Of a stretch of DNA of 64,000 nucleotides, positions 1 through 64,000 are shown one piece after another. The stretch is from positions 558,001 through 622,000 of the forward strand of contig NC_088937.1 in assembly GCF_033473495.1 (NCBI RefSeq), in the 5' to 3' direction. Made by a program: the position numbers and the translations under genes. How positions within the stretch are numbered: the first letter of the stretch is position 1; the number at the start of each line of letters is the position of its first letter. The notes under the pieces were generated by a model. The model was not told the origin of the DNA. It ran no database searches and worked only from the letters and a program-made list of their open reading frames with translations. Source of the DNA: Cercospora beticola. Taxonomy: Eukaryota > Ascomycota > Dothideomycetes > Mycosphaerellales > Mycosphaerellaceae.

Positions 1-674
1 GTATAGAACCAGGTCTATGACTGTTCAAGCATCCATTGATACTTTGCATCTCAGACTTCTGGTTCTTGGCGCCCCTCTTCGGATTTATGAATCATTCCAC
101 GCACACATGCGCACTTTTGACACATCGATCTCGTTGTACACGTCCGTCTCTCACACAACAATCATCAGTAGTAAGTCAAATAACGAGAGGCCCACCAGAA
201 CCACTTCCTTCCTCATCCGGCTAGCCTCTTCCCGCGAAAGCGCACTTCCATGTGAAATATGACCACATTAGGCAAGTCAGCCAACGAAGCACTACTTCCA
301 TGTCCCACACTTCTCTGGTCCATTCTATAAGCATCATGCCACGAATCTGGAACGGCCGGCTCATGACCACGTGGTTAGAAAGAATTCTCAAAAGCTTACT
401 TTCCGAGAAAACAAGTGCGGTAAATTCGGGATGCGAGGTCTTTAGTTGGTCGCGTCTCGCACGCGTGCTGTAGCTGGAGGTGGTGCGAGGATTACTTTCT
501 TATGTTTCTGTTGAGTAAGAGAGGGTTGAGCGAGATGCGAAACGGTGCTTGGGTAGAGGTGATATTATTACGGTCAACGTTTCGGTTTCTGAAGTCCTTT
601 GATCCTTCTCTTACTTCTGCTTCGTACGTTTTCTATCATACCATTTTTGTTTACGAAAGAGGTGAATCAAGACC
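1..674. other. Upstream region without a recognisable gene
   Basis: Only short overlapping frames occur and none resembles a known family. The last few hundred bases are presumably the promoter and 5' leader of the amine oxidase that starts at 675. The window edge may hide the end of another gene. Confidence 0.5.
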
Positions 675-2155
675 ATGCTTGACGCGATCGTCATCGGAGC
701 CGGGCTCTCCGGGTTACAAGCTGCGCGTTCTCTGCAAGAGGCAGGGCTACAAGTCATTGTCCTAGAGGCTCGAAATCGAGTCGGAGGCAAAGTCTGGAGC
801 GTCCCTTTGGCATCTGGTCGAGGCGTGGTGGATTTGGGTGCTGCGTGGGTAAATGATCAGTTGCAGCCGCGTATCACGAAGTATCTGAAGCGATGGGACT
901 TGAAGAGGGTGGAACAGCGGTTGGGGCATACCGCGATTATGCAGGATAGTGAGGGCGGCATTTCAACATTCCCGCATGGTATTATGCCTGAGGTATGTGA
1001 TGAGTCATTGTTCCTGCGAGCGTGTGTGCTGACGAAGACACAGTTCAGCGAAGAGGAGAAGAAGAATCTGGGGGTTGTTCGTGATCATATTCAAGCAGAA
1101 TCACTAAAGGCTGGACGACCGGAATCGAAAGATGATGCTGTCAGTCTGGATCAGTATGTTCGGAATCTTGGCGCTACCGACAAAACAATCAAGATGGTCA
1201 ACCTTTGGGCTAGAGTGATGCATGGCGTGGAATCTACGGAAGAGTCAGCAGCTTTCTTCATCGACTATTGTCGGAAGAACCAAGGACTTCTGTCGATTCG
1301 TGCTGATGACAAGACCGGTGGCAATTATCAGCGTCTACACCGTGGTGAGTATAGTGTGCAGAACCTGGTATCAGAACGAGGGCTGACTTCCAACCAGGCA
1401 CTCAATCCATTGCGAACGGCCTCCACGAGCTCGTCGGCAAGCACAACGTCTATTTCTCATCGCCGGTGAGATCCGTCGAGGATAATCGCACTCATGTGGT
1501 CGTCACCACAGTCGGCGGAAAGGTCTTCAAAGCGCGGAAAGTCATCATCTCGATACCAAGCACAATGTACCAAGACCTGACGATATCTCCGCCACTGCCT
1601 GCTGGTCTTCAAGAGCTTGCCGACAATGCCACGATGGGAGACTACAACAAGATGATTGTATGCTACAACACACCTTGGTGGCGGGAGACGTCCTACAATG
1701 GCTTCTTCATGAGCTACAGTGGCCCTAGCCCGCTGGCGCGAGACACTAGTGTGGAGGAAGTCGGACTGTACTGCTTGACTTGCTTTGTGAATGGCGACTT
1801 GGGCCGCAAATGGTCCAAGCTACCACCTCACGAGCGACGCGCCACTATCCTGAAGCAGCTGGCCAAGATCTATAAGGCAGGTCCTGATTCCGAAGTCTGG
1901 CGACCAATCGAGATGTTCGACCAGATCTGGAAGCATGAACAGTACTCCAAAGGCGCATTGGTCCCCATCACCAAGATTGGCGACTTGACCAAGCATGCGG
2001 ATGTGTATGGCAAGCCTGTCGGGAACATCCATTTCTGCGGCACAGAGTACGCCACGGAGTGGAAGGGGTACATGGAAGGCGCATTGTGCTCTGGCGAGAA
2101 CGTTGCCAAGGAGGTCTTGAATGTAGTCGGTTTAGATGCTAGGCCAAAATTGTGA
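675..2155 (+). CDS. Flavin-containing amine oxidase (MAO-like), 3 exons
   Basis: Predicted FAD-dependent oxidation of an amine to an aldehyde; the substrate is unknown. Exons 675-992, 1044-1344 and 1398-2155 give 458 residues. The N-terminus has the Rossmann FAD-binding motif (GAGLSGLQAARSLQEAG) followed by LEARNRVGGK, the ADP-binding continuation seen in this family. The C-terminus has FCGTEYATEWKGYMEGA, matching the flavin-contact block of monoamine oxidases. Intron 1 (993-1043, 51 nt) is in frame and stop-free, so it could be misread as coding; it has a gtatgt donor, a gctgac branch and a cacag end. Intron 2 (1345-1397) joins two frames. Where animal MAO has the flavin-linked cysteine (SGGCYT), this protein reads SKGALV, so FAD is probably bound non-covalently. 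No C-terminal membrane anchor is visible. A Zn2Cys6 regulator follows 0.4 kb downstream. Confidence 0.9.
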
Positions 2156-2563
2156 AGATAGTTGATAAGTATTGACGTAAGGACGAATCATCGCATAAAT
2201 CCTCATCGCATGCAGCGGTTGCAATGTATCCGATATCTGAGTGTTTGAGGTTCGCTTGTGAGTCGGTTGGCCATTTTAGGATAATGAGTCCATCGTGTGT
2301 TTGTGGAGGCGGGGTGGTGACCAGCGGCAAATTGACGGCGGTCAGTGTACGTGTAGGTCAGCAGCGTTCGTCGTCGTTTTCCATCACGCCAGTTCTCTCC
2401 TTCATCAAGGTCAGCGTTGTGAGAGTGAGAAAGATTGTCAAGAGGAGAAGCGAAGGAAGGAGAGCAAGCGGCAGAAGTGGAAATCGCCTCCACTTCCAGC
2501 ACAGACCCGGCGGGTCATCCCAGCCTCCAAGACATCCCGACACCTTGCTCCGACCACGACATC

Positions 2564-4618
2564 ATGAAGCGGACTGTCAAGTCGTCCAAATCTCGCGGAG
2601 GATGCCAGCGATGCAAGTCAAAGCATATAAAATGCGACGAGACGAAGCCTGCCTGCCAAATATGCATCGCTCAAGGCGCCGAGTGTCCTGGATATACCAA
2701 GCAGTTACGATGGTCAAGCAAGCATGAGATTCTGACTGGCCCGCCCCAGAAACGGCAGCGAACGTCACAAGATACATCGTTGAGCCCGACAAACAGCAAT
2801 GTACCTGATGGTGATCTTGTTCGACCACCAACCAGCGATGGCGGTGATCGAGCGTCTTATCAAGCGCCAGTGGCGACCACCTTGGGATTCAACGATGACA
2901 GTGCCTTGGACATGTATGGCTGGCCAGATATGGAGCAGTATGGGCTTGAGGACCTGACCTTCTCAACTCTATTTCCGGGACCTTCACCTGAGGAAGCACA
3001 AGATGCGCCTTTCGACACACAACCATTCCTAGGCGGCATATATGGCGGGCTATCGCAGCTCATTCCCAACGGCGTGGAACCCATCAGTGGAAGCAGCATG
3101 ACTGCTTCGGGTAACGATGCTATCAAAGACGATGCAGTCGCCAAGCAGCTGCCAACACCGCCACCGAAGGCTGACTCGTCCAGACCTGCCAGCTTGCTCA
3201 AGACCTTCTATCGTTTAGCAGTGCCCAACAAGGTCCCCGGGTTCTCTGAAGACGATCTTGTCAGCCACTACTTCAATCATGTCTGCGCAATATACTCTTG
3301 CTTCGATTCTGAAGCCAACCAATTCCGCACACTAGTTGCAGAACACTGCGCCACATCAAGCACAGTCCGCTTTACCATTGAAAGCATGGCAATCGGCCAC
3401 CTTGCCAACTTCTACCCTCACATCGCAGTCCTGGGAAATGCGAAACGCGGTCGAGCGTGGAAATCATTACAACAAGATCTTCAACTACTTCGCAATGGCA
3501 AAAGCTCAATAGACACCGTGCTGTTGAGTTTACTGTTACTGGGCGTGTCGTCTTCGTGGCACCAAGCTTCCAACCTCGGACTACAGTACCTCTTCATCGC
3601 CCGGGATCTAGTGCAAGTCAAACTCCAACGCAACGAGCACTCACCCCACGACGAATTCCTTCTGGATGCCATCATGTATTGGGAAATGCTTGCCAGCTTC
3701 ATCGACCCAGTTCCCATGGCCGCGTTACAAGGTCTCAAATCTCCCGACCTAGCGATGCCCGTTCGTCAAGTGCCCATCAACCCTCACCCATGGACAGGTA
3801 TCAGCAGCGAAATATTCTTCGTCCTCGCCGAAGTTGGCCGCATTCTACGTCGCCGTGTGCGAAATGGTGTGCTAGGCACAGGAGATGAAGAGTGGGCAAC
3901 TCATCTCGAGAAATTGCTGTACACCTGGTCTCCTCCAGAAGCCTCTTCCATCAACGATCCTGGCGACAAACGCACACCACTTGCCGATCTCATCCTGATC
4001 TCTCAGGCCTACCGCCTCGTAGGTCTCCTCGAGATCTATCGCGCGTTCCCCAACATCTTTTGGCAAAGGACCAAAACTTCCTCGATTTCAGACCTATTGC
4101 CCGGACATTCCTCTGAAGACACAAAATCCAGCCACACCAATAGCGACAGCACCAAAAGCTACAAGTCTCCCCTCGACTACCACCTCACCATGCTCGCCAC
4201 ACAAACCCTCGACCTCGTAAAGCCAATCCCCATCTCCTCCGGCGCGTGCCGCCTCCTCCCACTCATAATGCTTATAGCCGGATCTCAACTACGCTTACCT
4301 GACAACCTCAACCATAATCACCAAAATGCAACAACCTCAATCTCAGCAGGAGTAGGAGGGACTTCGGACCACGCCGACCCGGACACCACACAACAACACG
4401 ATGACCTTGTTGCAGCACGATATCTCGTCGAGCAAAGAATGCTAGTGCTATCAAGGAAATATGCCCAGAGGCCACAATTGTGTGCGCTCGATATCGTGAA
4501 AGAAGTTTGGGAAAGGGCTGATAACCCTGGAACAGCGAATGGAAACGCGGGTGGAGGAGGAGGGGCTCACTGGATCGACGTTGCGCATGAGAAATGTTGG
4601 CAGACGATTTTTGGTTGA
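2564..4618 (+). CDS. Zn2Cys6 fungal transcription factor
   Basis: Nuclear DNA-binding regulator of 684 residues without introns. The zinc cluster is at the extreme N-terminus: Cys14, 17, 24, 31, 34 and 41, spacing CX2CX6CX6CX2CX6C, preceded by a basic stretch (KRTVKSSKSR). A serine/proline-rich linker follows, then from about residue 210 a helical region of the fungal-specific regulatory type (FYRLAVPNKVPGF, HYFNHVCAIYSCF) that runs to the C-terminus. The reading frame is open upstream to a TTG near 2435, but the first in-frame ATG is 2564, with A at -3. Target genes are not known. The amine oxidase immediately upstream on the same strand is a possible target, by position only. Confidence 0.9.
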   Translation: MKRTVKSSKSRGGCQRCKSKHIKCDETKPACQICIAQGAECPGYTKQLRWSSKHEILTGPPQKRQRTSQDTSLSPTNSNVPDGDLVRPPTSDGGDRASYQAPVATTLGFNDDSALDMYGWPDMEQYGLEDLTFSTLFPGPSPEEAQDAPFDTQPFLGGIYGGLSQLIPNGVEPISGSSMTASGNDAIKDDAVAKQLPTPPPKADSSRPASLLKTFYRLAVPNKVPGFSEDDLVSHYFNHVCAIYSCFDSEANQFRTLVAEHCATSSTVRFTIESMAIGHLANFYPHIAVLGNAKRGRAWKSLQQDLQLLRNGKSSIDTVLLSLLLLGVSSSWHQASNLGLQYLFIARDLVQVKLQRNEHSPHDEFLLDAIMYWEMLASFIDPVPMAALQGLKSPDLAMPVRQVPINPHPWTGISSEIFFVLAEVGRILRRRVRNGVLGTGDEEWATHLEKLLYTWSPPEASSINDPGDKRTPLADLILISQAYRLVGLLEIYRAFPNIFWQRTKTSSISDLLPGHSSEDTKSSHTNSDSTKSYKSPLDYHLTMLATQTLDLVKPIPISSGACRLLPLIMLIAGSQLRLPDNLNHNHQNATTSISAGVGGTSDHADPDTTQQHDDLVAARYLVEQRMLVLSRKYAQRPQLCALDIVKEVWERADNPGTANGNAGGGGGAHWIDVAHEKCWQTIFG

Positions 4619-4905
4619 AGCTTTGGCCACTTGAGCTAGAAATTCCAGGCGATTGATTTGTCGTATGAAAATCACTGAACGACAAATTGAGATTTGTTCT
4701 CATGCATTCCCGGGCGTTGGGAAAGCGAGTTTGGAGCGTTCCATGTCAATAGAATGTACGAGATTTGGCATACACTCAACATTTACATTAGCGATGTTGT
4801 AACAGGCAGCTAAGAGCAACAAAACATCTTCGAAAATTTCAGCAGCAACTCCAGCATTTTCAAGTAAACGCAGATCATCGCCTCTCTTCCAAAATCTCAA
4901 GCAGA

Positions 4906-6523
4906 TTACCACTCCCCCTCCTTCGCCAGAATATCCCACCCCAGACAACGCCAAACCTCTTCCTGGAAATGCTTCGTTACATCGACTTCTTTGATCTTCG
5001 GCACCGTCATCGTTGCCTCGCCAGGACCTGGCATTCTCAGATACTCTTTGAATGGGTCGTCCACCACACCTTCCGTGCCAAACATGCAATTGACCAGGGT
5101 TCTCTGCAGACACTCTTTCGCCGAGATGGCAAGCGTATTCTTCGCTGGAGCTTTATTCACATTCTTCGTTTTGCCGCTGTTCTTGATGCCGTGCACATTT
5201 CCGTAAAAGGCTGGCACGGCGATCATGACTCGATTGAGGAGATGAAGCAGATACGGAGCTTCGAGTCTGGTTTGCTTTTGCTCGTGTGTGAGTTCTGGCG
5301 CAGAGATAGGATCCGGTGAAGTTTCATCGGGGTGCCCATCGATGCCTTGCTTGATCTCAGCCTCCAGAGTTGGCGCTCTGCTCTTCCCAAAGACGATGGT
5401 GTAAAGCCTCTTGCCCAAATGGTTGAGAACGCAATAAGTGAAACCTTCGAAGAGAGCATGATTGGATTCCATTTTCGGGTCGATCATGTCGATGACCTTA
5501 CCGAGAAATGTGGTGTAGAGCGCAAGAACTGGGTTCTCTTTGACCCTCTCGTCCTTTGGATTCTTCGCGCGGGCTGGAGTCTTGGCTTTTGCCTTTTTGG
5601 GAGAAGACGGTCGTGCTGTTGAAGGTCTCGATATACCGCCTTTTGCATGACTGTTAGCCGGTCGAGCTGTAGATGGTCGTGCGTTGGTCGAAGCAAGAAC
5701 GTTATCATCAACATTCTCCTTCTTCGTTGCCCCTCGATCAGACAGAACAGTCAACTGTTCCACCAGTTTCCTGAACATGACGACCATTGCATAAGTGACC
5801 TTCCCAGGCACTGAGGAGCCTGGAGATTGCGGCTGCGTTTTCCCAAGGCGAGTATAGCCGGCCAGGATGGTAGCCAACGCACGAGTAGCGATGGTAAGCG
5901 CAGCCTTGGACTGCTCCTCACCAGCCTTTGAATCTGCAATCAGCTTGTCTAATTCTTCTTGCACGATCGAAGGAATGACTGAGCACGCTCGCTCGATGTG
6001 GTATGCCAATTCGTCTGTCTCGGTACGCCGACCTGGCTTCAAGGCTTCCAAGATGTGGAAGACGGCCCGCAGCAGCTTGGTGCCTGTGGAGGTCAGCAAA
6101 GCACAAGCATTCCTTTGATAGCAACTGACCAATCTCTCCAGCTTGGCTGTACTCCTCTTCAATAGTCAGGTCAGTGACCAGTGGACCATTTCGCATCGGT
6201 GAAGCAGTTCTCTTGGCCTTCTTCGGACTTCGAGGCACGAGAATGACATCCGCATCTACCTTCTTTCGTTTCTTCACCGGGCTCGAGGGGCGATTGTCCA
6301 GCTTGCCTTTCAACGTGGCGATCTCGCGTCGCAAGTCGATAGCCTCCTTCTCTGCAGAGCGCAGAGCAGCTCGCCCCCGTTCAGCTTCGGATCGCCAATA
6401 CGCAGAGCGGTCCAGATGAGAATAGACACTGCTCAACGCGTTCTCTCGACGTCCCTTGGCAATGTGTTGTCTGAGCAACTTGATGTATTCTGGCTGCACG
6501 TCAGATCCGGTGTCGACTTTCAT
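4906..6523 (-). CDS. Conserved fungal protein of unknown function, coiled-coil N-terminus
   Basis: Exons 6130-6523 and 4906-6083 give 523 residues. The 46-nt intron (6084-6129) has a gtcagt donor, a gctgacc branch and a cacag acceptor, and it shifts frame, which supports it. Residues about 20-75 are charged and helical (SEAERGRAALRSAEKEA), a likely coiled coil. Basic patches (KKRKKVDAD, PRSPKKAKRT) look like nuclear localisation signals. The middle is a low-complexity Ser/Pro/Lys linker (repeated ARPSTARP/SRPSTARPS). The C-terminal half is a folded helical domain ending in EEVWRCLGWDILAKEGEW. I do not recognise the family. A nuclear role is inferred only from the basic motifs. The start could lie further upstream, because coding-like sequence continues beyond 6523. 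Confidence 0.7.
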
Positions 6524-7208
6524 ATGGCATGCACTTGCCCTGAATACTGAGCTCTGGAGGCTTGTAACGAACGACAGTCATGGCGAAGGCGATCGTGTGC
6601 TTGCTGGGAAGGCGCGCCACAAGTGCTGAAGATGCTTCCGAGGTGGGAGCCGGCGTCTGAAGGGGACACATGGCGATGGCAATGCATGCAGTTGCACTCG
6701 CTGTATGTGAGGTCGAAGTTGTCGGTTTACGAGGAGGAGCAGAATTGTGGTCGGGTATCGGGCTTTTGGTTGTGGAAGGAGTAGACGCGCACTTTCCACA
6801 CCGCACGGCTGCGACTTCCCAATCTTCTCAAATCTGGTGTCCATTAGCAGTTCCATCTTTATGCGCGACCAGTGAGACGCGAGTAGACGGAGAACATTTC
6901 AATCTCAATTCATACCCAATATCAGTGAGTAGAGCTACGCTATGCCATCCGTCCTCGCCTCAGCCCTCAAAACAAACTGTCAGAGATACACGCTAGATCG
7001 TACTTTCAGAAACAAACTTCAGACGCTCTCTAGAGTCGTGGCCGGATGAAGGGGTACGGAAGGCTTTTGTTGGGTATCCAAAGCAATGCAAATCGCCATG
7101 AGCAGAACCAAAAGTGCAATCAGCTCAAGAAAAGAGAACGTGCCCTCGGCTGCAATCGCGGAGTGGACTTCGTGACCTTCGGCATGGTATCCGCCTGGCC
7201 TCCCGCAA
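6524..7208. other. Gap holding ambiguous coding-like sequence
   Basis: This separates two minus-strand genes. On the minus strand a frame from about 6856 (start MELLMDTRFEKIGKS) and an overlapping frame ending near 6504 (containing FAMTVVRYKPPELSIQ) look weakly coding. They could be an upstream exon of the 4906-6523 gene or a separate small gene. I could not find a phase-consistent splice model, so no CDS is called. The part near 7100-7208 should be the 3' UTR of the pub1 gene. Confidence 0.4.
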
Positions 7209-8957
7209 CTAGCCTTGGAAGCCACCGTAACCGCGTCCGAATGGAGCAGCCTGAGGGTTAGTTTGGGGAATGCCGTATCCAGCAGGTGACTGTGGATTGA
7301 AGCCGCCAGCACTGGGAGGAAGCTGAGCGCCTGGCCAGCCTGGCGCTCCTGGATGCATGGCCGAAGGTGTCATGCCTTGCTGTTGCCAGCCTGCTGCACC
7401 TTGCTGCTGGAAGCCTGCTGGTGAGGCTGCTATAGCCCGTCAGAACGATTCAAAAGGCAACAAAAAGGGAGAAAGGCATACCTTGAGGTGACATTGCAGC
7501 CGGCTGACCGTATTGTGGAAAGAAGGCTTGGGGCGTCGCAGCAGAGAAAGCAGAGCCTGGTGTCTGGGCGGTTGCTGGCGAAAAGCCATCGAATTGGCCG
7601 GTCGGAGGACGGTCTTTACCCCACTGCAAGTTGTCAGTGATGCGATAAGAATTCTCGGTCATTCTACAAACTCACGCTGCATTTCAACGGGCGACCGTTG
7701 ACCTGATATCCGTTCAACTGGCAGATCGCATTTGCGGCGTTCTCGTGCGTGTCCATCTTGATGAATGCGAAGCCGCGGTCAGACTGAAAGCGCGTTTCAG
7801 TCACGTAGCCGAAGTTCTGGAAGAGTGGTACGAGGTCGTTCTGGGTCGTGTAAGGAGTGAGGTTGCCGACGTAGCAGGTCGTCTGCCACTGCGGCGTCTG
7901 AGCCACGACCATCTCGTAGGACTGAGTTCCCTGAGTGGGGAACTGGTGGTGTCCGTAAGGTGTCGTCGGCGTCAGACCCATCTGAGCCATAGCCTGCTGC
8001 TGAGAGAATGACGGTTGACCCTTCTGGTTTGCCCAGTTGCAGCGAATGGCACGAGATCCGAGCCACTCGCCATCCATCGAGCTCAGTGCCTTTTCGGCTT
8101 CGCCGCGGTCCCTAAACGCAACAAAGCCGTATCCACGAGATCGTCCAGTCTTCATGTCCCACATGACACGTGCTTCTGAAACGTTGCCGAATGCGGAGAA
8201 AGCTTGCAAGAGCACTTCATCGTTGACCTCGTTCGAGAGATCGCCGACGAAGATGTGGAAGTGGTTCGTGGTATCCTCTTTCGCCGATGTGTTGGACTGG
8301 TATGCCCAGTTGACGCGAATCTCTTGCTGATGCACGCGCCTTCCGTTGAGGGTCTGCATGGCTCTTTCGGCGGCGCCCGGGTCGTCGTACTCGACAAATC
8401 CGTAGTTGTAACCTTTTGATTGGAACTGATTCTGTCAGTGATGGGTTCCGAACGGTAGCAGTGCTGGTTGTTGTTCGCATGACTGAGCTGTCGCAGTGTG
8501 AAAGTAGTCTCATTGACGCTGTTGCGACAATGGTCGGACCCAAGCAAGCACAAGCAGGCGCCCACGTGCTGCGCCTGAATGCGCCAGATTGTCACATGAA
8601 GGAAGTTGTACTCACATTCTTGTCTGGGATGATCTTGACGCTTTGCACGTGCCCAGTCGTCTCAAATATCTGCTTCAGCACATCCTCCGTGACGCGCGGG
8701 TCAAGACCTCCCACGTACAGCGCCCTTTTGTTGGGCTCCGGGGCCGCACGCCGCACCTGACCTCCGGCGCTTGTCGGCGACATCATGTCGGTAAGCTCCG
8801 AGGGTGGAGGCTGATAGTTCATAGGGATGCTGACATTGAGCGCAGGCATCGGCGGAGGGGGCATGTGACTGCCAGAGCCATTCTGATGGCCTTGTGTGCC
8901 TGGCGCTTGGCCCGCGGTGGGCTGGGCGAATTCGGAGGGAGTCGTGGTATCGGCCAT
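7209..8957 (-). CDS. pub1: Pub1/TIA-1-type RNA-binding protein with three RRMs, 4 exons
   Basis: Binds poly(A)/U-rich RNA and in yeast influences mRNA stability and stress-granule assembly. Exons 8616-8957, 7676-8425, 7482-7623 and 7209-7429 give 484 residues. RRM1 starts near residue 75 (RALYVGGLDPRVTEDVLKQ), RRM2 follows (HFHIFVGDLSNEVNDEVLL, RGYGFVAF) and RRM3 has TCYVGNLTPYTTQNDL and RGFAFIKM. The tail is Gln/Gly/Pro-rich and ends in FGRGYGGFQG, as in other fungal Pub1 proteins. Intron 1 is 190 nt, longer than its neighbours. Two acceptors are tandem: ctgacag/aatcag before exon 2, differing by six in-frame bases, and tagcag before exon 4, differing by three. The protein therefore has small length isoforms in principle. 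It is divergent from the Med2-like gene. Confidence 0.93.
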
Positions 8958-9721
8958 GGCGAAGACAGAGCGCTATGAGAGGGGGCGGAAGCAGATTGCA
9001 GAAAGTCGCAATGCAGAAGGGCGAGAGTGGGAAAAAGCTGAAGCGGAGCGGTTAGGCGCCGTACAGAAGGAATCCCCGGGGACGGGGAAGGAGAGCGGTG
9101 CGGAGGCTGAGTGAGGAGACTGACAAGGAGATAGACAGACAGCAGCAGGAGCAGCGGCCGTTTGATGGACGGTGGGAGAATCAACACCTACACCGCAGTG
9201 GAGAGATGGTGATTACCAGGTGGGGCTTCTGCTTGCTACGGCTGCGCGAGAGATTTGGTTGTCGGCGGCGGTGCGAAAAGCCAGGGGCGGCAACGTCCAG
9301 AAGTGCGCGGGCGCGAGTATACGGTCGAGCAGCAGACACAGCAGTCGTACAGCAAAGGAACAGACCGACAAAGGAGACAGATGGAAGAAAAGACGGGCGC
9401 GGAAAATGCGCAAGTTGGCGAGTGCAGAGCTGAGCAGCAGCACCAGAAGAGGTCAAAGCCAGCAGCCGCTTTCGAGGGAAGGGGAAGCACCACCGCCGGC
9501 TCGGCTGCTCCTGCCGAACCCTATCCTATCCGCCGCTTGCACGCGGGACGGCGCTAGTGCTGCTTGCGCGCCATACCACGACTCGTTGTGACCTGATCAT
9601 CCACCTCTCACCATCTTCTGACATATCCGAGCCATTGATCTTGTTCACGGCGGTAAAAGCGCTCAACCACGTTCCATCATACAAATTACACTTGCATTAC
9701 TATCGACAGCATCAGAAACTC
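8958..9721. promoter_or_regulatory. Shared upstream region of pub1 and the Med2-like gene
   Basis: 764 bases lie between two divergent start codons. The stretch is purine-rich near pub1 and has no ORF resembling a protein family. It must hold both promoters and 5' leaders. No specific binding motif was identified. Confidence 0.6.
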
Positions 9722-11276
9722 ATGGCGACTGCGAATCAAAATGCGCTGCTGGACCAGCTGCAAGCTCAAGTCAATCTCGTCGTATGCACGATCGCAATCA
9801 TCTGGTGATGAGCGCCTACTAACCCTTCCAGCTCGAGCAAACTGGAAGAGTATTTGCCGCCGTCGACCCAAACTCCAAGAAAGCGCCAACAGCTCAAGTC
9901 AACAAGCTGAAACAAATCCTGCCTAAGGCTCAGGCCAATTTCCAAGATGCTCTGGACGCGCTGGAAGAGGAACTGGCAAGTCCTGGAAATACTACCACCA
10001 CTCAGTGGGCATGCTAATATTCGTGCTAGCAACTGGCGCAATTGGTGATGCGACGCGACCTCGCGCTGCTTCGTGAACGCCAAGGAATCCCGACAGAGCG
10101 CCCGGCCACATCTGTCCAGCAGCCGGTTCCAGGACCGCACTCTGCCAATGCACTTGATCAGCAACAACCGGAAGCAGAGCCTGAGACCGAGAAGACTATC
10201 AACACAGCTCCAGCAGACGAGGACGTGACCATGGAAGACTCACAGCCAGAACAGCAACGCGCCGAAGCCGAGCCGTCTGGAGCGGAAATGGAAGTCACAA
10301 AGACAGATCAGAAGACACAGCCCGAAGCCAGTGCTCCCGAGACGACAACGACATCCGAAGCTCCTACCCAGCCGCCCGCCCCAGTTCCACCTCAAAATGA
10401 TGCCAAGTCAGCAGAATCCGGCCTTCAAGTCGACACAGCTCCGAGCAAGCCCAGCGGCGAAGATGAGAAAGTACCCGACACTGCCAAGGAAAGCATCAAC
10501 AATGACCTTGAGTCCTTGTTCGGTGGCGGCGACAATACCAACGATGGCGGAAACGAGTTCAGCTTTGATGAGAACGCCACGGGAGAGATCGACTTCGGCG
10601 ATTTTGGGAATTTCAACGGCGAGAACGCAGACAACGACAACATCTCATCTCTACTCCCAGGCCTCGAGGACTATGCTAATACACAATCCAACAACACTAG
10701 TGGCGCAGAGCTGGATCTCAACTCGTTCTTCACCAACACTAACGAGCAGAACAATGTAAGTCTTTCCCCTAACTTCGTGGCAAACACATTCGTCTGCCAC
10801 AGAAACCTCCTACGGTGCTGTACACATGCATATGCATATGCACATATGCTTGCAGCAAATTACTCGGGATCTGTAAACCAGATTCCGAATCACGGCGCAA
10901 CCTTTAGGGCCGAGTTCCCGTTCTCCGAAAGACCGCCGTACCGTGGAACATGAACATCGATCCCATGGAGGTGCAGCAATTCTTCGGAAGCACACCAAGA
11001 GATCCTTTGTGCTTCTCCATCTCCAGATGAATCACCCTCGCTATGAGTCGCCAGCGCACGGGCGCGCGGTCTAAACCGTGCCCGAGAGGATATAACACAA
11101 AGAGAATAATTGCTGATAGATCACAACAGACGACTCGCTCTGCCGGTGGTGACGAAGCACGAGACACCACTTTCGATGACCTCATGGACCTCGCCAACTT
11201 CGACGGAAACATGGGCGATGATGAGAACAACAACAATAGCACCGCGGACCTAGATTTTGATGCTCTGTTCAACTAA
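9722..11276 (+). CDS. Probable fungal Mediator subunit Med2-like protein, 4 exons
   Basis: Exons 9722-9781, 9832-9975, 10030-10755 and 11130-11276 give 358 residues. The first 85 residues form a helical domain (LLDQLQAQVNLVLEQTGRVF and EEELQLAQLVMRRDLALLRE). A long disordered Gln/Glu/Pro-rich middle follows, then an Asn/Asp-rich acidic tail ending in STADLDFDALFN. This layout matches fungal Med2, a Mediator tail subunit that contacts RNA polymerase II activators. The assignment rests on domain order and style, not on strong motif identity. Intron 2 (9976-10029) has a GC donor (gcaagt) instead of GT, with branch gctaat. Intron 3 is 374 nt, very long for this window, and holds an alternating ATGCAT tract near 10825; a hidden exon inside it cannot be excluded. 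Confidence 0.6.
9976..10029 (+). other. GC-AG intron
   Basis: The exon ends in gaactg and the intron starts gcaagt, otherwise a perfect donor consensus, then has a gctaat branch and a ctag end. No GT donor nearby keeps the frame. Splicing here joins two in-phase helical segments of the Med2-like protein. Confidence 0.75.
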
Positions 11277-11478
11277 ATGTTTTTTGCATCTGGAAAGCAC
11301 AGAACGAACCTCATGCAAACTCAAGTCCTTTCTTTACATTTCGAACGGATCTTCTCTGCTTATGCTCAAGATATAGCTTGTTGCGGCTTCCACACCCTGC
11401 TCCTAGCGACTTCCATCTAGACGAAAGAAACGTAGTCGGCGTCGAATACCCCTTCGCTCACATTTTCAAGCCATGACC

Positions 11479-11902
11479 TTAAGCATCATCGACGATGCGA
11501 AGCGCCTATTCGGGTGTTAGTTGACGCGTGGCACGGTACGCAACGACACGGACACACCTTCTCGTTGCCGTAAGCTTGTGCAGCTTCGGCTTCGGCACCA
11601 GCATCTCTTTGATCGACGATCCGAAGAGCCTTCTCGTTGCCGTATGCTTGTGCGGCTTCAGCACCAGCGTCTCTCTGATCAACGATTCGGAGAGCCTTCT
11701 CATTGCCGTATGCTTGGGCAGCTTTTGCACCCGCATCTCTCGCGGCGGGGACTCGGAGAGCCTTCTCATTGCCATAGGCCTGTGCAGCCGATTCCGCAGC
11801 GATCAAATTGGTTGGACGGCTATATGCCTGAGGAGCCACAGGTGCTGCTGCCACCGACAGAACCATCGCGGCCAGACCCGCGGTCAAGTATAGGAATTGC
11901 AT
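11479..11902 (-). CDS. Secreted multi-repeat peptide precursor (candidate RiPP precursor), 2 exons
   Basis: Exons 11558-11902 and 11479-11505 give 123 residues. Residues 1-20 are a clear signal peptide ending AAA. The rest is four near-identical copies of AQAYGNEKALR, starting at residues 40, 62, 84 and 108, joined by spacers VPAARDAGAK, IVDQRDAGAE and IVDQRDAGAEAE. A degenerate PQAYSRP at 24-30 may be a fifth copy. Spacers are X-Ala dipeptides (DA, GA, KA, EA), suited to stepwise dipeptidyl trimming, behind a single Arg. No Lys-Arg Kex2 site is present. The 52-nt intron (branch CTAAC, end ATAG) splits the fourth copy; after splicing it finishes as ALRIVDDA and stops. Signal peptide plus repeated short peptides is the architecture of UstA-type and other repeat precursors, and a UstYa gene lies opposite. 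A repetitive cell-wall protein or pheromone-like peptide remains possible. Confidence 0.75.
11558..11785 (-). repeat. Coding tandem repeat of about 66 bp, four copies
   Basis: The repeated unit encodes AQAYGNEKALR plus a spacer. Unit spacing is 66, 66 and 72 bases, so the last spacer is longer by exactly two codons. The final copy continues after the intron at 11505. Confidence 0.9.
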
Positions 11903-12583
11903 GGTTGCTGGGGGTAAGAAGATTGTTGAGAGGATGTTGGTGAGCGGCTCGATAGAGTCTGGACGCCAGGTCCTTTTACTTGTACCTCCAGCGTCATGTG
12001 CTTTTTGCGCTTGTACGAGGCATCTCAAGTGGCTGATGCAAGGGCCTTGGGCTGCATAGTGAGCCTCGGGAGGCGGCATGAGATCGACACAGCTCGACAC
12101 AGTCGAAGCTCCTCCTCTGCGTCTGGAGCCTTCGACCTGTCCGTGGCGGACACACCTCCCATGCTTATCGACGACTGGCGATCGCTTTGGAACACGCCAA
12201 CCGCTGAAACATGGCCTACTGGCAATGCCGCACAATACTATCGTGGCAGCTGCTGTTTCAACATCACATCTCGAGGCGGTACTCTGGTATAGTCGCATCC
12301 GCATAAAAGGTGGACGCGTGCAGTGCCAGTGGTGCCAAGTAACCTAGCCGTAGCCTTGGTATTCAGCTCGTCTGCGAGTGGCTGGCTGCAGCCTCTAAGC
12401 TTGTGCAGAAACGGCAGGTGAAGTGCTATTAAGCGAACGTGCATGAATATGCATAACTCAAATCAACCAAGAGACGCCGTTGACGAGACAGACACGATCG
12501 CCCTACCACATGGCTTCGCAGACACTCAAGAGAAATCCGACAAGCAGTGCGACCTTTTGTAAAGTGATCGTTGGACAGAGCTA
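11903..12583. promoter_or_regulatory. Divergent promoter of the repeat precursor and the UstYa gene
   Basis: 681 bases separate the two divergent start codons. No other gene is convincing here; overlapping frames have no family resemblance. A shared regulatory region would allow co-expression of precursor and tailoring enzyme. That is inference: no specific motif was recognised. Confidence 0.55.
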
Positions 12584-13851
12584 ATGGAAGCATCGCAATC
12601 ACATCCCATGCAGACGGCAAACAGTCGACGCGGCTCTTCGGATGACCTTGATGCACCAAGCTCCAGCAGCGAAGCGCGGTTACTCGACGGAGTAGCCTGG
12701 GAGAAGGCTGCGACTTCACCTCAGCACTCTCCCTCGCCTACCTTCTGCCGCCGCCACTGCATAACGATTCTGAACTTCTGCCTATTCATCATATCATGCA
12801 CACTTTTCACACTATCATTCTCCACCCCAGAGCGCAGCAATAATTGGCTACTGCAAAAGACTTCTTTCTACTGTAAGACAATCCACTGGGTTCAGAGGGA
12901 CACCATTGCTGAGACGCTCTTCCAACAGCTCCCATCTTCTCCCGCTACGACATAGACTTCCAACAAAAGACTGTTGTCGGACCACTTTTCAACGAAGACA
13001 GCCTTTCAGCCGAAGAGGCACTCCTCCGCGCTTACCCATCCCCCGAGACCGAAGCTCTATGGGATGAGTACGAAGAAATAGGAACTCTGATCATCTCCTC
13101 CGATGATGTCCGACTACTTGGGAAAGACCCTAGCACGACCGTGAAAGCACCCGTGGATTTCGGTTCGTACTCTCCCGTTCATGTACTGCTTGATTCTACA
13201 GACATCCTAACGCAATCTTTTGTATCTATAGGCTACGGCCCAGACGCCCATCTCGCCATGCTCGACGGCCAACACGCCATCCACTGCCTTAACACTCTCC
13301 GTCGATACGCTTATCGAGAATACTTCTACCCGAACCTCACAGCCTCGACCACTCCTGGCAAAAGTCCTTTCTCGCCATTGGCTGAAGCACATCTTAGTCA
13401 TTGTCTACATATTTTATTGCAGACGCTGACTTGTAAACCTTCGTTTGATTTGATTACTATGAATGTAAGTTCAGTACCCTTCGCATGTTTGCTTTACTGT
13501 GGTCGCTGACACTTCATATCAGTGGGTCGAAACACAAATCAACCCTTACCCAGACTTTGCGATCAATAAGAAGTGCATCGATTACAAGCAGATGAAGAAT
13601 TGGCAAACGAAGAATAAGTTGTCAAAAGAGCAGTGGTTGGAAGTGGGGGATCGAGGGCCGCAGAAGGAGGACAAGGTGAGTGCCGCGAGCTCAACCAGCT
13701 CAGCTTTGAGATGTGTTGGAACTCCTTTCGGATCAATGTACTAATGCGATAAAAGGTCTTCCCTATGGCCCCGAAATTGGCTGAATGGGTGGCTTCGACA
13801 GACGCAGAGACTGGAGACAAGAAGACGGAGCAGGTGGACCATCATGATTGA
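12584..13851 (+). CDS. UstYa-family (DUF3328) oxidase, 5 exons
   Basis: Exons 12584-12872, 12929-13162, 13232-13464, 13523-13675 and 13756-13851 give 334 residues, all junctions in phase. A cytosolic Ser-rich N-terminus is followed by one membrane helix at about 60-79 (ITILNFCLFIISCTLFTLSF). The UstYa signature follows: SPIFSRYDIDF, then two HxxHC motifs, HAIHC at 189-193 within DGQHAIHCLNTLRR and HLSHC at 228-232, then Cys242. Known family members are copper-dependent oxidases that cyclise or oxidise ribosomal peptides (ustiloxin, asperipin and related dikaritins), and a minority act in other pathways. Its divergent neighbour encodes a secreted repeat precursor, the expected substrate type. 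No tyrosinase-type oxidase, S41 peptidase or methyltransferase occurs nearby. Confidence 0.92.
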
Positions 13852-15022
13852 ATACTAAATAGAGGCAGACCAGCACTGAGCAATCTTATGCGAGAACAAA
13901 CAGCATATTTCCAGTATTGTGTGCTCTTATAATCCTCTCTACTTGCGCTTAATTCGCCATAGTCTGCCTTAGTTTGCCTTAGTTGCGCTTAATTCGTCTA
14001 CCTTCACACAAACGAGCTGCTTAATCTGCCTTAATTCAATGGTCATTTCTCTTAATCACACTCTTCATCGTAGTCTAAATCGCAACCCCAACGGCGCTCT
14101 GGATCACACTCTGGATCACACTCTGGATCACATTCTTGGCGCCAGGTATTGAAAGAAGCCTGCGTATCGGGCGCTAGATGCAAGAGGAGAATGTTGGTGT
14201 GCCGTCGACCACGCATCGACCACGGTTTCGCTAACCGTCTCGCCTGTGCCGAGCATGTTTTATCTCGTATAATGACGGCAACAGTCAGCTTGTGGTCTAT
14301 TCTCGGGCCGCTCTGGTCAACACATGTACTGGGAACGAGATTAATTTTCAAGAGGGAACCTTTGAGGACGACAGAGCTGAGGAGAAGGTATTGAAAGAAA
14401 TCAATCATACTTTTGCATTTCGACGGAATTCTGTCTACTTATCCTCCGCATCATAGTTCATCATTTCATATGCTGCGAAAACAAATTTCTCGCTGCTTCA
14501 TACTCTGTCGTACTTCTTTCATCCAAATGTTCCTCTTGCCACAGCCCTAGCCAATTCTCAATCTGACCGAATAATGAGCGAAGTGCTGCTCAGAAATTGC
14601 CAAGAAGTCCAGGTAAATTGTGGTTTGCAAGTTTGCTCTAGTTCGCCGGTCGTGGTGGTGATCGTAGCAGTCAGTAGCTGCGTCTGGTGCTGAGATACAT
14701 GAATGAAGTCATAGCGTTGCTTTGTATCGTTTCTTTTGTGTTCTGTGGTGCCGCTGTAGCTGAAGCGTCATGTCAAGTGGCAGAGATAGCGAGGTGAAGA
14801 ACCTGCCGTGCTACACGTCTCTTAGAAACATCGATAGCTCATTCAAATGCGCCGGGATGCGGAGAATGCGCGTGAAAGCGGGTGGGATCGTACTTCGTAG
14901 CAGGTGAAGGTCTGATAAGAAGCGGTCGTGGCTCGTGGCTCGGTCGTAGAAGCGCTTGCTTCTTTCATATCGTATCGCGTCGTTTCGTGTTAGATCATGT
15001 CGAGTCGTAGCGTTGCGTCATT
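13852..15022. other. Gene-free stretch with short repeats
   Basis: Contains irregular copies of a CTTAATTCG/TGCCTTAG-type motif (about 13945-14040) and three 12-bp copies of ctggatcacact at 14099-14134. An ATG frame on the minus strand (14052-14408, 118 codons) translates these as repeated Glu-Cys-Asp-Pro, but nothing else supports a gene. The rest up to 15022 shows nothing recognisable. Confidence 0.5.
14099..14134. repeat. Three tandem 12-bp repeats
   Basis: Two exact copies and one near-copy of ctggatcacact. The length is a multiple of three, so it stays open in the minus-strand frame as ECDP repeats. Confidence 0.8.
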
Positions 15023-16547
15023 TCAAGGACGTTCCAGATCATCAACATCAAGCACATGGCCTTCAGAGTTGATACCCATCGGGCGAGGCAAGTCATGAAG
15101 AGGAACCTCGGGTCCAGAAGTCATGATGGTAACGAGTGGAATTGTGTAGACGACCGGCAAATCGCCCTCGAAAGTCACAGTCTCAAGCCCGCGAACTTCA
15201 GTCAAAGCTTTGAGTTTAGAAGCAAGGACGTTATCTGGGTAGACTTGACCTGGGAAACCCAAGAAGTCGGGCTTCTTGTGGTCGTTGAAGGTGATCTTGA
15301 GATGCTTGAGCGCCTGGCTATTCGCGAGAGCGCGGATGAAGCGCGGCTCGAAGTTGAAGACCCAGAACCAGCCTTGCATATTGATATGTATCGTCGTGAC
15401 GCGCTCGAGAGTGCGACGAGGGATGAGGCCGAGGACGCTTGGGATCTTGCAGTCTTGGTCGTCGAAAGTCTTGTCTGCAGGGAAAGTGATGTTGAGAGGC
15501 TTCTTCGCAAGGACTTCGGCGGCTTCTTCATGCATCTGCCTGTTGACGACGAGGACAGTGGGTGTCGTTCGAAGTGGGAATGGAAACGTTGCGGTCCTGT
15601 CCGGCCAGTCGGCAAGGCCGTCGGCGAGCTTGTTGGACACGTCTGACCAGTCGAGGGAGTGCTCGTAGATCATGTCGCGGATCTCTCGAGGAAGGCTGAA
15701 GAATTTGCATGCCGGACCTTCCATGAGCTCCTTGGCTCTAGCAGCTTCATCGACATTGAGACCGCGGAGTATCACCTCGCCGATACCTCGTGCTTTGCTC
15801 AAAGTCGCAAGGGCTTTAGTCATTGTGTCGCGGAAGCCACACTTGAATCTGCCGCTTTCGTGACAAATTGTCATGTGCTCCACCAGCCCAGGAGCGTTGA
15901 GCTCTACGGTCAACTTCTTAAGCTTGTGCTCGCCGGTGCTCAAAAGCTCACCGAGTTGCTTCAGTAGGTTGATGTACCCAAACCAGCTCACCGTTCGGCC
16001 CCAGTGGTCGGTCGTGCCATGGCCAGCATCTGTGATCTCGATGCTGGATAGCTTGCGAATAACGTTGGGAGAGATGACATCCTCAAGTCTGTGGCCCAGG
16101 AGTCCATGCTGGAAAGTGACACTGTATAGGGTTAGCCATTGTGTTTGTCATACAGGTTCGAGGACGACAAACCCTTGCTTCTGGAGCACCCACGATGCCT
16201 CGTTCGAGATCTGCTTGCAGACCAAGAAGATCGGAGGCGTAGATTTGAGCGACGCGCGTTGCTTGCGGGGCGATTTGGTCTTCTTGACACAGACAGCTTT
16301 TTCTAAATCCTTGTCGAAGAATTGGTTCAGGGTCGTGAGATCTATGGCGAAGGCATAGACCATGTTGCGGAGCTCCGGTGGCAGAAGGAGAAAAGGGAAG
16401 GTCTTCTTGATGACATTGACCTGGAAGCGAGTGACCCGACGCCTGCTCTCGAAGAGTTGCTTGGAGGTGACGCGGTCCTACGTTGAACGTAACTCAGTAT
16501 AAGGCACCAGGTGTCATTGGAACGTGCGGCCGACATTGACTTACCAT
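15023..16547 (-). CDS. F-box-like/2EXR protein with internally duplicated domain, 3 exons
   Basis: Exons 16545-16547 (the ATG alone), 16154-16477 and 15023-16108 give 470 residues. Two copies of the fungal F-box-like 2EXR block are visible: FPFLLLPPELRNMVYAFAID near residue 24 and FFSLPREIRDMIYEHSLDW near residue 265. Each is followed by a P-x-x-LV-x-x-Q-x-x-x-EA segment. Such proteins are abundant in dothideomycetes; F-box relatives recruit substrates to SCF ubiquitin ligases, but the role here is unknown. The 45-nt intron 2 (16109-16153) passes over an earlier AG too close to its branch and uses tttccag. The start codon immediately followed by gtaagt is unusual. Alternatively the second half is a separate gene. 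Confidence 0.65.
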
Positions 16548-17174
16548 TGTTCAGGCAGGAGTCGTTGGTGGTCGGTGCCTCACGTCGGTGGTTAGGATGC
16601 TGGTGTGCCAACAATACTGGCACTGCTGCGCAATAGATGGTAGATGACTGAAGGTGAGTGACGAATTGTTGTTGTAAGAAGATTGTGGTTCAAGTGGCAG
16701 CAAGAAGAGCAACAGAAGACATGGGGTGGATGGCCATGCATGCCAGCTGGCTGCCTGCTACCAGTGGCGCTACCAGTTTCATGTGGCAGAGTGAAGAATA
16801 GAACTTCCAGTGGCCTGCATGATGGGGTTGGGGAGCAAACGGGGGAGCCCTGAGGTCGTGGTGGGAGTCCGCCGGGCCTGTGTTGGGAGGCCTGGCTGAG
16901 CACTCCCAGATACCTCCATCGTGACCGGGAATCCGATTGCCAGTATAGACAGCCCAATGGCGAATAAGCTTGCAATACCATGACCTTCTGTGCAAAATCT
17001 TCAGCCATTGTGATATTGTTCTTGAGACAGCCCAGGTCTATTGTCGACCAATGTCCCGAGCCTGTCCCGATTGTTCATCACACCTCTCCCAGCGCCGTGC
17101 TTCACCCAATCCTCAGCTGCAACTTCAGCTGCCAGCTCGGGCAAAAATGAGCAATTAGCGCGCATTAGCTTGTT
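16548..17174. other. Intergenic region
   Basis: Upstream of the F-box-like gene and downstream of the phosphatase. Minus-strand frames at 16592-17008 have no motif or family resemblance. Nothing else is seen. Confidence 0.5.
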
Positions 17175-17744
17175 TCAGAGCTTAGGCACAGGCGCTTGGC
17201 GGCGATATGAGCGGAAAGAATACCAGTCACGATAGACATCGCGTTCATTTACCCAAGCCTCGTAGATTTGCTTGGCTGTCTCCTGATTATCTGCTTGGAG
17301 CATGCGCTGGTATACATCCAATTGCTCCATGAATCCAGGGTTCGGCTCGCAAACACCTCGCCCTTCACGAAGCTGCTCGAGAGCTTCATCAGGAGTGAGG
17401 GCGTATTTCCACATGAGGTATGCGATGACGACAGTTGCCGAGCGGCTCTTGCCCATTGCGCAGTGGACGAAAACGGCGCCGCCTTTACTTAGTGCCTCGT
17501 CGATGAATGCTGTGGTCTTCGGGAGGTGTTCCAGGAGATTCTCGTTCGGGTCATCGTCGAGCTTAATATGCATGCGCTTGTACGCATTGAGGTATTCTGC
17601 TTCGTAGAGCTCGTAGTCCAGCACGCTGATTACATGCGTGATCTTCGACTGTTGGAACAGCGGCTGCTGTGAATACAGCGCTGCATAGCCGCCGATCCAG
17701 AGGCCGCCACCTTCTGTTCGCGGCACTTTGTCCAGCCAGCCCAT
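17175..17744 (-). CDS. Dual-specificity protein phosphatase
   Basis: A single exon of 189 residues starting MGWLDKVP. The frame is open further upstream, but only to a GTG at 17774, so the ATG at 17744 is chosen. The catalytic signature is VFVHCAMGKSRSAT, the HCxxGxxRS loop with nucleophilic Cys and phosphate-binding Arg. The upstream LDDDPNENLLEHLP supplies the general-acid Asp region. The order of elements (IGGYAALYS, HVISVLDY, signature, then the AYLM helix) is that of DSP phosphatases related to the catalytic half of Yvh1/DUSP12. The cysteine-rich zinc-binding C-terminus of Yvh1 is absent. The substrate is unknown, probably phosphoprotein or phosphorylated RNA/lipid. It is divergent from the membrane-protein gene at 18650. 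Confidence 0.9.
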   Translation of the reverse strand: MGWLDKVPRTEGGGLWIGGYAALYSQQPLFQQSKITHVISVLDYELYEAEYLNAYKRMHIKLDDDPNENLLEHLPKTTAFIDEALSKGGAVFVHCAMGKSRSATVVIAYLMWKYALTPDEALEQLREGRGVCEPNPGFMEQLDVYQRMLQADNQETAKQIYEAWVNERDVYRDWYSFRSYRRQAPVPKL

Positions 17745-18649
17745 TGTGAAGGAGAACGCTTTTCGCCAACGCACTTTTCAGAGATTTGTGGGAAAGTGAG
17801 AGACGAAGCAGGAACATGTGAAGTGAGCTGAAGTCGGGAAACTTTTGGGCTTCACCTCGGCTCGGCAAATCCAAGCCTCACTCGATTACATGCCATCTTT
17901 GACTCCTGACCATCAACTCTTGACAGCGTTGCAATATCATCAAGCACTACAGACTACATTCTGGCGATGCGAAGATGTAGACGGTGTAGTTGATACATCT
18001 TCAGCTCAAGCATGTCCGCACCCGGCGAGTGTGAAGCCGAAATCGCGATTCCTTGGTTGCGATGACTGAGCGAGCCACGCACCTTCAGCACGTTGATGCC
18101 TTCGCAAGGCCATACTGACGAACTCACCTACACAGACGACATAGATTTTACAGCAAGCTCCTGGGAAACATATACACTTTACCAACACCGCAGACCGCTC
18201 CCATCCAAGAAACTCAGATACCCCGTCATCGCACACGGCAGAGACCCGTTTCACGGAAAGCGCGACATTGAACAATGAATCCACCTCTATTCAAGACTGA
18301 ACAAAGCGAAGCGACATTCACGCTCTATTGTACACCATCGTTACCTCTAGCCGACAATGCTATTCACGAATGCGCCATTCACACGCTTTGTTCTTCTCCC
18401 TCCTCTTTCTTCCAACAGATAAAGAATCCTCTCCCACAATGCCTTCTGTGACCACGGTATAAGGAACACTCTCGCACCCACGCTGTTGCGCTCGCAGTAC
18501 CGTGTCTCAAATTCCCAAACCGAGTAGCACACTCAGCCCTGCGATCTTTACCTGAACCACAACACGACACACTCGAGCTAGTTCCGGTTAACAGCTTGAG
18601 AGAAATCATCTCCGCCTCCCACTTTCTCCCGACGAAGAAAAAGACCAAC
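17745..18649. other. Divergent intergenic region
   Basis: 905 bases between the phosphatase and the membrane-protein gene. The frames present lack ATG starts or family resemblance. It presumably holds both promoters; no motif was recognised. Confidence 0.5.
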
Positions 18650-19225
18650 ATGCATCTCCACGCTGTGCACCGCAGCGACTACTACTCCGTCCCGAAGGAG
18701 CTCTACCAGTCCTCAATCTTGACTCGCGACATGCCCAAGACGGGCGAAGGCAAGGAAGAACCCACCTGGAAAATCCTCGGAAAAGTCCTCATCGCACTCG
18801 CAGTAATTTTCAGCCTCATCGCAGTCGTCTCTTACATCTACAGCAAGATTCGAGCTCGTCGCTTGAGTCGCAGAGTCCGAGGACAAATGGCGCACCTCGA
18901 ATCCGGATCGCTTCGCAAGATGCAGAATCCACGAACAGCGGCCAAGCAGAAGCCTGTGCAGTCAGCCTTTGTTGGACAGAAACTCCCGCATCCAGATGAT
19001 TATGATCTGGGCAACCAGCGTACTCCACAATCCTACGATATGGGAGTGATCACCAAGCCTGGTGCCAGTCACGCACGGCAATGGGCAAGACCGAGACATG
19101 CTGAGATGGACACTGGCTTCGAGAAGGCACCGGTCAGAGGTAGTGTGATTGAAGTTCCGGCTGGCGTCCAGCGACAGGAGCATCCTGAGCGTTCGCGTGC
19201 GCGGGACAGCTGGGAGAAGTTTTGA
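18650..19225 (+). CDS. Small single-pass membrane protein of unknown function
   Basis: 191 residues without introns, starting at the first in-frame ATG (18650). Residues about 44-66 form one strongly hydrophobic helix (ILGKVLIALAVIFSLIAVVS) followed at once by a very basic stretch (KIRARRLSRRVRG), so the C-terminal tail is predicted to be cytosolic. The tail is hydrophilic and disordered, rich in Pro, Arg and Gln. I do not recognise the family. The short extracellular or lumenal N-terminus has no obvious signal peptide. Confidence 0.65.
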   Translation: MHLHAVHRSDYYSVPKELYQSSILTRDMPKTGEGKEEPTWKILGKVLIALAVIFSLIAVVSYIYSKIRARRLSRRVRGQMAHLESGSLRKMQNPRTAAKQKPVQSAFVGQKLPHPDDYDLGNQRTPQSYDMGVITKPGASHARQWARPRHAEMDTGFEKAPVRGSVIEVPAGVQRQEHPERSRARDSWEKF

Positions 19226-20442
19226 GGTGCCGCTGACAGAGTAGTGTGAGCAAAGACATTGCCCGATTCGAAATTTAGATGTGAACGATAATGTAGGTCC
19301 TGGTGACTTGCAGCAATGAATAATGATTACTCTTCTTCAAACCTTTAGAAACTCTCCAGACATGTTTCTCCTCTCTGATAGTTCTGTGTAGTCGATTGTG
19401 TATCCCGTGAGGATACCTGCGCCATGTAAGCCGACCACTCGAGGTCAGTATCTCGTGGCGAGTTCTGGATGGTCCTCTAATCGGCCCATTTCAGCTTGAG
19501 CTGACGTCCAACTTGACTTCGTGATCGGCAGGCTGTGTAACACTTGCGATCAGCGTGCTTGATGCAGAATGCCTCATAATACTTGGGTAGCAAGACAAAA
19601 TTGCCGTTCAATGTGTAGCTACATTCAGAGCTGTACAAATCTTACCTCGTCACCCGCACATCAGAGATTTCGACGCCAGTGTGGTAGCTCGCCGGCAGTA
19701 GAAGCGAGCATGTAAAGGGACAGCGCAAGGCTGCTGCTAATCATGCTCTCCGCTGACGGAGATGGCAGCTACGTCCAGTTGCGATACATGGGTACATAGA
19801 TCTCAGATGGCGTCCGCCATCACCGTAACGCGCTCGGCTATATCGCGTGGGCATTGGTTCGCAGCGGTCGGCGCGATGAGATGGTGGGGGGACGCGAGAA
19901 GCAATGAGCTGTAGCTCGACGACAAGTAGCCGCCTTCGCGGCAATAATGATGCATTACCAAGGTGGTCCGCGGCGTAGTCATGGTAGATGAATTATACTT
20001 GTATAAGGTCGCTCGGCGGTCGTGTTGCTGAACATGTCTTGTCGTGACAAAGAGTCTTGTGATTGAGAGGGAAAGAACGACGTCTTTGTTCGGAGCAAGG
20101 AGCGATCGCGTGCCGATTCGGGCCTTCTCGGAAGCTTGCAGTCACAGACGGCAGTGACCTTTGACGAAACGCGGATTGGAGACTTTGTGTTCTCCATGCC
20201 GCAACTCTGCCACTGCTGCACGACATCGACTAGCACTACCACACGCCGCTTCACGACTCGCTCCCGACATCACCACAACCTCATCAGCGCACCCCAGTGA
20301 CCGCAGCGACAGGGAGAGTAATCGCCGGCGGCCGACCGGGACAAGACGAAATCTGCCACACGCCCTCGGCTGCTGGACGGTCGAGGACATATGCGTTTCC
20401 CCAAGTGACGACACCACTGGAAAGAGTCACACATCCACCGCC
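19226..20442. other. Intergenic region
   Basis: 1.2 kb without a supported gene. The frame that runs into the next CDS is open from 20161, but only a TTG start exists before 20443. Nothing else was recognised. Confidence 0.5.
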
Positions 20443-21003
20443 ATGCCTACACAAAGACCATCCTTCCTCGGTGGCTTCCTTACAGCTTTCCGAGCGCATT
20501 CCTCCCCACAGCATAAAGCTTCGTCCTTGAACACAGCGGCCGCGGTTGCGGGCACAGCAACAATATGGACAGCAGCACCACAACCCGCCAGAAATCCCTC
20601 ACCCGGGCCCGAGACGACAGTCACGAGTCCTAAGCCAATCAACACCAAGACGAACCCGTACACAACTCAGTCATCCACGTCACATACGACAGACCGACAA
20701 CTAGTAGCATATCCTCCTTCTCTCGAGCACAGCGTGAGTCCGTTGACTCATCTACCACGATCACCTCCTTCGCCTGGTCCACAGAACAAATCTCAGCCAA
20801 ACTACCCTTCGGTGCAGGATGTGCGGCGATCGAGGCGAGGGAGCGACAGCAGTACCGAAGGGTATCGGGAAGTGCGAAATGGCAGCGAAAAGTGGTTCAT
20901 CGGAGGGCTGACTTCGAATGGCGAAGAGCGGTACTACAAGCTGAGCATGGTAAAACGAGACAAGAGCTCCGACCGGATATCGACGGATCAAATGAGTTTA
21001 TGA
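20443..21003 (+). CDS. Conserved ascomycete protein of unknown function
   Basis: A single exon of 186 residues starting MPTQRPSFLGGFLTAF. Both ends look conserved while the middle (about 25-115) is Thr/Ser/Pro-rich and disordered. The C-terminal block is SEKWFIGGLTSNGEERYYKL followed by SMVKRDKSSDRISTDQMSL. I recall similar short proteins with a W-x-IGG-x-T-x-x-GEER-Y-KL end in filamentous ascomycetes, but no function. No signal peptide or membrane segment is clear. Confidence 0.7.
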   Translation: MPTQRPSFLGGFLTAFRAHSSPQHKASSLNTAAAVAGTATIWTAAPQPARNPSPGPETTVTSPKPINTKTNPYTTQSSTSHTTDRQLVAYPPSLEHSVSPLTHLPRSPPSPGPQNKSQPNYPSVQDVRRSRRGSDSSTEGYREVRNGSEKWFIGGLTSNGEERYYKLSMVKRDKSSDRISTDQMSL

Positions 21004-22711
21004 AAGAGAGAACCTTAACGACATGATGAGCATTTGTGGTATGTTTCTCGCAAGGCGTTCAGGAGCCTGCGGGATGGGCAGGCAGGGCTTGGAAGGGAAA
21101 TGGCTACACTGAAATGAGCTGCATATCGGATACTTTTTTCACGAAGAATGAGATGATAGAATGTACACACAACAGCGGCAACAACAAACAAATATGCGGG
21201 AGAGATGCATATCCGGCGCAGTGAGAGAGGAGTGCTGATTAGGGCAATTGCACATAGGTGAGAATGAAGCGTGGCTGTCCCTCGTGGCAGCCACTGAACC
21301 GACAAGTGGAACACCAATGTCGAGCTGAAGCACCTCCAAGTTCAACCAGCCTTTATGGCATCATCTAACATGATAGGATTGAGCAACCGCTCTGCACGAC
21401 ATAGCTGACTGCTGCAGTGAGCAAAGACAACATTTGAAGCGATTGGCCCGCAAAGCGAAGGAGGAGCATGAAGACCATGTGCTCCCCGCATCCGGCACGA
21501 GCAGATGCGCAAGTCCACCACCAAAGAGCTATGAATTAAGCGAACCAGAAGTTCGAGCTCCAGTTGCCAGCATGACACCGCCCAACTTTCTGGTTTCAGG
21601 TGAAGAGTGGCGTCCAGAACGGCTGCGATGAGAGCTGCGAGCCTTTGTCTCGATGTCGCTCGCGGTCACCACGTGGGAAGTTGACAGAGCAGCGCCGGTG
21701 GCGGCCACGCGCTCGCACGTAGAAAGCGGCGTGTGCTTCGTCGTCGCGTGCTTGGGCTGAACTTTTGGGTAGGTCTGGAACGCCTTTCTGTGCTGCCAGC
21801 TTCTCTTTGCTGGGTGCTACCTGGACTTTTCCGCGGCAGTGAGGTCTGGAGCACATCGGCTGCGGCGACGTTAAAAATTGAAGGCAATCAGTGCCAGTCC
21901 AAGTGAATACGAGCACGAAAACTGAAGCACAACAACTGTAACAGGTTGGGCACTTCAAGGATCGAGAGTCGATACACGTGGATGCTCGCAACAGATGTGA
22001 GTACGGCCAATCGCTTCACATGGCTGTTCTTCGAGGCTCAAGCAGTCGTACCTGGGTTTTGATCTGCACTGCCTTTTACTGAAAAAGCCGCTAGGAGATC
22101 TCGCCTGCCAACAGCAAAGACTACACAGCTTCGGCGGACTCCGCTGGCATTGTGTTGCGGACTTCCTACTACATTCTTCAAACGCCCCTCGAGTACTACC
22201 TTGCACTGCCCTGTTTAGACCATCGACAACACCCCAATTCGCTTAGCTGTGCTCAGAAAGGCAGTTACAGCGCAAAGTCCCATCTTCTGGAAGGAACGAA
22301 GAAGCTGCGGCCAACGCACCGATCGTCACACTGTAGCAATAGCGTCGGATAGCATTCCTAAGCGCGGCCCAAGCGACGAGGACCCTTCTTTTCTCGAGTT
22401 GTGGAAGCACACACGAGGCCAGGCTGGGACGATCTTCGAAAGTTGCGCTCCTTGAGGCGAGACAAAGCGACTAGCCAACGCCACAGCGAGACAGCTGTAA
22501 CAGAATCGCTCGATCACTTTGTACCTCGAAGGACACTCGATCGATATAAAGTAGGCGTGATCGCTTGTCATTTGAGTTGAAAGGCACAGCACTGGACACA
22601 ACAGCGACAGGCATTCGGTTTCCTTCCTAGCACCTGTCATTGCCCTGGCGCAGATCGGCCCAGAACCATAACACTGAGGTGTCACGAACCAAAGATTCCC
22701 ATCCCATCACA
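21004..22711. other. Intergenic region
   Basis: 1.7 kb with only short overlapping frames. No domain, repeat or transposon feature was recognised. The part nearest 22711 is presumably the promoter of the small F-box-like gene. Confidence 0.45.
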
Positions 22712-23416
22712 ATGGCTTCACAGCTTCTGGAACTGCCAAGGGAGATCCGAGATAGTATGTTCTTTCAGTTGGCATGCCGTCTTTTAAGCATGATCGCTGA
22801 CATCTCACTAGTGATCTCGTCAATCGTCATCATCGACAACAACGACCAAGCATTCCATCTGAACGGCAAATCCACCTCGGGGCTCTCTTCAAACACTTCC
22901 TCCGGCCTGGCTTCGACCTGCAAACAACTGCAAGCTGAATACTCTTATCTTCTTCGCAAAGCAGCCCTCACGCCAGGCACGAAGATTGTCGTTCCCGTCC
23001 ACGACTTCGACTTCTCTCAACTTATATCTTTCGTCAACACACTCCGACCGCACGAAATCAAAACTGCTAGCCGGAATGGGAATATTGTCGTCAATCTTGT
23101 CAACCTCCAAAGCATGGCAAGTCTTCGAACGAAGCAGCAGCAGGACCTGTATAACTGGATTGAGTCCTGTCAGCATACTGGAATCGAGGTCACATATACT
23201 GCTCAATGGAGTAGTATCGACACGAAGTATCTTCAATCGCTTCAGGCTATGCTCGATACGACGCGTGAGGGGCGGAAGATCGTGAAAGCGCTGGCTGCGA
23301 AGAACATCAAGAGCTGGAGTTGGGACAGTTGGCAAGCCGGACTATTGCAGCAGCGCACCCAGAAAGGTGACCAGAGACCGGCCCCAAGCCGAGCTTGTTG
23401 GACGACTGCGAAGTGA
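22712..23416 (+). CDS. Small F-box-like protein, 2 exons
   Basis: Exons 22712-22754 and 22812-23416 give 215 residues. The 57-nt intron (gtatgt donor, gctgac branch, actag end) is a multiple of three and stop-free, so it reads through as coding, but removing it restores LLELPREIRDMISSIV, the F-box-like/2EXR start typical of dothideomycete families. A later STCKQLQAEYSYLL matches the usual C-K-Q-x-x-x-E element. The downstream half is helical and unrecognised. It is shorter than most relatives and may be a degenerate or truncated family member. Confidence 0.65.
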   Translation: MASQLLELPREIRDSMFFQLACRLLSMIADISLVISSIVIIDNNDQAFHLNGKSTSGLSSNTSSGLASTCKQLQAEYSYLLRKAALTPGTKIVVPVHDFDFSQLISFVNTLRPHEIKTASRNGNIVVNLVNLQSMASLRTKQQQDLYNWIESCQHTGIEVTYTAQWSSIDTKYLQSLQAMLDTTREGRKIVKALAAKNIKSWSWDSWQAGLLQQRTQKGDQRPAPSRACWTTAK

Positions 23417-26400
23417 AGACGGTTGTGATCTTCGAGAAATCCATACAATAACATTGAATTACATCAGCTGATCAACATTACAAAATACACCGTCTCTTTC
23501 GCATCAACGCTCAGTTACGATCCCACCTCCTCGCAATCCAGCCACCCCTCTCTGATCCTGATACCGTCCCCAACAGCACTTGTAGTGGTCACTGCAACAC
23601 CGTGACTATGTCGATCGCAGTAGATAGACTAACTCTCGTCACGAACAAGGTACTTGAGCCTATCTTCCCAGTCAAGCCGCATAAGTTCACCCAGTCGCTG
23701 CTTCAAATGCATCCGGTCTCAGACGTCTCATAACTCTGCTTGTGAGAAGAGAGCACAGTCCTCAAGGACATCAGTAACGATGGCGAGGCGGGCGTAATAG
23801 TCCTGACAGCAATTGGGGTCGTGCATTTGCTGGCCGAGGATTTGTTTACTTCCTCATTAACAACCTACTTGCTCTGAATACCATACCTTTCCTCTCTTAC
23901 TTTCCAACCTCGTATTGGCACCCACGAGCTCTCCAGCCACACTTCTTTCCTCGCTCGCTACTTCCCTCCCTCCCTCCCGTTCCGCCGCTCCAGGATCAAG
24001 CACAACATCAGTTCCAACATCACCCACCGCAAAGCCCTAACAAGCCACCCCAGCAAGCTCGCTAACAAACCTCCCAGGCCCCCATAAGCATACAAGGACC
24101 CCAGTTAAGCTTATCATCATCCGCCCCCGTCCTTTCACCCCAGCACAACGGCACCGATTTCCCGTGATGATGGGCAACGGACCGACGCCATCGCGGACAA
24201 GGAACCAGGGAGTTGTCCCTAGTCCACTACCTCTCCCGGCATTGTTAGCACGAGCATCGCTCGCACACAAGTGTGGTCCCATTCGGCTTCTGGTGACAGG
24301 CGACTCTGTGATACTGTGACAGAGTGAGACTAGATGGCAAGGCAATGGCATGGCATCGCGATCGATGGATGATGATGACTGACGGCCACTCGGGGCAATG
24401 CGGTTTCCTTTCTGGAAGTAGAGTTTCTGCTCCCTCCTAGGATTCTCCGGAGAACTTACTTCTTGGGGTATTCGGAAGGGCACAGAGATCTGGACAAGAG
24501 TGAGAGACTGGGGTCTTTGCACATGGACTTCGAGACTTGGCGATGGCCAGGCGTGATGAGGAGAAGCCAGAGTCTGGATGTTTGATCTGCTAGGTTCGAA
24601 ACTTCTCCTGTTCGCCTTGTTGTTTTGTGGTATGGCGTGCGATCGATAGGGTATGGGTAAGCGATGAACTCTTGGCTACTGCTCTGGTTTGCCTAGGTCG
24701 ACGTGGCGGAACATTCGTTCGTGCCCGTCGCGGAGAGTTCGTCCTGGTCGCCATGCAATGATGTCTTGCCTTGCGTGACACGCAATCCTCTTTGGGCATC
24801 TGGTCGTGGGAGATGTCTTGAATGCCAAGGGATGAGACCTCATTCTGACTGTATGCAAGTGTGTTAGGGATTTCCAAGACATGCTGCAAGGACATACGGA
24901 TAACGTTTTCCAGAAACCAGGTCTATTCGGATGCATGTACTGTGTGTCTGACATGTCTTGCTTTCGCGTGTGCATTTCCGCATAACGTGGAAACAGCAAT
25001 CTCAGTCGAGATGCTGTAGGATCCTCGTTCTCCTGAAATGACCTGGGTAGTGATCGTGAGCATTCATGCCTCATTCACACAGCCTGTAAGAAGCTGGGTC
25101 GCCTGATCTTGCTCCTTCATACCGCGGATCGGAAAGATCGCACATCCGCTCCAACTTCCCTCTCTGGCAATTTGTCAACTCTCTCCACATCATTTCTGAG
25201 CCTAATGCACAACACCTCTCACCTGATGTTATTGTATTCGCCCGACCATTCTGCATTCCATTCGTGACTTCAACAACCCAGTCGCCGCACACCAGCACAC
25301 CATGCAGCTCAAGCTCTCACTCATCTCAATCTAGCCTCCCACTAAGTCCAGATGCCGAATTCCAGCCCTGTGAAATTCTCAAAAAGGAATAACAAGAGGC
25401 CAAACCAGCCATCCGGCCACAAAGTCCCGGACAGGGTCACTCACACTCGCCACACCCCATTCTCCCGAGACATTCTAGCTCATAGTTCTTCACTAAAATG
25501 ATTTGCTTTAAGGTCCCTGACCATGCGTTGTCCGGCTACTGCACATCAGCCGCGTGAACGTCGGACGGAGCGAGCGGAATTCCCAGCACGTCGGCGACTC
25601 GACAGGCATGTTGAACGGCGATTGAAGGCAATCGCTCGGATTATGTTCGTTCGAGTGTGTGAGACATGGGCGCGAGTCATGAGTGAAGAGTGGGAACTTC
25701 GACGTCATGTTCAGGCTGCTGGGCTTTTTTCATGTGAAGCTAGCGGTGCTGCCACCGAACCGGTTTCTTGGGAGAATGTCGCGACCCACTGTCGGAGGAA
25801 GGTCCAGATGTGAACATGTCTGGTTTGCGAAGCCGTGTTGTGCAGTAGAAGGTGAAGTAGGTGGTTGTGATTGCTGACACAGCCTGGCCGCTGGCTGAGT
25901 AGGACATGCTCCGAGGAGCAGAGTTTCCACGCCGCGATGAAGAGACTGAAGTACACATATCACCAACTCCGCAAAACAGCAAGTTCGCGAACACCACTTG
26001 CCAAAGATAGACGCATTGTGTCCAGACGCTGCAAAAGAAGGAACGACGTCAGAAACCGCTTGCCAAGCCCACCTCGCAAAAAAAAGTTCTTCAAAACAAC
26101 CACGCTTCACTTCACCGCCTCTGTGGTTTTGGCATGATCATCACTGGAACCCTGCCCTGACCCAAACAGATGACGAAGTTTGCCAGCCACGGCACTGGTA
26201 ACTTACGTCGTGCACACGTCCTTGGGAACTGAGAAGTGGAAAGGTCCTTCCATGCAGATTTTGTCGATGAAACGCTGAGAATGTTTCAGAGGACCGTGCG
26301 GTCTGACTCGTGGTATCAGGCATTCCATGCTGCCATGCACTTCAGCTTCACCTCGAGGCTGGGAATAGGTAATGAGTAGTGATGGGAAGGAGCAGAAAGC

Positions 26401-26501
26401 TCTGCTGCAAAGTTGAACTGATACATATCGTACAGCTGGATTCCGACGAATATCACAAAAGTCCTCAGAGAGCCATTCGCAGACCGAACACATCTCGTCC
26501 T
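23417..26501. other. 3.1-kb gene-free region
   Basis: Scanned on both strands; the longer frames (for example minus 24037-24522) begin at non-ATG codons and have no family resemblance. A minus ATG frame at 24676-25074 (132 codons) has no recognisable feature. No transposon ends, tRNA or tandem repeat were seen. A multi-exon gene with short exons could be missed here. Confidence 0.4.
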
Positions 26502-27174
26502 TCAAGGCTTGTATGTCGAGTCCTCTTCCGCCGGATTAGGTCCCCCATCCTATCGGTAACATCCCAAAAGTCAGCAACGAGCTAGAGGACCCAAATCCCA
26601 GGTAAAAGAACCAGGGACGAAACGTTCCAAAGAGAGAAAGAAAATCACTCACCGCCACTGTGTCCGCGGTACTCACGCCTCCGTCACCGCTACTCTGACA
26701 GTTAGCTTCAATCTCTTCTCACGACCTCACCTCACACCTTCTCCGTGAGGAGAAGAGGGGCTGAGGAATTGGAACCACTTACGCAGTCCCTCCAACATTC
26801 CGATTCGGATTCCCAACATGCGCTCCATTCCCTCCACTCGCTGCATTCCCATCGAGAACGGCCTGTCGAACTTCGTTGGAGGATTTACCCTCGCGGGCCG
26901 AGACATCGGATGCGATGGCGCTACTGTTGATCATCGAAACGGCGTTCTTACGTTAGTCCAAGCTCTCCGTCGTTGACACTGACAAAGACAATATTGTTGT
27001 ATGGACTTACGTCTTACTCCTCGTCTGACGTCCACCTTCAGAGGAAGGAACATAAGAATCGTCTGAGCCACGGTTTCCGCCATCTGGGCCTCCGTCGCGG
27101 ACAGTGTCAGCTGTTGAGAGACCTCCGTCTTGGGCGGTGCCGCCGACGCCGTAGTTGGGGTTTCCGGTGGACAT
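26502..27174 (-). CDS. Small internally duplicated hydrophilic protein, 4 exons
   Basis: Exons 27011-27174, 26783-26923, 26653-26692 and 26502-26549 give 130 residues; no single frame shows the gene. The protein has two copies of one motif. Near the N-terminus are GNPNYGVGGTAQDGG and STADTVRDGGPD. Near the C-terminus are GNPNRNVGGTASGDGG and STADTVADGGPN. The second copy is assembled from three exons, and the fact that splicing restores a repeat of the first copy is strong internal evidence for the model. Introns are 87, 90 and 103 nt, each with a consensus donor; two use an acceptor downstream of an earlier AG. The protein is Gly/Asp/Asn-rich, without signal peptide or membrane segment, and probably disordered. 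I do not recognise the family. Confidence 0.75.
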
Positions 27175-28912
27175 TCTCGTTTGCTTGTATGGAAATTTGC
27201 TCAGTGACCAAGTGTGTTTCTGAGAAGTTGCAGGTAGGTCAATCAGTCAAACAATCAAGAGAAGGCAACAAGAACCAGAAACAACAGTCGAGAGGTGCAG
27301 TCCCATATTCAACACCATGTGTCTCCAGCAATGACGTTGTTTTCTGGAGTCGTGGGGCAAGTCCAAGGTCATGTCCAAAATCCTTTTCCTTGGCTTGGTC
27401 GTTTGTCACTCCTCCAATACTATTGGCCACTCCTCTGCATACGGTCTCCATTCAAGGTGGAAAAGAGATGCCAGCTTGGCACACGCCGACATCGTCATAT
27501 CCAACCCAAACAAGTCAACCACCCAGAAGTTCTCTACTGCTTCTATGACTCTGCGTGTGGTTGTTCGTAATGGTGCATGAGTTAGTCGGCAAGCAGCACC
27601 CGAATTCATAGCGTGTGGCACTAGTTAGTCAGGTGCTGATCTCTCCAGACTCCGGACCTTCCTCCAGCACTGTCAGTCAAACCTGCTTGTCCTTGCAACA
27701 ACAAGTTACCCAAAACACAATGCATGATTGGCGAACGAGTCGAAGAAGAAACCAACCAGTGACTACCACAACCCTTAGCCACTTAAGACAATCATAATGA
27801 CATTGGCCACCAAAAGTCACCCAGCAAGCAAACAGGTTTTCCATCCCAGCACCTAGCTAGCAGCGACGAGTGACGCATGAACCGGCTCGACTCTTGGCAC
27901 CTTAGCTCAAGGTGCAGACTGCAGTGCAGATACAGAGAGGTCAGCTGTACACACCAACTTCTACTGCTCCCTTGTCAGAAAAGAACCGTCGGCAGCTGTC
28001 AGATGCAATTTGTGAAACACGACACAGAAGAAGACGTACCCAGCTATACCTTGATGGCAAAGTCACACGCACCTACATGCACCCCACTGTAACACCGGTA
28101 AAGGCACAACTTGCAATGTTTTTCAATTTTTCTTTTCAATTTTCGATAGTTTGTTTTCGTTCGTCTAAGAGGTAATAGATACTTCCTACGTACAGAGAGC
28201 TTTGCTTTCGCTTTGCGTCCTCCTCTTCATTTTGCTCTTTCCTGTCCAGAGTTACCCTGGTCAATTCATAGCAAAACCGAGCAAGGCCTTTCGATGCGCG
28301 CGAGTTTTCCCTCTGCACGAGGATCAATCTTGTTGTCGTTCGTAAAAAGTCGTAGAGAATGCCGAATGGAACGTGCGTGTAAACGTGACTGTGACCACCC
28401 AATTCCGTCCATCCTTCCCAATAGTAGTCCCCAAACAGAAAAAGGAGATTGTTCTTCCCACACACAAAGAGATCGAGTCGATCAGATTAGGCTTAAAGTC
28501 CTGGCTTTTGAGACCAAGCCTGGCAAAAGAAACACAACTTTGCCAAAATTTTCTTTCCCCACACATGCTGCGCCATGAGGTTCGTACAAAAGGAAGTGAA
28601 CAAGTTTTGTGCGTGTCAAAAAAGAAGTCTCGCGCGCAAGAACGCTGTCATGGTTTGCCGACAGCGCCGTGCGTTCGTTGATCATAACCTCTCCAGCCTA
28701 TAGCGGCGTGTAGTTCTGTAGTCTGAAACAAATACTTTCTGGATTGCGGGTGCGGAGGCCTGTGGACTTAGGCAATGTCGCCCCAAGAGATACGGTGTCG
28801 CTTGGGTCGAGCCGGCCACGGAGCAATCGCGCCCGAAAAGTCCGGTATGGTATGATGATTGCAGTCCAATCGCCGCCGTGCAAACTTCGGAGGCCATGAC
28901 ATCCATGCCCGA
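27175..28912. other. Intergenic region
   Basis: Upstream of the small duplicated protein and downstream of veA. Several overlapping frames exist (for example 28136-28465 minus) but none shows a motif. Part should be the veA 3' UTR and the promoter of the 26502-27174 gene. Confidence 0.45.
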
Positions 28913-30846
28913 TCAAGCATGTCCAGGAAGTGCTCTTCGAATTGCGCGACCGTCTGCTCTCCTGTAGTGCATGCTCAATGTATCCGGGTCAAGCTCACCG
29001 CTCGTGTCATCATCATCAGCTGCCGACAAGGATGAGCCAGCGACCAAGCTGTAGTCACTTGCACTGGCTCCGGGCCGGGCGCCCTGTCGAAGTGGCTGGT
29101 CTTGGTATTTTTCGCTGAAGACGTGTCCATAGCTGCGCTTGTGCGTGGTGTCCACCGGTGTTTGTGTGGCACTGAAGTAGGAGTGCGAGGGAGCAGCGGA
29201 GCTGGGCGACGAGGCCTCCAACTTGTTACTCGCCAGCATATTGGAAGACGTCTGAAGAGGCGGCAAGTCGAACGCTCGCCCGGAGATGGGCGTCCCAGAC
29301 GCGCTCGAGCGGCTTTGAGGTTGCATGGGCTGAGGTTGAAGTGGCCTGCTGTTGTTGTACATGTCCATCGAGGACGAATGTGAGTGACCGGACTGCTGTG
29401 CCTGCAATGAAGGTGGCTGTTGGTAAGTTTGGTGTTGCGAGGACATCTGCGGTGGGTACGTCGAATGCTGCGGTTGCTGCGCGAGAGTAGCTTGAGGCTG
29501 TGGCGGCGGAGGCAAGGCCGGCTGCTGCACAGAGTATCGACGGGTATCAGATTGTGCATGCGCGGAGTAATCAATGCTACCGCGGTGTTGCTGCTGAACG
29601 GCAGTATCGTAGGATGCCTGTGGCGGAGCACTCATTTGCGGCGGTGCTGGTGCATAACCATAGTAGCCTGGTTGTGATGCACTGACCGGTGAAGGTGCAG
29701 GAGGAGCTGCGTAGCCTTGCTGGTATTGGGGCGGTGGAGGCTGCATTGGAGGGGCCTGTTGCACGTACGGGCCTTGTTGGTAAGTCTGGGTTGGTGAGGG
29801 TCCATACTGTGCAGGTTGATTGAAGGCGGGCTGTGGAGGTTGTGGAGCATTGCCGTATTGGGTGGCTTGGTACGCACTAGCCATATCCTGAGCAGATGGT
29901 CTACGTGAAATGGGCTGCCCAAGGGATTGGTGACTGGTGTTACTGGTCGACCGAGGACGAGGGATTGGGTCCATATAGCTATGCGGAGTATGCATCATGC
30001 CTGGATATGGCTGCGACTGCGACTCGGGCGTGCTGGACATGCGCGCACGAGCGGCGGCAGTCTCGTCCTCGTACTCATCCCAATCTTTGGCACTGTTCTT
30101 CTGGTCGCGGCGGCGCATGCGCACATCTCTCCTGATACGCACGCGACAGCCCTGCTCTGCGACCATCCGGCTCAGAGCAGTGCTTTCCGTCAGGCCTGGG
30201 AACTTCTTCGCACTGAAGACCTGGAATGGCTCGGACTTCACTTCGAGGCGATGATTCACTACTGGAGCTCCCTCGCCGGCAGCCTTCGGGTCCTCGGACA
30301 TTTTGTCCTCGTCCTTGACATTCTTGAGTTCCTCGTACAGGCTGAAGCTCAAGCGGTAGTTTCCCTCGTGACGAACAGATAAGTCTGGGAAAATAAAGTA
30401 GCCAGCCGGGTCCGGTCGGTCCAGGTAGACCATTCCTGCCACAGGCGTGCCTGTGAGAACCGGTGGGGTGTGGCGGTCGGCAGAAACACGTCCATGTGCA
30501 ATTGGGCGGGCGGCCTCCAGGGTGGCGAACAGGAAATAATTGGCATGCATTGTGAAGGTAATGTCATCGGCGCGCTCGCGGCCAGAGCCTTCATAGATCC
30601 TCAACTCAACAATCGGGGGTGGATCCACAGGTCTTCGGTCGGCAGAGGCTAGATGTATTGTCAGTGTTGCGCATTGGATGGTGGATGTGACGCGTGCTCA
30701 CATTTGGCGCCTTGTCCACATGCTCTGGCACGGACTGGCTGTTGTAGCACTGTCATCTCGTATGTGAGGACTCTGCCTTCGGCCGTGGTCCGGGAAATGG
30801 AGCTTTTGGTCTCATTGTCGACTGGGATGATGGTCGGACGCTCCAT
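28913..30846 (-). CDS. veA: Velvet regulator VeA, 2 exons
   Basis: Exons 30702-30846 and 28913-30648 give 626 residues. In fungi VeA moves into the nucleus in the dark, pairs with VelB, binds the methyltransferase LaeA and couples sexual development to secondary metabolism. The intron (53 nt) lies at a position I expect in veA genes, joining VLQQPVRARACGQGAK to SSADRRPVDPPPIVELRIYE. The velvet domain covers about 20-230 and includes YFIFPDLSVRHEGNYRLSFS and a basic segment (RIRRDVRMRRRDQK). The middle is Gln/Pro/Tyr-rich and disordered. The C-terminus carries HKRSYGHVF and DQPLRQGARPG, a block I associate with VeA orthologues. Nothing is missing. Almost 4 kb of gene-poor DNA lies upstream. 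Confidence 0.96.
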
Positions 30847-33800
30847 GGCGGAGGGCGTGTCGTCCGAGGACTATGAAGACGGAATCCAAAGTGGGCAGTG
30901 AATATCTGTCTGCACTGCGTGGTCAGTGGCGAATACTCGCTGCGCGTGCGCGACAATGGCAGTCACGGCGCGGTGGTTGATGGTTGGTGTGCGTGGTAGG
31001 AAGGATGCAAGAGCAAGAACCAGTCCGGTGTGTTGGCGAGCGGCGTTTCCCAAACGCCTGGAATTTGGTTGGATTGCGGCCCACGGGGCAGGAACGGCGC
31101 AGTGTCGCAAGGGACTCACTCACAATCGGCGGTCGCGCGAATGGCGATTCCAGGAGGGCAACGTCGTCCGAAGGATCGTGAGAAAGGAAGCTGCGCTGGC
31201 AGAGGTGAGGAAGGCGCGCACTGGGGCGTGGTACCGAGTGACCGGAAGAGAAGCGCAGAGCGCAGTGGCAGTGAGTGGGAGCGGGCAGGGAAGAAGAGCG
31301 AGTGTCGCTAGCGACCGGGCGTGGGTGGTGAAGCTGAACTGCTGAGCTGCGAGGGCCAGAATCACAGCTGCAGCGCAGGCAGAGAGTCGAGCAGTGTCCC
31401 AGGCATGAAGCTGGGCGTGACAGCAGTTGGTTTGGAGCCGCAGCAGAAGAGCGTCCGCTGGGCTGGGAGAGTGATGAATGAAGTGGGAAGGGGTACCCAG
31501 GCGTGCGAAGAGAGCAAGACGGCGCGAGGGAGCGAACAAGGGCGCGGCGGCATCCTACACTAGCCCTCGCCTGGACGCCTACCCGCTTGTGGCTTGCGCA
31601 GATGGCCCTCCGCCGCGCCAACCAGAAACGCCGGCGAACTGCACTCTGCTGAGTGCTGCAGCAGACTGCAGTCCGTAGACGATCGGCATCATCACCGTTG
31701 ACCGCACCCTCGGCGGAGCAATGAACTTTCTGTCCTGCGTCTTCCTGCGAGTGTGGACTGTATACTGTACGTCGAACTGCTACTCCCGCGCGGGCGCTCG
31801 ACGCGCCGCGCACCGAGCAGGCGGCCCAAACTCAATCGTGCTACGGGCAAGGTTCGTCATCTCACCATCTGCGAGCAGCAGCGCGCGCCGGGATGGCCGC
31901 CGGCGCGAGTCATGTTGGACGTGTTTCTACACGCAGCCATGAAACAGACGAGTCTAGTAGCGACAACACTGCTGCCACGGCCACTCTTCATGCCCGAAGC
32001 AGGCTCGCGCCCGGTAGCAGCACACGTGGAAGCGCCGGTCTGATCGCCACCGTGCACGGATTAATCCGCTGCCTCATGCATGCCCGTCGTCACCCACCGC
32101 TGCGTGTTCGCTTGGGGCCTCCCATTCTACCAGGGCAGCCACATACCGCAAGCGAGACCAGGTCCCCATGCTCACGCCCCACCAGCCCATGTCGGCTCCG
32201 TACAACGCAACAACGAGCCGCTGAGCTTCACCACCGGCGCAATTTGCATAAGCAAGCCTTGATGCCATCTGTCTCGCCCACCGTCGCATCACCTCGTCGG
32301 CGACTGATCTAGACAACGTGCTGCTGGAGCCCACCCGATGCAGCCAGCTGAACCAACGGTACTCGTTATCCGCTCGGCTTTCGGTACCGTGTGACCATGC
32401 AATTCAACCTGGAACTGGTGCTCCTTCTGTGTGCAGGGACGACGCCGCTCTTCTTCGTTGATGCTAGAAACTCCACACTCTGGCTCAATTAACGACCTCT
32501 ACCTAATACCTCTGTGCTGGATGTGTCAATGCAGTCGCCCGAACCGCGCGGCAAGCTACCGGATCGGCCCTCTCGCTGGCAATCTTGGAGCACCAGCAGA
32601 GTATCCTCCACTTCACTCGTCTGAACCTGCCTCCGATCACTACTGCTTCCGGAGGACTGCATACTTCAGCTAGCGAGGGGAGAGAAACGCTGACCTCGAC
32701 GTTCGAGATCGAGATCATTGTCCGCAGCATAATCTGGCGCTCGTCGCTTTTCTCGCCGGCGGCGCCTGCGTGGTCAGCTACAACAGGCCATTGTGTCTGC
32801 CACCACGAAAACCACTTTTCTCAGAAAGCCTTTCGTCAAGCACGGCGCACAAGCAGGGATCAGATTTGATGTCACACGGCATGCACGGTGTGAAGACCGT
32901 TTCAATGCGCCACTCATGCACAAAGGAAAGAAAGGAAAATGAGGGTGGCTAGAGACACCGCTCTGCGGGCCATCTCCATACGTGGCAGCACTCATCACAC
33001 CTTTTCTTCACGAAACCGTGGCGGAGTGGAACCGTTGAACTATATTCCTCGCCGACACGACAGCAAACGACCTGCTTTTCGTGCTGTCGAACGTAATGGT
33101 ATCGTCGTGTCAAGGAGGCCTGCTGGAAAATGTTATGCAGAATATGCGTGCATGCATAAGCTGCCCTCTAGCTGCAATACCCGAAAGCCCGATTATAGCC
33201 TGCTCACGCTTTCGGTGCGCAAGTCTATCGACGACGTTTAGCGAGTGCGCTAGACAAGGAAGGAGATGGCGTTATCTACGCAGCACCTCCTCTCTATCCT
33301 GAAGCAAGTTCCCTGCAACGGGTCAACACAGCAAACATTCAATGAATGACGTTCGTTGGCGATTCTTGATAATCACAGCTGAACAAGCGGACAAATTTCA
33401 CCTGGTGGCAACGTGTTGGCCGAGGAGGGAAGTCTGAATCATGTTCTCATCGTTTAATGGATATTGTACTCGGTCCGTTATCCAGCGCAGCGGACTCGGC
33501 TCGACAGGTTCTCAGCGCTTCGATCAACCGATGCAATAAACAGTTCGCTAAAGCTCCGCAATGCTGCTGATGATGCCATCCAGCGCGAGTGCACAATTCC
33601 ACCTGCTGATGGCAGGTACCTGGGCACCTGGAAAAGTAGGATTCGGCGTCGGCATGCCATCTCCGCCAGAGCCCCATACTACAGTTCTATCCTACCCCAC
33701 GCAAATTATCTCCGACGAGTCAAGAAAATTTGGGACACGTTCAATTCGGCACACAAGAAGAAGCAGGGTCAACCGCTACCTCCGCTTTGACCCTCTATCA

Positions 33801-34609
33801 CCACTTCTCACGCCATGGAAAAGCAGGGCCGCACGCCCGTACCAACGATCCATGGCGAAGGGGATTTTGGCATCCCACGTCTGCCGAATTTTGCTTTCTG
33901 AAGATCACTTATGGCTTTCTCTGTCCTTGAGATCGAGTACTCTGGGACGACTCTGATCATCACAATTTCATTGTGCTCGAGAGTACCGTACTTGAAGCGT
34001 CGTACGAAAGCACTGACCAGACGATAGGGTTTTATTTCTGTCCTAAGTCTTTTCGGTGTTGACTCCGATTGTGGTGTTGCTGATCAAACACAAGAACGTG
34101 TGAATGCATTGATCAGTAATATAGCAGTGGCTTGGATTGTTGTTGAATATCCATGCACGGTGCTTCAGAAGAGGCATCCTTCTTCCGGTGAAGAAAAAGG
34201 TCAGCCTTTCAAGCACACGACACAGTCGGACACGCACGTGTGTGAAGAAGCTTTGAAGAGAGTGGGTGTGATGGTTTGCGTACCTGAAACAAGAATTTCC
34301 TGGACTCGGACGACGTTGTGTGGGTGCGGAGTTGCTCTGTGCTCTGCTCTGTGTGATCGGAATTGAAGTCTCACCTCGAGATCGCGAGGTAATTCCTGGA
34401 TCTACGGGATACGAAGTATGAATGACGAGCGGCATAACGAGTTAACGTGATATTATCGGAACATTGAGACATCATATCACATGAGTCTCATCATCAAACG
34501 GTATGAGTACACACTAACAATGAGTGGAGAGATGCGCTTCATCCAGTTTGCCATCAAGATTACAGCAAGCTGCCACAGCGAGCTGCCACACCAAGCTTCC
34601 CATTCCTCC
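30847..34609. other. 3.8-kb region upstream of veA without a supported gene
   Basis: GC-rich near veA. The largest frame (minus 30923-31813) starts with GTG and has no in-frame Met, and its Ser/Arg/Cys-rich translation resembles none. The region probably contains the veA promoter and a long leader with short upstream frames. Beyond 32.5 kb nothing was recognised. Confidence 0.45.
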
Positions 34610-35227
34610 TCAACACTCATACTCAACCACACACCTACTCTTTACAACAGAGACGATATTACTATCAATATCAACCTTCTCTCGTTTGCCCTCAATATAC
34701 TCTCCCCCATCGAACGAAATGCGACAGCTATTCCACTTATAACTTCCGCGCCAAAAGTCTGCGCTCACGCACATATTGTGCGTGCCCTTATAATCTGCGC
34801 GACCGACGGAGAACGCGTAGGGTTTGAGATCACCGGACAAGATTTTGGTGTAGCGCTTTTTGCCGCTCTTGGAGTCTTCGATGGAAAAGTTGAAGTCCCA
34901 AATGTTGATGTGGGATTGGTAGGCGCCGCCACCGCCTCCGCCGCCGTAGGAGTTGATGCCGGTGAGGATGTAGCGGCAGAGAGGTCCTGGGGGCTTTGGT
35001 GGAGGGGGAGGAGGAGTTGGTGAAGGTATAATTGCTGTTACGGCGCTGATGAGGTCGTTGATGCCGTTGACGTTTATCGTCGGAGTGGTGGGTTCGTTGT
35101 TCCAGGTTGCGACAGCTTCGGCGAGAACGGATGCGGCGGGATTGTTGGGGATTTGAGGCAAGGCTGTGCCTAGCTCTGCGATGGAGCTGAGCAGGACTGC
35201 GGCGATCGAGAGGACTGAGACGTGCAT
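34610..35227 (-). CDS. Small secreted cysteine-containing protein (effector-like)
   Basis: A single exon of 205 residues with an ATG at 35227. Residues 1-22 are a signal peptide (VSVLSIAAVLLSSIAELGTA). The mature part starts with a short helical segment, then a Pro-rich linker (TPPPPPPKPPGP, about 71-82), then a folded domain with five cysteines at 84, 153, 168, 199 and 205, a seven-glycine run at 95-101 and several aromatic residues (NIWDFNFSI, SADFWRGSYKW). No catalytic motif and no known family were recognised. Size, secretion and cysteines fit a candidate effector or cell-wall-associated protein; both are inference. Confidence 0.75.
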   Translation of the reverse strand: MHVSVLSIAAVLLSSIAELGTALPQIPNNPAASVLAEAVATWNNEPTTPTINVNGINDLISAVTAIIPSPTPPPPPPKPPGPLCRYILTGINSYGGGGGGGAYQSHINIWDFNFSIEDSKSGKKRYTKILSGDLKPYAFSVGRADYKGTHNMCVSADFWRGSYKWNSCRISFDGGEYIEGKREKVDIDSNIVSVVKSRCVVEYEC

Positions 35228-36635
35228 TTTGAGGAATTGTTTTGCGTTGGCTCTTGTGTTGCTACGATGCAGCGCTGGAAGGTAAGATATCTTCTTTCAC
35301 AACTCCCATAACCACCCACAAACTGGCGAATGCTTATACACATCAAGCTTGAGACAAGGCTGAACACAGACGGCAGTGCAGAATCGCCAGCATACGCTGC
35401 GCCTTCGACATCGCCGTTTCATACCACGAGAAGACTTCCAATCATGGCCTGAAATAGACAAGGAGAGAAAGAGGCCGCCTTAGGTTTGTGACTCCTACAG
35501 CCTTGCCATGAAACATTCGAAGGACGTCCAATCGATTGACTACAGCGCTCGATCGCCAATAAGATCAAGGACTTCAATCCTCAGCCTTGCGCAGCGGGGC
35601 GCGCAAAAAGGCGTCGATCTCGACGAAAGCTCCGACAGTCTACTATCCGCCGTCGAACTGCGTTGATGCACTGCGTTGATGCACTGCGATGGATGGACTG
35701 CAATGAGACTGCGATGATGCACTGCGATGATGGACTACGCTGTTGCACTGCAATAATGCACTGCAATGACGAACTGCAATGATGCACTGCAATAAAGGAC
35801 TGCAATGAGGCACTGCAATAAGGCACTGCAATAAGGCACTGCAATAACGGACTGCGATGATGGACTGCGTTGATGCACTGCGATAATGCACTGCAATAAG
35901 GCACTGCAATGATGCACTGCGACAGGGTATTGAACTGCGCCGAGTGAACTGCGCCAGTGGAGTAGCTTCCTCAAACATTCAGTCTACCTTCATGCAAGAA
36001 GAAGAACATGTAAAATAATTCCAATCCTTCACTTCACTCCGCACTAGACTAGACTAGCGTTACTGGCATGGATCGAAGCTCCTCACATGTGAAAGGCGGT
36101 GGCGTTCAGTGGATCAGAACATGAATTGCAGCACCTTGGCACAAACATCACTTTCTTCGTATGTGTATGTGTGTGTGGTATATTTCATCCTTCAAAATGT
36201 ACAATCATCATCAAACATTTTCATCTCCCCTTGCCGACGAGAATGCCTCCCATCAAATTCCGAGGCCAGAAGAAGACAGTGCCTTCACTGCCATCATTCG
36301 TTGCATGCTCGCAAGCCGGCCTTTCCTACCAGGTTCGCCGTTTCAACAGATCCCACCCGTATCGTCGCCTTTCCCTCTCGCCTTGACCCCGATGAATCAA
36401 TTGCTTTTGATCCCATAAATCAGAATCGTGCCCCCTCGCCTCGCCTCGCCTCATATCACAAAGCCCTGACCGCAAAGGTCAGGAAACGAGCAAAATTAAA
36501 ACACAGAATTTGTTTCTGCGAGAGAGAACGCCGTGCTGTTGCAACCGTCGTGCTCGTTCAAAGGTACTGAAAGAGGGACTCGAAGGTAAAATAGGTTCAT
36601 CGCATTGCATTACTGCTGTTCAAGGATCCACACAC
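35228..36635. other. Intergenic region with a minisatellite
   Basis: Holds the 13-bp tandem array at 35657-35928. Frames that cross the array are open on the minus strand only because of the repeat. The remainder up to 36635 shows no gene; a GT-rich run lies near 36160-36178. Confidence 0.5.
35657..35928. repeat. 13-bp minisatellite, about 21 copies
   Basis: The unit is close to actgcaatgatgc, with variants at positions 6-12 (gatgat, aataag, gttgat). Most units are exactly 13 bases, with one shorter and one longer by a base. Neighbouring copies often share the same variant, for example consecutive actgcaataaggc units, a sign of local amplification. Confidence 0.9.
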
Positions 36636-39600
36636 TCAAGCAGCAGCGCAGACGACAGAAGACGCGCCAGGCAAATTTGCAATGGCCATACTGCCAGACA
36701 TATCCGTGATAGATGGCCTGATGTGAGGCAAAATGGCATGAATCATGATACTCGTTGTCGTGAGAGCATAACCCGGTACCTGGAAGAGAGAAAGAAGGTT
36801 AGCAAGGATGTCACTTGTATCATTCGGGCCGGAAGGCGGGACGAATGAACGACTTACCCAAGTTCCGGTCGTGACAAGCCATCGAAGCGTTTCGGCGGAC
36901 ATGTTCGGTGAGGGGTCCTCGGAAGAACCTGAACAACGGGAAACGTGATCCGTTGCACTCGGGGTCTCAAACATGGTCGCGCACTTCTGCCCTGCAACAG
37001 TATCCAGATTGCTGGGTGCGATTGTCCTTGGTAGCTCAGCTGGCGTTTGCTCTGACAGCATGCTGTGATAGGCCGGGGCTGCGCAAGCCGGATCCGACGC
37101 CGTGAGGAGGTCGGTGAGCGTGGCGGGCGTGGCCGTCCTCGACAATCGTCTGCCCTTGGGAGACGCAGCGGCGTTGGCAAAGGAGGTGCAGCAGTGGTGA
37201 CTTGAGCTTTCGGGCACGTTCGGTGGTGCTTGGGACTGGGAATCCGCGTTGGCCGCCGTCTCCTGTGCCTGCGCCGGGCTGTTGTCACGGCAGAGCGCAC
37301 GATCTGTCGCTGACGGGACACTTTGTACGTGTGCGATTGGCACGGGAACAATCCCCATTTGTCGAGATCTTGAAGACGACAATGCGATATGCTGTCCTGC
37401 CTTGTCCTGCATTTCAGCAACATGCGTGTTACTGCCATCGGTCTTTGACGCTCTCGATAGAGGCTTCCCCTCATCGTCGATGGATGATCGTGAAGAGCCT
37501 GAATAGCGTCTGACGCCGCGCAGATGTTCGGTATAGCGTAGGAGCCGTGTGCGTGTGGTTGCTTGCATGTCGGATCCGTGTGGCCCGCGCAGGTATGGAA
37601 GCCCGTTGGGTGCCGCAAGGCGTTCGAAGATCTCGCGATGTCCCTGCAGGGCTGCGTGCAGCGAAGGCGCGTAGCCGTTGTTGTCGCTACAGGTCAAGCT
37701 TGCACCTCGGCCCACCAATCGTTCTGCTTCATGGTGGATGCCGAGCGAGGAGGCATCATCGCTTGCGCTTGCATGAGAGGAAGCAAGTGTGGAAGCAGGC
37801 CGGTGTTGATCAAGAGCACCTGAGATCTGCATTATCGCTCCTTCGACATCTCCATACTCTGCAGCCATGCGATACGTTCCTTGCTGTCCCAGTCCGCCAC
37901 GCACGACATTCGATTGCACGTATTGAGTCGCGCTCTGCTGCGCCAGCGCTTGCCAATTGTCCGTCTGTCCATATTGCTGCTCACTGAGATACTTGAGCGC
38001 CATGACCATCATTTGTTCGTTGTACTGGGTGTATCTGAAGATGGGACGGTTCGCGAGTTGAGGGTATGGCGCTGCGCCTGGAGGTGCCAGGAGGTTAAGA
38101 TGGACGGAGCCTACCCTGCCAGGCGGAGAAATTGTAATCATGGAGTTCGGAGACAGGACCTGCGAAGAAACCACCTGGTCGCCGAACTGGACTTGGACGC
38201 CGTTGACAAAGTTGTGTCCAAAGATAGCGACCTCTGTACCCCCACTCATCGGCCCTTCGTTGGGCGTGATGCGATCAATCGTAGGATAAGACGACATTGT
38301 ACCATCGTGCCCAGCAGATCCAGGAGGTACTTGAACTGCAAATTGCTGCTGCTGTTGGGCCCGATTGCCCATGGTGTTGGTGGACGTCTGGATTGGATGT
38401 TGTCTGGCATATGCGGCCATATTGGCGCGGGTCTGCTGTAATACGGGGGACGATGCACGGCTGGGCACGGCCGATGATGGATGAGAGAAATAGGCCTGGT
38501 TGTTCAGATTCTGCTGGATGCGCGACATATCTACCTGTGGCTGGCTGAAGTTGAAAGGGGCGTTCTCGTTTGGAGTCGGCGGGCCACTGTTGTAATATTG
38601 TGCTGGACCGTTATTGTTCGGGATGGTCATGTACGACTGGTTCACTGGGAACTGCCCTGTTGGCGAGAACGGTGTGTTCATGGAAACTGCAGATGGCATG
38701 TTGGAAGATGGTGGTTGACTGGTATCCACTCGAGGAGTCATCGTCAAGCCGCTCGGGACCTTCCTGTGGAACGATGAAGACTTGCGCTTCTTGTTGGGAC
38801 CTGCTTGTCCTGCATTAGTTGGCGATCCCGGCCTCGAAAGACTGGTCGGCGTCATGGTGGCAGATGTCGTTCCTGATGCGTATCCCGACCCGGGGAGTTG
38901 GTGCACATGGCTGTGTGGGTTGTACTGCGCGTTGTATGCAAGCGCGGGTAGATTGCCTGCCGAGCGCGAGGATGTAAATGGTTGGACGTGAGCAGACATG
39001 TCCACCATCGAATGCGACATCGGTAATCCATTGGGCAGGAAAGCCGCGTTCTGATAGAAACCCTCATTGCCGACTGTGGCCGAGAAACTCTGCGGATGTG
39101 TTTTGTGATCGTCCGTGATGAGGATCGAGTCGGATAACTGTTGAGCGACAACGTTGCCTTGGTGGTCCTTGAGCGTGAAGATGACTTGAAAGCCCTCCTT
39201 CTCGCTCTGGTGCCTACAGTAACATGCGATCCGCATGGCAGCGGTGACGTGCAGGGCCCCATCGGGAGGCATGTATTGCTCACCATCAGCGTTAGTATCT
39301 CGCTGCGGGTATTGTGACGGATCGCACGGCTTAAATGGCAGGTATTCGTTTGAGTTGAACACCACCACTCGTTCCGTTTCGAAACGCTCCCAGTGCTGCT
39401 GCTCCTCTTCGCGCTTTGTCTTCTTGCGACCTGCACGCTTCCGTTCCCGCTGTATGCAGTTGTTGCAGATCTTGACCTCGCCCCCATTGACGACCCTTTC
39501 GTCCTCGGGCAAGTTCTTTTGATCATTCCTATCCTCGTCGTGCGGCACATCGCGGGCAAGCTCCGCTCGCCTTTGAATCTCTGCATTATTCTGGGCGGCG

Positions 39601-40742
39601 GCGCGCTTCAGCGCCTTTTCCTTGGTCTGTGGGTTGTGCATTGCACTAGTGCACACGAGCATGGTGTGGAGCTCGAGTACTTTTGTGGGGTCAAATTCCT
39701 CCTTTGCTAATAGTTTTGACTTGGCAATGGTGTGAAGCGGGAGGTGGAGATGTTCAATGCCAGGCGGCGGCTTCTCCAAAGTCATCACCACGTTGATCTG
39801 CGTCTCCACACGCGACTTGGTCGAGATGGGGGCAATGTGCAGTGGTGACCTGCCCAGCAGAGCGCGGGAAGCGGCACCCCGCGTCGTGCTCGCCGGCGTT
39901 GCCCCATTCGCGCCAGGTGATGGGGTGAAGGCAATGCCACCTGGTGATGTTAGCTGACCTGCAAAGTCGCCGGGCCATTGTGGGTTCTGTGCGAGTGATG
40001 CCGGCCAATTCTGGGTGTTTGCAAAGGCCTCAGGGCTGTCCGACGAGGGCGTGGAGAACATGGCAGTGGGCGAGGCTTGATTGAACATGAGATTCGTGGC
40101 AGGAGATTGATCTCGCGAGCCGCCGATGGAGAACATACCAGGGTTGATGGTCTGCACGGGCGAATCCTGCTGGTACTGGACAGCCATGTTGCCGGCAACC
40201 TGTGCATCGAGCGACATGGCCGAGTTGAAGTCGCTCGCGTGCACCGGGCTCGATGCGGCACTATTGAAGTACTGCTGACCCATGTTGTTCTGGCTCTGCT
40301 GCTGCTCCAGGGACAGATTGTGCATGGGCTGGGAGAAGTGATCGTAGCTCCGCACCTGCTGCATGTCCATCTTGCTGTCCTCCTGCTTAATGTGATGGTG
40401 CATCGAGTCGTCCATGGACACGGGCGACTCTGACTGCCCCGTCTTCCTCTTGCGCCCGCTCGACGTGTCGGAGGAGGAGTCCTGGCTCGAGGTCTCCGCA
40501 GAGGTCATGGCGAGCGCCGCCCCGCCATTGGCATGCTGCGCGGCGGCGGAGGTGGAGGCATCGGGGCCCGACTTGGACGGGGTGCGTAGGGCGAGGCCGA
40601 TAGGCGACTCGGCATACTGCGCGTCGAGGTTGGTGAAGTCGTTGAAGGCATCGAAGCCAGAGGGAGTGTCGAAGCCGGTGGGCGCGGTGGTGCCGAACAT
40701 GTCCATGTCCTCCCACTCGTTCCCCGTTTTCCGCGAGTCCAT
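36636..40742 (-). CDS. MGA2: Mga2/Spt23-like IPT/TIG transcription factor, 2 exons
   Basis: Exons 36858-40742 and 36636-36779 give 1342 residues. Yeast Mga2/Spt23 are ER-anchored factors released to activate fatty-acid desaturation genes. Here a disordered Gln/Ser-rich start is followed by the conserved block around PPPGIEHLHLPLHTIAKSKL, then KICNNCIQRERKRAGRKK, which resembles the DNA-binding half of the family. An IPT/TIG fold lies at about 824-910 (ITPNEGPMSGGTEVAIFGHNF). Ankyrin-like sequence is reduced to about 1000-1060 (ASLTCSDNNGYAPSLHAALQGH). Near the end is VAGQKCATMFE, a family-like element. The 78-nt intron (36780-36857) is in frame and stop-free, with consensus donor, gctaacc branch and ttccag. 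I see no strongly hydrophobic C-terminal helix, unlike the yeast proteins. Confidence 0.8.
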   Translation of the reverse strand: MDSRKTGNEWEDMDMFGTTAPTGFDTPSGFDAFNDFTNLDAQYAESPIGLALRTPSKSGPDASTSAAAQHANGGAALAMTSAETSSQDSSSDTSSGRKRKTGQSESPVSMDDSMHHHIKQEDSKMDMQQVRSYDHFSQPMHNLSLEQQQSQNNMGQQYFNSAASSPVHASDFNSAMSLDAQVAGNMAVQYQQDSPVQTINPGMFSIGGSRDQSPATNLMFNQASPTAMFSTPSSDSPEAFANTQNWPASLAQNPQWPGDFAGQLTSPGGIAFTPSPGANGATPASTTRGAASRALLGRSPLHIAPISTKSRVETQINVVMTLEKPPPGIEHLHLPLHTIAKSKLLAKEEFDPTKVLELHTMLVCTSAMHNPQTKEKALKRAAAQNNAEIQRRAELARDVPHDEDRNDQKNLPEDERVVNGGEVKICNNCIQRERKRAGRKKTKREEEQQHWERFETERVVVFNSNEYLPFKPCDPSQYPQRDTNADGEQYMPPDGALHVTAAMRIACYCRHQSEKEGFQVIFTLKDHQGNVVAQQLSDSILITDDHKTHPQSFSATVGNEGFYQNAAFLPNGLPMSHSMVDMSAHVQPFTSSRSAGNLPALAYNAQYNPHSHVHQLPGSGYASGTTSATMTPTSLSRPGSPTNAGQAGPNKKRKSSSFHRKVPSGLTMTPRVDTSQPPSSNMPSAVSMNTPFSPTGQFPVNQSYMTIPNNNGPAQYYNSGPPTPNENAPFNFSQPQVDMSRIQQNLNNQAYFSHPSSAVPSRASSPVLQQTRANMAAYARQHPIQTSTNTMGNRAQQQQQFAVQVPPGSAGHDGTMSSYPTIDRITPNEGPMSGGTEVAIFGHNFVNGVQVQFGDQVVSSQVLSPNSMITISPPGRVGSVHLNLLAPPGAAPYPQLANRPIFRYTQYNEQMMVMALKYLSEQQYGQTDNWQALAQQSATQYVQSNVVRGGLGQQGTYRMAAEYGDVEGAIMQISGALDQHRPASTLASSHASASDDASSLGIHHEAERLVGRGASLTCSDNNGYAPSLHAALQGHREIFERLAAPNGLPYLRGPHGSDMQATTRTRLLRYTEHLRGVRRYSGSSRSSIDDEGKPLSRASKTDGSNTHVAEMQDKAGQHIALSSSRSRQMGIVPVPIAHVQSVPSATDRALCRDNSPAQAQETAANADSQSQAPPNVPESSSHHCCTSFANAAASPKGRRLSRTATPATLTDLLTASDPACAAPAYHSMLSEQTPAELPRTIAPSNLDTVAGQKCATMFETPSATDHVSRCSGSSEDPSPNMSAETLRWLVTTGTWVSRSFVPPSGPNDTSDILANLLSLFQVPGYALTTTSIMIHAILPHIRPSITDMSGSMAIANLPGASSVVCAAA

Positions 40743-43196
40743 GGTGGTGCCGACTCGCGCTACGACTCACCGCGCTGGCGTGGACGACGTGGGAGCAGGC
40801 AAGCCAGCAAGCAACAAGCAAGCACGCGGCAGCAGAGCAGACAGAGCGCTCACTCACACCAGCGGGCGCCGAAGAAGACTCCGCACTGGCAAGCCACCGC
40901 ACGGCGCCTCGAGAGTTGGCCTTGCGTGTGTCTAGGATGCCGCCAACGGCTGCATACCGTTTCCCGCAACGTGCGCCCACCACCGCCGTCTCTTGGCCGC
41001 GACTGTCTCGCCGCGAACGTGGGTGCGGAGGAGGAGGAAATTGACAAGAGCTGGTGCACGACGCGTCTGTCGCCGTCGTCGCAGAGCCGGTAGTCCCAAG
41101 AAGGAAGCACGCAATTAGCAGACGAGCGCGGTGGCTGAAGGCAAAGCTAGCCCGCTAAGTTCAAACCTTGTCGTCAGTAAGCTGTAGTGATAGGTACCAT
41201 GTACTGCATGTGCGGTGGTAGCAATAATGGATGCGCTCCGGTAATAGCAGCGAGCGCAGAAAAGAGCAGCCGACGTCGTCTACTCCAGCGCCCCTCGCTC
41301 CGCCTGCACATCCCACCGCGAGTCCGACGTGGACGAGGCAGGGCAGGGCAGGGCAAGACGGGCGCCGCAGAGGGCTTCCAGACGTGTGCAGCTTGCTTTC
41401 CCCACCGTCGACCGACCGACATCCCTGCAGCGCTCCAGCGTGCGACGCCTCGACCCTGTGGTACTGCTTATATCGACAGACACGCCCTCCCGCCGGCTGC
41501 CGTTGACCTGCTCTGCCGGACACGCTTATCTCGAACTGCCTATATGGACGATGGCCTCCTGCCTATCCTCTCCTATCGCACCTCCACCTCCCCAGCTCCC
41601 CGAGCAGCGGCCACTGCCAGATCTTGGTTGTCGCGTCCGCGGAGAACGCCGACCATTTCACCACCGCAGGAACGGGGAAGAAACTCGAGCGCGTGCACCC
41701 TGGCCGCCCAAGCATTCATCATCACGCAGCAGTGCAGCTTCCCGTTCGCCTGTCGGATCCCGCAATCGACATTACCTCCTCAAACGACACCATGACCGTC
41801 CTCGCTCCTGCTCTGCATGCAATCAGTACCTTCCTCTCTGACAGGCCAAGTCACGCCTGCCTGGGCCACATCGTTTTCCGCATTGCGACTTACTCTTCTC
41901 ATTAGGCGAGAGTGGAGTCGGCCCGGCTATGCCGATTGCCTGACAGGCCTTGGCGGACGCTGGCCGCTGCGAGCAACATAGCGAACGAGCGGGCAATCCG
42001 GGCACAAGGTTCGCTTCGTGCACAAGTTAGGCCCCGAATGATGCTCTCTGTGCAACCTGCAGACGTAGCTATCCCTATGCAAAACCCCATCTAATAGCAG
42101 CAGACCGGCACTCCTCGAGAGGATATACGAGAAGGATCAAGCATGACCTATGCAGTGGATCTCCCGTTGCCTGCCTGTTGCCTCTACTAGGCAAGCTCCA
42201 TGGCATCAACCCGCTGTGACGAGCAGTCGGTATTGCGATATTGCAGCAGCAATCAATCAATATACAGATACAAACTACACCGAGCAGGCACCGACAACGT
42301 CTTCGACGCCTCGACGTCGTTCTTCATTGGCGATATGTCGGCAGAAGGCTCCATCTCCGCCGAAGCCAAAAGGATCTTCTGCTATGACTAGACTATGCTG
42401 TGCCGCATGCAGCAAATCTCCAATAGTTCTCCTTGCCGACACCACTGGAGCGGACCACCCTAGCACAGTTTACGTGCGACGATCGTGGCATTGGCCTATG
42501 ACTGAACTGGGACCCAGTTTACACGAGCCACAGTCCTTCTCCACAGATGTGCACTGCACCATCGCTGCTGCAGCCCTGGGCGAGAATGATGTGGATCTCC
42601 TTGTCTAGAAGTGCCCAGATCTTCACTTCCAAGCCTTGACCTATTTCGCGGCAAGCTCCAAATTCTTCGGACCCTGCTTCGGACTCACTTTCAAATACTA
42701 TTCCTGACACACTGATATCATAGCGACTCGGGACCGATGCTTCGCTTTGCTGCGTATAGCTGACCATTCCAACGTTGAAGCGAGCAGTGCGAGTGCTGCA
42801 TGATGAACACAGATTTCAGGCGTATACGTCACGGAACAGTATGCAAGGTAAGGGAAAGAAAATATCTTGCAAACAGAAGCTTTTTCTTCAAGAGGATGCA
42901 GTGCACTACACTAGGTCACAGATCTGAGACAAGCGAAGACTGTACGGCCGTAGACTGGACTAGCTAAATCGTGGTGTGATCGACTTTATCGTGTGACTAA
43001 CGTGAACTCATGGCTTCTGCGCTCATCTAGCCTGCCGGTTGTGCGTGTGCCGTGCATGGAGCAGCGTCGCAGACAGGTGACACAGAGACAAGAAATAACG
43101 ACTTCAATACATTAGACAACGCATTGGAACATATCGCATACCGAGCTTTCTCTTTCTGCCAGAGAGTGACGGGATAAACCGCACTGCCTACACGAC
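40743..43196. other. Intergenic region upstream of the Mga2-like gene
   Basis: 2.5 kb of GC-rich, then AT-richer DNA. Numerous overlapping frames on both strands lack family resemblance. It should hold the promoter and leader of the Mga2-like gene and the lamA 3' end. No repeat or RNA gene was recognised. Confidence 0.45.
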
Positions 43197-46100
43197 TCAA
43201 CTTGAACGAATGAGCGCGATGCGTCCGCCGGCCTGCCAGAGTGTCAGCAAAATGCTCCGAAGACGAAGAACTCCTCATAGAAGAAATATGGGTTACGCAT
43301 ACCTTGATCGTCTCTCCCTATATCAAGTCGATAATGTCAGCAAACACGGCCTCGTCTAGCTTCGATACATCTACCCAACTTACCGGCTCAACAAGCAGCT
43401 TCTCCACAACAGCCTTCTTCCCACCACTCGCAAACCCCTCCGGCACATACACATTGATCTCAAGTTTCATCGCTATCACGCCCAAATCGTCAGCACAAGA
43501 GGACAAGAAAAAAGCATGAAAGCAACAGATCCAGATACGCACCTTCCAAAATCACCACAACCTGATTCCCCTCCACCTCATCCCCCTCCTTAACCTCCAC
43601 CTTCCAAACATTCGCATCAACCGGCGCCTCCACAACCCCAACCCCTTCCTGACCCAACAAACTCTCAATCGTACTCAAATCCGGCTTTCTCTTCTCCTTC
43701 TCCTCTCTCCACCTCTTCAAACTCTCATTTTCCGCTCTAATCATTTCCTCTTGAACTTTTCTCTGCTTCGCACGGATCTCCTCGACTTCGGATTTCGTCG
43801 CTTCGAGAAGTTTATTATGTTCTGCCATATCGAATTCGGAGTCTTCGTACGTGAATTCATATTGTCCAGAGCGGAAAAGTTCGAGTTGAGCGTTGAGTTC
43901 GGATTCGGAGACGCGGTGGAAGGTTAGGATGTCGAAGTCTTGGAAGAGCCAGGGGCGGGTCGGGGTGAAGCCGGATTTGAAGCCGTAGTAGTCGAAGCCT
44001 GTTGGGAGGAGGGAGGAGAGAGGTTAGTGATTGTTCAATGGGTGTGAGGGAGAAGAAGGGGAGAAGGGAAAGCTTACAAGGAATTGTGCGTCCTAACATC
44101 TGATATCCTCCTGGAGAATCCACGGGATAGATCGATGCGCAACTTCCACCCCATCCGAATGTCCCTTCAGGAGTGAAGACTCTTGAGGGATTCGCTTTGG
44201 GAGCACTCATTCGCATTCGCGGGTCAACGGGCAACGATACGGTATTGCCGCAGTAGAACCCCACCACGACGGCCATGAGCTCGCCAGTCAACATGTTATG
44301 CTTCAATTGATCGGCCGTGAAAGCATTGTTCTTCGCAACGAAGTCAAGATTGTCTGGCAGGTACGGAGCATGAGGCCTCTGATTCGACATGTACCGCTCT
44401 GTGGCTTCAGTTTGTTCTTTGCTTTCGAAGGATAGCGGGAGTTTGAAGCGGCGATTGGGAACTTTGGTCTTGCTGAGGTCACCGATTTGGTCTTCGAGAG
44501 TCTGGAGATGAGCGATGAGTTGGGCGCGGTCCATCTGGGAGCCATCGTAGTGGATGTTGAGGGATGTGCAGCACCCGACTGTGGTGATGAGATCTTTTTT
44601 GAGCCAGGTTGGAGCGGTAGAGTCGTTGATGGCTTTTTCGAGGGCTGTGACGCGGCAGCGATAGTTGAGGTCAAACTGTTCATTGCCGTATTCGACGAGG
44701 AGGTAGGCGTCTCCTGCTTGGCGATAACGGACTTGAGGTTGAGCTCCTGAGGCTGGACGTTCCCATAGCACAGCTTTACTGTAGTTCCCGCTGGCTTTGA
44801 AGTCGGAAGCGAGTGGCTTGACATTGTTGAAATCGTTTGTCTGTACAGCCTTGCTGATGCCTTCGATGTAGTCTTCGACATTCCTTCGCAGCGAAAGAGC
44901 TTCTTCTAGAGATACACGTTGGTACTTCAGAGAATCTCCCGCTTTGAGCTGTCCTAGTTTCCAGTAGTCTGCACGAATGGCTGTCGCGGAACTTGCGAAG
45001 CCACCAAAATTGGGGCAATCTAAGGCAAAAATACAGCCTTCGTCGCCAGTCCAATTGAGTGATCCGCATGAATATCCATATTCGACTAGGTTGGAAGGGT
45101 GTGAGCCACCTTCTCCGCCATCTGCTCGTGCCCATTTCGGTACGGGACCAATCAGCCGAATTGCACTCCTGCTAGCGTTATGAGAGACCTTCCATTCAGT
45201 GCTGTAGAGCATTTCGATGTCTTGTTCGGTCAGATAGCCTTCTTCGTGTGGTCCAGGAAGAGCATTGATCGTCCACGGTGAGCTGTAGTCAGGTCGTAGT
45301 GACTCTGGAACACTAGGATGAGAGTGTAGGTTCGATGGAATCTCCTTGACAAGGCTGAGCTGATCTCCAGGTGCAAGCTGTCGTCCTTGATATCCACCGA
45401 TAGCAACTATAGGTGAAGTCGATTTACTGCCAAAGTAGTCCGCCACGGAAGTGAAGCCGCCGTATACAGCGAGATAGCTGCGACATCCTCCTGCAGTTGT
45501 CTTGCCAATCTTCAGAATCTGGCCAGGTTTGATGTGCTTGCGGGTCCACATCGGAATGGAATCGCCATCCAGCGCAACCTCGATGGGAGCTCCTGTCACC
45601 GCAATAACTGCCGGCCCATGGAACTTCAGCTCGGGACCAGAGAGTGTGATCTCAAGACCTTCCTGGCCACGTTCGTTGCCAACAAGAGCATTAGCCACAG
45701 CAAGAGCGATTGGATCCATGGCTCCACTTCGAGGAATGCCTTTGCCCACGCTTGGCCTGCCTTCCAGATCCTGTACCAGAGTGTAAGCGCCTGCGGTCGC
45801 TACATCTATCACATTCGGCTTGTATTCAAAGCTCTGCAGGAACGAGGTGATCGTTCGACCGGACTGAAAAGTCTCATCTTTGATGATAGCGCCCAGGAAA
45901 TCCAGGTTGTTTGGTGGGCCAGAAACCACTGATTGCTCTAACAGCATTCCCATGCCTTTCAGTGCAGCATCGCGTGTCTTCGCATGATTGATGACTGTAA
46001 AAAGATCATTAGAGTGCGTGAATGGAAGGACCAGTGTCACACCTACCTTTGGCGATCAACGGATCATAATTTGGTGAGATCCGCAGGCCAGTCCTCACCC

Positions 46101-47438
46101 AAGTATCGATGCGAGCGTTCTGACGCTCTGCCCAGTACACCTCTGTCAACAGACCTGGCGAAGGTGCATAGTCTCTGAGCACATTCTCTGCGTACAGGCG
46201 GGCTTCGATAGCAGCTCCGAAAGGACCGGGCTTTTGTAGTGAATCCAAATACTCAGCAGATAGGCCACCTTGACCAGTAAGTTGCGCATCCGCTTGCTTC
46301 AACATGAGCTCGACAAGATCAACATCATAGCAAGCTTCTGTAATTGGATGTTCGACTTGTAGACGGGTATTCATCTCCAGGAAGAAGAAATCGGCCGTCT
46401 TGTCATCGACCAGAAACTCCACAGTCCCTGCTGAACCATATTTGACCGACTGAGCGAGGCTCACTGCAGCGCTGCAGATCTTCTCCCTCAAGCCAGAATG
46501 GTTCTGCACAAATGGGCTGGGGCATTCTTCGATGACTTTTTGATGTCTGCGTTGAATTGAACATTCTCGCTCTCCAAAGTGGATGGCGTGGCCGAGCCCG
46601 TTGCCAAAGACCTGTACTTCGATATGGTGTGCTTCGGGGTAGTAGCGTTCAATGAAGACCCCGGAGTCCTTGAAAAGAGCTTGACCACGAGATTGGGCTT
46701 TCTTGAATCCATCCTTGACTTGTTCTGCGTTCTGACATGTTATCAAGCCGGAGCCTGCTTTCAGTCAATATCACACAACGACAGGGTTCGTCTCAATTGA
46801 CTGACCTCCTCCTCCTGCTGTGATCTTAAGCATTACAGGATAGCCAAGCGAATCGCTCTGCTTGACAGCATCTTCTTCGCTCTCGACGAGACCTTCTGTA
46901 CCGGGGACTATGGGAACGCCAGACTGCTTCGCCAGATCACGAGCGGTATGCTTGATTCCGAAAGCCTTGATCGCATCTTCGCGTGGTCTGCACCCACGTG
47001 GTCATGATCAGCATTTCCTGTACGTTCCAAAAGTCAAGTCTAGGTGAGTGCAGAATCATACCCAACCCAAGCTAGGCCTGCATCGCTCACGGCCTTTGCA
47101 AATGCTGCATTTTCAGAGAGGAAGCCATATCCAGGAATTATGGCATCGACTCCTTTCTCCTTTGCGATTCGAAGAAGCTCATCGCCATCGGTATAGCTTT
47201 GGAGGGTCGGCAGGAGGACAGCTTCATCGGCATCTGAGACATGCAACGATGCAGCATCTGCCGATGTGTAAACAGAAACTGTCTTGATGCCGAGTTGTTT
47301 GGCAGTTCTGATGATACGGACAGCCTGGCGAGATTGAAGGAAGTTGCATCAGCATGCCAAGACTCGACTTCTTCATGATCGCGGGGCACTCACGATCTCT
47401 CCTCTGTTCGCAATCAGCAACGTCTTCAATTTCTCCAT
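43197..47438 (-). CDS. lamA: LamA: biotin carboxylase-PxpC-PxpB-biotinyl fusion, 9 exons
   Basis: Exons 47394-47438, 47062-47324, 46806-46987, 46047-46754, 44078-45994, 43543-43998, 43384-43472, 43303-43317 and 43197-43232 give 1236 residues, all in phase. The biotin carboxylase domain (1 to about 450) starts EKLKTLLIANRGEIAVRI and has the ATP loop ITAGGGG. The allophanate-hydrolase-subunit-2/PxpC domain (about 465-770; GIPRSGAMDPIALAVANALV) and subunit-1/PxpB domain follow, then a charged coiled linker and a biotinyl domain with EAMKLE, biotin on Lys1193. The amidase half of urea amidolyase is absent. Aspergillus nidulans lamA, divergent from lamB, is needed to use 2-pyrrolidinone; bacterial PxpABC opens 5-oxoproline. 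The gene is divergent from lamB here too. One exon is only 15 nt. Confidence 0.93.
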
Positions 47439-47812
47439 TCTGTCAATGGTGCGAAGCTTTCGCCAAAAGACAGAAGGCCGTGTAACAACAGATCTTCTTA
47501 TGCTTCCTGATGCCCAGGATGGCAGCTGCACACTGCCACTTCTCCGCACGCATCCAGGTTTCCAACCAACACGAGCGAGGTCCCAGAGCTATCTCACTGA
47601 TAAGCATCATAACCTCCTCACCTGGCATCGAGGGGTATCCATAATATCGTCACGCGAGTCTAGCACTAGAAAGGTAGCTGTACGCTGTACCTGGAGACCT
47701 CACCTCCTCTTCTTGCTTCACGGGAATAATTCTGCAACCCTTTCCTTTTCTGCACTCACACCCCATTGTGTCCATATTCCAAGAGAGCTTCGCAGACTTT
47801 AGTGATCGCACG
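47439..47812. promoter_or_regulatory. lamA-lamB bidirectional promoter
   Basis: 374 bases between divergent start codons. It contains two HGATAR sites four bases apart, AGATAG on the minus strand (47589-47594) and TGATAA on the plus strand (47598-47603), roughly 150 and 210 bases from the two starts. Paired GATA sites are typical targets of the nitrogen regulator AreA, known to control the A. nidulans lam genes. Binding here is inferred. Confidence 0.65.
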
Positions 47813-48769
47813 ATGCCGCCCATCTCAAAGAAAGTCCACATCAACGTCGATCTAGGCGAAGGCTACGGAAATTTCAAAGCAGGTCCTGATGATGAACTCA
47901 TCCCACTCATCGATCATGCCAATGTCGCTTGTGGCGTAAGCACATCTCTGAAGCAGCCCTGCGTTGTGTCAATCGTTCTAATAGGCACGACAGTTCCACG
48001 CCGGCGACCCGCTGATTATGTCCGAAACGGTAGCAAAATGCAAAGAACACAACATCCTCGTCGGCGCTCATCCCGGCCTTCCAGATATGTAAGTATACCA
48101 CACTAACTTCCAACCCCTCTCCAATCTCTCATTAACTAGATCTTCTCCACAGTCAAGGCTTCGGCCGCCGCGAAATCAAAATGTCCCCCGAAGAACTAAC
48201 AGCCATGACCCGCTATCAAGTCGGCGCTCTCCAAGCCTTCCTCACTGCCGCAGACGTTCCGCTCAACCACGTCAAACCCCACGGCGTCTTATACGGCATG
48301 ATGTACCGCGACAAAGAAATCTGTCGTGCAGTATATGCTGGCGTACCACCCGGAACCCGCGTCTTCGGACTCGCAGGAACTTTCCATGAAGAAGTTGCGA
48401 AAGAAATGGGATTGCCGTTTACAGCGGAGTTGTACGTTCTCTGTCTCCCCATCCTGCCACAAATTCGTCGCATTGCTGACAGCTTCCTGTGATTAAATCA
48501 GATACGGCGATGTGAAATACTCTTCAGATGGAAAACTCGTCATCGATCGCAAGAAAAAACCTTGGACATCTGAAGATGTGCACAAACATGTCTCGAGCCA
48601 AGTTGAAAATAGTTCCGTGACAGCAGTCACAGGTGAAGAAGTCCAATTACCAGTCGGAGACCACGATGTCTCGTTATGCTGTCACAGTGACAGTCCTGGA
48701 GCATTAGAGATCGTCAAAGCCGCAAGAAAGATTGTGGATGACTTCAACAAGAGGATGAAGTATACGTAG
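47813..48769 (+). CDS. lamB: LamB: LamB/YcsF (PxpA) family protein, 4 exons
   Basis: Exons 47813-47935, 47994-48088, 48153-48431 and 48502-48769 give 254 residues, the usual length of the family. The N-terminal [12 protein letters not shown] and the NVACGFHAGDP block, split by intron 1, are family signatures, as are [28 protein letters not shown] and the late CCHSDSPGA. Bacterial members (PxpA) act with PxpB and PxpC in ATP-dependent 5-oxoprolinase. In Aspergillus nidulans lamB is required with lamA for lactam use. The partner domains are all supplied by the divergent LamA, 374 bases away. No targeting signal is seen, so a cytosolic location is likely. Confidence 0.95.
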
Positions 48770-49130
48770 CGAAGTATCGAAAGAAAAGGAAAGCTTTTGG
48801 AGTACTGTTGATCGAATGTTCATTATTAGTGACAATTTGTTCCTTTCGTGTGATACATTGAATGTGCTAGCTCCATTGCCTTGGAGCCAGACTGTACAAA
48901 GCATGTCCAATTTTTACACCGCTCGCTACGCCGAATGCTGCTACAGTAGAATACACTGAATCGTGTTGCACGTAAGCGTCAGGAACGTGAGTGCATGGTT
49001 CTCCGGGTAATGAACGCCATGCCATAAACAGTCGCAATAATGGTGACGCCTCGAGAGCGCCGTTAGAAGCTGCTTGTTGCTTGGTCGCTCAAATCAGCAT
49101 GCTCAGACCCTTCCGCGAAGCCGCGTCGAG
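48770..49130. other. Convergent intergenic region
   Basis: Separates the 3' ends of lamB and the EDC4-like gene. It presumably holds both 3' UTRs. Nothing else is seen. Confidence 0.6.
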
Positions 49131-52100
49131 TCACTGAGCAACACGTCGGATCTCGTGAACCTGGCGGCTGAGGTTGCTGATGGTTCTCAAAGCAGGGTCC
49201 GATGGTCTAGCCTCTGAAATGGCCATGTAAGCGCCCTGCAGACGCTGCGTGAGCACATCCATAATCTTTGGTGCAACGTCCATGATATCCTCGTTGCGAA
49301 CGTCGATTTGTTGCAGGACTCGGGTGAGCCAGTCGAGACGCTCAGAAACGAAGGAGTCAAAGCTTGAAGTGATGGCTGCCGAGACGGTGAGAGCGACCAG
49401 TGGGGATAATTGGGAGAGGTATGTTGGGTTCACGCGAACGAACAACTTGTCGAAAATGTCCGCTTGGCGGTCCGATGAGATCCACTGCGATAGATTAGTA
49501 AAAATCAGAGTGACGGGAAGATGGTGACATACCTGAATAGTTGCATCCTCGTACTTGCCATCCATCAACAGCTGAGTCATGTTGAGGATATCAGCATCCT
49601 CTGGCTCAGCAGGAGTTTGCTGGTTGGCTGTGGGAGAAGTAGAGGTGGATCTCGCTGCCGCCGCTTGACCGGAACCTGTCTCACGCTGAAGCTTGAGAAT
49701 CTGCTCCTGGAAGGAAGCCTGACTGGCAGCCATGCCTTGCAGCGTAGTCGACAAGCTGCGAACGATGCCAGACAGTTCTTCGATCTTCGCGTTGTCTTGC
49801 TGGCGTTGAGCCTCGAAGGAGCGCTGATGTTGAGTGAACTTGCTCTCGAGATCGCCGACCATTTTCTGCGCAGCCTTCGTAGTCATCTCTGGCAGCTGCT
49901 GCTGAAGCATAGCTGACACTTGCTGCTGCACGCGCTGAGCGACCTGGTTGGCAGTCAAATCCGAGATAGCCTTGTGCACTTCCTTGTCCTGAAGGGCTTG
50001 CTGAAGTGTGTTGGAAAGGTTGGCCTTCATCGCTGCGGACACGCTGGCATTGAGTTGCGGTGGAAGCGATTCTGCGATTTTGCGATCCACAACCTTGCTG
50101 GTCACTTCAGTCAGCGTAGGAATCACATCCTTTTCGATGCGGGTGGCAATGATGCTGCTAAGGCTACGGTCCACATTCTCAGTGAGCGTAGACGATACCA
50201 GGCGGAGTAGAGCGTCTTGCTTCGCACCGGCAGCCGCATCCTGTACGCGCTTGTCGGACTCAATGCGCTGGTACAAAGAATCGAATTGGAGCGTCAGCAG
50301 ACTCTGGTAGTCTCCCGCGCCTGCAATCGGGGCACTTGCTTGAGTGGAAGCGTTAGACGCGGTAGCGAGAACAGCTCCCTTTGCTTTTGGCGAGATGATC
50401 ACGTTGCGCTGAACCTCGTCACTCGACTTGCTACCAGTTGGAGACTTGGTGCGCAAAGCGGCATGACTGTAAGAATCGGCAGTGATGAAGGGCGGGTTGC
50501 CAGCAGGAATCTGCGGCAATGGCTTGGTAGGCGGTTCCGGCGAGAGCAGACGAGGTTGCTGTCCGTTGGAGAGGGGTGTTGGCGAACGGGCAGTCTCTTG
50601 CTTCACGGCATTTAGCGGCGATGGAGTCTTGGTTGGTTCTGGCTTCGCGAGAATGGTCGACTTCGGCAACTGCCTCGAAGTGGTGTCCGCCTCAGTGCGC
50701 TCTCCCGATGAGGACGACTGTTTTGGTATTGAGAGCTCGCGCACTTCGATGACACCCTCCTTCAGGGCTTCCTTAGGGTTCATCATCTTGCTCTGCTTAT
50801 CCCAGCCCAGGTCTTCGCGCTTGATGCTGATGCCGACAGAGCCCTTCGAGTGCATGATGTACAGCTCAAAGAGGGTCTCCTCCTCCGTCCCGTTCTCGCT
50901 AGCATTTTCGACCGGCGTTCTCAGCATGTCCACGCTTCTGAGCTGGCCCACCTTGGCAAAAGAGAACTCCCTAAGTCCACTCATGATAGCAGTGCTCTCA
51001 GGCTTTGGTAGAGCTTGGTCGTTCGTCGACAGCATTCTCATGAATCTGGCCTGCTCCATGGTCGGAAGGTTGTACTTTGGTGCACTAAGGTGTAGGAAGT
51101 AGATGCTGTTGCGAGTTGGGTGTCCAACAGTCACTATACCAGTCTTGGGATGATAGGTGACGCTGCAAATACCATCGCTGTCCTTCTCATGGGGCAGACG
51201 AATCTCTTGCACCGCCTTGCCAAGACCAAGATCCCAGAGCTGCAGGATATGGTTTTGCTTGAAGCCGACAAGCATGTAACGAAGTGCAGAGCCTTTGTTA
51301 AATGGCTTCTCCTTATCAAGAAACATGATCGAAGACACTGAGGGCTTCTCGTCGGGCTTGCTCCCCGATGTGACTGCAGTGTGCTGAATGATTGGTTCGC
51401 GCAGCTCGACAGGCTCGTGCTTGCGAGGCTCGAAGCTGCGCACACTTGCTTGTGCTGTGAGATCACGAATGTCCCAAAACTTGAACCGCCCGTTCTTATC
51501 AAGGCTGACAATGACTGTGTCATCTTCGGAGAAGCAAAAGTCCTTGCCCGCTTTGCCAGTGTTGATTTTGAGGGTCTGCTCAGCAAAGTACTTTTCACTG
51601 TTGACACGGCGCGTGTTCTGGTCAGTGTATGCGCTGTTCCTGGCCGTGTCTGGTGCAATGATGTAGATGTGTTTGCCGCGTGCGATGGCAAAGTAGTCGG
51701 GATGACGGGCGCTCATTTTGGCACGAGTCTTCACCGGAGAGCCGCTCGTGTTCTCCTCCACAGTAGCTACTGGAGGCAAAATGAAACCATGAGCTTCTAC
51801 ATCGTCATCCTGGAACGAATCTCCTCTGGACTTAACGAGGGATGTCCAGAAGACGGAACCATGCACTCCAGTGCCAAGCACAGTCTCGACATCGTTGTCT
51901 TTTGTAGCAACGTTGCTGCAGAGCTGGACGCTGAAGAGGCGCTCGCCGCTCGACCTGAAAACTTGCTTGTGGTCGCCAGAGTCCTGTCGAATGATTCGGA
52001 ACCCTCCGTTGTCCTTCTTCGTGGCGACTTGCGCGTAGACAATGTGTGTCTGGCTAGCAGTGACGAGCGAGCGGTCGATTTGATCGAACTCCTTCTTAAG

Positions 52101-53384
52101 CTGCGCAATGACCATGAAGTGATCTTGCCGAATTGAGCGAGCCTGTTTTAATGGGCGCACTTGGATCGAGACAAATGGCTTCATTGGGAAGTTGTACACT
52201 TCCACCTTGTAATCCGCCTTACCATCATCCTCGGCACTCTCCCAATTTGACTCAACGTCTTCGTTGTTTGCAGTCTCTTTCTTGATGCGCTCATCATCCG
52301 TGGTGGCCCTGCTATTGAGTGGCTCACGGCTGTCAGCAGCCTTGAGAGCATGTGCGACCTGTTTCTCCACGTTCTCCTTTGAAATGCTCTTAGTCGATGC
52401 CGAGGAAGCATCATCGTCGATCTTCCTACTCTTCGACTTCGGCTGCGATTGCTCAACATTCTGCGCGGAGGCGCTGCGATCATGTTTCAGGATTTCGATC
52501 TTCTTGGGCACGTTCGCCTGCTCGGCGGGCTGCGGTGTGCGGTTTCTGTTCAGAGGCGACGATGTGTGCAGTTGGTCGAATGGGTTTACGTAGTTGAACA
52601 TCGATGCCTTGTTGGCAGCTGGACCCTCAAACGGGGTTTTGCCAGCAGCGGGACTGCCAAACTGACGAGCGGTCGATTCGCGTGTCGCCTGTGAGCCTGT
52701 CGAGCCAACTGAAGCTTGTCCAAATTGCTTGCTCAAGTCATCGATATCGGGTTGCTGTTTGAGCGTCCTGCTGTTCTGCGACTCAGATCTCGCCACTGGT
52801 GCAGGCGTTGGAGCCTTCGGGCCCTTGAGCAAATTCAGCAGCAAGTCCTGAGGGTTGCCACTTGACTTAGACCTCAACTCGTCGTCTAGCCCACTCAGGT
52901 TGCGCTGAGGTACGGCAGAACTAGAGGAGGAGCGTTGGAGGTTAGCCACGACGTCCGCTGCCGACAATGGCCGTGCATTGCGCGAGGATGCGCCTTCGCG
53001 AGGCTGCGTCGCGGGGATTTGTATCGAGGTGTGGCGATTCGACTGCACATTGGTGAGGCCCGCCATTGCGCCTGATTGTGGCTGTGGCTGCTGTTGTTGC
53101 CCCGACTGCCCTTGGAACTTGAGAAGGTTTAGCAAGTTGTTGGTGCGATTGGGATCTTGATTCGGGGTGCCGGCGTTCGATGACGGGTTGATGGGACTGA
53201 TGATATTCGATGCGTGATGTGGATTCGGCGTGTGGGTAGGTGGTGAGACCAACGGCGATGACACTGACGGCGGCTCGTACGCTGGTTGTGCCCACAATGC
53301 CGCCGGCGGTGGTTGCGAAGAAGTTGGTGCGTCGGAGCTCTGTTGCTGTTTGAGGCGCGAGAACAGCTCGCTGAGGTCGGCCAT
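49131..53384 (-). CDS. EDC4: EDC4/Ge-1-like mRNA decapping scaffold, 2 exons
   Basis: Exons 49533-53384 and 49131-49484 give 1401 residues. EDC4 proteins hold Dcp1, Dcp2 and Xrn1 together in P-bodies. The first 380 residues are disordered and Ser/Gln/Pro-rich, starting MADLSELFSRLKQQQ. A WD40-type region spans about 400-800; its blades include SEDDTVIVSLDKNGRFKFWD and MLVGFKQNHILQLWDL, which align in style with the WD blades of animal EDC4. A disordered linker follows, then from about 1040 a long helical, coiled-coil region and a C-terminal alpha domain (MDGKYEDATIQ ... SRQVHEIRRVAQ). The 48-nt intron (49485-49532) is in frame and stop-free, with gtatgt, a tactaat branch and cgcag. The frame extends upstream only to a TTG, so the ATG at 53384 is chosen. 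Confidence 0.88.
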   Translation of the reverse strand: MADLSELFSRLKQQQSSDAPTSSQPPPAALWAQPAYEPPSVSSPLVSPPTHTPNPHHASNIISPINPSSNAGTPNQDPNRTNNLLNLLKFQGQSGQQQQPQPQSGAMAGLTNVQSNRHTSIQIPATQPREGASSRNARPLSAADVVANLQRSSSSSAVPQRNLSGLDDELRSKSSGNPQDLLLNLLKGPKAPTPAPVARSESQNSRTLKQQPDIDDLSKQFGQASVGSTGSQATRESTARQFGSPAAGKTPFEGPAANKASMFNYVNPFDQLHTSSPLNRNRTPQPAEQANVPKKIEILKHDRSASAQNVEQSQPKSKSRKIDDDASSASTKSISKENVEKQVAHALKAADSREPLNSRATTDDERIKKETANNEDVESNWESAEDDGKADYKVEVYNFPMKPFVSIQVRPLKQARSIRQDHFMVIAQLKKEFDQIDRSLVTASQTHIVYAQVATKKDNGGFRIIRQDSGDHKQVFRSSGERLFSVQLCSNVATKDNDVETVLGTGVHGSVFWTSLVKSRGDSFQDDDVEAHGFILPPVATVEENTSGSPVKTRAKMSARHPDYFAIARGKHIYIIAPDTARNSAYTDQNTRRVNSEKYFAEQTLKINTGKAGKDFCFSEDDTVIVSLDKNGRFKFWDIRDLTAQASVRSFEPRKHEPVELREPIIQHTAVTSGSKPDEKPSVSSIMFLDKEKPFNKGSALRYMLVGFKQNHILQLWDLGLGKAVQEIRLPHEKDSDGICSVTYHPKTGIVTVGHPTRNSIYFLHLSAPKYNLPTMEQARFMRMLSTNDQALPKPESTAIMSGLREFSFAKVGQLRSVDMLRTPVENASENGTEEETLFELYIMHSKGSVGISIKREDLGWDKQSKMMNPKEALKEGVIEVRELSIPKQSSSSGERTEADTTSRQLPKSTILAKPEPTKTPSPLNAVKQETARSPTPLSNGQQPRLLSPEPPTKPLPQIPAGNPPFITADSYSHAALRTKSPTGSKSSDEVQRNVIISPKAKGAVLATASNASTQASAPIAGAGDYQSLLTLQFDSLYQRIESDKRVQDAAAGAKQDALLRLVSSTLTENVDRSLSSIIATRIEKDVIPTLTEVTSKVVDRKIAESLPPQLNASVSAAMKANLSNTLQQALQDKEVHKAISDLTANQVAQRVQQQVSAMLQQQLPEMTTKAAQKMVGDLESKFTQHQRSFEAQRQQDNAKIEELSGIVRSLSTTLQGMAASQASFQEQILKLQRETGSGQAAAARSTSTSPTANQQTPAEPEDADILNMTQLLMDGKYEDATIQVCHHLPVTLIFTNLSQWISSDRQADIFDKLFVRVNPTYLSQLSPLVALTVSAAITSSFDSFVSERLDWLTRVLQQIDVRNEDIMDVAPKIMDVLTQRLQGAYMAISEARPSDPALRTISNLSRQVHEIRRVAQ

Positions 53385-54211
53385 GGTCCGGCGAAGTTGC
53401 GCGTGTGCGCGCCGCTGACTATATTGCAACAATCAGGATCGACAAATGAATGATCCGCAGAAGCAATTGCGTAGAGGAGTGGCTGGTCGTTTGCCCGGCT
53501 GTGTGGGTGTCAGTGTCGCGAGTAATTGCCAGAAGCTAGACAGCTTTATGCGTCGTCGGAAGCACCCGTCGGCGTCATCGGTGTGCTTCTATTCGACCGT
53601 GACATTCAAGTTCGGAGGAGCATTGGGTGCATTGATGCCCAGCATGTCAACCACACGAGTCGGTTTCCTTCACTTGCATCGGCACACTTGGATCGCGAAT
53701 CTGGACTACGTGGATCTCGGCTCAGTTCGCAACGACGATGCCGTGGCCGAGAATTCAAGTACAGCAGGCGCAATCATCACGTTTTGTGGAAGTACTACGC
53801 GAGGACCCGACTCTTAAATCGAAGTTCATTATGCCATCGCTGGCTATTTTCATCAACTTACAATGCGAGCGTCTGCATATGCAATGATGGTCAAAAACCT
53901 TCTCACTCATCACAACCGACCTCGTATCTTTACACATACAGCTATGCCGCCTCATCATGCCTGTTCCAACGATCGAACATCGCATTGCCATTCGCCGCAG
54001 TCGAGCTACGATTTCTTCTGCCAACGCGAGTATATTGCCTTGCTCATCTCAATTCGTCCTTCCTGATTTCAATTAATTGAGCACGGACAATCTGCGCGCG
54101 AATCGTGAGGTATACTAGTGTGTGCAGACATAGCAGCATGCACATCATTGGGCGCGTTGTTCGGCTACGGCGCGTTGGGGACACCGGAGAGATGTTCCGG
54201 TTTCGCGTATT
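53385..54211. other. Intergenic region
   Basis: Upstream of the EDC4-like gene and downstream of ERD2. Short overlapping frames on both strands show no family resemblance. Nothing else is seen. Confidence 0.5.
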
Positions 54212-55157
54212 CTAGACTGGGAGGTTGAACTTCTTGCCTTGCAGTACCCTGTGAAGTGCGTCAGCCTTGTTACCCATGCGGCATATCCCACGTGTTCCTG
54301 CAAGACGTACTTGGTGTAGTAGATCCAGAAGAAGTCCGAGTAGAGCACAGTCTGAATGATACCCGCAATCACCGGAATGGGGTCCCAGTAATGGTTCTCC
54401 GTGAAGAATCGCCATATCCAGTTGGGAATGTAAAGCGCTCTGTAGGCACCGAGAGCGAACAGATAGTGCGTTGTGATGGTTTCAGCCTCCCCTGTCCTTT
54501 GCAACATGAAGAGTTGGGGCAGAATGGCAACGGACTCCAGCCAGATCGAAAATGCCCAGAGCATCTGCCGCCTTCCTGTCAGCTATGCGTTCCATCCGCA
54601 GGCCAAGTTCATGCTCTTTCTCCTTACCTCTGTCAAGCTGTATCGGTAAGGGAACAAAAGCCCCATGACGGCCGCTCCTCCAATCAGATATTCCACCTTG
54701 AAGGTATCCTGATTCGGGTCGTGCGTCGGTTTGTAGTCGTTGAGCATGAGGTATATCGTGTAGGCCTGCGCGCCAATGAAGATGATTTTGAAGGTAGTGT
54801 TCCAAAGGCTGTTTGTTGGGTTCGTCCATAGCAGATCTGCCACCTTCCGTCAGCCAGCCCTCTCACATACCCTGATGCTCTTTCCAACTGACCAAGATAT
54901 CTCGTAACGTAGACCACGAGGTAGAGAAATTGTGATTTGAAGGAAATACCCGATGCGCTCTGCAGGCAGCCATTAGCTCGAAGAACCCAATGCGTGGATG
55001 CCGCCGCGGGGATCGCATACACTTGACGACTTCATCTTAGCAAGCAGTATGAAGATGGATGCCAAATGCGACAAGTCGCCTGTCTCAATTAGTTGCTGTC
55101 CGCGACTTCCATAACATGCTTTCTCGCATCCATACCCAAGATCCGGAAGAGATTCAT
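54212..55157 (-). CDS. ERD2: ER lumen protein-retaining (K/HDEL) receptor Erd2, 6 exons
   Basis: Seven-helix Golgi/ER membrane receptor that returns HDEL-tailed proteins to the ER. Exons 55136-55157, 55021-55079, 54893-54959, 54628-54836, 54311-54564 and 54212-54248 give 215 residues, the normal family length. It starts [20 protein letters not shown], followed by [20 protein letters not shown], both classic Erd2 segments, and contains [39 protein letters not shown] and [20 protein letters not shown], which form the ligand-binding and trafficking regions. It ends GKKFNLPV. The five introns are 56-63 nt and three of them interrupt codons; every junction restores the conserved protein. Confidence 0.97.
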
Positions 55158-55482
55158 GGTGGCTGCTTATCCGTGCCGCAGCAGATGTCGTTTCGTGGAG
55201 CGTCAGGTCGCAAAATGGTAATGGGCAAGACCGTGTGTTCCAATGTGAAGTCAATGCAAAGCGGGCCCCTTGCGGCGCATGTGTGTGTTGTGTTGTTGAC
55301 GACAGCTTTCAGAAAAGTGAAAGCCACAACTTCCCAACGACGAGGACCCTCGAAACAAGTGGTTCAGCTCCACACAGCAGCAGCTGTGAATCGCCGACCC
55401 CTGCAGCGCCCATTCCCGCCTTCCCGCACCCACTGCCATTCCCTGCTTCCCACTTTCCTACACCTCACACTCCACCACTCAA
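55158..55482. promoter_or_regulatory. Divergent promoter of ERD2 and the GH85 gene
   Basis: 325 bases between divergent starts. The side nearest 55482 is pyrimidine-rich (repeated ccc/ctt runs), a common feature of fungal core promoters. No specific site was recognised. Confidence 0.5.
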
Positions 55483-57684
55483 ATGGATCAACCTTCCTCC
55501 CAAAAGTCTTGTGTTGATGCTGAGTGGGCAGAGCAGAGGACTCGAGATGCCTTGAAAGGCTTCACATACTTCGGGACGTTCGACGAACTACTGGCTTGGA
55601 CACCAGACGACGCCGACGCCCTGCAGAAGTCCAACACTCCGCTCCTCCAGCGAGCAGAATCGGACAGCGATCATGGCGCCAAAGTGATGCTCATACATGA
55701 CTACCAAGGCGGATACAACGACTATGAATCCTGTCAGGGCCAGGTTGTGCCCAAGGAACAATACTCTTGCAATCACCTCCAATTCGTGGAGACGTTCGTG
55801 TATTTCTCTCATCGTCTTGTGTCTGTCCCGCCTCCTACTTGGACGAATACGTGCCATCGCAATGGTGTCATTGTACTCGGGACTTTCATCGTCGAGCCTG
55901 GATCTAATGATGTTGAATACATATTGCAGCAGGACGAGTCCGGCTCGTTTTGGGTCGCTCGGAAGCTCGCCAATATGGCCAAATGTTATGGCTTCGATGG
56001 CTGGCTGATTAACATTGAAACTCCCTTCCCGCTGCTATCCTGGAGTGCGGCAAAGCTGGAAGGCTTCCTGCGGCAGTTGAGAGATGAGCTCGGCGTGAAC
56101 AGCAAGGTAGTGTGGTAGGTCTGCTTGTTCCATTAGCTTATTTCCCGAGAATGCGCTCTCGCTACAGACTCATCACTTTACAGGTACGATGCACTCACGA
56201 CGCTCAACTTCATCTGGTATCAGAACACATTGAACTACATGAATCTACAGTTCGCCATCGCGGCAGGCTCTATGCTTACTAACTACAAATGGGATCCAGA
56301 GCTGGCTCAGAGCGGCAAAGCTCGTGCCTTGGAAAGCGATTTGGGTCTTGATAACTTGTACTTTGGCATCGATGTCTGGGCACAGAATTATCAGCAAGAC
56401 AGGAAGCACAGGCGCGTTACGTGGCCTAGGCTCTTCGGTGGTGGCACAGGCACTGGCCTCGGCGTGCAGGTCCTCCAGGAGCTGGGTCTGAACGCTGGCC
56501 TCTTCGCGCCGGGTTGGTCGTATGAGCATTTCAGCGACCACAACTCTGCGGTGGAAGGAGCAATATGGAAGGGCACTCCGCTGCCGGAGGACCTGGCCTG
56601 CGACTGCGACCCGCAAAGACCACACGATACGGCGCCATATCAGCAACATGGAGTAGTTGAGTATGCGAAAGCTTTCCCAGCTGGATCTTCCACTTTCTTC
56701 CACACCAACTTCGAGCGCGCTTTTTCGCGAAACGATGACGGAGTCGTAAATGCCTTTCTAGGCTTTCAAAATATTCAGCCATTCGAGACCGAATCTCGTC
56801 CTCATGCTGCGCAACTTCAAGCAAAAGTCCATGACTCTCCCTCGAGATGCGTTCTGTCCATTGCGCCTCTCAGCCAAGGCGCCATGTCACGCTCGCGAAT
56901 TCAGCTTGCGAAAATGGCAGTGGCTGCTCTCGAGCCACTGAAGCTTACGATGAGATACCGTATCTTGCATTACGCTCACCGCGATCTCTGGCTCCAGGCC
57001 GACTTCCAAGATAGCTATGGCCAACGACAGTCGAGGCGTGAAGCACTTGTCGTGACCGACAAACAGCTCGCGAGGCTAGAGTGGACACTCGACATCAACG
57101 CTTCCGAAATGGGGCCCATCGCACAGACAGAGCAACCAATTTTCCTCGAAAGCCTGTTCATCTGCTTTGAGTTCGACCAGAACTCTTCGTCACTTGAGGC
57201 GGCAAAGTCTGATATTCTTGAGATATATTCCATCACAGTTCTAACAAAGTCCGCCAAGAGGCCTCGTTGTGACATTTCCGATCTCGGTCTGGAGAAGCGA
57301 GGGACTGGCATGAATCGTCACTCGAGGCTACATTGGAAGATCAGTTCAGACCCTGGACAGAGTCACGATGACACCGCTATGCCATATAGTCCTATCACAG
57401 GACCTTGCGCCCATTTCAGAATTTCTGCTGATGGAAAGGAGTTGGGAAGGGCTTATGCGTTGGAATTCGTTCTTCCACCAAGCACTGAGAGAAACGGGGC
57501 GGATATGGTGCGAGAGATCAAGATCGCCGGCATAGGCTTTGATAGGCAGGTCCTGTGTGAGGCGACGATCATTCTTGCTGAGCCTGACGATGGCATTCAG
57601 GAGGAGGCAGCCGGATGGGTCTTGGTTGAACAGGCTTTTCTCGGGAAGAGCAGCGACAGACTCTCGTGCGTCGAGAAAGAGTAG
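55483..57684 (+). CDS. Endo-beta-N-acetylglucosaminidase, GH85, 2 exons
   Basis: Exons 55483-56114 and 56184-57684 give 710 residues. GH85 enzymes cut the chitobiose core of N-glycans; cytosolic forms clear free glycans or deglycosylate misfolded glycoproteins. The catalytic region is intact: GFDGWLINIE carries the Asn-x-Glu pair used in substrate-assisted catalysis, preceded by HRNGVIVLGTFIVEP. After the intron come VVWYDALT, NLYFGIDVWAQNY and LFAPGWSYEHF, also typical. The C-terminal part (about 400-710) is a beta-rich accessory region. No signal peptide is visible, so a cytosolic enzyme is likely. The gene is convergent with the M24 peptidase, with only 73 bases between stops. Confidence 0.92.
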
Positions 57685-57757
57685 GACATATATGGTTGTC
57701 TCCGGCGCTTTACTCACCCGTGAATTGATTTCAGCCTCTCTCACCACGTTCGTATCT

Positions 57758-59135
57758 TCATAAATCCTCCTTCTGTTCTTTCGACGACCTCACCAAATGA
57801 AACTTCTCCTGCCTCCCCCAAACCCACTCCCCGCTCTTTTTCTCCGAATCCCAATACACATCCTCCTCCAATGGGAACACAATCGTCTCATTTCGCTCCT
57901 CAACCCAATGCTCCACATACAACTCCACGCTATAATACATATCCTTCAACAATGGCAAATCACCCAAAACAGGAACGCCATCTTGCAAATTCGTCATGCC
58001 GATCAGTGTTCCAGCACTATGGCCCCAGTCGCCGATGGGGTGCGAATAGATCTTTCCGGAAATGTTGGCCTCGCGCATGGACTCGAGAGCGTTGAGGAGG
58101 ATTTCGTTTCCTGAAAGGCCGGGGACCATGTGTGAGCGAACGATGTCTTGAAGTTTATTGCCTTTCTTCAGACCCGCGAGGAGAGAGGCGGGAATGTCCG
58201 ATTCTGAAGCGCCAGGGTGAAGTACATAAGCGAGATGTTGTGTGTCTGTATTGAGACCTAGGGCTGTGAGGCCGAAGTCGACGTGCAGAAGGTCGCCGTG
58301 TTTGATCGTGTTTTGCTTTTCCGCATTAGAGCGTTGTGATTTGTCTTCTGCTGTTAACCAGCCTGGGAGGATTGTCACATCGGGGTGGAACCAAGTCGTG
58401 TAATTCAGTGATTGCAATCTCTCTCGAAACCACCATTCGACATCTTCGGTCGTTGTCTTGCCGGGGGTGATGACTCGCTCACTGAAGCCTTCATCTATGA
58501 CTGCCCATGCTGTCTCCATGAGCTTACGATACCAGTGCAGGCGCGATTTAGGCATTGTCGCAATATACTCCACTGCCACCAATGGCTTCGATACGAAACG
58601 CTCGTTCCATGGTGCGGGAACTTCTTCAAGTAGCTTCCTGTATTCTCCCGCATGTAAGCCTCCAGCAAATGCGATCTCTGAATCGATGTTCAGTGCAATA
58701 CTGTGTGGATCGCAAAATCGAAGTACATTGTGGAGGTCTTGCCAGAGCTTTGGAGTGTTATCGATCCACGTGTGAGATTCGCAGCCTTCAAAGCCGTCAT
58801 CTGCGAAGAATATGGAAAGCGTTCTACGTCGTGCTGAGAATTGCTCTGCTTGCTTCATGGACCAGAAGACGGTTTCTTCGCCATATTCGCGTTGGCTGAC
58901 CTGGAAAAGAAAGTCAGTCTGAAGACTTCGCGTGAGTCTAATTGAATGCGCAATGTACAATCCAAGCATCGACACCGTGTTTACGCAGAATGGCAGGTAT
59001 CGTGGCTAATCTCTCTTCACGCCAGCCATCTTGGATTTTTGCTTGCTCACGTAAACTGGGCAGGTGGTGAACGTGTGGACTAGAAGCGGAGATGCCCAGA
59101 GCAAGACACAGTACCACAGAAGCCTGCTTCAACAT
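57758..59135 (-). CDS. Secreted M24-family (creatinase/aminopeptidase P-like) metallopeptidase, 2 exons
   Basis: Exons 58959-59135 and 57758-58900 give 439 residues. A signal peptide covers about 1-17 (KQASVVLCLALGISA). The N-terminal creatinase-like domain includes KHGVDAWI joined after the intron to VSQREYGEE, as in relatives. The C-terminal pita-bread fold has likely metal ligands: both Asp in HVDFGLTALGLNTDTQHL, His in the SHPIGDWGHSAG segment, and Glu in YSVELYVEHW and FPLEEDVYW. Such enzymes release Xaa-Pro or related N-terminal residues; the specificity here is unknown. The 58-nt intron has a gtacat donor, slightly off consensus, and a tttccag acceptor. Confidence 0.88.
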
Positions 59136-60018
59136 GTTGCAAATGATGACTTGGCAATGGAAAGCGTCGTCTCAGCAGACATGCAGATGAAGTCGAAGTG
59201 GCATGCCTCAGGAACGAGAAGTCTCCACAGAACCTTCCCTTGTTCGGGTTAGCGGGAACAAGTGCTCAGATGTTCGTCCTGGGAGAACATATCCTACCGC
59301 ACTCCAACGGTTCTTCTTGTCCCATTGAACTTGAGTCTCTCGTGTAGCGCTCGCCAACAACTACTACAGTACGAGCCCTCACAAACTCCTCCTCGTCCGC
59401 ACGTGTCTCACCCACGATAAGAACCACGCCGCCAAGCCCTGCGCCAAGTCGCCCCTTCCCCATTCGAGCTCAACCTCCAGGATCCCGGAAGCACCACAGT
59501 CTGGGCATTTCAGATCCAACGACATCATTCCCCAGCCCCAATTTGTTTCTTTCACACCAGATGCCGCCGCTACGCGCTGCTACGCGAGTCCACACGCTGC
59601 AAGCTATGCTTCCACGTGCTAGCTTACTAGCTTCCATGCTGTCTCAGGAACGGGTAAAGGCCCTAAGCGGAGCTCACATGCATGAAGCGTGTGAAGCTAT
59701 CCGCTGCTATCGGCGAAGCTAGTTCCTCCCATTGACGTTGATGTGCACGCATTGGGAATGGGTGAGCCGGTTCGGAGAAAAGAAGAAAGTGGTGCTTTTG
59801 CTGCAGGCTTACTTATTTATTTGGGAACGAGGTCCTTGCTTTTCTGTTTCTGCTCGGGCTTTTTGTTCTGGTAGGTGATCTTCTGTTCCTTGGAACTTCG
59901 TCCTGTGTCGTGTTGGAGCACAGCATTGAGCTTCGCTGTCCGGATTCATTCACTGCGGTGTCCAGTAGGAACGCGAACAGCTATCTAGCCGGTTACGAAA
60001 GCTGAACAGCTACCTACC
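59136..60018. other. Divergent intergenic region
   Basis: 883 bases between the M24 peptidase and the phosphodiesterase. No supported gene. It probably holds both promoters; no binding motif was recognised. Confidence 0.5.
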
Positions 60019-61497
60019 ATGCCTTCCACACTCAAGCTCGCGGCCGTTACCCTGGCCGTTGGACTGGCAGCCGCTGCTCCCGCGCCAGCAAAGAGACAGG
60101 ACGACGGATCGTGGAGTCCTGGCAAGTACGAAGGAGCAGGAACACCATATGATGATGGGAAGTGGTCTCCAGGCAAATACCCAGGTGGTGGCAGCAATGG
60201 CGGAGGAGGCAGCCAGCAGCCAGTGTCGCCTCAGCCATACCGCGGCCATGCGAAAGGACAACCAGAGAAGAGCTTGAATGTCCAGCTTGGACCGAGGCCA
60301 TGGTACCTCGTGGATAACATGGACGATGGTCCATTGAAGGAGAAGCTGGAGAGCTGCTCTGAGGGCCCTTTCCAGACCAGCAGTTTCTCCATCTCGCATC
60401 GTGGAGCTGCATTGCAATTCCCAGAGCACTCGAGAGAAGGCTATGAAGCTGCAGCACGAATGGGAGCAGGTGAGCAACAATTCCTGAAGCCAATGATCAA
60501 AGAATTGCAAGACTGACATCCTCCAGGCATCATCGAATGCGACGTAAGCTTCACCTCCGACCGGGAACTCGTCTGCCGCCACTCCAACTGCGACCTCCAC
60601 TACACAACCAACATCCTCGCAATTCCCGAGTTGGCAGCAAAATGCTCCGAACCTTTCGTCCCCTTCAACCCCGAAACAGGCGACCTCGCCACAGCAAAAT
60701 GCTGCACATCCGACATCACCCTCGCCGAATACAAAACCCTCTGCGCCGAAATGGAATCCGGAACCTTCAACGCCCTGAACACATCCCAATACAACGGCCG
60801 CTTAGGCCAAACCCCCGACTGGCGCACAAACCTCTACGCCGCAGATTGTGCCGAACCCGTCTCCCTCAAAGAACAAATCGCTTTAGTCGACAGCTACGGC
60901 CTAAATTTCACAGCCGAAGCCAAAACTCCTGAGATTGACATGCCATTCGAAGGAAACTACACCCAAGAAAACTTCGTCCAACAAATCGTCGATACATTCG
61001 ATGAAGCTAACATCGACCCCTCACGTGTCTGGTTACAATCTTTCCTCCCGGCGGATATTTTCTACTGGATCGATAATACCCCCGCATATGGCGAACAAGC
61101 CGTCTACCTCGACGAACGCGCAGATTTGAACGCTACAGGTTACGAGGAAGCAGTTGCTTCTCTTCCAGGTCTTGCAGAACGTGGAGTCAAGATCATCGCG
61201 CCGAGTATTTGGCAATTGATTACTGCGGATAATGAGACACAGTCAATAATTCCTTCGACGTATGCTACTGCGGCGAAGGATGCGGGGTTGGAGATTATTA
61301 CGTGGAGTTTTGAGAGGAGTGGACCACTGGAGGAAGGTGGAGGATATTATTACTCTTCTGTGAACAACTTGATTAACAATGATGGAGATCAATTCGAAGT
61401 GATCGACGTCATCGCCCAACAGGTCGGTGCTACGAAGATTTTTAGTGATTGGCCGGGGACGAGTACTTATTATGCGAATTGCTTTGGGTTGGAGTAG
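60019..61497 (+). CDS. Secreted glycerophosphodiester phosphodiesterase-family protein, 2 exons
   Basis: Exons 60019-60469 and 60527-61497 give 473 residues. The signal peptide is followed by a Kex2-type Lys-Arg at 25-26. A linker then holds two copies of a ten-residue motif, [10 protein letters not shown] (28-37) and [10 protein letters not shown] (45-54), and a Gly-rich stretch. The GDPD barrel starts near 120 with [15 protein letters not shown]; the catalytic His pair is His in HRG and His in CRHSNCDL, with metal ligands in IIECDVSF. It ends [18 protein letters not shown]. Family members hydrolyse glycerophosphodiesters; this large secreted fungal subtype has no known substrate. The 57-nt intron contains stops and shifts frame, which supports the model. 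Confidence 0.9.
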
Positions 61498-61965
61498 AAG
61501 AATATCCAAGCAGGAAGATGGAGAGCATAGATGACAATGATCTGAAATGATGTCAACAAGAAGTAAACAGAGATGATGTGAAGTAAGCAATGTACAGAAA
61601 AGGATATATGACCAGAACGCAACAGCCAATCGATTTGCTCGAATTTCAGGAAAATGAATGTCGCCCACTCCTCCTACAGGCAAGCCACACCAGGGGGTAT
61701 CTCTCAATTGCACTTCGATCCTCCAGATTGCATTCCGCCAATATTAGGAAGTCGCCCACCTTTATTCGATGCAATGATAATACATGTTGTCCAAAGTCGC
61801 GTTGAAGACGCCAAGAACAGCATATGCTTGCTTCGTCCCGTCCAGTATCGATGACATGCAAGGCCGTTTCGAATAATTGATGCGCCGAGTAAGAATGTTG
61901 GTCGTGACGGGCATGATCAGTCGTGGGTTGTCGAGAAAGCCGCTTGAGTTGACAAATGAGGAACA
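61498..61965. other. Convergent intergenic region
   Basis: Holds the presumed 3' UTRs of the phosphodiesterase and the next minus-strand gene. Nothing else is seen. Confidence 0.55.
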
Positions 61966-62631
61966 TCACTTCCTCCCCTCAAACAGCTTCCTTGCCACCT
62001 GTTGTGCAGTCTCCACATCGTACGAACGACACTTCATGACTGTGTCGAATGCCGAGCTGTCCGGCCACCAATTTCCCTCAGAGTTGCCGCACTGGATCAA
62101 GGTGACAGGATGCTTGAGTGGTCTCCCACCCAGGCTTTCCTTCAACGCCGCATTGGCGTTCTCCGCAAACTCGATCTGATCGCCAAGACTTTCGGTCTTG
62201 TTGGATACTGGCTCAGATATAACAACCACGACGGCATCGGCTTGGCTGAGGAATGCATCGTGGGTGTCTGTGAAGCCAATCTTGGGATGATATGGCACAT
62301 GGCGAATACGCTTGTGGTGTCGACTGAGAGCGCGGCCTAGGGTTTCGAACGGATCGGTGTTGTTGCCAGATGAAGTCTTGCTGGGGAATGCCTTGGCAGC
62401 AATGACAGGCGTGAAGAGCACAATGGTGCTCGAGCTGGTCAGGGCACTCAAACCTTGAGCTGAAGAACGAGTCATTGTGCACAGCTCTGTGGGCGTGGCC
62501 TCGTTGATGACTGACGATATAGGGATCTGGGATGTTGTGGTCTTGGGAAAGGTAGGAGGAATGTTGTCTAGCCAATGTCTCACTGCCCGTTGTTTGGTGT
62601 CAGGAGAGTTTGTGGATGATGAAGCTTGCAT
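61966..62631 (-). CDS. Conserved fungal protein of unknown function
   Basis: 221 residues from the ATG at 62631. The frame continues upstream to about 62736 without an ATG, so an upstream exon joined at a gcgcag acceptor near 62735 may exist and the N-terminus is uncertain. The body contains STIVLFTPVIAAKAFPS, HKRIRHVPYHPKIGFTDTHD and ADAVVVVISEPV, suggesting an alpha/beta fold with exposed beta strands. I recall similar hypothetical proteins in filamentous fungi but no function. No signal peptide or membrane segment was found in the part that can be read. Confidence 0.6.
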   Translation of the reverse strand: MQASSSTNSPDTKQRAVRHWLDNIPPTFPKTTTSQIPISSVINEATPTELCTMTRSSAQGLSALTSSSTIVLFTPVIAAKAFPSKTSSGNNTDPFETLGRALSRHHKRIRHVPYHPKIGFTDTHDAFLSQADAVVVVISEPVSNKTESLGDQIEFAENANAALKESLGGRPLKHPVTLIQCGNSEGNWWPDSSAFDTVMKCRSYDVETAQQVARKLFEGRK

Positions 62632-64000
62632 TGTGGGAGAGGGAAGTGGCGAGGCATATGTATGTTGGTTTGCCTCGCCAATGCGGACGTTGGAGGCGGG
62701 GATTAATATCGACAAGCCGATTCCTGCGCAATCATGAGCACTACTCGACGTCTCCCACAGCCGGCAGTATGCGCTGAGTCTTGGGTGACACTGGAGACGT
62801 GTGTAGTCCTGTTTTGGTCTTGTGCAGGGCTGGTCAACGGGCTAGTAGGCGGGAGGGCAGGATTGTCCGAAGTGTCGAATGGCATCAACGACCAGTGAGG
62901 ACTGGCAGCAGGTGGAGGCTGCAATGGATCCCGGTCGCGATAGCGTTCAGCGTCGTAGTTGTGGTGACACAATTGTGCCCGTGGTGGGCTCGGTTAACAA
63001 TAGCAATGAATGAGAGAAATGGTCGAATTGAAGAGACATGGTTGGGCGCACAGCAGCAAAGTGACACAATTATATTGGCTGAGGGCGGATCGCAGCGTGA
63101 CAGGCAAGGGTGGGCTATGCGTCGAGGTGCATCAGGCAGACGCAGTATTTGAGTGTCGACGGGGGGCGTGCTGTGCGCATTCCGCCGCGTGCCCCGGCCG
63201 TGGTGGTGTTGCACAGCGGAGAAGTTGGTTCAGCAATGGAAGCTCGGGCGGAGCGGCAAGCCGGCGGCGATGGCAGGAATTGGACGGTGCCGGTCGTCGA
63301 TGATTGTCGACAGCAGCAGCAGCAGCGGGCATCCGTGTGGCTCGAGCAGAAGTCTGGCTGCAGCTCGTGCCGGCAGTTGCGGCCATGTCCGTAAACGAGC
63401 GGCAGGAGGCATCGTTCCATTTGTACGAGAAGGCACCTGTCTGTCAGTCTGCTGCTGGTTTGCCTGTCAGCGGACGGCCGTGGCTTGGCCATCAGCACCA
63501 TCGCATTCGTGCGACAGTGACGGGGTGCATAGCGGATCTCAATTGCAGGCAGCTTGCCGACGACGACCACTGGGAGTAGAGGTTGCCCGTTACACCGCAG
63601 TCGGCTCGCGCGTCATTCTCGCAAAGAACGACAGCTCTGTGCGGTGCCCCTGGGTTGCGCCGCGCGCACGCTCGAGGGCTGAGCCGTAGGCGACCGGTGA
63701 CCAGCAGACATGGATGGGCCACGCGACCGGCGCTGAATGCGGCCACTCGCCCGTCGCCTGAGCATCGCCGTCGCCTTGTTCGGTGGTCATGTCAAGGAGT
63801 GAGGTCGACAATCGGGGAAAAGGCCACTGCTAAAAACAGGAGTCATCTCCATCCCGCCTTCCTGATTGGACAGAGCGCGTCGATTGCACAACCGCTGAGA
63901 CACTTCGTCTGGCCGGCAGGCACGCTCGTGGCACAGCCAGCACAGCACACTCTCACCTCGCAACGCACCTCCCTCTCCGTCGAAAGCCGCTCTTCCCTCT
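62632..64000. other. Window end without a supported gene
   Basis: A minus frame at 62703-62972 looks weakly coding (Pro/Asp/Ser-rich) but has no ATG. A short CAG run sits at 63311-63326. The remainder is GC-rich with overlapping frames and may be the upstream region of a gene beyond the window. Confidence 0.4.

What the first reader, a model, noticed from the sequence alone, without database searches (positions are those of the whole stretch)
11479..13851. Minimal fungal RiPP locus: repeat precursor divergent from a UstYa oxidase
A secreted 123-residue protein made of four AQAYGNEKALR repeats lies head to head with a UstYa/DUF3328 gene carrying both HxxHC motifs. In known dikaritin pathways a repeat precursor and UstYa enzymes are the core pair. 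Here the repeat sequence does not match any core peptide I know, the flanking genes are housekeeping, and no other tailoring genes are near. This may be a new, very compact ribosomal peptide system with a Tyr-containing core.
Basis: partly seen in the sequence, partly recalled or inferred. Interest (0 to 1): 0.88.

Follow-up and report, generated by a model that had tools for sequence, protein, structure and literature searches.

The report
Fungal peptide precursor beside UstYa oxidase
A leaf-spot fungus carries a small secreted repeat protein, probably cut into short peptides, back to back with an enzyme gene of a type known to modify such peptides; the cut sites look different from those that published searches for such precursors look for.

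Summary
The window is Cercospora beticola. On the minus strand, 11479-11902 encodes a 123-aa protein with a signal-peptide-like start and four AQAYGNEKALR units, split by one 52-bp intron. It lies head to head, 681 bp apart, with a complete five-exon UstYa gene with two HxxHC motifs (12584-13851). Three relatives of the precursor were found (C. zeina and two short contigs). Between the four C. beticola units, AQAYGNEKALR shows only synonymous differences, so the peptide is under selection. First, the precursor has no dibasic Kex2 site, which published dikaritin and KEP definitions require; instead units carry conserved [KR]xLR and Arg sites and even-length runs of X-Ala dipeptides ending at AQAYGNE, an alpha-factor/Ste13-like signature. 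Second, in the same genome three dibasic repeat precursors also lie divergently beside UstYa domains. Best reading: an alpha-factor-like polyprotein cut after single arginines and trimmed by a Ste13-type dipeptidase, with UstYa probably oxidising the Tyr peptide. Oxidation, co-expression and product are unproven; linkage in other species could not be tested. New variant of a known kind.

The parts
11479..11902 (-). Precursor gene, 123 aa secreted repeat protein; exon 1 11902-11558, intron 11557-11506 (52 bp), exon 2 11505-11479 incl. stop
   Evidence: splice supported by P0001 and P0002
11843..11902 (-). Signal-peptide-like start (residues 1-20, ending AAA before PVAPQAY)
   Evidence: crude heuristic only, no SignalP run; similar in P0001, P0002 and P0046
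11720..11785 (-). Repeat unit 1 AQAYGNEKALRVPAARDAGAKA (residues 40-61)
11654..11719 (-). Repeat unit 2 AQAYGNEKALRIVDQRDAGAEA (residues 62-83)
11582..11653 (-). Repeat unit 3 AQAYGNEKALRIVDQRDAGAEAEA (residues 84-107), one extra EA dipeptide
11479..11581 (-). Repeat unit 4 AQAYGNEK|ALRIVDDA, split by the intron, then stop
11903..12583 (.). 681-bp divergent intergenic region; one CCG-N3-CGG element at 12141 (no significance tested)
12584..13851 (+). UstYa (PF11807) gene, 334 aa; introns 12873-12928, 13163-13231, 13465-13522, 13676-13755
   Evidence: identical to P0003 CB0940_02437
12740..12820 (+). Long N-terminal helix of UstYa (residues 53-79), read as a membrane anchor with the catalytic domain after it
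   Evidence: AlphaFold2 model, mean pLDDT 82.9; membrane role and topology inferred
13273..13287 (+). First HxxHC motif (HAIHC, H189/H192/C193)
13390..13404 (+). Second HxxHC motif (HLSHC, H228/H231/C232)

Best explanation
The minus-strand gene encodes a secreted polyprotein that is cut into several copies of one short Tyr peptide. Shown: signal-peptide-like start, four units, selection on AQAYGNEKALR, conserved basic sites, X-Ala spacers. Inferred: in the Golgi a basic-site protease (kexin acting on single Arg, or a yapsin-like enzyme) cuts after the conserved [KR]xLR and after the Arg before DAGAEA; a Ste13-type dipeptidyl aminopeptidase then removes DA-GA-EA(-EA) and stops at AQAYGNE because AQ is not an X-Ala/X-Pro dipeptide; a carboxypeptidase trims the C-terminal Arg. 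The divergently transcribed UstYa enzyme, a predicted single-pass membrane protein facing the same lumen, then oxidises the peptide, most likely at Tyr. The product would be a small secreted modified peptide (signal, toxin or effector: not known).
For: Selection: 18 synonymous and 0 nonsynonymous differences in AQAYGNE between units, 12 and 0 in KALR. Conservation over four sequences: 17 of 18 AQAY units go on as GNE (the other as SRP, in P0046); of these 17, 15 read on as [KR]-[AF]-L-R and 2 (the last of P0002 and of P0046) break off at GNEK, where the intron lies. Spacers: 13 of 13 are 6 or 8 residues long, alanine at 38 of 40 second positions, and the only length change is one EA dipeptide. 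The genome has one kexin-type P-domain match and five DPPIV_N matches, two over the whole domain. In the same genome, three dibasic repeat precursors lie divergently beside UstYa domains among 14 UstYa regions read; one has DA, EP or NA between KR and its Tyr core in 15 of 16 units. At the published Ascomycota mean of 5.25 KEPs per strain (PMC7329392, abstract) 0.02 would be expected there. UstYa looks competent: H189, C193, H228, H231, C232 invariant and H192 at least 90% conserved in a 43-row alignment. PMC9769878 (passages) reports products that appear to be cut after single arginines from fungal repeat precursors.
Against: No dibasic site at all; in the rows seen of the yeast Kex2 matrix of PMC2515848 (Q among them; A and L not seen) non-basic P2 residues score zero. 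Two of 40 spacer alanines are Thr in P0046 (DAGAET, DTGASA), which would stop Ste13 trimming. No tailoring gene of known dikaritin clusters was identified among 28 nearby ORFs scanned, and the nearest tyrosinase on this contig is over 3 Mb away. 48 UstYa loci make chance adjacency possible: roughly 0.8% for a given gene if the genome has about 12,300 genes (gene number recalled). No expression, peptide or oxidation data. Pairing in a second genome not tested.
Confidence: 0.5

Rival explanations
1. An unmodified linear peptide precursor (pheromone-like or signalling), processed as above; UstYa is an unrelated neighbour.
For: Alpha-factor-like X-Ala spacers; many UstYa genes in the genome; 41 of 42 UstYa homologues are only 24-53% identical and come from many ascomycete genera, while precursor relatives were found in three sequences only. 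PMC7329392 (abstract, passages) finds pheromone-type KEPs almost never accompanied by DUF3328 genes.
Against: The divergent pairing matches three repeat-precursor/UstYa pairs in the same genome. The core does not match either published dothideomycete alpha-pheromone type (PMC6339444, section read).
Confidence: 0.27
2. An intact secreted or wall-bound alanine-rich repeat protein, not cut into peptides.
For: No dibasic sites; two spacer positions in P0046 break the dipeptide rule.
Against: Spacer length is always even, with changes concentrated at the X positions; the residue after GNE is K (15) or R (2) in 17 of 17 units; the AQAYGNEKALR block is far more constrained than the following linker (pN 0.00 against 0.41).
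Confidence: 0.15
3. A degenerate dikaritin precursor that lost its dibasic sites and is no longer processed; a decaying locus.
For: Dibasic precursors with a similar layout exist in the genome.
Against: Open frame, conserved splice site, purifying selection between units, conservation in C. zeina; UstYa intact.
Confidence: 0.08

Closest known systems
Dikaritins (ustiloxin, phomopsin, asperipin-2a, victorin pathways)
   Same: Secreted precursor with repeated Tyr-containing units beside a UstYa/DUF3328 gene with two HxxHC motifs; asperipin-2a also uses a single UstYa (PMC7329392, PMC12048977, passages)
   Different: No KR/RR/KK/RK between units; repeat unlike the cores named in the papers read; no tyrosinase, methyltransferase or peptidase of such clusters identified nearby; product unknown
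KEX2-processed repeat proteins (KEPs) of Le Marquer 2019 and Umemura 2020
   Same: Signal peptide, at least three near-identical tandem units, Ste13-like X-Ala signature as discussed in PMC6339444
   Different: Both surveys require dibasic sites between repeats, so this precursor would not pass their stated rules; their lists (supplements) were not available
Ascomycete alpha-pheromone precursors (S. cerevisiae MF-alpha type)
   Same: Basic cut site followed by X-Ala dipeptides and then the peptide
   Different: Monobasic sites; core lacks both dothideomycete pheromone motifs (two Cys, or PYGxPxG) described in PMC6339444
C. beticola repeat precursor at G000:C7:42394-43358 (QFYPVYG units)
   Same: Same genome, UstYa domain divergent beside it, KR-DA-Q start, Tyr core, first units ending NEK
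   Different: 16 units with KR sites; different core; no sequence comparison between the two was run

Membership tests
Dikaritin RiPP | UstYa/DUF3328 class-defining enzyme with two HxxHC motifs at the locus | tested here: met
   PF11807 152.5 bits; motifs conserved in 43-row alignment
Dikaritin RiPP | Precursor with N-terminal signal peptide and repeated core units | tested here: met
   (signal peptide by a crude heuristic only)
Dikaritin RiPP | Core units separated by dibasic Kex2 sites (KR, RR, KK) | tested here: not met
   0 dibasic sites after the signal peptide in C. beticola, C. zeina and P0002; two RR in P0046 lie in the tail that I read as intron
Dikaritin RiPP | Core residue used for oxidative cyclisation (usually Tyr) | tested here: inconclusive
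   Tyr present in every unit; no chemistry available
Dikaritin RiPP | Further tailoring genes (tyrosinase, methyltransferase, peptidase, transporter); not required by later definitions (PMC12048977, passages) | tested here: not met
   Not found among 28 ORFs scanned: 21 of the 56 stop-to-stop window ORFs of 170 aa or more and 7 ORFs of the 20 kb upstream; small exons and unscanned ORFs could hide one. 25 tyrosinase hits in the genome, none within 3 Mb on this contig. An M24 metallopeptidase-like ORF lies 44 kb away and a SLAC1-type channel about 16 kb away; neither is a dikaritin gene known to me
Dikaritin RiPP | Modified cyclic peptide product | not testable with these tools
   needs mass spectrometry
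KEP (Le Marquer/Umemura) | At least three repeats between KR/RR/KK(/RK) sites | tested here: not met
Alpha-pheromone precursor | Ste13 X-Ala/X-Pro dipeptides after the basic cut site | tested here: met
   38 of 40 alanines, 13 of 13 even lengths; cutting itself not shown
Alpha-pheromone precursor | Known dothideomycete pheromone core (two Cys, or PYGxPxG) | tested here: not met
   AQAYGNE has neither

The most novel reading that the evidence does not exclude
A two-gene fungal RiPP system whose precursor is released without any dibasic Kex2 site, by cutting at single arginines ([KR]xLR and R-DAGAEA) followed by Ste13-type dipeptide trimming, and then oxidised by one dedicated UstYa. Such precursors would be missed by KEP screens that require dibasic sites, so a hidden set may exist beside the many UstYa genes without a known partner.
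Probability: 0.33. Interest if true: 0.68.

Novelty: new variant of a known kind. Interest (0 to 1): 0.52.

Why it matters
Fungal genomes hold dozens of UstYa genes, here 48 merged loci, most without an assigned substrate (recalled). If precursors can lack dibasic sites, searches with the rules of PMC6339444 and PMC7329392 miss them, and a search for UstYa-adjacent secreted repeats with X-Ala spacers could find more. It would also link pheromone-type trimming with UstYa chemistry and give a small, easily tested two-gene system in a sugar-beet pathogen.

Tried and rejected
Alpha pheromone: the core has no two-Cys or PYGxPxG motif; a degenerate WC..PGQ.C pattern gave two isolated, non-repeated matches elsewhere in the genome, so the true alpha-pheromone gene was not located and its cut sites could not serve as a control. 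Cys-rich C-terminus of the unspliced ORF: an intron artefact. Pfam Ion_trans_N on the precursor: below its cut-off, ignored. Foldseek of the UstYa model against PDB: 0 matches at E <= 0.001, best 0.35, and no sequence match in PDB, so no active-site template. Paper searches: AYGNEK gave 0 papers; Cercospora + UstYa + RiPP (2 papers), Cercospora + ustiloxin (8), C. zeina + ribosomally synthesized (1) and broader searches listed no paper whose title or abstract start concerns this locus; of the papers I read passages of PMC9453070 only. Supplements could not be read. A shared promoter element: one CCG-N3-CGG, significance not tested. The repeat scans also flagged ORFs that I dropped by eye: a minisatellite-like ORF in L041, RRRALT repeats in L036, a Cys-rich ORF in L045, overlapping and antisense frames in L039, and low-complexity or beta-propeller-like ORFs in L049 and L055. 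A random-region control was drawn up but not fetched.

Full report
Identity of the window. The window is therefore taken as C. beticola, C3:558001-622000.

Observation. Both genes are real. The precursor (minus strand, 11902-11479) has one 52-bp intron with a CTAAC branch point; splicing gives 123 aa and a complete fourth unit, AQAYGNEKALRIVDDA. The unspliced ORF ends in a Cys-rich tail that is only intron read-through. The splice is supported by C. zeina P0001, ending GNEK-ALRVVDNA, and by P0002, whose reading breaks off at GNEKVS. The UstYa gene has five exons and 334 codons, PF11807 at 152.5 bits. The AlphaFold2 model built on 43 sequences has mean pLDDT 82.9, one long N-terminal helix (53-79) that I read as a membrane anchor, and both HxxHC motifs in helices. 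Nothing in PDB resembles it at E <= 0.001. No identical precursor protein came back from the protein collection although the UstYa neighbour did, so the C. beticola precursor seems not to be annotated there in this form.

Selection. Comparing the four units codon by codon (six pairs), AQAYGNE has 18 synonymous and 0 nonsynonymous differences, KALR 12 and 0, the following five residues 10.5 and 28.5 (this includes the end of the last unit), and the first five spacer residues 7 and 2 (three units). The units have diverged at silent sites while AQAYGNEKALR has been held constant. Pairs of units are not independent, so these counts are not separate events.

Relatives. Two searches of the protein collection gave three relatives in all: P0001 (C. 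zeina, 88% identity), P0002 (ENA contig of 723 bp, 87%) and P0046 (3,113-bp contig, 63%); both searches scored only the about 8,000 candidates sharing most words. The numbers of GNE units (own precursor first) are 4, 5, at least 3 and 5. Of 18 AQAY units, 17 go on as GNE; P0046 also repeats the leader-like AQAYSRPTNLIAAES once.

Processing signature. After the signal peptide there is no KR, RR, KK or RK in C. beticola, C. zeina or P0002; the two RR of P0046 lie in a tail that I read as intron (the intron reading is inference, no DNA of it was seen). Published KEP surveys require KR, RR or KK (PMC6339444, pipeline section) or KR, KK, RK or RR (PMC7329392, methods section), and PMC9769878 describes dikaritin units as separated by KR, RR or KK (passages). 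What is conserved instead: [KR]-[AF]-L-R after GNE in 15 of 17 units, the other two breaking off at GNEK where the intron lies; and an Arg followed by a spacer of 6 or 8 residues in 13 of 13 cases, with Ala at 38 of 40 second positions and the one length change being an EA dipeptide. This fits Ste13-type removal of X-Ala dipeptides (rule as stated in PMC6339444), stopping at A-Q. The two exceptions, both Thr in P0046, count against it. The first unit of each protein is preceded by AAES and not by such a spacer. PMC9769878 reports products that appear to be cut after single arginines in heterologously expressed KEPs, and PMC2515848 reports recognition of acidic P1' residues by Kex2 (abstract passage), which fits R|D; the same paper's matrix gives no credit to non-basic P2 in the rows seen, which does not fit. 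The genome has one P-domain (kexin-type) match and five DPPIV_N matches, two over the whole domain.

Is the UstYa neighbour meaningful? The genome has 63 UstYa domain hits, 48 loci after merging at 700 bp, so adjacency alone is weak. I read 14 ten-kilobase regions holding 21 of these loci; the other 27 were not read at that width, part of them only within 1.5 kb of the hit (30 short loci, of which the scan flagged three: this locus and two that are the same as L044 and L046 below). Three regions other than this one carry dibasic repeat precursors: L039 (QFYPVYG, 16 units, KR), L044 (DVAKPDYQYLV, five units, KK/RK) and L046 (EVPYEVGLTYADYG, KR). Only L044 passed the strict signal-peptide filter; for L039 and L046 the signal-like start lies in another frame upstream and was assigned by eye. 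In all three a UstYa domain lies divergently upstream of the precursor: L039 precursor start 43358(-) and domain 45089(+); L044 90631(-) and 91494(+); L046 620731(+) and 619165(-), the last also with a second UstYa downstream. Full gene models and possible genes in between were not worked out. At 5.25 KEPs per strain (PMC7329392 abstract, Ascomycota) 0.02 would be expected in 14 regions, P(>=3) 1.3e-6; my filter is not their definition, so this is an order of magnitude. The control held here is small: the rest of the window, L049 and L050 gave no secreted repeat ORF under the signal-peptide filter, which also missed two of the three precursors above. In PMC7329392, 22% of KEPs have a DUF3328 gene within 15 genes, with the count highest at the next gene (passages).

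In L039, 15 of 16 units have two residues (DA 12, EP 2, NA 1) between KR and QFYPVYG, an X-Ala/X-Pro dipeptide. So a dibasic UstYa-linked precursor of this same fungus also shows the Ste13 signature, and the present precursor looks like the same logic with the dibasic step replaced. That replacement is my inference.

Neighbours. Pfam on 8 other ORFs between 666 and 19225, 13 further window ORFs and 7 ORFs of the 20 kb upstream of the window shows an amine oxidase and a Zn2Cys6 regulator 7-11 kb from the pair, an RRM protein, a weak 2EXR match, a dual-specificity phosphatase, a velvet factor, SPT23/MGA2, biotin-dependent carboxylase parts, an EDC4-like protein, a GH85 enzyme, an M24 peptidase-like ORF, a weak GDPD match, and upstream a Utp8-like protein, an AAA ATPase, a SLAC1 channel, a CCDC90-like protein and a fatty acid hydroxylase; 9 of these 28 had no family. 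No tyrosinase or methyltransferase was found, and none of 25 tyrosinase hits in the genome lies within 3 Mb on this contig.

Verdict. A peptide precursor is likely (about 0.8 that it is processed in some way); dedicated modification by this UstYa is about even. The pair works like a dikaritin system but fails one published defining feature, so I do not file it as a dikaritin. Co-occurrence across species remains untested.

Noticed in passing
L039 (G000:C7:42394-43358, minus): Dibasic repeat precursor with 16 QFYPVYG units separated by KR and DA/NA/EP dipeptides, divergent from a UstYa domain; looks like a classic UstYa-linked RiPP precursor.
   Followed up: partly
L044 (G000:C9:90329-90631, minus): Short secreted precursor with five DVAKPDYQYLV units and KK/RK sites, divergent from a UstYa domain.
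   Followed up: partly
L046 (G000:C9:620731-621481, plus): Repeat precursor with EVPYEVGLTYADYG units and KR sites, between two UstYa domains.
   Followed up: partly
L041 (G000:C8:1137500-1147400): Four UstYa loci within about 5 kb; no convincing repeat precursor seen in the region.
   Followed up: no
P0046: Relative in which the leader-like QAYSRPTNLIAAES segment is itself duplicated between units; its last unit breaks off where the intron lies in C. beticola.
   Followed up: no
window 28913-30697, minus: Velvet-factor gene, a regulator family of secondary metabolism and development (role recalled), 15 kb from the pair.
   Followed up: no
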